Below are positions 1 to 42,336 of a stretch of 42,336 bases of DNA, piece after piece. The stretch's first letter is position 1; each line of letters starts with the position of its first letter. Location of the stretch: positions 1-42,336 of the forward strand of contig JAIYDQ010000158.1 in the NCBI GenBank assembly GCA_027487375.1, written 5' to 3'. Under the pieces are notes generated by a model. It did not search any database, had not been told where the DNA came from, and worked only from the letters and a program-made list of their open reading frames with translations. The translations under genes and the position numbers were made by a program. The DNA comes from Planctomycetaceae bacterium. GTDB taxonomy: Bacteria > Planctomycetota > Planctomycetia > Pirellulales > Pirellulaceae.

Positions 1-348
1 CTCGGCCGGTCGACGAGCTACGGTTTCTCGAGCGTATTCGTATCCTTCACCCGCCTTTTGGCTAACTTGTTTTACTCCCTCGTCCAACATGTCCGACGCT
101 TGAGTGTATGCTTGTTGCCCGCGATCTGTGACGTCGCGAAAAACACTTCCTGCCTTATCGTTTAAAGTTGCGATGAAGGCTTCGGCTTGCTCGCGTGTCT
201 GCCCGGCTTTTTGTTGAATAAGTCCGACAAGTTGATCGACGTTGCCATGAATCTTTGAGAGGTCGTCATTCGTGATTTGACCGAACTTTTCTCTAACTTT
301 GCCAACAACTGTATGCCAATCGCCGCTTAATTTTTCTTGTGATACCAT
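1..348 (-). CDS. CsbD family stress protein (3' end cut by window edge)
   Basis: This reading frame is open from an ATG at 346-348 to the window edge, giving 116 codons with no stop. Residues 1-62 match the CsbD (UPF0337) pattern: an early Trp (W11), a GKVREKFG block at 16-23, NDDL at 27-30, and a GNVDQLVGLIQQKAG stretch near 35-49. The remainder is helical and polar, with repeated Gln/Ala/Glu, and resembles the DUF883/ElaB-like tails sometimes found after CsbD domains. CsbD proteins are small general-stress proteins of unknown biochemical role. The gene lies 98 bp downstream of the GH13 gene on the same strand and probably has its own promoter in 349-446. The C-terminus is outside the window, so total length and any membrane anchor are unknown. 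Confidence 0.8.
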   Translation of the reverse strand, partial: MVSQEKLSGDWHTVVGKVREKFGQITNDDLSKIHGNVDQLVGLIQQKAGQTREQAEAFIATLNDKAGSVFRDVTDRGQQAYTQASDMLDEGVKQVSQKAGEGYEYARETVARRPAE

Positions 349-446
349 TCTAAAAGTCCCTTTGCGTTAGTGTTCTGCTCGATAGTGAGCTGACTCAATC
401 ACCATTAACGCACTTGTTGTGCCGTGGTTATCGCAAAGGCAAAAGA

Positions 447-2258
447 TTATTGCAGAGAGTAGATCTGACAGGAGTACGCCCCGATTTCAATTAGCGCAGA
501 TGCTGAGAAGCCGTTATAGGGTTCGTCCAAGCTATGAATATCGGTTGCTTGCGTTCCATCTTGGCATTCACCGTAGCAAACTGCATCGCTGTTGAACACC
601 AACTTCCATAATCCAGAGCATGGAAAGCCGATTTGGTAATCATTAATTCGATTTTCACTCATTTTGATTACAACGATAACATCGTCTCCTGGCCCGCCTT
701 CCTTACTTCGATGAAACGCGATGATCTTGTTTTGATCATTTACATGGTAGACGTTTACGAATTGACCAGTTAGTCCACCGGTAAGTCCGTCGATATTCCG
801 ACGCAATCGAATGAGATCGCGATACATCTGAGTGATGTGGACATACCGATCTGCACGTTTCCAATCCAATGGATCTGTGTCTTGAAACCAGCAATCTTCC
901 AAGAACTCCTGACCTTGAAACAGCATTGGAATACCAGGGGATGTCATAACAAGGCAAACACCAAGCGACGAGCGTTTTACTGCGTATCGATTAGGATCAT
1001 CACTCTGGTCGATTTCCGAAACGACTCGTCGTTTCCCATTCGCGACCTCATCGTGTGATTCGGTGTAAATAACCCGCTCAAAAACATCATGGTTGTATTT
1101 GTGGATAATCGCATTGCGAATCATATCCATCGAACGATTCGAATCATCTATTGCGATAAGTGCCTCACGAATCGGGTGAACGAATCCAGCGTCCCATTGG
1201 GCATCAAAACTGCCCCCGCCGTATTCTGACTTCTCAGTAAGCCGGCTATTGTTTTGCAGATCTTCTGCGATCGTGATCTTTCCCGGAAATCGCTGGCTTA
1301 CTTCAGAATTGATCCACTGTAAGAGGTTGTATCCATCTTCCAGGACATCATTTTCATCGTGCGTTGCGGCGCGAATGTACAGCGTCATGTCGTATCGCAG
1401 GCCGTCTGCTCGGTATTCCTGCAACCACATCATCGCGTTGTCAAAGATATACTGCCGAACTTCTTCTCGGCCGTAATCTGGACGCGTTTCACCCCAAGGT
1501 GTTGACGAGCGCCAATCGTTGTAAAAATAAATACCTCCCTTATCATTTTCGCTCCAACCATCAAAACGCCATATATCGAGGTCGGAGGGACCAAAATGGT
1601 TGTAAACAACGTCGATGATCACAGCGATGCCGAGCTTATGGGCCGCGAGAATGAACTTCTTTAAACCATTCACGCCACCGTAGGCCGTTTCAACTGCGTA
1701 AGGATGGGCTGGGTTATAACCCCAAGAGTAGTCGCCAGCGAATTCAGCAACGGGCATTAACTCAACTGCATTGACGCCAAGATCCTTCAGGAACCCCAGT
1801 CGCTCAATCGCACTCTCAAAGGTTCCTGGTTTCCCCTCTTTCGCGTGAAAGGTACCTATATGCATTTCATAGATAACTAGCGTATTCCAGGTCGGCATTG
1901 TAAATGATTCCGATTGCCAGTCGAAATCGTCATTAACGATAATCGAACATCCAACGGAGTTTGTAACTTCGCGAGCTCGGGGATCGATTCTCTCAAGTAA
2001 CTTCCCCGCAACCCCGACTGCAAATTTGTATCCCTGTCCAGCCAGCGCACGCTCTATCTCAACACTCCATATACCAAGTTCATTGCGAACGCACTTATCT
2101 TCCCCGGCGTTCCATGCGTTGAAATCTCCTATGACACTGACGGACTCTGCGTGGGGGGCCCAAACGGAAAATCGAAACCCTCGCTTCAGCGCGACACATC
2201 CTAAAGAACTAGAATGCTCCTGCTCCGCTCCCGCTACGATTCTTTGTGATGCGGCCAT
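447..2258 (-). CDS. GH13 alpha-glucan enzyme with CBM48 (branching-enzyme/alpha-amylase-like)
   Basis: A 603-residue glycoside hydrolase family 13 protein. Residues about 25-110 form an N-terminal CBM48/isoamylase-like beta-sandwich (FRFSVWAPHAESVSVIGDFN). The catalytic barrel follows with the four GH13 regions: DVVYNH at 216-221, GLRYD with the probable nucleophile D290, IAED with the general acid/base E332, and ESHDE with the transition-state Asp D403. The EYRADGLRYD block and the ESHDEV block resemble GlgB-type branching enzymes and trehalohydrolases more than secreted amylases. No signal peptide is seen, so action on cytoplasmic glycogen-like glucan is likely. It is somewhat shorter than typical GlgB. 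The start is supported by AAGGGA about six bases upstream of ATG. No other glycogen gene is adjacent, so exact specificity (branching, hydrolysis or trehalose release) is undecided. Confidence 0.85.
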   Translation of the reverse strand: MAASQRIVAGAEQEHSSSLGCVALKRGFRFSVWAPHAESVSVIGDFNAWNAGEDKCVRNELGIWSVEIERALAGQGYKFAVGVAGKLLERIDPRAREVTNSVGCSIIVNDDFDWQSESFTMPTWNTLVIYEMHIGTFHAKEGKPGTFESAIERLGFLKDLGVNAVELMPVAEFAGDYSWGYNPAHPYAVETAYGGVNGLKKFILAAHKLGIAVIIDVVYNHFGPSDLDIWRFDGWSENDKGGIYFYNDWRSSTPWGETRPDYGREEVRQYIFDNAMMWLQEYRADGLRYDMTLYIRAATHDENDVLEDGYNLLQWINSEVSQRFPGKITIAEDLQNNSRLTEKSEYGGGSFDAQWDAGFVHPIREALIAIDDSNRSMDMIRNAIIHKYNHDVFERVIYTESHDEVANGKRRVVSEIDQSDDPNRYAVKRSSLGVCLVMTSPGIPMLFQGQEFLEDCWFQDTDPLDWKRADRYVHITQMYRDLIRLRRNIDGLTGGLTGQFVNVYHVNDQNKIIAFHRSKEGGPGDDVIVVIKMSENRINDYQIGFPCSGLWKLVFNSDAVCYGECQDGTQATDIHSLDEPYNGFSASALIEIGAYSCQIYSLQ

Positions 2259-2608
2259 TACTGTCCCTTAAGTTTGAAGGTGAGTTTGAATGATTGAATG
2301 TAAAGCAATAGCCGAATGTAGCTCGCCGCGATGTCGTGAGGCAAACATCAGACCAATTTATCGTGCTTGGTCGCAAATCTACGATAACAGAACAGCCTAG
2401 AAGCGTACTAAGCTGTTGTAATGGGAAGACAACTTTGAAAGTTTTTTAACTTCTGTCCAAAATGCGGCCGTTAGGGCATTCTCGCAAACGTGAGTCGTGA
2501 ATTGAAAAGAGTTTTCTAATGAGGCAATGAAGTGGTTATCTAATCCGGTTCGGAACGAAAAAGGAATTTTACCAATCCTCACCAGTCGCTGGCGGATCTT
2601 AGAACTTA
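2259..2608. other. intergenic region without a convincing gene
   Basis: About 350 bp between two minus-strand genes. A 61-codon frame on the minus strand (2397-2582) starts soon after the Hpt stop, but it shows no recognisable domain and no good ribosome-binding site. The part next to 2258 probably holds the promoter and leader of the GH13 gene. No clear terminator or repeat was seen. Confidence 0.5.
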
Positions 2609-2956
2609 CTATTTAGCGCTCCCGACTAACGACCTTTCATACATTTCACGCACAATGGCAGTTACCGCAACCCTGATCTCGTGTCGCGCTCCGCTTAATC
2701 GGCTCCAATCTAAGTGATTTGCCGCCATTTCAACGCTTGCGAAGAGGCTAACCTCAGGCTCAGCAAAAAACGTAGCGGTGATTCCTTTTAAACTGTGAAT
2801 CGCAAGTCCGGCTTTCTCCGCATCCTTCTGATCAACCGCCTGTTCAAAAACACCAACTAGCGGAAGCGAATCTTCCACAAAGATGGTTGCCAACTGCTTA
2901 AGTAATTCGCGATTTCCGCTGAGTAATTCCAATGCCTGAACTTCATTGATAGTCAT
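2609..2956 (-). CDS. Hpt (histidine phosphotransfer) domain protein
   Basis: A small phosphotransfer protein of about 115 residues with a single Hpt four-helix domain. The signature AIHSLKGITATFFA contains the His expected to carry the phosphate in an HxLKG motif (His 54 counted from the chosen start). The downstream helix keeps the acidic/aliphatic pattern of Hpt domains. A longer frame starting at 3061 adds 35 residues that do not look like Hpt sequence; the internal ATG at 2954-2956 gives MTINEVQALELLSGN, which aligns with the usual Hpt start, so it is preferred. The gene is divergent from a sigma54-type response regulator, which suggests the two act in one phosphorelay. No sensor kinase is in the window, so the phosphate donor is unknown. 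Confidence 0.78.
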   Translation of the reverse strand: MTINEVQALELLSGNRELLKQLATIFVEDSLPLVGVFEQAVDQKDAEKAGLAIHSLKGITATFFAEPEVSLFASVEMAANHLDWSRLSGARHEIRVAVTAIVREMYERSLVGSAK

Positions 2957-3061
2957 AACACGCTTTCGGGTGATTTTACGAATCGGTTCGCACTGGAAAA
3001 AAGCAATCTTAAAATGGCCATCAATACTGTCACTCGAGAATGTGCCCGCTGCATTACCCAT

Positions 3062-3263
3062 AAGACTTGCTTTCGCATCGTGATATAAGAGAACACATCA
3101 TTCATGCTGCCACCGTGAAGCAAACACTATACCGAATAAACGGTAAGAAAAACTCTGTTGTGGAACAAACCACAAGATATCACCTTGGATCGTTCCCTAT
3201 TTCACTACATAGAGCTAGACTAGACTTCGCTTTAGATCAAGACTTGTCAGAAAGCGACCAAAC
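3062..3263. promoter_or_regulatory. divergent promoter region between Hpt and response-regulator genes
   Basis: About 200 bp separating two divergently transcribed signalling genes, so promoters for both must lie here or inside the N-terminal extension of the Hpt frame. A small hairpin is visible at 3158-3175 (TTGTGG, six-base loop, CCACAA), which could be a dyad operator. No convincing -24/-12 or -35/-10 pair was identified by eye. Confidence 0.4.
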
Positions 3264-4892
3264 ATGACTAAGATATTGGTAATCGATGACGACAGGCTCG
3301 TACGTCACACAATTAGCAGCGGGCTTAATGGATATCAAGGGATATCCGTTGTTCTCGCATCCGACGGTGACAGTGGTTTGCGGATGATCGAAGAAGAAGA
3401 TCCGAGTGTTCTCCTGCTGGATATCTTTCTGCCAGAACATCATGGTCTAGAACTGTTTCGTAAAATCCGAGCGATTAATCGAAAAATCCCAATCATTTTC
3501 ATCACTGCAGATACTTCCAGTGAAACAGCCATCCAGGCCATGTGTGCTGGAGCCTTTGATTACCTAGCGAAGCCTCTCAACATTGAACAGCTTCGCAATT
3601 TAACCATGAGTGCCTTACGCGCACGTCGGGCAATGGATCAGCCAGTTGCTTTCAGCATTGGCGAGGCGATGGAAGGATCGGAGCGGTTTATCGGTCGTTC
3701 GAAGGCCATGATAGAAGTCTACAAGTCAATCGGTCGTGTTGCCGCTCAGAACATAACTGTCCTCATTCGCGGGGAGAGTGGTTGCGGAAAAGAGCTTGTT
3801 GCCAGAGCGATTGTTCAGAACGGGAATCGTGCTGATAAGCCGTACGTCGCGGTTAACTGTGCTGCGATTCCCGATCAACTTTTAGAAAGTGAACTACTGG
3901 GCCACGAGAAAGGTGCCTTTACTGGCGCTGAAAAGCGAAGAATTGGACGATTCGAACAGTGCAACGGTGGAACTATCTTTCTCGATGAGATCGGCGATAT
4001 GACTCCGGTCATCCAAGGGAAAGTGCTTCGCGTTTTGCAAGAACAACGATTTGAACGTATTGGTGGCAATGAAATTGTACAAACGAATGTTCGAGTGATT
4101 GCGGCCACGAATCGTCCACTTGAACAAATGGTACGGGACGGCCTTTTTCGTGAGGACTTGCTCTATCGTTTGAATGGTTTCGTCATTCCACTTCCCCCAC
4201 TTCGCGAACGCATTGAAGATATTCCACTCTTATTGGAATACTTTTTTCGAAGAGCCAAACACGACATGTTGCGTAAAGACCTCGCAGGGCTTTCGCCTGA
4301 GGCATTTGATCTATTGCAGCAATACTCATGGCCCGGAAATGTACGTCAATTGCAGTCCGTGGTGCGACAGTCTGTTCTAAACGCAACAGGAACCGTTATC
4401 GATTCCGAAAACTTGCCCCCGTTTTTAAAACCGGAACAATCTGACTCGTTCGCCAACGAAACGCTTTTTGAGAAATCCTCCGACGAACATCCCGAATCGG
4501 AATCAACAGGCTCCAACCAGCTTGAATCTCCTCAGAACAGTCACGCGGCGCATAAACCATTGACGGGGAAATCATTTAGCCCACAGACGCCGCAATTTGA
4601 GAGTCAATCAACCACTTCTCATTTGGCGACCGAATCGGAGATGGATACTTTCATTGACCAATATGTTTCTTCCGGCGCGACAAATCTTTACGCAGTCGCC
4701 CTTGAACGATTGGAACGGCAACTGTTCACACGTGTGTTATATCTTGCTGATGGCAATCAATCGCGAACAGCCGAGATACTGGGAATCACTCGCGGGAAAG
4801 TCCGAGACCGTATCGCGAGTTTTGGTATTCAAGTCGAAAGAACCATTTCGATGAACCGTCAGGATTCGATAGGGAGCAATGTTGAGGTTTAG
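3264..4892 (+). CDS. NtrC-family sigma54-dependent response regulator
   Basis: A 542-residue protein with three domains. Residues 1-120 are a receiver domain with acidic pocket D8-D10, phospho-acceptor D53, T81 and K103. Residues about 140-375 are the AAA+ sigma54-interaction domain: Walker A GESGCGKE at 169-176, the sigma54-contacting GAFTGA loop at 216-221, and Walker B GTIFLDEIGD at 235-244. The last 60 residues end in a Fis-type helix-turn-helix (NQSRTAEILGITRGKVRDRI). It should activate transcription from -24/-12 promoters upon phosphorylation. A Ser/Gln/Glu-rich linker of roughly 80 residues (about 400-480), probably disordered, separates the AAA+ and DNA-binding parts, longer than in NtrC. 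The divergent Hpt gene is a likely phosphate donor. Target genes cannot be told from the sequence. Confidence 0.93.
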   Translation: MTKILVIDDDRLVRHTISSGLNGYQGISVVLASDGDSGLRMIEEEDPSVLLLDIFLPEHHGLELFRKIRAINRKIPIIFITADTSSETAIQAMCAGAFDYLAKPLNIEQLRNLTMSALRARRAMDQPVAFSIGEAMEGSERFIGRSKAMIEVYKSIGRVAAQNITVLIRGESGCGKELVARAIVQNGNRADKPYVAVNCAAIPDQLLESELLGHEKGAFTGAEKRRIGRFEQCNGGTIFLDEIGDMTPVIQGKVLRVLQEQRFERIGGNEIVQTNVRVIAATNRPLEQMVRDGLFREDLLYRLNGFVIPLPPLRERIEDIPLLLEYFFRRAKHDMLRKDLAGLSPEAFDLLQQYSWPGNVRQLQSVVRQSVLNATGTVIDSENLPPFLKPEQSDSFANETLFEKSSDEHPESESTGSNQLESPQNSHAAHKPLTGKSFSPQTPQFESQSTTSHLATESEMDTFIDQYVSSGATNLYAVALERLERQLFTRVLYLADGNQSRTAEILGITRGKVRDRIASFGIQVERTISMNRQDSIGSNVEV

Positions 4893-4940
4893 ATGTATTA
4901 AATTGTAAAGATTAAACGACACATCTAACCGACAGACAGC

Positions 4941-7601
4941 CTATTGAGTCACGTTTGCTTCAATTGCCGACCGAAGTGATTCCAAGCGTGAGCGTTGCAT
5001 ACCCATAAAAACACGTTGTACGATTCCATCCGGTGCAATCACGATTACGAGTGGAATCGCGGAAGCGTCATACAACGAGGCAACTTTCCCATCGCTGTCC
5101 AAGAGTATCGACCTTTCAATTCCCAAGCGGTTAGCAATTTTTACCGCCTGTTCCTGCGACTCCTGAAGATTGATCCCCAACCACTGACACCGGTCGCCAA
5201 AAGAATTAGCAATTCGATAAACTTCCGGGAGCGATTCCATACATGGTCCACACCAACTAGCCCAGAAGTCCAGGACTACTACCTTACCGCGATACTGATC
5301 CAATCTTACTGGTTCTCCCATCAGATCCACGAGAAGAAATGGCGGTGCTTGAAGACCGATCAAGGGCGAGCTATCCCCGCCAAGACCACTCGATTCATTA
5401 CTGTCGCCATTCTGTTCCCATGTCGTTGGCGATTTTGCAATGTTAACAATCCACGGATTCTTCGATTGTTTCTTGCTCTTCATCGAAGTCGCCCCAAACG
5501 CAATCGATGTAATGTCACTTTCAGGTAATTCGACTTCACCAAGCAGAGGATTTCTGCCGGTCATTACATTGTTCTCGACAGCATCAATCGCCAGTGTCAT
5601 CAATCCGGGTTCATATGGTTTGTCATCGATAAACTCAACTAAGACTCGGTTATCAGTGGCGCTGGTGATTTCCTCGGCTTTGGATGGCTGATCAATCTCG
5701 TTTGACGGTTCACGAATCCATACAATCGAAGAGACACTTCCTCGCGGGATCCGAAGTGTCTCCTCTTTAACCGCATAATCTACTACTTTATTGCTTAACC
5801 GAATGACTGTTCCCCTAATGTAGTCGCCGCTGGTGGTGATCAAAAGATTCTGGGGCACACTGTCTGACTGGTTACGCGGAACAGTCAACAATCGCAACAC
5901 TTTGTTGGTATCAAGCGGTACTGGGTGTAATCGGGGACGCAGAAAAACCGACTGCAATTCCTCACGCTTAAGCAACGATCCATCTGTGAATTTTGATGAA
6001 AAACGAAGCCCATCCTCGTCGATACTCTGAACATCGCCGTGCAAAATCTCACCTGTACGCATCACGATCGCGGAAGGAATTCGGAAATCGATCGCTTGAC
6101 TGACTGCGCCGCTCGGAACGAGAATTGCATTTTGCTTAGTACCAGACTTTAGCCTCGCTTCCTCATACTTGTTTTGCGAACTCCTATCTAGAATAAATCC
6201 GTTTGCACCGACGGCTAAAGTTGCAGGTCGTTCGAAGTAAGGAGACCGCACCCTAAGAAGCTCATTTTCCAGTGACCGTCGAAAGGATTCAATGTCAACA
6301 TCAAGCGCGACGTGATCTGTACTGAGTTTTAGACTCCCCGTCTGTACGGCGAAAAAACTATTTCTATAAATGCGATGTATATCATCTACTTGAAGCAGAA
6401 TTGGTTGAACAATTCCATTGGCCGAGAACGAGACCGAGGAGTCGGCTGAGTTATAGTTCTCGAAACGACCTCTCAATCTACTGCCATCAATAGCTTCGAT
6501 AGAAACCAAATCTGCGGTTGGCCGGACGTTAGTTACTGGCAGTTCCGAAGAAGCATTCGATGCGAATTCGTTTCGTACGACTTCTGATTTTTTCTCTCGC
6601 TGCAAGTCATCCTCAGGCCAGCGATCTGAACGCAAGGATTCGATTCGTAGAGATTCGCCGTGATTTACGATTTGGATACCCGAACAGCGTCGCGACCTTG
6701 AAGACGGAAGCGTGATCCTTGCGAGCTCTACACCCTGAGTATTCTGGGCGATGGTCACGCCAGTCGAACTGTCATGAAGAATAACGAGTTCGATCCTTGA
6801 AAACATTTTAGATAGATCGCATATCGCGGCCGTATCCGCTTTTCCATCCTCCTGCTTCGCAAGCACGAGAATTCCGTCCCACACCTCCAAGTGGACAGCC
6901 GTTGACGCAGATGGTTCATTAGGATCAATTCCCATTGCGATATCAAAGCTTGGCTTGCCGGTCCATGCAATTCTAAGGTCGACACGAAATCTGCCTCCAA
7001 GATTGAAATCTTTTCGAAGGGTTGCAGACCTTTGCAATGTCGAAAAACCATCGAAAACAGATTCCCAACCCGACGGAAGTTGAGCGATGTCTACCATCTC
7101 ACCAAGCACTCTGCTTACGGGCTGTGAATCGATCAGTCCAGTTGCGTCAACCGTCGAGTACTGGCGCCATCGTCCCGATGGTATCTCGATCGTTCCGAAA
7201 GTCATTGACTCAATCGTAAGCGTGCTCGCGTCGGTTCGAACAACCTTTCCAAATACCACATCTCCATCCACCATATCGACTCGAACGGAGCCCGGCGGAT
7301 GACGAAAAGTGTAAAACTTCTCGGAGCGATTCGTTAGTTGGCCAATATCCTCCACATTGATGTGAAGCGGTTCCAAAAAATCGGGACATGACCACAGCAA
7401 AGTCTCACCGGTGTGAAAACCCGCGAGCCTGCCGACAACAAAGTCACGTTCATTGAAGCGAATGCCCCCTGTTATATGAGAGCTCGACTCTGAATCGGAG
7501 CCTTGAAGCTCAGACGCAGAGTTGGTCAAGCAACTAACGATCACCAGCATCAAGAATTGCGCAACGGGGTTACGACGCAACGAAAAGGATTCGATCAACA
7601 T
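4941..7601 (-). CDS. large exported protein with C-terminal TlpA-like thioredoxin domain
   Basis: An 886-residue protein, last gene of the six-gene operon, five bases after the preceding stop. The N-terminus has a hydrophobic export signal (about 13-26) with a possible lipobox IVSC at 21-24. The long middle part (about 40-740) is beta-rich and carries repeated short segments in which a promoter-like GEILHGDV/GDYIRGTV pattern recurs, suggesting repeated small barrels, but no named domain was recognised. The last 135 residues are a thioredoxin-fold domain of the TlpA/ResA kind: APPFLLVDL, KVVVLDFWASWCGPC with the redox CXXC near residue 786, and a cis-Pro region ASAIPLVIVI. It probably acts as a disulfide reductase or thiol-oxidoreductase outside the cytoplasmic membrane. 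The substrate is unknown. Confidence 0.8.
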   Translation of the reverse strand: MLIESFSLRRNPVAQFLMLVIVSCLTNSASELQGSDSESSSHITGGIRFNERDFVVGRLAGFHTGETLLWSCPDFLEPLHINVEDIGQLTNRSEKFYTFRHPPGSVRVDMVDGDVVFGKVVRTDASTLTIESMTFGTIEIPSGRWRQYSTVDATGLIDSQPVSRVLGEMVDIAQLPSGWESVFDGFSTLQRSATLRKDFNLGGRFRVDLRIAWTGKPSFDIAMGIDPNEPSASTAVHLEVWDGILVLAKQEDGKADTAAICDLSKMFSRIELVILHDSSTGVTIAQNTQGVELARITLPSSRSRRCSGIQIVNHGESLRIESLRSDRWPEDDLQREKKSEVVRNEFASNASSELPVTNVRPTADLVSIEAIDGSRLRGRFENYNSADSSVSFSANGIVQPILLQVDDIHRIYRNSFFAVQTGSLKLSTDHVALDVDIESFRRSLENELLRVRSPYFERPATLAVGANGFILDRSSQNKYEEARLKSGTKQNAILVPSGAVSQAIDFRIPSAIVMRTGEILHGDVQSIDEDGLRFSSKFTDGSLLKREELQSVFLRPRLHPVPLDTNKVLRLLTVPRNQSDSVPQNLLITTSGDYIRGTVIRLSNKVVDYAVKEETLRIPRGSVSSIVWIREPSNEIDQPSKAEEITSATDNRVLVEFIDDKPYEPGLMTLAIDAVENNVMTGRNPLLGEVELPESDITSIAFGATSMKSKKQSKNPWIVNIAKSPTTWEQNGDSNESSGLGGDSSPLIGLQAPPFLLVDLMGEPVRLDQYRGKVVVLDFWASWCGPCMESLPEVYRIANSFGDRCQWLGINLQESQEQAVKIANRLGIERSILLDSDGKVASLYDASAIPLVIVIAPDGIVQRVFMGMQRSRLESLRSAIEANVTQ

Positions 7602-7606
7602 GAAGT

Positions 7607-8707
7607 TTAACGCTCGTAGATCGGTAGGAGTCTAAAATTCAATGCCAACGCGAGTAATGCCATCGAGGTATCGTTAGACACTCCCATGCTTCCTTTGAAA
7701 GATCCATCGGTCGCTTGTATTTCTTTCAATCTTCTGACCAAGATACGGTTCCACTTTTCCCATGTGGCCACATCGCCTTGAAAGAGCGCTTGGGCGCGAT
7801 AATACCGCGTGTACTCGGGCCATTGAGTATCAATTGAGTCGAGATCGGAAGATATCTTATTTAAGCTTGCAGTAAAGGTTGCAACATCGCGTCTCTTGGC
7901 GATACAAAAAACAAGCGTTGCAATAGAAGAGCGAGCCATCGAATCACCGAAACCCTCTAAACTGCTATGATAACCAACCGCTCCTGAGTTACTGCTCATG
8001 CTGACAAAGTACGCGATCGCTTGATCGATGGACGAATCAGGCACTTCGATCCCCGCATTACGAGCAGCTAACAGGCCCATCAAAACAGCGCCGCTGACCG
8101 ATGTATCAGCGTCCTTTGCATCAGGTGAATATCGCCAAGCATGCAGCGGATTCTTCTTTTGAGAGGTCACGGCGCATCGAACAGCTAGTTCCAGCGATTC
8201 ACCCAGGCTTCGAATCGCTATTCGTCTCGTAGTATCTTCACCGATAAACAACTGCGACTCGTCGACACTTCCGTACGCTTCTGCTAGAGCGAGCGTTGCA
8301 AAACCGTGATGATACATGCTTGGACCAAGATACCCTGTTCGAACATCTTGTGCCCGGAGAATGCTTTGAAGGGCTTTTCGAATGGAAACAGTATAGGGGC
8401 CGTAATTTGGATCTTCGCCTGATGCCAATAGAGCCAGTACCGCAAGCCCAGTCGTCCCCGGACCAATTTCTCCGCCACGCCAAGATCCATCATCGCTCTG
8501 CGTCTGTTGGAGAAACTGAAGCCCGCTCTCATACATCGCGCGGATTTCGCGAGGTACTGACTCGTTGGCAGCAAGATCCCTACCGAGGGATATCGGTGAA
8601 TTAGATCTCGATTCACTCGGTCCTTCTTGCGCAGCACACTCATGTGTAACAACACAAACATGGAAGAATGGAATAGCGTACAAAAGCATCGAACCGAAAA
8701 TCTTCAT
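7607..8707 (-). CDS. exported squalene-cyclase/prenyltransferase-type repeat protein
   Basis: A 366-residue protein with a signal peptide (MKIFGSMLLYAIPFF..., cleavage near AAQ at 25-27). The mature part has the alpha/alpha-barrel repeats of the terpene cyclase/prenyltransferase superfamily: QSDDGSW at 70-76 followed by GTTGLAVLALLASG, several further TGLAxLAL-like helices, and a late QATDGSFKGS...TSMALLALAL repeat. It lacks a recognisable DXDD cyclase motif, so it is unlikely to be a true squalene-hopene cyclase. Proteins of this type are frequent in planctomycete envelope operons, where their function is not known. Four bases separate it from the upstream gene and five from the downstream gene, so it is co-transcribed. 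Confidence 0.75.
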   Translation of the reverse strand: MKIFGSMLLYAIPFFHVCVVTHECAAQEGPSESRSNSPISLGRDLAANESVPREIRAMYESGLQFLQQTQSDDGSWRGGEIGPGTTGLAVLALLASGEDPNYGPYTVSIRKALQSILRAQDVRTGYLGPSMYHHGFATLALAEAYGSVDESQLFIGEDTTRRIAIRSLGESLELAVRCAVTSQKKNPLHAWRYSPDAKDADTSVSGAVLMGLLAARNAGIEVPDSSIDQAIAYFVSMSSNSGAVGYHSSLEGFGDSMARSSIATLVFCIAKRRDVATFTASLNKISSDLDSIDTQWPEYTRYYRAQALFQGDVATWEKWNRILVRRLKEIQATDGSFKGSMGVSNDTSMALLALALNFRLLPIYER

Positions 8708-8711
8708 AGTA

Positions 8712-9734
8712 TTATTTCGGTTCCTCGATCGAGTTCAGAAGCGGGACATTCAATCGCCAGTGACGTTGAAGGCCAATCATCGTTTTGACTTGTTCAGGAT
8801 CGAGGAACTCCTCTAATTCCTTCTGTTGTAGCCTCATCGCGGCAATCATCGGCGCAAATCGATAGTCGTCCTCATTCGACTGATTTGGCTCTCTTACAGC
8901 AAACAGGCCTGCTATTTTCCCATCTGCCTGTTGCCCATCCTGGAGCATGAGCTCGTGTTGTTTTGCGTGATGCGCATCTAGCTTTTGGAGTAACTTGTTC
9001 CTTTGCTCACTCGTTAGCGGCATCGACTTCTCCAAGTTTACGATGAACGCCATCATCTTTTGCTTTAAGCGTAACTGATCTCGCCGTTGCGATTGCGAAG
9101 CGATGCTTTTGATTTGATCAGGTGTAAGCGTTTGCATTACAACCCCTTGATAAAGCGAACCTGCTCCGTGCAAACCACTTCTCCATCGATTCTTAAATGG
9201 AATCAACTTGGATTGGATCTCGGGTTTGGAAAGGAAGCTCGCGAGGTCTTTCCTGTTTGCGATCTCTTCGCTTGCTAGAGGCTTTAACTCGCTATAGAGG
9301 TCTTCAATATCGCGAAAATACTTTGCGATGTCGCCGCGACCTGCGAGCAAAAGCTTGGTCGATTGGTCGCTGGTAAGTTTACATTGTGTTTGCAGTTCGG
9401 AAACAATCTGTGTCAGGGAGCGGTCCGCTTGCAATCTTGCCCATGCTTCAGAACGTCCGGAGAGTAACTCCGCTCGCAACCAATCATCGCGACGAGGATC
9501 AAGTGGTACCGCATTCTCAAACACAACTTCTTTTGCCCCGTTTATGTCGGCATTGGCTGCAGCGGGGGCTCGGTCAACCACTGCAGATTGAGGCTTCACA
9601 GGTTCTTGCCCTAATACCGATTGCGAGAGTAGCCACAAAACCGACACTGCCAGCACGACAAATCTCGTGAGCCGACTACGATACGCCGAATGATCGGCTA
9701 GATGAAAGTTTGTGATTGATAATTCGATTAACAC
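8712..9734 (-). CDS. exported helical protein with four LTxxQ-like motifs
   Basis: A 340-residue protein with a hydrophobic signal segment at about 24-42, ending near VLGQ. The mature chain is predicted helical and charged, and holds LTxxQ-like motifs at 120-124 (LTSDQ), 203-207 (LTPDQ), 240-244 (LTSEQ) and 311-315 (LDPEQ). Such motifs mark the Spy/CpxP group of periplasmic helical chaperones, but overall identity to that group is not claimed. The next gene upstream encodes a protein with four comparable motifs, so the two look like diverged paralogues. It sits in the middle of the six-gene operon. A role in envelope protein handling is an inference. Confidence 0.65.
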   Translation of the reverse strand: MLIELSITNFHLADHSAYRSRLTRFVVLAVSVLWLLSQSVLGQEPVKPQSAVVDRAPAAANADINGAKEVVFENAVPLDPRRDDWLRAELLSGRSEAWARLQADRSLTQIVSELQTQCKLTSDQSTKLLLAGRGDIAKYFRDIEDLYSELKPLASEEIANRKDLASFLSKPEIQSKLIPFKNRWRSGLHGAGSLYQGVVMQTLTPDQIKSIASQSQRRDQLRLKQKMMAFIVNLEKSMPLTSEQRNKLLQKLDAHHAKQHELMLQDGQQADGKIAGLFAVREPNQSNEDDYRFAPMIAAMRLQQKELEEFLDPEQVKTMIGLQRHWRLNVPLLNSIEEPK

Positions 9735-9777
9735 GATTAGTTCAAAGCCATCTAAAAGGCATTGGCAATTCCTAAAA

Positions 9778-10692
9778 TTACTTGGTAATGATGATCGGAT
9801 CGAAAAGGGAATTCTCGGTTAATGTTTCGCTTTCGATTTCAACTTGTCGATAGCCAACGTACATATTGAATTGTGGAGGCGTGAGGTGCTTGAGTACCAG
9901 TGTATCCTTGAGCCTTGGTAGGAACGAGTCTGAAGACTCGTAAGCTTCAATCGGAATTGTGGTAACTCCGCCCCATTTCGCGAGGTCATCTCTCAGTATC
10001 TCAATCTGACTTAAAGATAGTTTTAGCTTTCGGTCCAGAAGTAATGCGATGCCCAACGCCCCTGATTCTCGAGCAAACTGATCCCGCGCCTCTTTTTCTT
10101 TACGATAGGTAACCAATTGGTCTTCGGATAATACAGCGGTGATTGCAGACTCAAGATTGCGAACCGCCATTCTATAATCGAGTGTTTGCGGAGACCCATC
10201 TGACAATGGCTGTCGAATGTCATCTTTCACTTGGGGCTTATCTCGCGAAATGTCTATTGGAGCACGCATTCCGCCAGGTGCCTTTCGTGTCTTGGCCTTT
10301 TCAACGGTCACCGCAGAGAGCAGTGTTTCCTGAGAATCGGTAAGCGGGACGACTCGACGTACAAATGCCTTCTCAAGATGCAACCAACGTTCAAGCGGAG
10401 TCGCTGGCACGACCTTGTCGAGTGCATCCGTCAATGATGTTGCTTCGTCTACCGCATCCGAGTTGGAACTTTCTGGTGGCAAATTCTTGTTGTCACTGCT
10501 GTTTGACTTGGTGGCAGGCAACAATAACTCGCTGTTCACTAAGCCTGATTTTTCCGATGGTTCTTCTGAAGCACCGTAAACAGGGTACAAGAAGCCGATT
10601 GAAAAAAGCCCAATGAATGTTTTAAGCAATCGAGGTTGCCTTAGCAGTTCAACACCACGCACGCACAAACAGAGTTCCCAAGATGACCTCAT
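9778..10692 (-). CDS. exported protein with LTxxQ-like motifs, paralogue of the next gene
   Basis: A 304-residue protein with a hydrophobic export signal at about 22-40 (cleavage near VYGA). A Ser/Glu-rich low-complexity stretch follows (about 42-95), then a helical domain with LTDSQ at 117-121, LSEDQ at 188-192, LSLSQ at 225-229 and LTPPQ at 270-274. The 37-residue spacing between motifs two and three equals that in the downstream 340-residue protein. Its ATG overlaps the stop of the upstream gene (ATGA at 10689-10692), which indicates translational coupling. Function unknown; probably a periplasmic partner of the membrane proteins encoded just upstream. Confidence 0.65.
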   Translation of the reverse strand: MRSSWELCLCVRGVELLRQPRLLKTFIGLFSIGFLYPVYGASEEPSEKSGLVNSELLLPATKSNSSDNKNLPPESSNSDAVDEATSLTDALDKVVPATPLERWLHLEKAFVRRVVPLTDSQETLLSAVTVEKAKTRKAPGGMRAPIDISRDKPQVKDDIRQPLSDGSPQTLDYRMAVRNLESAITAVLSEDQLVTYRKEKEARDQFARESGALGIALLLDRKLKLSLSQIEILRDDLAKWGGVTTIPIEAYESSDSFLPRLKDTLVLKHLTPPQFNMYVGYRQVEIESETLTENSLFDPIIITK

Positions 10693-13600
10693 CGATTGCC
10701 CTCTTGAGTGGTACGAGTCTTCTCGATTTGTTCGAAGTACTTATCAAGTCCTTTTCGGTATTCCTCGGGTAATACGTTCCCAGAAACGCCCGTAGATTGC
10801 TCGACTTCTCGCGTCTCGCGCACCTCTTTAAAGTTTGTACCAATTCCAAGTAAGGCAAGTGCGCTATCGACCGCCTCCCCTTGTCCGCCACCACCCGGCG
10901 TTCCTCCACTTCCGCCCCCACCTCCCTTTGGATTAATGCGTTTCGACTTGAGAAGCGCTTCGATGATCTCTGTTTGAAGAGCCATTTCCTCTCGACCTGT
11001 ATCTGGAATTCGTAAACGATTTGCAGAGTCGACCATCCAGCCGTCGATTTGCTCGAACATTCGTATTTCTTTTTCGAACTTGGTTGCTGATTCTGGCAGT
11101 GCGCTAATGCGATTCAAAATGTCATTTGCCTTATCATCCAAAGCCTCTTGGGTGACGGCCAAGCGGTTCCCTTCCTCGAGTCGCTCAAGCTGGTCGATCG
11201 CTTTAGAGCGTTGTTCGGCGACGCGTGTTTGCTCTCGCAAGTTCACTTGCCCCTCGAGCAATTTCAATGCGTCCAAAACTACCGACGGAGGCAGACTGTC
11301 AGAGTTCTTACTACCGGGGCAACTCCCTTCATTCGCAGGATCAACCAGTTCTTCTGCCCATCTATCGATTGCATCAGCCCAATACTCGGCTTGGGCCACA
11401 GACATGCCTTGCTCCAAGGGAATGTCGGTGGCCAATTGAGAAATTGCGGAAACAGCTTTCGTGTCTTTGATTTCGTTCAATACGATGCGAAAACCATCGG
11501 TGCGACGTCGCTCGAAAAACGCGTCCATGTCGTCCACGATGTTTGTCAACTCAACTGCGCTGCCTTTCGCCCCTTCAACAGATGCAGTGACACCTCGCTC
11601 ATATAATTCGCTAAGATTCAAACGATCTTTTGATTGTGGATCGATTGACGATGAGAACATTGTTGAGAGGACATCGCGAAGAGAAGTAGCGATCTTGTCT
11701 TGCGATCGTGAGGCCGCTTTCAATCGCTTGACGAAGGTACTCGCTTCCAAATTACCTAGAATCGCATTCATCTCATCTGCAAGCTTATTAAATTCTTCGA
11801 GCAATTTTTCCTGAGCAGCAATTGCTTCTGCAGTTATTGCGGGTTGGTTATCTTTCGCGACCGGTTCTGATTTCGCTGATCCCGATTTCGAGGGGGGACC
11901 AGTCAGAGTTGTCTGAGGCAACGAAAGCTTAGGAGGATTCTGGGCTGCTTTCGATTCGGGGCTTTCTTGTGGAGTGGTGGATGGATCTTGATTCTTAGGG
12001 TCTGGCAACTGAGACGATTCCGCAGTATTGAGTGCAAAGTCCTTTTTCTCGGCTTCCTGTGCAGCCTTTTCAAGCAAGCTAGCGACTTCGGGCATTTTGC
12101 TTTTCGACAGGTTCTGAATAGCTTGTTGAATCTCAGCCCATCGCTCAAGATGCCCAACCGCGATCGCATCGTTCTTAGCCGCCGCGGCGAGCAGCTTTTC
12201 ACCGGTTTTCGCCAGGCCTTCCAATCGCTTTGCATTTGCCGCCTCCTCTTTCGATTGGCTAGCAAGCGCTTCGGACACATCACCACCCGCCTTTCCTGAC
12301 CGGATACTCTGGTGCAACGCTTTGTTCTTCTCGTAGTTCTGTAGCTCGCGATCACGGACATCTAACGCAAGCCTTTGCCACTGATCGAGCTGGCTCGTGA
12401 TCCACTGGGAGTGTTGTTCCGGAGTCAAAACAAGCAACTTTACCGGTGCTGAATAAGATTTGGGACGATCGGGAAAGTAGTCCAGCGACCAAGCTTTCAA
12501 CTCTATCACACCGGATTCGAAACTAAGATCTTTGAAAGAGTCCAGAGGACGAATCGATGCAATTGCATTAAGAACGGGCTCTTCCGGGCCGCCTGTCTGC
12601 AGCACCATGGACCCTAACTTCGGACGAGTGTCGCTCTCGATTTCATCAGCGGCATGCGATTCCCACTCGATTCCGATACTTTGAACGCCAAAGTCATCTA
12701 TCGATTCAATTGAAAAGTTAACTTGCTCGGTGTTGAGAAGAACTTGCTCCGATGCAATGCCATTGAGGATCGACTGGGGTGGTCCGTCAGCCATTGGAAC
12801 ATACTCAATCGTCAATGGCTTCTTCCCGCCGAATCCTGATTTGTCGATCCACGTCCATTGAAAGCTTTGCGGAACATCACCAACCATAACCGGAGAAGAT
12901 GTCATTAAGGTGTCAGCAATCGTCACGGGTATTGACTTCGGTGCATCGCTTTGTTTTAGATCGCTTTCAGCGATAGCTCGATTTACACTGGCCACAAAAC
13001 GAAGGCTTGAACCCTCCAGCACATCGATTGATCCTCGGCGTGCGTCGAGTGTCAATTGATCTTTCGATTGCTTAAGATATTCCGGGAGTTTCACACTTGC
13101 TTCGATGCTCGTGATTTCAGGCCGATGGGTCGGGATAACTTCCATGCGATGGCGAAAGTCTCCAATCTGGAAGTCGATTAGCTTATTGACCGTTTCACCT
13201 GGGAATTCAAATCGATATATCCCTGGTTCAGTGATGTGAATCAGCGACGATGCTATCTGATTGGAATAAGAAGAATTGGCAAAAGAAGAATCAGTGCCTT
13301 CCCAAACAACCGCGGTCCCCAGTTTGGGTACCCAGCCTCCTGTTTTACTCAGCTTCGCATCGATCGTGAACGGTTCTCCAAACGGAACAGCCAACTGAAC
13401 AGGCAGTGAATCGATCGCGGTAAATGTGTAACGAGGGATTGATCGCCATGGCATTGTCATTCGCCATGCTGCATTGACGATTCCTGATGGGAACATCAAT
13501 GTCAGGGCACCAAGGCAAATCGCAATCGAGATCGCTATTTTTTTCGCAAGATGATAATGTTGCTTCGCTACGAAGGCGTTAAGGTCAGATTTCTCGGTGA

Positions 13601-14018
13601 CTTTTGCTACCTGATTCATCGCTGCCATGACAAGCTCGGGCGATCGGCGTTGTTCTCCTTTGCTTTCCGAGAGCTCAATAACCCCCATGAGTTGATCGCC
13701 GATCGACCGATCTCGATTACGTAACCACTGGGAAACTTGGTAGCTTGTTCGAGTTGTCCAATACCATCTGAAGATGATGAACGGAATTGCCAACACGGAA
13801 CCGAGAGAAATTGCAAACAACAGGAATCGTACGAAAGCTCCAGTGTCGTTGAACCTGTCTAAGACAAAGAGTGCAATCGCAGAGGCGAAAACGCATGAAA
13901 GAGATACAAGAGCGGCGAGCCCAATCTTCACGGTCGCAAGATGACGGCGTAAAGCATCCAACTGAATCTGGAGTGATTCAGGAAGCTTAAACCGATCGTC
14001 ATTCAACAGAGTGCTCAT
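10689..14018 (-). CDS. large membrane-anchored coiled-coil protein (DUF4175-like)
   Basis: About 1109 residues from the ATG at 14016-14018, which overlaps the stop of the upstream gene as ATGA; a longer frame from 14087 exists but lies fully inside the upstream gene and is less likely. Three membrane segments lie near 32-53, 63-85 and 160-178. A beta-rich extracytoplasmic part follows, then long charged helices with a Ser/Pro/Gln-rich linker around 690-750. A Gly-rich run close to the C-terminus precedes a final LPEEYRKGLDKYFEQIEK block. Architecture and the final block resemble DUF4175-type proteins and their planctomycete relatives, often found beside VWA/BatA-like genes. It probably forms an envelope complex with the preceding VWA protein. 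The molecular role is unknown. Confidence 0.75.
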   Translation of the reverse strand: MSTLLNDDRFKLPESLQIQLDALRRHLATVKIGLAALVSLSCVFASAIALFVLDRFNDTGAFVRFLLFAISLGSVLAIPFIIFRWYWTTRTSYQVSQWLRNRDRSIGDQLMGVIELSESKGEQRRSPELVMAAMNQVAKVTEKSDLNAFVAKQHYHLAKKIAISIAICLGALTLMFPSGIVNAAWRMTMPWRSIPRYTFTAIDSLPVQLAVPFGEPFTIDAKLSKTGGWVPKLGTAVVWEGTDSSFANSSYSNQIASSLIHITEPGIYRFEFPGETVNKLIDFQIGDFRHRMEVIPTHRPEITSIEASVKLPEYLKQSKDQLTLDARRGSIDVLEGSSLRFVASVNRAIAESDLKQSDAPKSIPVTIADTLMTSSPVMVGDVPQSFQWTWIDKSGFGGKKPLTIEYVPMADGPPQSILNGIASEQVLLNTEQVNFSIESIDDFGVQSIGIEWESHAADEIESDTRPKLGSMVLQTGGPEEPVLNAIASIRPLDSFKDLSFESGVIELKAWSLDYFPDRPKSYSAPVKLLVLTPEQHSQWITSQLDQWQRLALDVRDRELQNYEKNKALHQSIRSGKAGGDVSEALASQSKEEAANAKRLEGLAKTGEKLLAAAAKNDAIAVGHLERWAEIQQAIQNLSKSKMPEVASLLEKAAQEAEKKDFALNTAESSQLPDPKNQDPSTTPQESPESKAAQNPPKLSLPQTTLTGPPSKSGSAKSEPVAKDNQPAITAEAIAAQEKLLEEFNKLADEMNAILGNLEASTFVKRLKAASRSQDKIATSLRDVLSTMFSSSIDPQSKDRLNLSELYERGVTASVEGAKGSAVELTNIVDDMDAFFERRRTDGFRIVLNEIKDTKAVSAISQLATDIPLEQGMSVAQAEYWADAIDRWAEELVDPANEGSCPGSKNSDSLPPSVVLDALKLLEGQVNLREQTRVAEQRSKAIDQLERLEEGNRLAVTQEALDDKANDILNRISALPESATKFEKEIRMFEQIDGWMVDSANRLRIPDTGREEMALQTEIIEALLKSKRINPKGGGGGSGGTPGGGGQGEAVDSALALLGIGTNFKEVRETREVEQSTGVSGNVLPEEYRKGLDKYFEQIEKTRTTQEGNR

Positions 14019-16321
14019 AGAAGTCCTAGCATCTTGCGGCCAATCCAGAACATAGTCGCCATCCCTATAAGCGTAGCGACTGACCAAGGGCTACTCCAGA
14101 TCGCAAACCTCCGAATTTCTAAGGATTGAGTTGGCAAATTGGTCAACAGGGATGAAATGGTTGCGATCTCTTCTGGAAGGACAAGCCTCCCACCGGATAG
14201 GGAAGCCATCTCTTCGAGAACTTCTGGTCTCGCTGGTTTTCCAACTCGTTCGGCCGATCCTCCAAGGACTAGTAGGCTGGTTTCGAGTGAAGCTTGTGTC
14301 TCATCGCACTGAAGCGTCAGCTTGTGCGGTCCCGATTCAAGTGGAGTAAAGCTGCCGCTATAGGCCCCCCAATCGCCGCCATCATTGATCATTCGGATCT
14401 GTTCCATCTGGCCAGAGGGGGATTCGATTCGCAAGCTGACTTGACCATTCATTAGCGGCTCGCCATTGTTTGCCTGAACGTTCGCCGTCGCAAAGACGGT
14501 TTGTCGAACGCGAGGTTGTTCTGGCGAGAAGAACAAACGCATCGTTTCGCCTTTTGCCATATTACGTTGGTACGCCATCCACCGCACGACTTGGCCCCAG
14601 AAGCGATAATGATATTGATCTTCAACCCCTTTTCGCCATCGCCATGCACCGTCTGTTGCCATGTAGAGTACCTTACCGGCGCCGCGTGTTTGGGTAATCA
14701 GAAGCGGGACTCGCCCACTCGCGGTTGCAGCCTCCTGGTGCACAGCAAGGACATCGGCCCCAGCCTTTGCTCTGACAACTGGTGCATACCAATGAAAGCC
14801 AGGTAACTTTTCCCATACGGCAAGATTTTCGTCAGGTGATTCAGCCAATCGCGTTAACAAACTTCTTCGGCCTTGCTCAGTCAATTCCATGCGACTTGGC
14901 GTGCGCGACCCCCACCCAGTCGGTTGCGTTGTGTCGTTGATAACTGGGATTAACTCTCCAAGCGGTGAATCCACGAGCGATGACTGGCGGCCGGATGAAC
15001 CGGGAAGAAAAACCAATCCGCTTGCTTGCTGCTCGACGAGCCCTTTTAACAGCTTTGCATTTTCGGAAGTTAATTGCCCAGATTCAACACCAACGTCTCC
15101 CAAGAAAACAACATCGTACTTACTTAGTTCTTCCTGCGTTTCTGGAAAGGATGGAATGTAGTCACGATTACCACCACCAACTTTTGATAGACCTGGATGA
15201 AAAAGCAAGCACGATACATCAACGCCAGGATCACGAGACAACGCGTTTCGAAGATAGCGATACTCCCAACGAGGAATAGAATCGACGACTAAAACCTTCA
15301 GCTTTTCCGTTCGAATCGCGATCGATGCAACTTGGCTGTTGTTATCTAAGATCTTTTCTTCAGGCAGTGCTGGGACACTCACAGTCAACGTAAAGTCGCC
15401 GGCGACCTTCGGAGTCCAAGAGATTGTCTCGACCGTTCTTCCCATCGCTTTGATTTGAATCTCTTTTTGCTCACGAACGCTACCTGTTGATTCGTCTGAG
15501 GAGTTGCCGACCGATTCGAAGATCAACTGTGCCTTAGCAACTCGTGGCAAGGAGCTTTCGATGGTAACTGGAATACGAAGTACCTTTCCGACGATCCCAA
15601 ACGTGGGGACTTCTGCAGAAACCAATTCGATATCAGGCAAGCGATCTAGCGAGCCAACAGGAACAGCAAAGAGTGGTATACCTCGAGCACGCAGTTGACT
15701 GGCCGTTTCGGCAGGTGGCTTACCGGAATTCCAATCACCATCGCTCGCAAGGACAATGGCTCGTAAAGTCGGATAGTCCTTTATTGCAGTTTCAATCGGT
15801 GTGGAGAAATCCGTATTGATTCCTTCAGCATGGCGATGGAACTCATTACCATCTTCTTCAGCGTTTACGCCATTTAGATTCCTGTTTCCGCTATCAGGCG
15901 TACTGCTAGGCTTCTCTGCAGACAATGTGCTTTGAATAATTGAGTAGCTATCAACGTCTACTTGAAGGGCTTTGGAAGAAATCAAGGTGTCGAGAGCTTG
16001 AGAGCGGCTAACCAGACCGTCGGCGGTATCAACGTCAGTCGTACGCATGCTGCGGGAGTTGTCGCGCAGAACAAGTATCGTTGGCTTTTGTGACGGTTGC
16101 GATTGCTCAATCCATTCTGGCTGATTCAGTAGAGCTACAGCCAAAACGACAATGAAAACACGCAGCGCCTCAAGCGACCAAAACCAAGCTCGATTCTGAT
16201 GTGCATGCTTCGTGAGTCGGCATGCTCGGATCGCTAAACCAACGACGGCTATGATTGCAAGGCACGACAGAATTACGGAGAGCGTAGTTGGATGAAACGT
16301 GAATTGTGAGACACTTTTCAT
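14015..16321 (-). CDS. VWA / glutamine-amidotransferase-like membrane protein
   Basis: A 768-residue protein and the first gene of the operon. Two N-terminal membrane segments (about 15-31 and 53-67) are followed by a von Willebrand A-like domain with the metal-site motif D87-N-S89-R-S91 and the later ASDGDWNSG stretch. A middle class-I GATase-like Rossmann region contains LLFHPGLSKVGGG, YDVVFLGDVG and GLVFLPGSSG; no catalytic Cys is evident there, so amidotransferase activity is unlikely. A beta-sandwich part and a C-terminal membrane helix (about 744-762) close the chain. Such proteins accompany MoxR/DUF58/BatA-type clusters in planctomycetes, but no MoxR or DUF58 gene is present in this window. 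Probably a scaffold for an envelope complex with the downstream gene products. Confidence 0.8.
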   Translation of the reverse strand: MKSVSQFTFHPTTLSVILSCLAIIAVVGLAIRACRLTKHAHQNRAWFWSLEALRVFIVVLAVALLNQPEWIEQSQPSQKPTILVLRDNSRSMRTTDVDTADGLVSRSQALDTLISSKALQVDVDSYSIIQSTLSAEKPSSTPDSGNRNLNGVNAEEDGNEFHRHAEGINTDFSTPIETAIKDYPTLRAIVLASDGDWNSGKPPAETASQLRARGIPLFAVPVGSLDRLPDIELVSAEVPTFGIVGKVLRIPVTIESSLPRVAKAQLIFESVGNSSDESTGSVREQKEIQIKAMGRTVETISWTPKVAGDFTLTVSVPALPEEKILDNNSQVASIAIRTEKLKVLVVDSIPRWEYRYLRNALSRDPGVDVSCLLFHPGLSKVGGGNRDYIPSFPETQEELSKYDVVFLGDVGVESGQLTSENAKLLKGLVEQQASGLVFLPGSSGRQSSLVDSPLGELIPVINDTTQPTGWGSRTPSRMELTEQGRRSLLTRLAESPDENLAVWEKLPGFHWYAPVVRAKAGADVLAVHQEAATASGRVPLLITQTRGAGKVLYMATDGAWRWRKGVEDQYHYRFWGQVVRWMAYQRNMAKGETMRLFFSPEQPRVRQTVFATANVQANNGEPLMNGQVSLRIESPSGQMEQIRMINDGGDWGAYSGSFTPLESGPHKLTLQCDETQASLETSLLVLGGSAERVGKPARPEVLEEMASLSGGRLVLPEEIATISSLLTNLPTQSLEIRRFAIWSSPWSVATLIGMATMFWIGRKMLGLL

Positions 16322-16824
16322 TGAAGGTAAGGCAGGTGGTTTGCAATCTCCCCCAGGAACGTATCTCGTGGGAACAACTAACTCGTCCGAATGAGTTTAA
16401 CTGCAATACCGTCTGTCGAATAGCGACGGCCCGGAAGAAGCTTGAGATTAAAAGAAAGGTTTTTCAATTGGTTGCTTTCAAATCGAAAATGCGTTGCCAA
16501 TCTTCAGAACTTGGTATCCCTGAAAGCGTCCAGCTGCCGATGAAAACGATGGAAAAGGCTGAAATCTGCTGCCGCCAAACAACTTCCGCAACAACTCGAA
16601 ATGACCGTTCTATATTGTAATGAAAGAGCAAAAATAACCGAGTACGATTTGTCTATTCAATTGATCAATGAACATTTGGGATCCGACAGCAACAATTGGC
16701 ATCCAGTGCTCCAAACCGTCTTCACTCCGACCTTTCAAAAGCAGCTGCTGCTAGATTCAGGTTTTCATTACAGCGTCTCGGTACCCGCGTGATTACTCGC
16801 AGTTACTCGGGCTATCGCTACAAT
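16322..16824. promoter_or_regulatory. intergenic region with divergent promoters, no gene seen
   Basis: About 500 bp between the start of the six-gene minus-strand operon and the plus-strand phosphatase gene. It should hold both promoters. The open frame of the phosphatase extends back to 16696, but the 43 extra residues are unlike a signal peptide and are treated as untranslated. No repeat or RNA gene was recognised. Confidence 0.45.
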
Positions 16825-17862
16825 ATGTGTATGAAAATCCACAAACCTGATTTCTTGAAGACCAAACATGCGTACTCCGCTAGTCAGCACACTGGAGTTC
16901 TATTCAGGTGTTGGACGTTGCTAATTTTCAATTTTTTGATGGCGATGAAGGGCTCTTATGTGTTGGGTCAAAATGCTGCGGAAACCGCCCCGTCGAAGAT
17001 AAAGCAAACCGAATTGCTACCAAGGAAAATCGCTACTGCTCACATTCCCAATTTAGTTCAGGTTCATACCGACGTTTATTCGGGCGGACAACCTGAAGGT
17101 GAGGCTGCCTTCAAAGAGCTTCGTTCCATGGGTTTTCGGACCATTATCAGTGTCGATGGAGTCACTCCGGATGTCGCGGCGGCTGAATCAAATCAGATGC
17201 AGTACATACACCTACCGCATGGTTATGACGGAATCTCCGACTCAAGGGTGACTGAGATCGCAAAAGCAATCCACGATCTTCCAAAACCTATTTATATCCA
17301 TTGCCACCACGGTAAACATCGTAGCCCAACAGCTGCAGCAGCGGCTTGCCTTCAAGCGGGACTGATCGACAAAAGCGATGCACGTTCCGTCTTAGAAATC
17401 GCAAGGACTGGGAAAAACTATGTCGGACTATTTGCAACCGTTGAACGAACGACATTTGATCCAGCACGAGATTGGTCGAAGATCAAAGTCGATTTCAAGG
17501 CAATCGCGTCGATTCCACCGATGGCGAGGTCTATGGTTTCTATCGAGCATTACCTGAGCCAAGTTCATTCACAAATTCATTTAGCTGTGCAATCCGATCT
17601 ACCGAATCATAAGTCGCTTGCGAGTGACAAAAAGCGATCGGATATCGCCCATGATCTTCTTATGCTCAAGGAACTTTACATCGAGCTTACCCGCGACAGC
17701 AAAGCCATCAACGATATGGCTTTCAATGAATATCTCCAAGAAGGCATCAAAATCATCGAGCAAATCAATCTTGAAGCACCACATCGACTCAAGGAACTCG
17801 AACAAAACTGCAAAGCATGTCACCAGCGTTACCGAGATAAACCGGAGACAGGTTCAAAATAA
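16825..17862 (+). CDS. exported dual-specificity-type phosphatase fused to a cytochrome c'-like tail
   Basis: About 345 residues from the ATG at 16825; a frame back to 16696 exists but the export signal fits the later start. The N-terminal 50 residues hold a hydrophobic signal (LFRCWTLLIFNFLMA, cleavage near VLGQ). Residues about 70-210 form a protein-tyrosine/dual-specificity phosphatase fold with SGGQP, and the active-site loop HCHHGKHRS, where the CX5R Cys is C160 and the Arg is R166. The C-terminal 130 residues are helical and end with CKACH (C329, C332, H333) followed by QRYR, the placement seen in the last helix of cytochrome c' proteins and a covalent haem c site. Export is consistent with haem attachment outside the cytoplasm. 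The substrate is unknown. Confidence 0.8.
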   Translation: MCMKIHKPDFLKTKHAYSASQHTGVLFRCWTLLIFNFLMAMKGSYVLGQNAAETAPSKIKQTELLPRKIATAHIPNLVQVHTDVYSGGQPEGEAAFKELRSMGFRTIISVDGVTPDVAAAESNQMQYIHLPHGYDGISDSRVTEIAKAIHDLPKPIYIHCHHGKHRSPTAAAAACLQAGLIDKSDARSVLEIARTGKNYVGLFATVERTTFDPARDWSKIKVDFKAIASIPPMARSMVSIEHYLSQVHSQIHLAVQSDLPNHKSLASDKKRSDIAHDLLMLKELYIELTRDSKAINDMAFNEYLQEGIKIIEQINLEAPHRLKELEQNCKACHQRYRDKPETGSK

Positions 17863-18235
17863 GAAGTTCGGTATCGGCAACTTGGAAGGGAATCGTCGAG
17901 TAAGCTCTCTGTTTCTTCGTCGGCTGCGCCAAGACACGAAGGGACCTAGATAGATTGCTAGGTTGGTGTAACGAAGGGCTTAGCACAATGACGAGTCGTA
18001 GGATAGGCTTCCAGCCGTCGAACGCGAAACCGACAGGCTAGAAGCCTATCCTACGACAATCTGGCTAGCTTCAGCTTCCCAAGGATTGTTCTGATGACGT
18101 AAATCAACGACAGAAGCTTCTTCCTACAGAAAACGGGAGTGGCTGAGTTCGTAAGATTTCAGATGTTGATAAACAACAACAGCAACACCAAATGCCTTCC
18201 GATGTCTCACAACATATGCTTCGAGATCCGGAATG
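17863..18235. other. intergenic region between converging genes
   Basis: About 370 bp between the 3' ends of the phosphatase and NfeD genes. It holds the long inverted repeat at 17995-18057 (listed separately). No coding region was recognised. Confidence 0.5.
17995..18057. repeat. imperfect inverted repeat, 26-27 bp arms
   Basis: The left arm 17995-18020 reads GTCGTAGGATAGGCTTCCAG onward, and the right arm 18031-18057 is its reverse complement apart from one C/T change and a one-base indel near the loop. The first 16 bases pair perfectly. The loop is about 10 bases. It lies between converging genes and could form a strong hairpin in either transcript. Its length and near-perfect symmetry fit a dispersed palindromic element rather than an ordinary terminator, since neither side has a T-run. 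Confidence 0.8.
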
Positions 18236-18856
18236 TTAATCCAAAGATTGAAGTCCGAAGTTTTTCGCAGGTTGATCGATTGCGTCTGTTGAGGTCCGTG
18301 AGTTCTCGGCTGAAAAGGGACCATTTGCTCCCTTTTCTATGCTCACTGTCGCGGGATCACTTTTAACATTAGAGCTATTCTCATGTTGATTACCAGGAAC
18401 CACAAACAACTGTCCCATTTCTTCTGCAACCACAAGGACGATTTGCCCTTTCTTAATCACACCAACACGAGCTACCGAATCATATAACGTACCCTCAACC
18501 TCAATGCGACCGGTAGGCAAGAAATCATCAACTGCCGTGCCCAATCTCCCAACTACTTTACTTGACTCCCAAGTAAACGGTTGGGATTTAGCCGGCTCGA
18601 TAATCATCCGTTTTCCAATGGGCGTGCTTGCCCAAAATTTCGCAAAGACCCAGAGTCCGATTGGTATCGCCGCCAGCTCTCCTATCAACATCCACAGTCC
18701 AAACTGAGTATTGGCGCGAAACGCGAAGACATCCGCAGCAATCGCGCAGATCACCGCCAGCACCAGGAGAATGCCTGCTGACGGGACTATCAGGTCTAAA
18801 AGAACCAATGCGAGTGCACTCGCAAGGAAGAAAAATGCCGCAAGTACAGGATCCAC
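18236..18856 (-). CDS. NfeD family membrane protein
   Basis: A 206-residue protein. Three hydrophobic helices fill residues 1-75 (MDPVLAAFFFLASALALVLLD and two more), followed by a linker and an OB-fold at about 98-155 with the NfeD C-terminal pattern: VGRLGTAVDDFLPTGRIEVEG, then IKKGQIVLVV and GQLFVV. The last 50 residues are polar and probably disordered. NfeD proteins sit in the membrane and often work with SPFH/flotillin proteins or a ClpP-class serine protease, but no such gene is adjacent here. The start follows a normal hydrophobic N-terminus. The family assignment is firm; the role in this organism is not known. Confidence 0.85.
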   Translation of the reverse strand: MDPVLAAFFFLASALALVLLDLIVPSAGILLVLAVICAIAADVFAFRANTQFGLWMLIGELAAIPIGLWVFAKFWASTPIGKRMIIEPAKSQPFTWESSKVVGRLGTAVDDFLPTGRIEVEGTLYDSVARVGVIKKGQIVLVVAEEMGQLFVVPGNQHENSSNVKSDPATVSIEKGANGPFSAENSRTSTDAIDQPAKNFGLQSLD

Positions 18857-19074
18857 GATTAAAGCAACTTTACGAGTAATTCAGTCAAGGAATCTATTGC
18901 ATATAAACATGCCGAAAATCAACCCGCTTCGGATTATACCGACTTTACCACCTGGACAACGTCCTATCGGAGTTGGCTTGAGTCGTTAGTATCTATTTTT
19001 GATCTGTCATTTGCACCTTCACAAGGGCGCCGTAGAGTCATTCGTTGATGCTCTCCCACGAAGGACACGCCTTG

Positions 19075-19410
19075 ATGAATTTGCTCGAACTCATTTCCCT
19101 TACTCAATCACTTCGCCCTGATGCGAGCGACGAACAAGTGGTCCGTTGGGTCTTGATGATGCTCGTTTCACAATCTCCCACCACCGAAGAGTGCTTGTCG
19201 GAGAGCCTGACTTTTGTCGAACAATCCAATCGACTTATGAGCGACCAAGCTTCCGCTGTTGCAGAAGAACTTGATGATCTTGCGTCGACTCAACCAAGCG
19301 AGTTCAACCCCTCGCACATTTGGACACTGCTAAAGGCGATTCGTGTGCAAAAGCAGATGTTAGACCTGTACGAGTCCGAATCAGTTGAATCGTCTTGCGG
19401 AAGCGTATAG
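19075..19410 (+). CDS. small protein of unknown function, possible DUF1553 C-terminal remnant
   Basis: A 111-residue frame. The ATG at 19075 is preceded by AAGGA nine bases upstream; an upstream in-frame start at 19045 lacks such a site. The chain is acidic and helical and has no signal or membrane segment. The stretch DEQVVRWVLMMLVSQSPTTEECLSESLTFVEQ resembles the PT-x-x-E helix pair near the C-terminus of planctomycete DUF1549/DUF1553 proteins, so it could be a relic or a stand-alone derivative of that domain. That reading is an inference from a short pattern. It stands alone between an NfeD gene and an O-methyltransferase gene transcribed towards it. Confidence 0.5.
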   Translation: MNLLELISLTQSLRPDASDEQVVRWVLMMLVSQSPTTEECLSESLTFVEQSNRLMSDQASAVAEELDDLASTQPSEFNPSHIWTLLKAIRVQKQMLDLYESESVESSCGSV

Positions 19411-19432
19411 GCTCGGCTCCGTTTCTAAACAC

Positions 19433-19487
19433 GTAGCAGCGTCTCTCCGAGACGCGAAATCCCTGCGTCTCGGAGAGACGCTGCTAC
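19433..19487. repeat. perfect 23-bp inverted repeat
   Basis: Arms 19433-19455 (GTAGCAGCGTCTCTCCGAGA then CGC) and 19465-19487 are exact reverse complements separated by nine bases. Weak further symmetry extends outward (GTTTCT on the left, AGAAAC on the right). It sits between converging genes, 22 bp after one stop and 10 bp before the other. A near-identical single arm occurs at 39150-39176, which shows that it belongs to a repeat family. It may serve as a bidirectional terminator, though without a T-run. Confidence 0.85.
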
Positions 19488-19497
19488 CTAGAAACAC

Positions 19498-20556
19498 CTA
19501 GATTTTTGTTGCCAAGATCGCATCGATTGGTGTCTGCGTTCGAACACATTCGACCTGCAAGAATCCAGCATCAGAGAGAAGCGAGGCATACTCGCCGAAG
19601 CTTCTCTCTTTGCCTTCAGTGCAGACCAGCATATTGAGGCTTTGCAGCAACGCACCTCGCGGCCCCGTGCGGTCTTCCCAAAGAATTTTCTCGGCGATCA
19701 ATAACGCCCCGCCAATCGGCAACGCTTCAAAGATCTTCTTCAATAGCTGCTGAATCTTCGACTTGTCCCAATCATGCAGAATTCGTCCTAGAGCGTACAG
19801 ATCTGCTGCCGGTAGTGGATCGGAAAAGAAGTCCGAGCCGATCGTTGCAAGCCGATCGCGTGAGTTTGAATTGCTCACCATTTCGTTCGCAAGGTCAAGA
19901 GCATGGGGAAGGTCGAGGACTGAGGCTCGCAAATTGGGGTAACGATCGCAAGCGGCTATCGACAAATGCCCTGTAGCTCCGCCTAAATCGACTAAGTGCT
20001 TGAACCGACTTAGGTCGAATGCCTGGACCACTACGGGAGACGTGATCATCCCAAACCCATTCATTCCCATCAGGAACTCATACATCGCTTCCGGCGTTTT
20101 GAAGAAGCTTGAAAAGATGGGCCCTTCGCTACCAAAAGTCTGTTTCCATCGGTGAGTCCCCTCTCGGACAGCGTCTTCTAGATTCGCCCACAATCCCCAA
20201 GCTACTTCGTTCGAGTAATTGATGTATCCGGTCAATCGCCGAGGACTACTCTGACAAAGGTACGTACGTGCAATAGCCGTATTTTCATAACGGCCATTTT
20301 TGTGGATTAACAACCCCATCGATACACAGCTGTTCAAAAGAATCTCAAGCGACTCGGGATTGCAACAGCTCGCACCAGAAAGCTCCAGCAAACTGAGGCC
20401 CTGCTGTTCATTCGTAGTAGGTACTTTTTCAATCTGATCAAATACGCCCAAGGAAACCGCGGCGAACATCGCTTTGGACCTGCGAAACCCCTCCATGAGG
20501 TCAATGACGATATCTGGTGGAGGAATGGTCAAATCGCGAAACAAATGCATCTCCAA
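19498..20556 (-). CDS. SAM-dependent O-methyltransferase (ASMT/hydroxyneurosporene type)
   Basis: A 352-residue class I methyltransferase. Residues 1-110 form a winged-helix dimerisation domain (AVSLGVFDQIE, then LEILLNSCVSMGLL). The Rossmann catalytic domain follows: VDLGGATGHLSIA is the SAM-binding glycine loop, LDLPHAL and GSDFFSDPLPAADLY come next, and LHDW carries the His that serves as catalytic base in this family. GGALLIAEKIL and the SFGEYASLLSDAGF motif finish the domain. These are the marks of the plant-COMT/ASMT/CrtF-like O-methyltransferase family. The substrate is likely a small hydroxylated or phenolic metabolite, but no biosynthetic neighbours are present to identify it. It appears to be a single-gene unit. 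Confidence 0.87.
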   Translation of the reverse strand: MEMHLFRDLTIPPPDIVIDLMEGFRRSKAMFAAVSLGVFDQIEKVPTTNEQQGLSLLELSGASCCNPESLEILLNSCVSMGLLIHKNGRYENTAIARTYLCQSSPRRLTGYINYSNEVAWGLWANLEDAVREGTHRWKQTFGSEGPIFSSFFKTPEAMYEFLMGMNGFGMITSPVVVQAFDLSRFKHLVDLGGATGHLSIAACDRYPNLRASVLDLPHALDLANEMVSNSNSRDRLATIGSDFFSDPLPAADLYALGRILHDWDKSKIQQLLKKIFEALPIGGALLIAEKILWEDRTGPRGALLQSLNMLVCTEGKERSFGEYASLLSDAGFLQVECVRTQTPIDAILATKI

Positions 20557-20923
20557 ATCCTAATGGGTCTGTTACAAGAAGAAGCCAAAACGCATTTCCG
20601 CGACTCGACTTCATGGACTCAAATTGTAGCTTGTTTTGCGGTCATTTGGACCGGCCAGCATGCAAGCTTTTGATATGGCCTCGCTCGTAGGTGACCGAGT
20701 TGCGATCGGATCGATCGCGCGTATGACGACCAATTAGCCTATGGGTGCAGGACAACGACACAGCTTAGCGGAGCACTCGCTTCCCGGAGTCGCCTCGAGA
20801 TTGCTAAGCTAAATCTTCATAGTCGATTTTCATCGAGAAACCGGAACACACATGAGCGTATTCCGGCTTGCGGTCTTTTCGTTTAAAAATCGATACACTT
20901 CATGCGAGGTGTACTTCAACAGA
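20557..20923. other. intergenic region with two hairpins, no gene seen
   Basis: About 370 bp between two minus-strand genes. It contains AGCTTAGC (20762-20769) paired with GCTAAGCT (20803-20810), and a stem at 20838-20846 / 20861-20869 (AAACCGGAA / TTCCGGCTT). The second lies 55 bp downstream of the lipoprotein stop and may be its terminator, although the following T-run is short. The promoter of the methyltransferase gene should lie near 20557-20650. Confidence 0.4.
20838..20869 (-). terminator. possible terminator of the lipoprotein gene
   Basis: A nine-pair stem (one G-U pair) with a 14-base loop, located 55 bp after the stop of the lipoprotein gene on the same strand. Only three T residues follow, and these belong to the stem, so this is a weak candidate. 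Confidence 0.3.
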
Positions 20924-21622
20924 TTATCGACGAATGTCCGTTGCAGGTGGTGATGCGATTTGCGATGGAGGAACTGCGAACGCCGATGAATTTGGTGTTG
21001 CAGATGGTGCTGTGGCTTGTGTCGCATTGGGCGCTGCGGTCGCTGGGGCACCTTGCGATGCAACCTTGTCCTTCGAAGCAGATTCGTCCACGATTGTTCC
21101 TTCAAGATCTTCGAAGTTAACAAGTGCAGCTGGCTGATCCTTGCCCATATCGATAGCGAGTCCGCAAACTCTCCATCCGCCGTTTTCTAATCGAACTCCC
21201 CACACTACCTCGGTCGATTGCGGAGGATTGCCATCCTGAGCCGGTTCAATCCAAAGACTTTCTACAAATCCCGAATCTTTTTCGTCGTCCGAATATCGAA
21301 ACTCGCCAATTTTATAGGAAGCATCGGGTGAGCCTGGAGGATCCAAATCGATTCCTTGCTTTTGAATCTCGATCCTGGACGCTTCGGTGATGAGTTTGTT
21401 TACGGTTTCGCGATCGCCGCGTCGAATACTGTCAGCAAACATCGCAACAATTTCGCTGGGCGGGATGATAGCTTGCGTGCCACCGTTGGCTGCAACCATC
21501 TTGCCGCTTGCATTGGAACCGCCATTGGAAGCAGTTGTCGCAGCTCCTTGGTCACCGTTACCGCCGCATCCAACGGGCATTAAAATCGCACTGATCGCAA
21601 CTAACAACAAAACGCGTTTCAT
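20924..21622 (-). CDS. predicted lipoprotein of unknown function
   Basis: A 232-residue protein. The N-terminus is a lipoprotein signal: basic MKR, hydrophobic core, and the lipobox PVGC with the acylated Cys at 19. A Gly/Ala/Ser/Asn-rich tether (20-52) leads to a compact domain (about 53-165) containing PSEIVAMFADSIRRGDRETVNKLITEASR, reminiscent of the NTF2-like/DUF4878 type of small lipoprotein domains, then a beta-rich part with VVWGVRLENGGWRVCGLAIDM. The C-terminal 60 residues are Ala/Pro/Ser/Thr-rich and probably disordered. It should be anchored in a membrane facing the periplasm. It has no operon partner. Function is not known. Confidence 0.75.
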   Translation of the reverse strand: MKRVLLLVAISAILMPVGCGGNGDQGAATTASNGGSNASGKMVAANGGTQAIIPPSEIVAMFADSIRRGDRETVNKLITEASRIEIQKQGIDLDPPGSPDASYKIGEFRYSDDEKDSGFVESLWIEPAQDGNPPQSTEVVWGVRLENGGWRVCGLAIDMGKDQPAALVNFEDLEGTIVDESASKDKVASQGAPATAAPNATQATAPSATPNSSAFAVPPSQIASPPATDIRR

Positions 21623-21983
21623 AATTGTTTATCCATCCTTAGCTTGATCGACCGCAAATGAGTGACTCCCAAGTCACTTGCTCAGCCATTTTCCATGCGG
21701 TTTGTAGATTAGCCTTTCACGAAGCGTCAATACCGATCTGTGTGCCACGAAATGTCAAAATGTTTCGAACACACAAACCCTTCCTCGAATAGGTTTTTCC
21801 CTGTTCGAATCGACATTTCAAGACGATCAAAAACATTGAATTGGGGATGAATCGAATTTAAAATTATGAAGAAAGTGTTGCTAGCTATCTGGAGATCGGG
21901 GCAAGCAAACTATCAGGGCGAGAATTGCTCGGAAGAAAGCATTGGGACGATCTTCTAAATCAACGCAGTAAGGTTTTCCAACC
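21623..21983. promoter_or_regulatory. divergent promoter region, no gene seen
   Basis: About 360 bp between the lipoprotein gene (minus) and the desaturase gene (plus). It is AT-richer than its surroundings, especially at 21830-21880, as expected for promoters. No repeat, operator or RNA gene was recognised. Confidence 0.4.
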
Positions 21984-23135
21984 ATGTACGGCACCGAATC
22001 GGCAGAATTCAAGAAAGTAATGAGCCAGCAACAAGGCGGATTTTCTCTTCGGCAGGCTCAAGGTTTAGTGCGGTCCCTGAATCGTCCAAACCCTTGGATT
22101 TATTGGACCGATTTTTTGTGCAGCGTTCTCATAGGCCACCTTTGTTTCTCGCTATTACTCGGAAGCCCAAAATGGCTTGGCGACGCATCAGCAGTCACGG
22201 CTTGGACGGTCAAGGGATTCTTGTACATTGCGACCGTTCTTCTGTTTTTACGCTCTGTCATGTTCACACATGAATTGGTTCATCTACCCCGCGATGGATT
22301 TAAGGCATTCCGGATCACTTGGAACTTGTTGTGCGGAATTCCATTCTTGATTCCATCATATATGTACTATCCACACGTCGACCATCATCGACGAAAGAGC
22401 TATGGCACCGACGAAGATGGCGAATATCTGAACCTGAGCCACCAACCGCCGAGAGCGATTGTCATTTATATGCTTCTGACACTCGTCACACCTATCGTTG
22501 GCTACCTTCGATTTGCGGTGATCACTCCATTGTGTTGGATTTTTCCGTCGATAAGAACTTGGTCGTTCCACCGTGCGTCTTCGATGGTGATGGACATTAC
22601 TTACTACCGTCCTGATGCAAGTCCCGCGGTCCACCGAATCCGATTCATTCAAGAACTTGGATGTTTTGCGGTGTGTATGTTTATCGCTCTTCGCAATCCA
22701 ATAAGAGGTATTCCGTACGATCCGATGTGGCTTCAGGCATACACGGTCAGCCTCGGATTGTTGATCTTGAACAATGTTCGTACCCTAGGCGCGCATCGAT
22801 GGACCGGGACTGGTAGCGAGATTACCTTCCAAGAGCAACTTCTGGACTCATGTGACTATCCACATCGTCCTTGGATTACCGAACTTTGGGGGCCAGTCGG
22901 TACGCGATACCATGCCACGCACCATTTGTTTCCAAGCATCCCTTATCACAACCTTGGCAAAGCGCATCGCGCGTTGATGGCTGGGTTACCGGCGGACAGC
23001 CCGTTTCGACAAACGTCCAAGGTTTCGCTGTTGAGCGAGATAGCTGAGCTCTGGAAACGGTCGTCCGCTGCATCGAAGTCTGTGGCGATGAAACCTGAGT
23101 CGGCTCGAAGCGAAAATCATTCGATCGCCGCGTAG
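21984..23135 (+). CDS. membrane fatty acid desaturase
   Basis: A 383-residue integral membrane di-iron desaturase. The three His clusters of the family are present: HELVH at 96-100, HVDHH at 131-135 and HATHH at 310-314. Hydrophobic membrane spans flank them (about 44-60, 70-90, 112-125, 150-190, 225-265). The enzyme should introduce a double bond into acyl chains of membrane lipids or a related lipid substrate, drawing electrons from a ferredoxin- or cytochrome-type donor that is not encoded nearby. The last 40 residues are polar. Its stop is three bases from the stop of the converging hydrolase gene, so the two overlap in their 3' untranslated parts. Regiospecificity cannot be read from the sequence. 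Confidence 0.9.
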   Translation: MYGTESAEFKKVMSQQQGGFSLRQAQGLVRSLNRPNPWIYWTDFLCSVLIGHLCFSLLLGSPKWLGDASAVTAWTVKGFLYIATVLLFLRSVMFTHELVHLPRDGFKAFRITWNLLCGIPFLIPSYMYYPHVDHHRRKSYGTDEDGEYLNLSHQPPRAIVIYMLLTLVTPIVGYLRFAVITPLCWIFPSIRTWSFHRASSMVMDITYYRPDASPAVHRIRFIQELGCFAVCMFIALRNPIRGIPYDPMWLQAYTVSLGLLILNNVRTLGAHRWTGTGSEITFQEQLLDSCDYPHRPWITELWGPVGTRYHATHHLFPSIPYHNLGKAHRALMAGLPADSPFRQTSKVSLLSEIAELWKRSSAASKSVAMKPESARSENHSIAA

Positions 23136-23138
23136 GTG

Positions 23139-24167
23139 CTACTTACCGAGCAGATTGTCTAGGGCGATACAGAAATAGGGACATTCGCCGTAATAGCTTC
23201 GTTCACTATGAGTCGCTCCGATGGAGCCCCCACAATCGTACTGTCGAATGAGAGGATTGTTTTCAAGCGGTTTTGTCGAACGAGCAGTAGAGATGCCTTC
23301 AAATCCAGAGAACCCTCCGGCTATTGGTCTCGCAACGGAATCGATAAAGCGAAACCTTCTTAATATGGGATCTTTCGAGTTGTAGAGGTTTACCATTCGT
23401 TCGACATGTGTAAGTGCCTTCGACTCCTTCCCTCCGGGTTGCAACCAATTCTTGTCGACTGCCGGGGCAACCAAGCTTACTCGATAGCTGGGATGCGGAA
23501 TCGGATTCTGTGCATCCATGTGCAATCCACCGGTAACCGACCGTGCACCGAGCGAGAATCCAAGCAGCGAAACTTGTGTAGGCATTTCCGAAAGCGCACT
23601 TAGCAGTTCGGCTACGATTACTGAATTCGCATCAGACATTGCAGCATTCGATCGAATATCCTTCAGAACTGGTTGATTCCGCTCGCTTGGCCAAGACAGC
23701 ATCATGAGTCGGTACGGCTCGGTCGCGCGTCGCGCCAAATAGCGATCGACAATATTGACTCGTTCCCTTGCGTTATCGCGTTCCATCCAATTCCCATGAA
23801 CATAAAGGATTGTTCTGGGAGCGATTGTTGCACCAGGAGACTTTGATAAGGCCTCATCTACCGTCGATTTAGCCCATCCTCGACCCGTCCAATGCAACGC
23901 TTCAATCTTATCAAGCCAACCAGACTTTCGACTATCAACACATCCAAGGTGCCGAGTACTGAGTTCCCACACGTCTCCGCCAAAGCACTGCGATGGCGCA
24001 ACACCTACTTCTACTTCTTGAATAACCGACGGGGATGTCGCGACATTTTCAGCGGCGACCGTGCCGACCGAAAGTGCAACGACAAAGCTAATCAGCAAAG
24101 TCGGCAGACCAACCCTGTTTACTGCTGCAATAAACGAATTCATTTCAGGACGAGCGAAAAACGACAT
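23139..24167 (-). CDS. exported alpha/beta hydrolase
   Basis: A 342-residue protein with an N-terminal export signal (hydrophobic 19-35, cleavage near VAAE at 37-40). The mature domain is an alpha/beta hydrolase: ILYVHGNW at 120-127 gives the oxyanion-hole strand, and LLGFSLGAR holds the nucleophile elbow G203-F-S205-L-G207. A late His within SIGATHSERSYYG is a candidate for the catalytic base. It resembles DUF900-type and other lipase-like hydrolases. Substrate is unknown; a secreted or periplasmic esterase/lipase is plausible. A second in-frame ATG at 24143 would shorten the signal by eight residues and is equally possible, since neither start has a clear ribosome-binding site. Confidence 0.78.
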   Translation of the reverse strand: MSFFARPEMNSFIAAVNRVGLPTLLISFVVALSVGTVAAENVATSPSVIQEVEVGVAPSQCFGGDVWELSTRHLGCVDSRKSGWLDKIEALHWTGRGWAKSTVDEALSKSPGATIAPRTILYVHGNWMERDNARERVNIVDRYLARRATEPYRLMMLSWPSERNQPVLKDIRSNAAMSDANSVIVAELLSALSEMPTQVSLLGFSLGARSVTGGLHMDAQNPIPHPSYRVSLVAPAVDKNWLQPGGKESKALTHVERMVNLYNSKDPILRRFRFIDSVARPIAGGFSGFEGISTARSTKPLENNPLIRQYDCGGSIGATHSERSYYGECPYFCIALDNLLGK

Positions 24168-24513
24168 TTTATTTGCGGTCAGTAGGACGGATGAATCTTG
24201 ATGTTTTATCTATGGATTTGGTGAGCTGATCTCATCAGCACTTCGTCTTTGATTGCGACTCGATGATGCTGCAACATCTACAAACGACTGCGTTGATAAC
24301 TGCGCTGTATAGGTCAAGCTTACGAGCGTAAGGCACTGAAAGGTCGTTTCGAGCCTCTTTACTTTAACATGCATCTAGAGGCATGAAGCCAAACTTGAGA
24401 AGAAGTGTTGAAAATTTTCAACATGTTTCGTTTGCACCTCACAAATCGTGTTGTAGGTTTGTGCGTCAAACAAGCGACTTTAGCGGTTGCGATCTATTTT
24501 AGGAGCATTTGTG
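24168..24513. promoter_or_regulatory. divergent promoter region with an 18-bp palindrome
   Basis: About 350 bp between the hydrolase gene (minus) and the small lipoprotein gene (plus). It holds the perfect palindrome at 24406-24423 (listed separately). No gene was recognised. Confidence 0.4.
24406..24423. promoter_or_regulatory. perfect 18-bp palindrome, candidate operator
   Basis: TGTTGAAAATTTTCAACA is symmetrical over all 18 bases without a loop, so a dimeric repressor or activator could bind it. It lies 90 bp upstream of the lipoprotein start at 24514. No regulator is assigned. Confidence 0.4.
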
Positions 24514-24849
24514 ATGAAACGTTCTAGCTTTATCGTTGTTTTGGTTTTGGTCTCTTTTACCGGTTGTAACATCGGTCAAAACTGTGGAAGCTCCCGTACG
24601 GGCATCTTCTCGCGGATGTGCAATGCACTCCGTGGCGGTAGCGACGTTGGTGCTCCTTGTGCAAGCGGAGCTTGTGCAGCACCTCCGATGATGAGTGGCC
24701 CGATGGTCGCAGACGGATGCGATACCTGCGGTCCTTCAACAACGATGGGATACGAATCCTATGAAGGGCAAGGCGTGCCTGCGTTTGGAACACCAACCCA
24801 AGTATTTGGAAGTGGTGCAGAAAACGTGATGCCAGTACCCGCTCGATAG
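24514..24849 (+). CDS. small Cys/Gly-rich lipoprotein
   Basis: A 111-residue protein. The ATG at 24514 is preceded by AGGAG eight bases upstream, and gives a standard lipoprotein signal (MKRSSFIVVLVLVSFTGC, lipobox FTGC with the lipidated Cys at 18). A longer frame from 24487 lacks this support. The mature chain is rich in Gly, Ser, Pro, Met and Cys, with further Cys pairs near 23, 35, 49, 54, 68 and 71 (including GCDTCG), and no known domain. Cys spacing suggests disulfide bonding or metal contact in the periplasm. Short lipoproteins of this kind are common in planctomycetes. Function not recognised. Confidence 0.7.
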   Translation: MKRSSFIVVLVLVSFTGCNIGQNCGSSRTGIFSRMCNALRGGSDVGAPCASGACAAPPMMSGPMVADGCDTCGPSTTMGYESYEGQGVPAFGTPTQVFGSGAENVMPVPAR

Positions 24850-24974
24850 TTCATTTGGGCTTGAACTCCCTGAGGCATCGAACTTCATTGCCTCTAGGTC
24901 CTTCGCGTTTTCTCCTCGCCCAAACGGATGCTGGCGAGCTACTGAGCGCGAGCGACAGATTCAAACCCAAGGTA

Positions 24975-24996
24975 GGATGGGACCGTAGTCCCGTCC
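24975..24996. repeat. short hairpin GGATGGGAC / GTCCCGTCC
   Basis: A nine-pair stem with one G-U pair and a four-base loop (CGTA). It lies 126 bp after the lipoprotein stop. No T-run follows, so it is listed as a repeat-like palindrome rather than a terminator. Confidence 0.4.
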
Positions 24997-25324
24997 GCAA
25001 TGCAGTCTGGGCCCAAGTCCTTCAATAAGGACTGTTTTTTCTCCACTTTCAGCCCACTGGGGCGGCCCTGCGTAATTGCCGCAAATCTGGTTCATGTCCG
25101 TGTGGGAGGCCCCGCTGGAGTGAAGACCGCTTGAATATCACAAACCTTGCTGGCATTGCGGTTTCTGGCTTAATTGGGCACGGCTTAGCGAATCGTTTGA
25201 TGAATTTTCTGCCTACGATTCGAGCTCATTGATCACTCTTTTGCTGCATACAGTCCCCTAGAAGAACTACCCCAAGATGTGGTAAGTTTTGCATTTTAAG
25301 GGGAGACGCTTATTCCCTGGACCG

Positions 25325-25372
25325 ATCGTGCGCGAAAGCCAAGCCTAATGGGGCTTCCACCGCACGATTTTT
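25325..25372 (+). terminator. terminator-like hairpin in the carB leader
   Basis: ATCGTGCG (25325-25332) pairs with CGCACGAT (25361-25368), and an inner stem AAGCC / GGCTT (25341-25345, 25352-25356) stabilises the loop. TTTTT follows at 25368-25372. The structure ends 40 bp before the carB start codon, on the coding strand, which is the position of an attenuator. It could also be the end signal of an upstream transcript. Confidence 0.55.
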
Positions 25373-25412
25373 AGCAATTTGAAGTGAAACTCCAAGGAAA
25401 AAAGGTTCTTTC

Positions 25413-28400
25413 GTGCCGCGTCGTACCGACATCCAAAAAATTCTCCTGATTGGTTCCGGCCCGATCGTTATCGGACAAGCTTGCGAATTCGACTATTCTG
25501 GTACGCAAGCTTGTAAAGCGTTGCGAGAAGAGGGCTACCAAGTCGTTTTGGTGAATAGCAACCCAGCTACCATCATGACCGATCCTGGAACGGCTGACCG
25601 CACGTACATCGAGCCTCTCACTTGGGAATTCGTTGAAAAAGTTATTGAACGCGAACGCCCCGATGCGATCCTTCCGACTTTGGGTGGCCAAACTGCTCTC
25701 AATATCGCAATGGACCTCGATAAGCATGGAGTACTCAAGAAGTACAACGTCGAGATGATCGGGGCTCGTCCAGATGTGATTCAAAAAGCAGAAGGCCGCA
25801 AAGAATTCAAAGAAGCGATGGAAAAAATCGGCCAGGAAGTGTGCCGAGGCGAGACCGTACAAACCATCCAGGATGCGCGACGCGTTCTCGCAGAAGTAGG
25901 CCTTCCTTGCGTTGTTCGCCCCAGTTTCACCATGGGAGGCAGCGGTTCGGCGATCGCATACAACCGAGATGACTTTGATAATCTCGTCGAAAATGGTCTC
26001 ACCCTTTCTCCAGTCACGGAAGTTTTGATCGAAGAGTCGATTATTGGCTGGAAAGAATATGAGATGGAGGTCATGCGCGATGTCGATGACAACGTCGTGA
26101 TCGTGTGCTCGATCGAAAACTTTGACCCAATGGGGGTCCACACCGGGGACTCTATCACGGTCGCCCCCGCACAGACGTTGACTGACAAAGAGTATCAACG
26201 CATGCGAGATGCAAGCCTCGCAATCATTCGCGAAATCGGCGTTGAAACCGGGGGCTCGAACATCCAGTTCGCTGTGAATCCGGAAACTGGACGAATGATT
26301 GTCATTGAGATGAACCCGCGCGTGAGCCGTTCCAGTGCTCTAGCAAGTAAAGCAACCGGTTTTCCGATTGCCAAAATCGCAGCCAAGCTGGCGATAGGTT
26401 ACCGACTCTGGGAACTCCAAAACGACATCACGCAAAAAACCCAAGCCTGCTTCGAACCGACCATTGATTACGTTGTGACTAAGGTACCAAGGTTCGCATT
26501 TGAAAAATTCCCAGAAGCCGATCCAACACTCACAACTCAAATGAAAAGTGTCGGCGAAACCATGGCGATTGGTAGGACTTTTAAAGAGTCCTTCCAAAAA
26601 GCTCTTCGAGGCCTAGAAGTCGGTGCGTTCGGGTTTGGTGCTGACAGTAAAGATCTTTGGGATACCGAAAGACGTCCCGACGAAGAAGAGATTCGAAACA
26701 AACTTTCGAGGCCAAACGCTGAGCGTGTATGGCACCTCCGCTATGCGATCAAAGCGGGTATGACGATCGAAGAGATCAACCAACTGACAGGAATCGATAT
26801 CTGGTTCTTGGATCAGCTGCTCGAAATCACCGAGATGGAGAATCATCTCGCTAGTATCGGAACCCTGTCGAGCATCGACGCTGCAACGATGCGACAAGCA
26901 AAGCAGTATGGTTTTTCGGACCGTCAGATTGCTTACCTCCTTTCAAGTCATGAAATGGAAGTTCGCGCATACCGAAAATCACTCGGTGTGTTGGCGGTGT
27001 ATAAAGCGGTCGATACGTGTGCCGCAGAATTCGAAGCATATACGCCCTACTTCTACAGCACTTACGAGCATGAAGACGAACTCCCGACACCGATTGTTGG
27101 GCAAAAGCGAGTCATGATTCTGGGTGGCGGTCCGAATCGAATCGGTCAAGGAATCGAGTTCGATTACTGCTGTTGCCATGCAAGCTATGCCCTTCGGGAA
27201 ATGGGCATCCAGTCGATCATGGTAAACAGCAACCCTGAAACAGTTAGCACCGACTACGACACTAGCGATGTTCTGTTCTTCGAGCCGTTAACTACCGAAG
27301 ACGTACTTAACATTTGCGATCGTATCCAACCTCACGGTGTGATCGTTCAATTCGGTGGTCAAACGCCATTGAACTTGGCACGAGCCCTAGATACTGCTGG
27401 TGTTCCGATTATTGGTACTAGCGTAGAGACGATTGAAGCCGCGGAAGATCGTGAAAAATTCCAGAAGCTTCTCTTCGAGCTTGGCCTACGACAACCAGCA
27501 AACGGAATCGCTCGGACGATGTCCCAAGCGCGGGCAGAAGTCCAGAAAATCGGATTCCCTGCAATTGTTCGCCCAAGCTTTGTACTCGGCGGTCGCGCGA
27601 TGGAGATTTGCTATGACAATTCCCAGTTCGACCGGTACGTCACAGAAGCCTTCGTCGTCTCTCAAGGCCAACCAGTCCTGATTGATCGCTTCTTGGAAGA
27701 CGCAACAGAAGTCGACGTAGACGCCGTTTGCGATGGAACCGATGTCGTGATCATGGGAATCATGGAACATATCGAAGAAGCCGGCGTTCACTCGGGCGAC
27801 TCGGCTTGTGCGATTCCTCCATTTCAGTTGCCGCAATCGGTCATCGAAGAGATTCGCCAATCGACTAAGGCAATGGCTTTGAAGTTGAAAGTCGTCGGAC
27901 TGATGAATGTTCAGTTCGCCGTGAAAGAAGAAGGCCCAAATCAGGTTGTCTACATTCTTGAGGTTAATCCGCGGGCAAGCCGAACCGTTCCATTTGTCGC
28001 CAAGGCGACGGGAGTGCCAGTCGCAAAAATTGCGGCAAAAGTTATGGCCGGAATGACCTTGAAAGAACTGGGCATCACTTCTGAACCCATTCCACGACAC
28101 ATTTCAGTAAAAGAAAGCGTCTTCCCGTTTCGTAAGTTTGCTGGAGTCGACATTGTACTCGGCCCAGAAATGCGATCGACCGGCGAAGTCATGGGAATCA
28201 GCGACACGTTTCCAATTGCGTTCGCTAAGAGTCAAATCGCTGCCGGCGTCTTCCTTCCGAAAACTGGCAATGTTTTCTTAAGCGTTTCCAGCCGACACCG
28301 TGGCCCGATCCCTGCCATCGCAAACAACCTTCACAAGATGGGCTATACGCTTCTCGCTACCAGTGGAACAGCCAACGAAATCACGAAAGCAGGCCTTCCT

Positions 28401-28658
28401 GTAACTCGAGTCAAGAAGCTTGCCGAAGGCAATCCAAACCTGATCGACTATCTCAAGAACGATAATGTTTCTTTGATTATCAACACTCCAAACGGCAAGG
28501 GTGCGCGGACCGACGAAGGACGTATCCGTGCCGCCGCAGTGCAATTTGGTGTGCCTTGCATCACTACCGTCGCGGCAGCCGAAGCAGCTGTTCAAGCCAT
28601 GGAAGCCATGCGAACCGAATCGATGACGGTTCTCTCGTTGCAAGAACGCTTCGCATAA
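25413..28658 (+). CDS. carB: carbamoyl-phosphate synthase large subunit
   Basis: A 1081-residue protein of full family length. The two homologous halves are evident: [17 protein letters not shown] at about 13-29 and [17 protein letters not shown] near 570, each opening an ATP-grasp unit. The first half phosphorylates bicarbonate and the second phosphorylates carbamate. The C-terminal 140 residues form the methylglyoxal-synthase-like allosteric domain ([35 protein letters not shown]). It joins the small subunit CarA, which supplies ammonia from glutamine, to make carbamoyl phosphate for pyrimidines and arginine. The start is GTG, preceded by an AAGG-containing purine-rich stretch. The hairpin directly upstream may regulate it. 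carA is not in the window. Confidence 0.98.
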
Positions 28659-28784
28659 TATACTGGCGGGTTGTGGTGGTCCCAGAGGTCGTAAGATATC
28701 TGAAGACTGGAGGTTTGGCTATTGATTCCAGAGACGTAGGAATTCTTACGAATTCCTCGACGCTAAATGAATCAGGGGGGAGCT

Positions 28785-30143
28785 TTATTTCAACGTCCAT
28801 CCATCTCGTGGAGTTCGACTCAAGAACCGATTGGCTTCTTCGTTGTTAGTAATGCGCATCGACTTGCTGTCCCAAAGTATTTTGCCGCCCGCGCGAAATG
28901 CAACGTTGCCGAGATGATTGGCTTCCGTAAGCGGGCCCGCATAGCTAAAGGGACTTGACGTTGGTGAGCCTGTTCGACAAGCGGCCAGCCACTCTTCGTG
29001 CTGGCCTGGAGAATCCGGAATGAACGGAGCTGGCGGCTGAAAATCTTTAAAGTTCTCTTCAGGCATAAGGATGTGCTTTTTGTAGTCCGCCAGAAGCATC
29101 CCCTTATCGCCAACGAATAACACTCCGCTTGGGAATGACGGTATCTTGCCTTCGGTAAGCAGTCGCGGTTTGTGATTCCCCTGATACCATGTCAATCGAC
29201 AGGGTGGCAGATTGCCTCGTGCTCCATACTCGTAGATGGCCGTCATGGAAGCCGGCGCAATCTCAGGATGTGGCGAATCACCGATCCCTTCAATGCTCAA
29301 TGGAGCATCGAGTTTCAGAGCCCAATAAGGTAGGTCGTTCCAGTGACTTCCCAGGTCCGACATCGTCCCGTTTCCGAAATCCCACCATCGATACCAGTTT
29401 GGCCCTGGGAAATAGACACTGTGATAAGGTCTCGCCGCAGCGGGGCCTAACCAGAGATCCCAGTCCAAGTAGTCAGGCGGCACCATCTGTTCGGTAGGCC
29501 GTTCTGTCACGAACACGCGATCTTTGTTGGCTATCGAATCCTCTTTCGATTGAAGCCCCCAAGCACGAGCCACCCAAACATGCACTTCAGTGACATCTCC
29601 AATAGCGTGGCTTTGAATAAGCTCCACGACACGGTGATAATTCTCACTGGCGTGCATTTGCGTACCCATTTGGGTCGCGACCCCGGCCTTGGCCGCCAGT
29701 TCGGTAATCAACCTTGCCTCGGCAACGTTGTGAGTGAGTGGCTTCTCACAGTAAACGTGCTTACCAAGCTTCAAAGCCGGAACCACCGCATAAGCGTGCG
29801 TATGCTCTGCAATGCTGATCACTACACCGTCTATGTCCTTCGCTTCTTCGTAAATCTTTCGGAAATCAGAATACGTTCGAGCCGACGGGAATAGCTCTGA
29901 CGCAGATGTCAAATGTCGACGATCGACATCACACAAAGCAACGACTTCAACACCAGGATCTTTGGTCATGGTCGAAAGATTTGCTTTGCCACGTCCACCA
30001 ACTCCAATAAACGCTAACTTGAGCTTGTCATGCTCATTTGATCGCGTGACTCCGTGCGGCAACGCCAATGCAAAACCAGTGGCGCTACCTGCCTTTAATA
30101 ATTGGCGACGAGAAACCGACAAAGCCGGTTGAGGAACGAGCAT
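28785..30143 (-). CDS. Tat-exported Gfo/Idh/MocA family oxidoreductase
   Basis: A 452-residue protein. The N-terminus has a twin-arginine signal, SRRQLLKAG at 11-19, followed by a hydrophobic stretch ([11 protein letters not shown]). The NAD(P)-binding Rossmann fold begins with [13 protein letters not shown] and continues with VVALCDVD. The family signature CEKPLTHN gives the EKP motif with its catalytic Lys. The C-terminal domain is the alpha/beta sandwich of this family, with WDLWLGPA and [24 protein letters not shown], typical of the large planctomycete set of exported Gfo/Idh/MocA enzymes. It probably oxidises or reduces a sugar or sugar derivative in the periplasm with a cofactor loaded before export. 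The gene stands alone; the substrate is unknown. Confidence 0.9.
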
Positions 30144-30552
30144 GATAACCTCATTGTTTACGGGAGAGTGGCGTGCGGTTCTGGGGGACCAGAATGATGG
30201 CTGGGGAATTCACTTACTAGCAGCGAGTTCGGGTCGTGAGCGGAGGCTTGCGTACTTCAATGTAGCTTGACCTTGGATCAACATAACCGGAATTGAACAC
30301 AGAATCAAATATCGGATCGGTAATGGTTAATCGGCGGAATAACAATGGCGATACTCACCAACAGCGGAATCGCACGGTTGATCATCAAGTAGACCAAAGG
30401 GATTCCAATTGCTTCCGCTTTCCTATCGCGCCAGGGATGGTTTGAACAATCAATGCAAAAGGCTCGCGTACAAATAAAAAACGTCATGACTTACATCATG
30501 ACGTTTCTTGTTTCTGAGACACGTTATGTTTCAAACGCTTTTCTTCAATGAA
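30144..30552. other. intergenic region between ppdK and the oxidoreductase gene
   Basis: About 410 bp between two minus-strand genes. It holds the ppdK terminator at 30473-30506 and presumably the promoter of the oxidoreductase near 30150-30300. A 60-codon frame at 30305-30487 overlaps the terminator and shows no domain, so it is not called as a gene. Confidence 0.5.
30473..30506 (-). terminator. intrinsic terminator of ppdK
   Basis: Perfect 11-pair stem AAACGTCATGA (30479-30489) / TCATGACGTTT (30496-30506) with a six-base loop. Read on the minus strand it is followed by TTTTTATT. It starts 46 bp after the ppdK stop, in the right orientation. Confidence 0.8.
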
Positions 30553-33192
30553 TTACTTTTTGCCGAGTGCAGCTTGAGCGGCTGCTAGTCGAGCGATCGG
30601 CACTCGGAAAGGACTGCAGCTTACATAGTCCAGTCCAACGTTGTGACAGAAGAAGACGCTCTTTGGATCTCCACCGTGCTCACCGCAGATACCGCACTTG
30701 AGATCTTTCTTGGCTCCACGGCCCTTCTTGACGGCCATCTCAACCAATTGACCAACACCGTTTGTGTCGAGTGTTTGGAATGGGTCGGCTGGTAGAAGGT
30801 CGTTCTTCATGTAATCAGGCAAGAACGAGTTGACGTCGTCTCGGCTGAACCCGAAAGTCATTTGCGTCAAATCGTTTGTACCGAAAGAGAAGAAGTCAGC
30901 TTCAGCTGCGATTTGGTCGGCAGTCAAAGCGGCACGAGGAACTTCGATCATCGTTCCCACGGTGATGTCAAGCTTGCCACTGAACTTGTGGTCCTTCTTG
31001 ACTTGCTCAATGACTTCCAGTGTTTGAGCTCTCAACATCGCCAATTCGGTTCGCGAACCAACGAGTGGGATCATGATTTCTGGAATAGCATCGATCTTTT
31101 TCTTCTTGCATTCGATCGCAGCTTCCACAATTGCTCGAACTTGCATTTCGAGAATTTCTGGATAGGTTACGGTCAAACGGCAACCACGGTGACCAAGCAT
31201 CGGGTTAGCTTCGTGGAGCTGAGCGATTCGCGACTTGATTTCGGCAAGCTTGATACCGAGTTCGGTCGCAAGTTCCTTCTGTTGCTTTTCTTCATGAGGC
31301 ACGAATTCGTGCAACGGTGGATCAAGCAACCGAACCGTGACCGGAAGTCCCTTCATCGCGGTGAAGATTCCAATGAAGTCTTCGCGTTGGAATGGAAGCA
31401 GCTTCGCAAGCGCCTTACGACGTGATTCAACATCGTGAGCGAGAATCATTTCTCGCATGGCTTTGATCCGTGTTCCTTCGAAGAACATGTGTTCGGTTCG
31501 GCAAAGTCCGATACCTTCAGCACCGAACTCGCGAGCTCGAACCGAATCTTCGGGCGAGTCAGCGTTGGTGCGAACCTTCAAAGTTCGGAATCCATCAGCC
31601 CATTTCATCAGCTTGGCAAAGTCGCCAGTTAAGGCAGCTTCTTGCGTTTCGATACTTCCGACAGCTACTTCACCGGTCGTGCCGTTAATGCTGAAAGTAT
31701 CTTTGCTGGTGTAGGTCTTTCCATCGATGACGACTTTACCTGCCGCTGGATCGATCTTAATCGCACCGGCTCCAACGACGCAGCAACGTCCCCAACCACG
31801 AGCGACCACCGCAGCGTGCGATGTCATACCGCCGGTGCTGGTGAGAATCCCAGCCGCTGCGTACATCCCTTCGACATCTTCAGGAGAGGTTTCTTGTCGA
31901 ACAAGAATAACCGCTTCACCCTTTGCATGTCGATCTCGAGCATCTTCGGCCGTGAACGAAAGCTTACCGACAGCTCCACCGGGGGAAGCTGGAAGACCTT
32001 TACAGATCTTGACTGCTTTATCCCAAGCAGATGGCTTGAACGAAGGCAACAACAGTTGCGTCAAGTCGCCAGCCGGAACGCGAAGGACAGCTGTCTTTTC
32101 GTCGATCAGCTTTTCCTTGACCATGTCGACAGCCATCTTCACAGCAGCCGTTGCAGTCCGCTTGCCATTTCGAGTTTGCAACATGAAAAGGACTCCCTTT
32201 TCAATCGTGAACTCGATGTCTTGCATGTCCTTGTAATGCTTTTCAAGGATATCCTTGATATCCAAGATTTGCTTGTAGACAGCCTTGTTCCACTTGCCCA
32301 TTTGGTCGCAAGGTTCAGGAGTTCGGATACCTGCGACAACGTCTTCACCTTGGGCATTCACAAGGTATTCACCGAAGAACTTGTTCTCACCGGTGTTTGG
32401 ATTTCGAGTGAACGCAACACCCGTTCCAGAATCGTCACCCATGTTGCCGTACACCATAGATTGGCAATTGACGGCGGTTCCCAAGAGACCACGAATGTTT
32501 TCAATTTCGCGATACTTGACCGCTTTATTGCTCATCCAGCTATTGAAGACTGCGTTGATTGACTTCTCAAGTTGCTTGTAAGGATCTTGAGGAAACTCTT
32601 CTTTTGTCTTGGTCTTATAAAGCTTCTTATAAGCTTCGCAAAGTTCCTTAAGTCCCTCTGCAGGAACGTCGGTATCGTCCTTGACCTTGTACTTCTTCTT
32701 GATGATATCGAACTCATGCTCGAAGTCATGGTGTTCCATACCCATCACCACATCGCCGAACATGTTGATCAAACGACGATAGGAGTCGTATGCAAAGCGA
32801 GGATTGTTGGTCGCTTTCGAGAGTCCTTCGGTCGAGACGTCGTTCATACCTAGATTAAGAATGGTATTCATCATACCAGGCATGCTCACAGCCGCACCGG
32901 AGCGAACGGAGACCAAGAGTGGGTTCTTGTTGTCGCCAAATTTCTTGCCGAGCTCTTTCTCCATCGTGGCGACTTGCTTACGGACATCGTCCATCAAGCC
33001 AGCTGGCATTTTTTGTCCGCCTTTGTTGTAGGCAGCGCACATTTCAGTAGTAATTGTAAAACCTGGAGGGACAGGCAAACCAATGCTGGTCATGTCAGCC
33101 AGATTTGCACCCTTACCACCGAGAATTTCTTTGCTCAAACCCTTACCTTCGGTTTTTGTCTTTCCGAAGTAATACGTCATCTTGTTAGCCAT
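30553..33192 (-). CDS. ppdK: pyruvate, phosphate dikinase
   Basis: An 879-residue protein of full family length, interconverting pyruvate, ATP and Pi with phosphoenolpyruvate, AMP and PPi. The N-terminal nucleotide-binding domain opens with LGGKGANLADM (25-34). The central phosphohistidine domain has GGMTSHAAVVARG with the phosphorylated H459. The C-terminal PEP/pyruvate barrel includes GIGLCRTEHMFF, the MIEVPRAALTAD strand, SFGTNDLTQMTFGFSRDD, and the catalytic Cys in GICGEHGG near residue 834. In glycolysing bacteria it can replace or bypass pyruvate kinase. Codon use is rather uniform and the gene has a strong terminator, both consistent with high expression. The PafA/Dop-like gene lies 152 bp upstream on the same strand. 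Confidence 0.98.
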   Translation of the reverse strand: MANKMTYYFGKTKTEGKGLSKEILGGKGANLADMTSIGLPVPPGFTITTEMCAAYNKGGQKMPAGLMDDVRKQVATMEKELGKKFGDNKNPLLVSVRSGAAVSMPGMMNTILNLGMNDVSTEGLSKATNNPRFAYDSYRRLINMFGDVVMGMEHHDFEHEFDIIKKKYKVKDDTDVPAEGLKELCEAYKKLYKTKTKEEFPQDPYKQLEKSINAVFNSWMSNKAVKYREIENIRGLLGTAVNCQSMVYGNMGDDSGTGVAFTRNPNTGENKFFGEYLVNAQGEDVVAGIRTPEPCDQMGKWNKAVYKQILDIKDILEKHYKDMQDIEFTIEKGVLFMLQTRNGKRTATAAVKMAVDMVKEKLIDEKTAVLRVPAGDLTQLLLPSFKPSAWDKAVKICKGLPASPGGAVGKLSFTAEDARDRHAKGEAVILVRQETSPEDVEGMYAAAGILTSTGGMTSHAAVVARGWGRCCVVGAGAIKIDPAAGKVVIDGKTYTSKDTFSINGTTGEVAVGSIETQEAALTGDFAKLMKWADGFRTLKVRTNADSPEDSVRAREFGAEGIGLCRTEHMFFEGTRIKAMREMILAHDVESRRKALAKLLPFQREDFIGIFTAMKGLPVTVRLLDPPLHEFVPHEEKQQKELATELGIKLAEIKSRIAQLHEANPMLGHRGCRLTVTYPEILEMQVRAIVEAAIECKKKKIDAIPEIMIPLVGSRTELAMLRAQTLEVIEQVKKDHKFSGKLDITVGTMIEVPRAALTADQIAAEADFFSFGTNDLTQMTFGFSRDDVNSFLPDYMKNDLLPADPFQTLDTNGVGQLVEMAVKKGRGAKKDLKCGICGEHGGDPKSVFFCHNVGLDYVSCSPFRVPIARLAAAQAALGKK

Positions 33193-33344
33193 TGACTACC
33201 TACCAGCTCTGCCTAGTGAGAGAATGAAAATGCGATCGAAACGAATCGAAACGGAAAGCCGGAAGTCTAGTTGGGACTTGGGCTAACGTCAATCGTGGTG
33301 TTTGGCCGGCCCCACTGAAAGATTCATCGCTTTGAGCGATTTAT

Positions 33345-35090
33345 TTAGGCGCAGACGACCCGAACAAGCATTTCTTGCTCGTCGGTCCAAACGACTTCGT
33401 TCCAGTCGACCGCGAAATCGGGGTAGTGGTCGGCAAATTCGCGAATAAGGTAGGATCGTTTGATGGCCGGTGAATTGACGGGCGGCATTCGGCAAGCCCG
33501 ATCGAGGTTAGCGGGGCTGACCATTTGGGGAATATCCAGAGCTCGAACCAGTTGCCGAAAATAGCCGCGGTTATCCAGCTCATGAAACTTTAGGTCGATC
33601 TTTTTCAAAGCAGCCCAAGATGACTTGGGTGCCGACCGATCCATCAGCCATCGCTTGCTGAACCAATCGACACGCCCGAGCAACCACTTTTGCGACTGCT
33701 CGTCGGAATCACTTTCTTGCAAATGGTCTAAAGTCTCTTGCCAGGCCGAAAGTGCGGTCCTGGCTTCTTCAATCTTGCTAACGGCTGTCGACGGCTGCAA
33801 CTGGGAAATCATCAAACGAACGGCCCCTGCATACTGGCGTTGGATATCAATTGCCGTCCAAACAAGTCCTCGGCTATCTGCAACTGTCCGCATTAATGAG
33901 CTGTCCGTCGCGATGGATCTAAGGGCCCGAAGTGGATTTTTCAGGCACGGGAGCCCTTTTAAACGCCCCGATTCAACCAAGTCCAAAACGAGCGTCGTCG
34001 TTGCTATGCGAATGTATTGACTTCGTTCGTTGGGAGTCGAATCACCAAGGGCGATCTGAATTCGTTGGGTCGCTTGGAACATATTACGCCAAGCTTGAAA
34101 ACTCCAAGTGCGATCAGCAAGCAAACCGGTAAGCCAATGCCCGGTGACGAATATCGGCGACTCGTTCCAGTAGCTTCCGAAACCGATCATCGAATTGATT
34201 TTGGAAGCTCTCGCGCTCAACCAAAACCGGCCGTGACGATCGACGTGACCACTCCCTTCGACAGCCGATCTCGAAGCAAAGAACGCTCCAAGCCAACGTC
34301 GGTGAGGCACCAAAGTGAACATCCAAATCAGACAATGAAAGTACATGGCTATTGGCCAGTGTAACCATCGCAACCCCGACGCTAACGTAAGCATCCACGG
34401 TTCAGCTTTTGTGTAGGGAGGAGGCGAGCTTGAAGGCGTTTTGGAGTTAATCTCACTACCAGAGAATCCGAGATCCACTTGAGGCCGAAGCGGACGAATT
34501 ATTCGAGACCATCCCGAAAGCAAGCAGGTCCAAGCGACGGCAAACAAGCGATAGAGAACGAGCATTGGAAGCATCACTAACAATCCAACGCGCCACATGG
34601 CTAGCCTCCATCCTTGGGCGATTCGGACCTCATAATTCTCGTGCTGCCCGTAAGTGACTCCGCCTCCATCTGAAGAATTTTTGAGCCATCGCGCATCTGT
34701 TTGTGGCTGAAGCTCGCTCAAGCTTTCGACCATCCATCGGTCAAGCACTGTCTGGTATCCGATTAACTCAAGCGGCGAGCGGCATTCAGGGGTAGCGACC
34801 TCGATAAGCCCGCCACCGTTGTGATGTGTCCCGTTGGTCTCAACCCCGATACAAGCACCATTGGCAAGAAACACGCGATACATATGCCGGCTTGATGGCG
34901 CCGTGGGCAGTCGCTGCTTCAGCCATGGGACAAGCTGATCAAAGATATCAAAGGCGGAGAATGTGCTTGATGAAGTACTCGTGCCTGTCGAGTGCCCGCG
35001 ATATAAGCCGTATTCTGTTTCGATTCCAACTAAGCGAGACAGAAGCGAAAAACTACTCGCCGACAGCTTCCGCTCGCGAGTTCGCCACAT
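33345..35090 (-). CDS. PafA/Dop family protein (Pup ligase/depupylase homologue) with membrane segments
   Basis: About 581 residues from ATG at 35090 (a TTG at 35123 would add 11). The blocks of the Pup ligase/deamidase family occur in order: VGIETEYG near 21-28 (metal-binding Glu pair), FLANGACIGVE at 74-84, EVATPEC at 97-103, GQHENY at 148-153, SRSAVEGSGHV at 273-283, and GDSTPNERSQYIRIATTTLVL at 349-369. The C-terminal domain has GRVDW and LKKIDLKFHELD. The family has a glutamine-synthetase-like fold and joins or removes a small protein tag at Lys side chains. Two features are odd: hydrophobic segments near 168-191 and 242-261 lie in an insert after HENY, and E84 occupies the place of the family's catalytic Asp, followed by extra residues NGTHHNGGG. 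It overlaps a 59-codon upstream ORF. Confidence 0.88.
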   Translation of the reverse strand: MWRTRERKLSASSFSLLSRLVGIETEYGLYRGHSTGTSTSSSTFSAFDIFDQLVPWLKQRLPTAPSSRHMYRVFLANGACIGVETNGTHHNGGGLIEVATPECRSPLELIGYQTVLDRWMVESLSELQPQTDARWLKNSSDGGGVTYGQHENYEVRIAQGWRLAMWRVGLLVMLPMLVLYRLFAVAWTCLLSGWSRIIRPLRPQVDLGFSGSEINSKTPSSSPPPYTKAEPWMLTLASGLRWLHWPIAMYFHCLIWMFTLVPHRRWLGAFFASRSAVEGSGHVDRHGRFWLSARASKINSMIGFGSYWNESPIFVTGHWLTGLLADRTWSFQAWRNMFQATQRIQIALGDSTPNERSQYIRIATTTLVLDLVESGRLKGLPCLKNPLRALRSIATDSSLMRTVADSRGLVWTAIDIQRQYAGAVRLMISQLQPSTAVSKIEEARTALSAWQETLDHLQESDSDEQSQKWLLGRVDWFSKRWLMDRSAPKSSWAALKKIDLKFHELDNRGYFRQLVRALDIPQMVSPANLDRACRMPPVNSPAIKRSYLIREFADHYPDFAVDWNEVVWTDEQEMLVRVVCA

Positions 35091-35232
35091 ACTCAATCGC
35101 TTCTTGACCGCACTCTTCGCCAACGGACTTCACAAGCCTTTCTAGGATCGATTCGCGTTCATCGGCAACCACTTGTGATGGGTCGCGTTGGATGTCAGCG
35201 TCGCCTATCAAATCCCGTTTATTTTCAAGCAT
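35053..35232 (-). CDS. 59-residue acidic protein ending Gly-Glu, candidate Pup-like tag
   Basis: An ATG at 35230-35232 opens 59 codons ending with TAG at 35053-35055. GGAG lies 11 bases upstream of the ATG. The chain is acidic (15 Asp/Glu, 7 Lys/Arg) with no Trp. Residues 1-22 look disordered; about 24-53 (ERESILERLVKSVGEECGQE and beyond) should be helical; the C-terminus is ...AEAVGE. Pup and UBact share this build: about 60 residues, flexible, a C-terminal Glu (or Gln to be deamidated) joined to Lys by PafA. It overlaps the start of the PafA/Dop-like gene by 38 bp, suggesting coupled translation. No sequence match to Pup or UBact is claimed beyond this pattern. A chance ORF is possible. Confidence 0.5.
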   Translation of the reverse strand: MLENKRDLIGDADIQRDPSQVVADERESILERLVKSVGEECGQEAIEYVANSRAEAVGE

Positions 35233-35627
35233 AAGCCTATCATCTCCGAATTCTAAACGACTGCTACTGAGAATACTAGTTTTTGTTTTTCATTATCGCA
35301 GATCGCCATGGCCCTACCAACTAGCCGCCGACCATCTACAGAGCAAAGTCACAATTTCAAGCTGGGTAATGAGCCGTGAGCGCTAGCTCCGGGTTGCTAT
35401 GGGAAAACCGGGAGCTAGTGTTCGCGGCTCGATCCATATTCTGAAGAATTGACTAGCCCTGCGACCATCTAGCCACCAGATGCTGAAATCTTTATTCTCT
35501 AGACGTGCCAACTGAGTATTGATGGTACGGGCGATGCTTGAAGTTGTCATTCCAATGGTGCGACTTACTACATCAAGATCGCTTCACAATCTGAACTTAT
35601 TCTCACACATGGGTGCGAAGGCTAACA
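35233..35627. promoter_or_regulatory. divergent promoter region between the Pup-like locus and fabI
   Basis: About 395 bp. It holds the palindrome at 35371-35430 (listed separately) and should contain promoters for both directions: the minus-strand one between 35240 and 35365, the fabI one between 35440 and 35610. No gene was recognised. Confidence 0.45.
35371..35430. repeat. imperfect inverted repeat, about 23-bp arms
   Basis: The left arm from 35371 (GAGCCGTGAGCGCTAGCTCC GGG) pairs with the right arm ending at 35430 (CCGGGAGCTAGTGTTCGCGG CTC). Of 23 positions, 18-19 match exactly, and most differences keep G-U pairing in RNA, as if the hairpin were conserved. The loop is about 14 bases. 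It lies between divergent promoters, so it is not a terminator for either gene. Confidence 0.7.
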
Positions 35628-36455
35628 ATGAAGTTGTTTGAAGGAAAAAAAGGAATCGTTCTAGGCATTGCAAACGACAACTCCATTGCTTGGGCTATCG
35701 CTCGGGAAATCATGGAGCACGGCGGAACTTGCGGATTTTCGCATTTGCCCGATCGTCCCGATGATGAAAAGAAAAAGAATCGAATGCGGGTCAGCAAATG
35801 CGTTGACCAGTATCCATCCCAAACGGCATTCCTCGAACCGCTTGACGTTCAAGAGGACGAACAAGTCGAAGCTTTCATGAAGATGGCCGGCGAAAAGCTT
35901 GGCAAGATCGACTTTTTGTTGCACTCAATCGCTTTTGCGGATCGTGCTGACTTATCACGGCCAACTGTTGAAACAGGCCGATCTGGTTTTAAGCTTGCCA
36001 TGGACGTAAGCGTTTACAGCTTGATTTCCGTAACGAACTTTGCGCGTCCGCTATTCAATCCGGGGGCCTCGGTTGTTGCGATGACATATTTTGGTGGCGA
36101 AAAGTGCGTCCCCGGCTATAACGTGATGGGAATCTGCAAGGCGGCCTTGGACGCCACCATCAAGTACCTCGCATTTGATATGGGGCCGGTTGACGTGCGG
36201 GTTAACGCCGTCAGCGCGGGGCCACTCAAGACACTCGCTGGATATGCAGCTGGCGTCGGCGAAATGCAGGAATACTATGGACACGTGGCTCCCTTGGGAC
36301 GAAATGTGACACACGAAGAGGTCGGCCGAAGCGGTGCTTATCTACTAAGCCCTTACAGCAACGGAATCACCGGGGAAATCCTCCACGTGGACGCTGGATA
36401 TAACATCATGGGCAGCCCCGGACGACTGCTGGACCAAATGAAGGCCCAAGCGTAA
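35628..36455 (+). CDS. fabI: enoyl-[acyl-carrier-protein] reductase (NADH)
   Basis: A 275-residue short-chain-dehydrogenase-fold enzyme, catalysing the last reduction step of each fatty acid elongation cycle. Cofactor site GIANDNSIAWAIA follows the first strand (GKKGIVLG). The FabI active-site pair is in GYNVMGICKAALD (Tyr, six residues, Lys), with MTYFGGEK before it. DVRVNAVSAGPLKTLA and the C-terminal NGITGEILHVDAGYNIMG are typical of FabI. The ATG at 35628 has GAAGG six bases upstream; an in-frame GTG at 35613 would add five residues and overlaps that site. It is a single-gene unit, followed by a strong hairpin at 36518-36552. The gene fits well with the membrane-lipid desaturase elsewhere in the window but is not linked to it. 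Confidence 0.96.
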   Translation: MKLFEGKKGIVLGIANDNSIAWAIAREIMEHGGTCGFSHLPDRPDDEKKKNRMRVSKCVDQYPSQTAFLEPLDVQEDEQVEAFMKMAGEKLGKIDFLLHSIAFADRADLSRPTVETGRSGFKLAMDVSVYSLISVTNFARPLFNPGASVVAMTYFGGEKCVPGYNVMGICKAALDATIKYLAFDMGPVDVRVNAVSAGPLKTLAGYAAGVGEMQEYYGHVAPLGRNVTHEEVGRSGAYLLSPYSNGITGEILHVDAGYNIMGSPGRLLDQMKAQA

Positions 36456-36770
36456 TTTCGTTGGCTTTCTTCAATTTTTGATCCGAATTTGAAAAGATTC
36501 GGTAAATGACCGAAAGCGATTCGACTCGGCAGTTTTTGTAGCCGAGCGAATCCTGAAAGATTTGTTATTGACCAAAGTCTTCCCGTTTAGCCACTTCCGA
36601 ACGCGGAAATTGCGATGGACTTGTAGAATCTAGCCGATATCCGTATCATTCTCTGTCCTGAAACCGGCATTCCTTATTGATTGCGTCGCAACGGCCGCCC
36701 AGGAACTTACTAGATCAACGTCGAAAACGACAAGATTCGCGACGTTAGGTATCACCAAAGTATTCGTACC
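36456..36770. other. intergenic region between fabI and rpmE
   Basis: About 315 bp. It holds one strong hairpin (36518-36552) and then the promoter and leader of rpmE. No gene was recognised. Confidence 0.45.
36518..36552 (+). terminator. strong hairpin downstream of fabI
   Basis: GATTCG(A)CTCGGC (36518-36530) pairs with GCCGAGCGAATC (36541-36552): 12 pairs with one bulged A and a ten-base loop containing TTTTT. It begins 62 bp after the fabI stop. No T-run follows the stem, so it is a possible terminator or a structured 3' end. Confidence 0.4.
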
Positions 36771-37016
36771 ATGAAATCAGGCATCCACCCAAATTACGTA
36801 GAAACCACTGTCACTTGCGGTTGTGGGAACACCTTCAAAACTCGAAGTATTCGCAAGGAACTGAAGGTCGACATTTGCAATGCATGTCACCCATTTTTTA
36901 CGGGCAAGTTGAAGTACGTCGATACCGCCGGACGAATTGAGAAGTTCCAAAACAAGTTCGCAGCCGGAACGTACGCATCACTCGGCGGCAAAAAAGCACC
37001 TGCAAAGAAGAAATAG
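36771..37016 (+). CDS. rpmE: 50S ribosomal protein L31 (zinc-binding type)
   Basis: An 81-residue bL31 protein. It starts MKSGIHPNY as usual, and has the four Cys of the zinc-binding form (C16 and C18 in TCGCGN, C36 and C39 in CNACHPF), so this is the C+ type rather than the zinc-independent paralogue. [18 protein letters not shown] is the conserved late block. The C-terminal Lys/Ala tail is an extension common in this family. It bridges the two ribosomal subunits. A perfect intrinsic terminator follows at 37043-37088, and prfA begins 119 bp downstream; the rpmE-prfA-prmC order is widespread. Confidence 0.97.
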
Positions 37017-37042
37017 CTGGCTCCAACCTAAACACAAATTAT

Positions 37043-37093
37043 CCGCCGCAAAACATTCGCTTCGATGCGTGGTTTTGCGGCGGTTTTTCGTTT
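37043..37093 (+). terminator. intrinsic terminator between rpmE and prfA
   Basis: CCGCCGCAAAAC (37043-37054) and GTTTTGCGGCGG (37072-37083) form a perfect 12-pair stem with a 17-base loop, followed by TTTTTCGTTT. It lies 26 bp after the rpmE stop, so rpmE can be expressed at a higher level than prfA-prmC. Confidence 0.9.
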
Positions 37094-37135
37094 GCCACCT
37101 CCACAATTCTTCGCTGTTAATCTCGCTGGGTATCT

Positions 37136-38212
37136 ATGAACGTCCGTGCAAAACTAGATGAGTTACTGACAAAATTCGAAGGACTTGAACAGCAGATGTC
37201 CGATCCAGAGGTTCTGAGTGACTCTGGCAAGATCGCAAACGTGATGCGCGAGCACGGGGGTCTGCTTAAAATGGCGACCAAGTATCGCAACTATAAAAAG
37301 ATGTCCGAAGACATTCGCGACCTCACCCTCATGGCAGAAAGCGAAGACGCCGACGAGCAAGCAATGGCTCGCGAGGAACTCGACAAACTAGTCGCGAGTC
37401 GCGAAGAACTGTGGCGCGAACTACTTGACTTCACGATCGGCGGCGAGGACTCGAACCGAACGCGTTGCGTTATGGAAATTCGAGCCGGTACTGGCGGTGA
37501 AGAGGCCGCATTGTTCGCTCGTGATCTCTACCAAATGTATCTCCATCATGCTGATCAAAAGCGATGGAAGGTGGAAGTCATGGACAGTAGTGTAAGTGAA
37601 CGTGGTGGCTTCAAAGAGATCGTTCTAGCATTCGAAGGCGAATCGGTTTATCGCGAATTGCAATTTGAAAGTGGAGGGCACCGCGTCCAACGAGTACCCG
37701 AAACGGAAACCGCTGGTCGTGTCCACACATCAGCCGCAACCGTCGCGGTGATGGCTGAACCTGAAGATGTGGAAATTGACTTGAAGACAGAGGACTATCG
37801 CGTTGATAAGTTCTGCGCCTCGGGCCCAGGAGGACAACACGTTAACAAGACCGAGTCGGCGATCCGCTTGACGCACTTCGAAACGGGTGTCGTAGTCCAA
37901 TGCCAAGATGAAAAGAGTCAGCACAAGAACTTGGCTCGCGCTATTCGAGTTCTCAAGAGTCGACTGTACGACCTCAAACGCGAACAAGAAGCTAAGAAGA
38001 GATCCGACGAGCGGCAAACATTGACCGGATCAGGAGACCGCAGCGAACGTATTCGCACTTATAATTTCCCACAAAACCGGCTAACTGATCACCGAATCGG
38101 CTTAACGCTTCACAAGCTTGATCAGATTATTGCAGGTGATTTTAATCCTGTCACCGAAGCTCTGTTAGAATACGAACGTAATCAATTACGCGGCGGAATG
38201 GATGATGCATAA
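37136..38212 (+). CDS. prfA: peptide chain release factor 1
   Basis: A 358-residue class I release factor recognising UAG and UAA. The codon-recognition domain has [20 protein letters not shown], where P-E-T is the RF1-type PxT tripeptide. The peptidyl-hydrolysis motif G232-G233-Q234 is in [19 protein letters not shown]. The [13 protein letters not shown] block lies in the middle. The Gln of GGQ is the substrate of PrmC, whose gene follows 22 bp downstream, so the two are co-transcribed. The start follows the rpmE terminator by 40 bp, which leaves little room for a promoter, so read-through or a promoter inside the terminator region is needed. Confidence 0.98.
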
Positions 38213-38234
38213 GTTACTCGTGGAAGCTTGATCG

Positions 38235-39155
38235 ATGACGCAAACCGAAACATGGACGGTCGGACGGCTGTTAACTTGGACGACAGATTACCTTCGTAAG
38301 AAGGGGTCCGAATCGGCAAGACTAGATGCCGAAGTCTTACTAGCACACGCACGACAATGCCAACGGATTGAACTATACACGGCATTCGATCAAGAACCGG
38401 ACGAATCGGTAAAGGCCGCTTTTCGCGAGATGGTTGTTCGTCGTGCAGAGGGCACCCCAGTTGCTTACTTAGTCGGTCACAAAGAGTTCTATTCAATGGA
38501 TTTTCGGGTAAACCCGGACTGCCTGATACCACGTCCAGAAACCGAGCATCTTGTTGTCGCTGCTATTGATGCCGCGAAAGCCCTTTCTAAGGTTCCCGCA
38601 TTTGCTTCGGACCCGAAGCCACGAACGTTGGCGGTCGCCGATATCTGTACCGGTAGCGGGTGTGTTGCTGTAGCGATAGCCAAGCACATTCCGAACGCGC
38701 TGGTATTTGCAAGTGACCTCAGTGAACCAGCCCTCGCCGTAGCGACGCATAACGCCTCTCAGCATTCACTATCGGACCGAATTCAGTTTTTCTCCGGCGA
38801 CCTTTTAGATTCAATTCCCGCTGATAAATCTGTTGCCAAGTTCGACATAATTGTGAGCAACCCACCCTACATCAGTCAGAGCGAGTATGAACAACTGAGC
38901 AAAAGTGTTCGCGAGTTTGAACCGAAATCAGCTCTTTTGTCAGGAGTGACCGGGCTCGAGATTAGCGAAAGATTAATTGCCCAAGCGAACGAGCGAATCG
39001 CTGCAGGTGGCTTCATGATCATTGAAACATCGCCCATGCTGGCGAAACAATTAGCGGAGGTTTTTGACCAACACCCAGGTTGGACTATTCAACCGACCAT
39101 CAAAGATCTTCAAGGTCACGCCCGTATAGTGATCGCCCGACGAGTCACCACGTAG
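38235..39155 (+). CDS. prmC: release factor glutamine methyltransferase
   Basis: A 306-residue SAM-dependent methyltransferase (HemK family) that methylates the GGQ Gln of release factors. The N-terminal helical domain (about 1-85) is followed by RPETEHLV, the SAM-loop DICTGSGCVAVAIA, and the catalytic NPPY at 209-212 within IIVSNPPYISQSEY. It lies directly after prfA, its substrate's gene. The final codons and TAG stop (39153-39155) fall inside a copy of the dispersed repeat arm found at 19433-19487, so the repeat now supplies the end of this gene. Confidence 0.96.
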   Translation: MTQTETWTVGRLLTWTTDYLRKKGSESARLDAEVLLAHARQCQRIELYTAFDQEPDESVKAAFREMVVRRAEGTPVAYLVGHKEFYSMDFRVNPDCLIPRPETEHLVVAAIDAAKALSKVPAFASDPKPRTLAVADICTGSGCVAVAIAKHIPNALVFASDLSEPALAVATHNASQHSLSDRIQFFSGDLLDSIPADKSVAKFDIIVSNPPYISQSEYEQLSKSVREFEPKSALLSGVTGLEISERLIAQANERIAAGGFMIIETSPMLAKQLAEVFDQHPGWTIQPTIKDLQGHARIVIARRVTT

Positions 39156-39176
39156 CAGCGTCTCTCCGCAGACGCG
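39150..39176. repeat. single arm of the 19433-19487 repeat family
   Basis: ACGTAGCAGCGTCTCTCCGC followed by AGACGCG matches the left arm at 19433-19455 with one inserted base (CCGCAGACGC against CCGAGACGC). No matching right arm follows. It overlaps the last bases of prmC, including its stop codon. Confidence 0.7.
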
Positions 39177-39242
39177 TATGTATCTTCTCTTCACCAACGC
39201 GGACCTATTCCCAGTTATGATTCCGTCTTAAAGACCGGTATT

Positions 39243-39761
39243 TCATCGCGGGATAAAGTCTTCCCAAAGGCCTTTTGCCTTAAGTAGCCGTTCGGTCAAC
39301 TCGCGAATTGCTCCGTGTCCACCAGGAGTGCTCAAGGTCCACTTGGCGGCGGACTTTACTTCAGCAACTGCATCACTGACGGCTACTGATAAACCAACTT
39401 CCAAAATTACTGGCAGGTCTGGTAGATCATCACCGATGTAACAAACTTCAGATGCGTTGAGCCCAAGAGATGCAAAGATCTCGCGTGCTGCTGGTAGCTT
39501 CTCCTCGAAGCCTTGTCGAACGATTGCGATGCCGAGCTCTTTCGCGCGAAGTTTTACAATTTGAGAGTTCCGACTGGTTAAAACCCCAAACGAAAATCCA
39601 GCCTGTTGCCAAAGCTTGATTCCCATGCCATCGCGGACGTGAAACTCTTTTGATTCAATTCCAGCATTATCCAGAATGATTCTCCCGTCGGTCATAACGC
39701 CATCGACATCGGAAAGAATTAATTTGATTGGACGTGCTGCTTCAGTATCTCGATTGGACAT
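39243..39761 (-). CDS. kdsC: 3-deoxy-D-manno-octulosonate 8-phosphate phosphatase
   Basis: A 172-residue HAD-superfamily phosphatase of the KdsC type. The first motif is D18-V-D20-G-V-M-T-D-G, holding the nucleophile and general acid. Then come GVLTSRNS (second motif), KLPAAREI with the conserved Lys, and CYIGDDLPDLPVI (acidic metal-binding motif). The C-terminal GGHGAIRELTERLL matches the KdsC tail that reaches into the neighbouring subunit. It releases phosphate from Kdo-8-phosphate to give Kdo for lipid A core. It lies 35 bp after kdsD on the same strand, so both are probably one transcript. This implies an outer membrane with Kdo. Confidence 0.93.
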   Translation of the reverse strand: MSNRDTEAARPIKLILSDVDGVMTDGRIILDNAGIESKEFHVRDGMGIKLWQQAGFSFGVLTSRNSQIVKLRAKELGIAIVRQGFEEKLPAAREIFASLGLNASEVCYIGDDLPDLPVILEVGLSVAVSDAVAEVKSAAKWTLSTPGGHGAIRELTERLLKAKGLWEDFIPR

Positions 39762-39796
39762 GCAGGTATGGAGAGTCTTGAGTTAGGAGCTCGTAG

Positions 39797-40885
39797 TTAG
39801 CAAAATATGCGCAGGGTCGCTGGTGAGGAGTTCTCGAAATTGCAAGTGGATTCTTCCTGAGAGGCAAGCTCTCTTGAGTCAACAAACCCAATCAAATCCG
39901 TGATATCTATCATGCCGATTGGTTTGTCATCGGCATCCACGACAGGTAGTTCGCTGATTTTTTTCTGTGCAAGAATCGTTAACGCATCTGTCGCCAAAGC
40001 GTTACTCTGGACCGCCGAAAACTTACGAATCATCATCTGTGAGATTGGTTCATCGATTGTTTGGTCTAGCCTGCGCTCGAGCAGTTTCGCCAAGTCGCTA
40101 TCGGTGAAAATGCCTTGCAGTTTACCAGCGTCGTCCACCAACATAACAGCACCACTTCGACGCCCCGGTCTTGCCACCCCAACTAGCACTTCGCGGATCG
40201 AGCTAGTCATCTCCGCCACGCGGCACTCGTGAATGGGACGCATCAGTTCATTCACCGTCTTTAATTGATTCCCGAGCGATCCACCTGGATGAAATCTTGC
40301 AAAGTCAGCCGAAGCAAAGCCGCGTTCATCACTAACTACAATTGCCAATGAATCGCCCAGGGCCATCATGCAAGTCGTGCTTGTAGTCGGAGCGAGACCG
40401 TTTGTACAAGCTTCTCGGTGTTTCGGTATCGCAAGAACGAAATCTGCAGCCATTGCCAATGGACTCGACTCATTTGAAGTAATCGCAATGATCGCAGAGC
40501 TATGGCATTTCAGGTGATCAAGCAGCCTCACGATCTCATGCGATGCTCCGCTGTTTGAGAGAATAAGAACGACATCGTCGGGATGAATACGTCCAAGATC
40601 ACCATGAACCGCTTCGCTGGGATGAACGAAATGCGCAGATGTTCCGGTGGAAGCAAACGTGGCGGCAATCTTTTGCCCAACCCATCCAGCCTTACCAATT
40701 CCTAAGACGATCAATCGCCCTTGCATCGAAAGTATGCACTGCACGGCGCCGGTAAACGGGTGGTAACCTTCAAGCTGTAATTCGGCGGCTAACGTCCTCA
40801 ACGCGTCCGCCTCACAGAGAACGACTTCTGCCGCACGCTGTTTTTGCCGGTTAGGTTGTTGCAACTTTCGTGCTGCGTTCGCCAT
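39797..40885 (-). CDS. kdsD: D-arabinose-5-phosphate isomerase (KpsF/GutQ family)
   Basis: A 362-residue protein. Residues about 45-190 form the sugar isomerase (SIS) domain: VLGIGKAGWVGQKIAATFASTG, HPSEAVHGDLGRI with the active-site His, and ILSNSGAS for phosphate binding. Two CBS domains follow (about 215-275 and 285-345), with MLVDDAGKLQGIFTDSDL and LPVVDADDKPIGMIDI. It converts D-ribulose 5-phosphate to D-arabinose 5-phosphate, the first step to Kdo. Pairing with kdsC fits this role. The last 20 residues are an unusual short tail with two Cys. Confidence 0.93.
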   Translation of the reverse strand: MANAARKLQQPNRQKQRAAEVVLCEADALRTLAAELQLEGYHPFTGAVQCILSMQGRLIVLGIGKAGWVGQKIAATFASTGTSAHFVHPSEAVHGDLGRIHPDDVVLILSNSGASHEIVRLLDHLKCHSSAIIAITSNESSPLAMAADFVLAIPKHREACTNGLAPTTSTTCMMALGDSLAIVVSDERGFASADFARFHPGGSLGNQLKTVNELMRPIHECRVAEMTSSIREVLVGVARPGRRSGAVMLVDDAGKLQGIFTDSDLAKLLERRLDQTIDEPISQMMIRKFSAVQSNALATDALTILAQKKISELPVVDADDKPIGMIDITDLIGFVDSRELASQEESTCNFENSSPATLRIFC

Positions 40886-41010
40886 GGTTTGGTGATCCTC
40901 CGTGATGCTTATGCGCTTGACTCAAAGAGGCCCAGCGAGCACCCCACTGTACCAAATCAACGCCTTCCCGAGCAATCGCGATCGGCGAGCTGTCGGCAAG
41001 TGATTTACGG

Positions 41011-41706
41011 CTATTTGTCTGGAGGGAGCAGATCCGAACGTCGCTCGGCGGTCCGACGGAGACTTTCGGAGGCTCTCCAAGCAGCGATCGCCTCGTGGTT
41101 CCCGTTGAGCAAAACTTCGGGGACGGCTAACCCTCGAAATTCCCGTGGACGGGTGTATTGCGGGAACTCCAAAATGCGATTGCCACGCGAAAACGAGTCC
41201 TCGATGCTACTTTGTTCGTCTCCCAGAACTCCTGGGATCATCCTGATGGTCGCGTCAACCAGTACCATCGCCGCAACTTCGCCGCCGTTGAGAACATAAT
41301 CGCCGATACTCAACTCCATCGGATTTAGGATATCAATGACGCGTTGATCAAAGCCTTCATAACGCCCGCACAGAACAAGATAGCGAGATTGGCTAGAAAG
41401 CTGCTCGACCAGTGGTTGCTCAAGGCGTTGCCCTTGCGGCGTCAAAAGCACAACCTTGCCCTCAATTGGACTCATCTTCTGAACGTCTTCGACACATCGG
41501 ACGACTGGTTCGACGCAAATCAACATTCCTGGTCCGCCACCAAACGGGCGATCATCAATTTTGTGATGCTTGGGATCAGTCGACCATTTTCGAAGATCGT
41601 GAACGACGATTTCAACGAGCGAAGCTTCGATTGCCTTATTGAGTAAGCTTTGCGTTAGATACCCCGAAAAGATTTCGGGAAACAAAGTGATGATGTCAAA
41701 TCTCAA
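41011..41706 (-). CDS. trmD: tRNA (guanine-N1)-methyltransferase
   Basis: About 231 residues from a TTG start at 41704-41706, with GGGAG nine bases upstream; this gives MRFDIITLFPEIF, the usual TrmD N-terminus. A frame to 41814 exists but adds unrelated residues. The trefoil-knot SAM site is present: YLVLCGRYEGFDQRV and SIGDYVLNGGEVAAMVLVDA. FGGGPGM lies earlier, and DSFSRGNRILEFPQYTRP is the tRNA-binding part. It makes m1G37 in tRNAs and so prevents +1 frameshifts. It follows rpsP, as in many bacteria, but rimM is missing between them and rplS does not follow. Confidence 0.95.
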   Translation of the reverse strand: MRFDIITLFPEIFSGYLTQSLLNKAIEASLVEIVVHDLRKWSTDPKHHKIDDRPFGGGPGMLICVEPVVRCVEDVQKMSPIEGKVVLLTPQGQRLEQPLVEQLSSQSRYLVLCGRYEGFDQRVIDILNPMELSIGDYVLNGGEVAAMVLVDATIRMIPGVLGDEQSSIEDSFSRGNRILEFPQYTRPREFRGLAVPEVLLNGNHEAIAAWRASESLRRTAERRSDLLPPDK

Positions 41707-41976
41707 AAAGCTAAACTCCCCTCGGGAGCAACATACCCAACTTGAAAATCCGTCCATAAGACGGATGAAAGTGTGAAGTCTAGAAGCAAGCTGCAGAATG
41801 GATGGGCACAGCACAACAAACCGGCTCTACCACGAATTTCCCGGAGGCTGCCCCGGCTACTATGCAACTCTAAATCGAAAACCGTAAAGTCATCGAGCAC
41901 TTAGACGACAACTTTCGCCCAAACCGCTCTCGAGCAAGACTCTAAGAGCGGAATTGATAACCGATTCCAACCTGAA

Positions 41977-42336
41977 CTAGGCTGGTGCTTGCTCAGCAGC
42001 AGCTTCCGCAGCAACGGGAGCGGATGTCGTACGAGGCTGCTTCGGTCCGCGACCGATTTTTTGTAAGGCTGTAGCTTGTTCGGACAAGTGAGTGCCCTTC
42101 GAGCCATATTTCTTAATCAAAACGCCGCATGCTTCGCTTGGCTGAGCACCAACACTGAGCCAGTAGTCAATCCGATCGCCACGCAAGATTGCTCGTGCGT
42201 CAGTTTCCTTGCACATTGGGTCGTAATGCCCGAGTTCTTCAAGGACTCGGCCGTCTCTTGGGCGACGCCCATCGACAACGCAAACTCGGTAAAACGGACG
42301 GTTTTTGCGTCCAAGACGCTTCATTCGGATACGAAC
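41977..42336 (-). CDS. rpsP: 30S ribosomal protein S16 (start codon just outside window)
   Basis: The frame reads V-R-I-R-M-K-R-L-G-R-K from the last base of the window, matching the usual bS16 start MVRIRLKRLGRK; only the first codon or so is missing. An internal ATG at 42324 is not the start. The core (KNRPFYRVCVVDGRRPRDGRVLEELGHYDP, RIDYWLSVGAQPSE) is conserved. An Ala/Pro/Thr-rich tail of about 30 residues extends the protein, as seen in planctomycete and other bS16 proteins. It is needed for 30S assembly. trmD follows 270 bp downstream. Confidence 0.96.
   Translation of the reverse strand, partial: VRIRMKRLGRKNRPFYRVCVVDGRRPRDGRVLEELGHYDPMCKETDARAILRGDRIDYWLSVGAQPSEACGVLIKKYGSKGTHLSEQATALQKIGRGPKQPRTTSAPVAAEAAAEQAPA

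Follow-up and report, generated by a model that had tools for sequence, protein, structure and literature searches.

In the Pup-proteasome system of the actinobacteria, the tag Pup is served by PafA, Dop, Mpa and the 20S proteasome. UBact, found in Nitrospirae and others, is likewise a short tag that has a terminal Glu and is encoded near a PafA/Dop homolog. A further arrangement was predicted by Iyer, Burroughs and Aravind, who recognized Pup together with a membrane-inserted PafA in Rhodopirellula and Plesiocystis, unlinked to proteasome genes (Iyer et al. 2008, PMC2588565). Their Pup sequences, which include previously unannotated pup ORFs, have the C-terminus G[EQ], and they described four membrane segments in PafA, placed after core strand 4, and suggested that membrane proteins are modified (PMC2588565). 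In Hecht et al. (2020, PMC7947786), a PafA/Dop homolog that is present as a single copy in some Planctomycetes, and is about 30% identical to both PafA and Dop, serves as the outgroup rooting the tree. This outgroup homolog is probably of the same family as the enzyme described here. Our literature search returned nothing further on this system beyond these two papers.

We have analyzed a 42,336-nucleotide stretch of planctomycete DNA (hereafter the window) that contains a tag gene and an adjacent PafA/Dop-like gene. The pair resembles that of Iyer et al. in having a short, unannotated ORF with a G[EQ] end beside a PafA homolog with likely membrane segments and no linked proteasome genes, the R. 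baltica sequence being compared by its description only. Moreover, Rhodopirellula europaea (L166), a member of the same family as the window's organism, carries the same tag/enzyme pair. The initial annotation had put the ORF forward as a new kind of tag. Since Pup with a G[EQ] end and a membrane-inserted PafA had already been recognized in Rhodopirellula (Iyer et al. 2008, PMC2588565), that part of its proposal falls: the window tag is a divergent member of a system already predicted in 2008 and is not new in kind. There are nevertheless two differences from the 2008 description, in which Pup is always adjacent to PafA and four membrane segments are present, whereas here one clade has an unlinked tag and the enzyme model contains two long helices.

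Like its actinobacterial counterpart, the tag is mostly helical with a flexible tail and has a (G)GE end, and the enzyme has the ligase-type fold and active-site motifs. In contrast to the actinobacterial system, our searches found no 20S proteasome or Mpa, one enzyme takes the place of PafA and Dop, a Glu replaces the catalytic Asp, the enzyme has a hairpin insert, and the tag never ends in Gln and does not match the Pup profile. UBact (NF033388) shares with the window a short, Glu-ended tag gene near a PafA/Dop homolog, but the window's own genome has no NF033388 match, the Arg/Gln-rich tail is lacking and there is a single enzyme.

Results

The tag gene

The tag gene is located on the minus strand at 35053..35232 and, read directly as an ORF, has an ATG start and 59 codons, with the protein sequence MLENKRDLIGDADIQRDPSQVVADERESILERLVKSVGEECGQEAIEYVANSRAEAVGE, ending in Val-Gly-Glu. 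Both its length and its Gly-Glu end fall within the range expected of a Pup (about 50-90 aa, with Gly-Glu or Gly-Gln at the stop). The description of a genuine small ORF in the initial annotation proved accurate. A GGAG resembling a ribosome-binding site (35244..35247, minus strand) precedes the ATG by 11 nt and is shared by the sister genome L033, the product is acidic with a net charge of -8, and the predicted structure has a low-confidence N-terminal part (residues 1-17), a helix (residues 18-55) and then a short tail. The annotated overlap of 38 bp between the end of the tag gene and the start of the enzyme gene (35053..35090, minus strand, from the coordinates of both ORFs) is also correct if the enzyme starts at the ATG at 35090; with the TTG at 35123 as the enzyme start the overlap is 71 bp.

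Between the window and L033, which is of the same genus, the tag has a pS of 0.06 and a pN of 0.14, as against 0.55 and 0.04 for the enzyme. Because the synonymous sites of the tag are nearly unchanged, purifying selection at the protein level is not measurable in this pair. In other genera, pairwise counts yield a dN/dS for the tag of about 0.13-0.41 where the sequences are sufficiently diverged. For the check for purifying selection proposed in the initial annotation, the window pair has too few synonymous changes. At the DNA level the 3' half of the tag gene (35053-35150 in the window) is 97% identical to that of L033, whereas 55% of the synonymous sites of the enzyme gene have changed. Dual coding in the overlap with the enzyme start accounts for just part of this conservation.

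The adjacent enzyme

The neighboring gene (33345..35090, minus strand) encodes a protein of 581 aa with the ATG at 35090 as start codon, or of 592 aa with the TTG at 35123, which matches Pup_ligase PF03136 with 217 bits (cut-off 25; E 7e-64) over positions 1-440 of the 441 in the profile. It scores below the equivalog cut-offs of both PafA (TIGR03686, 133 vs 551 bits) and Dop (TIGR03688, 119 vs 492 bits). Its counterpart in the sister genome L098 (Planctomycetota MAG LacPavin) is 92% identical. There is a single PF03136 gene in the window's own genome, as in most relatives, and separate ligase and depupylase genes were not found there. Single absences from this genome carry little weight because it is 87% complete; a 99% complete sister agrees.

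The AlphaFold model of the enzyme (mean pLDDT 88) aligns with Dop at Z 42 and 26% identity and with PafA at Z 38 and 22%, both well above the YbdK-type ligases at Z 22. In the GhExE nucleotide and metal motif (G22-I-E-T-E26; 35013..35027, minus strand) residues G22, E24 and E26 are invariant in 40 enzymes, across which further acidic and basic residues are invariant too. By this model the enzyme has the PafA/Dop fold, and active-site residues are conserved. In the window enzyme, Glu84 (34839..34841, minus strand) aligns with Asp64, the catalytic residue of C. glutamicum PafA (HMMER alignment with 4b0t). The equivalent position in Dop is Asp94, which is thought to activate water (PMC8599861). 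Glu is found in this column in 39 of the 40 enzymes and Asp in the remaining one, and in the majority of the phylum-level relatives inspected the Glu lies within a YE motif.

The enzyme has an insert of ~100 residues, falling between positions equivalent to Dop residues 160 and 162, that is modeled as a hairpin of two long, mostly hydrophobic helices (enzyme residues 160-198 and 231-258; 34317..34613, minus strand, from hydropathy and the model). The insert is also present in relatives across the phylum. Its hydropathy and predicted structure indicate that the hairpin is likely a membrane anchor.

Conservation of the tag

We sampled 149 genomes from the same family, 72 of which contain PF03136, and extracted the DNA surrounding solo enzymes (about 560-640 aa) at 68 loci. 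Tag homologs are located upstream at 52 of the 68 loci and every one of the 52 has Gly-Glu at the stop, as compared with a background of GE ends of 0.8% among all ORFs in the same DNA. The upstream ORFs diverge at the N-terminus, are helical in the middle and share a constant end. Their bodies are mostly just 10-25% identical to the window tag, and G58 and E59 are invariant in the family alignment. The window tag is detected in its own genome by the family profile with E 8e-10, being itself part of that profile. Because part of the 52-tag set had been chosen by its GE end, the search was repeated with a body-only profile made from 12 seeds from which the last six residues had been removed. All 21 non-seed matches below E 0.01 end in GGE, again to be set against the 0.8% GE background. 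The one PDB match of the tag profile, to a cyclase-domain protein (E 0.003), is weak and internal in that protein, and was taken as chance.

Of the upstream tags, 35 end in GGE, whereas the other 17 have a different residue ahead of GE, the window genus having VGE. GGE ends are typical of a large sister clade within the same family. The initial annotation was right that the window tag has no Gly-Gly, although as a mark of novelty this feature loses its force, since it is a local relaxation. The final residue is Glu in all tags of the family and Gln in none. The class of C-terminus tracks the enzyme clade. This also holds in G006, G072 and G102, which each carry two solo enzymes, one of either clade, paired with a GGE tag and a QGE tag, respectively. 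Other families of the phylum have the tag/enzyme pair as well, with mostly GGE ends and, once, GAE. This last tag, at L184, ends KGAE, showing that the Glu need not always follow a Gly.

Tag and enzyme are found and lost together

A tag (E below 0.005) is present in 67 of the 68 genomes with an intact solo enzyme and in none of the other 81 genomes, and in the lone tagless genome the enzyme is cut by the contig end. The 149 genomes are related, and a Fisher value for this co-occurrence overstates the number of independent events.

Fifteen enzymes without an adjacent tag form one fully supported clade. Similarity searches of these 15 loci found no adjacent tag, yet a genome-wide search with a tag profile recovered a complete, unlinked tag in all 15 genomes, in each case ending in DGE, even though the profile contained none of these unlinked DGE tags. 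The neighbors of the unlinked tags follow the genus background. The comparison of orthologous loci, named in the initial annotation as a possible refutation, left the idea standing: the ORF is present with its terminal Glu kept or, where it is not adjacent, lies elsewhere in the genome. In genome G115 the enzyme is decayed (L090 2474-4258, minus strand), having lost E26, E97, D141 and D350 and kept 22 of 36 invariant residues, and a profile search of this genome found no tag. Tag and enzyme thus co-occur, co-evolve and co-decay. A chance ORF is ruled out by the 52/52 GE ends against a 0.8% background and by the unlinked, co-occurring and co-lost tags. No third partner recurs near the pair at the 68 loci, the commonest neighbor family being present at 6/68 in scattered positions and orientations.

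Proteasome partners and profile searches

Neither the 20S beta subunit (TIGR03690) nor Mpa (TIGR03689) has a match over cut-off in the 149 genomes, and the sub-cut-off matches look like HslV and FtsH-type proteins. The sole proteasome-fold match in the window's own genome (L032 1501-2001, minus strand, 33 bits) appears by eye to be Anbu-type-like rather than a 20S subunit.

The Pup model PF05639 matches none of 47 tags, nor any of six phylum-level tags, and has no match over cut-off in the 149 genomes, the C. glutamicum control being found. Likewise, the NCBIfam models, including NF033388, match neither the window tag nor 46 relatives, and NF033388 finds nothing over cut-off in the window's own genome. 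The expectation that ordinary searches would miss the window tag was thus borne out for both Pfam and NCBIfam.

Other PF03136 systems in relatives

Six relatives have a different tag-ligase system with two tandem PF03136 proteins, one of which has TPR-like repeats. Canonical PafA and Dop were considered for these tandem pairs and rejected; they constitute another, divergent system. In 5/6 of the tandem loci there is a 67-68 aa ORF ending in RRRNxSGQ, and the tags of this system lie at L070 4446-4724 (minus strand), L071 5444-5647, L072 1898-2104, L094 4243-4599 and L096 4331-4534 (minus strand). Neither the Pup nor the UBact model matches the two of these tags that were tested. Also encoded at L070 are a weak Prok-JAB protein and an AAA protein that is Mpa/CDC48-like. 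Genome G107 (L092) has yet another divergent PF03136 protein, preceded by a small ORF ending in CLSGE and followed by several genes, one of them for a 642-aa protein that is Lon-protease-like by eye and has no Pfam match (features at L092 5722-6084, 4278-5780 and 18-1943, all on the minus strand).

Discussion

We conclude, with a probability of about 0.8, that the ORF is a Pup-like modifier gene and that the adjacent gene encodes its single dedicated enzyme, which is most likely its ligase. The proposal of the initial annotation that the ORF is the cognate tag of this enzyme is upheld by the conserved terminal Glu and by the co-occurrence and co-decay of the two genes. By homology, the enzyme would phosphorylate the C-terminal Glu of the tag on its side-chain carboxylate at the expense of ATP, and the activated Glu would be joined to an amine, most likely that of a lysine in a protein located at the inner membrane. 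A deamidase would not be needed because the tag already ends in Glu. The hairpin would hold the enzyme at the inner membrane, making membrane or membrane-near proteins the likely targets. With no recognizable 20S proteasome or Mpa, the mark would either be non-degradative or be recognized by some different protease. Removal of the tag, if any, would be the task either of this enzyme or of an unrelated enzyme. A more far-reaching version, which we advance tentatively, is of a proteasome-free modifier system of the inner membrane in which one bifunctional, anchored enzyme both attaches and removes the tag, using a catalytic Glu in place of Asp, and the mark serves as a signal and not as a label for degradation (in a still more extreme form, the tag is attached to an amino-lipid).

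LysW is an amino-group carrier, and the tag could by analogy be a scaffold for biosynthesis, with a small amine joined to its terminal Glu and the product later released. A small acidic protein with a C-terminal Glu, together with a carboxylate-amine ligase of the glutamine-synthetase fold, would suit such a role, and small amines are the usual substrates of this ligase superfamily (PMC2588565). We nevertheless consider a carrier unlikely, given that no biosynthetic neighbor recurs at the 68 loci, that the fold of the enzyme is clearly PafA/Dop with small-molecule ligases at Z 22, and that the tag is modeled as a disordered stretch and one helix and not as a folded carrier.

The position of the hydrophobic hairpin beside the active-site strand, in the window, the family and the relatives across the phylum alike, would fit attachment of the tag to a membrane amino-lipid, as occurs with Atg8 in eukaryotes. 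The precedent of PafA is, however, protein lysine, and we regard a lipid target as quite improbable. It is also very doubtful that the enzyme is a Dop-like hydrolase, with a different, unrecognized ligase attaching the tag. The enzyme is slightly nearer to Dop than to PafA in both Z score and identity and has Glu in the catalytic Asp column, but it is the single PF03136 protein of its own genome and of most relatives, its Glu-ending tag requires no deamidation, and no other neighbor recurs at the 68 loci. That the ORF is a leader peptide, merely coupling or regulating translation of the enzyme gene whose start it overlaps in many loci, has next to no probability and is rejected for the family, since, for all the unusual conservation of the 3'-half DNA between the window and L033, 15 genomes have the tag gene elsewhere with its C-terminus kept, the tag in several loci stops about 100-205 bp ahead of the enzyme motif, and the tag is missing where the enzyme is absent or decayed.

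Reading the pair as a modifier and its dedicated enzyme, our analysis turns a prediction from two genomes in 2008 into a defined two-gene module spread over the phylum. New in this work are the extent of the family, the joint decay of tag and enzyme, the clade with unlinked tags, the Glu-for-Asp exchange, the relaxed xGE ends and the invisibility of the tags to the Pup and UBact models. Since these current models detected none of the tags tested, Pup-like modification probably extends further than has been appreciated. The module raises the questions of what the tag is attached to, why the enzyme would be at the membrane and what role a Pup-like tag has without a proteasome. Single-enzyme genomes could reveal whether a PafA/Dop-type protein is able both to ligate and to cleave, a point that bears on the origin of PafA and Dop.
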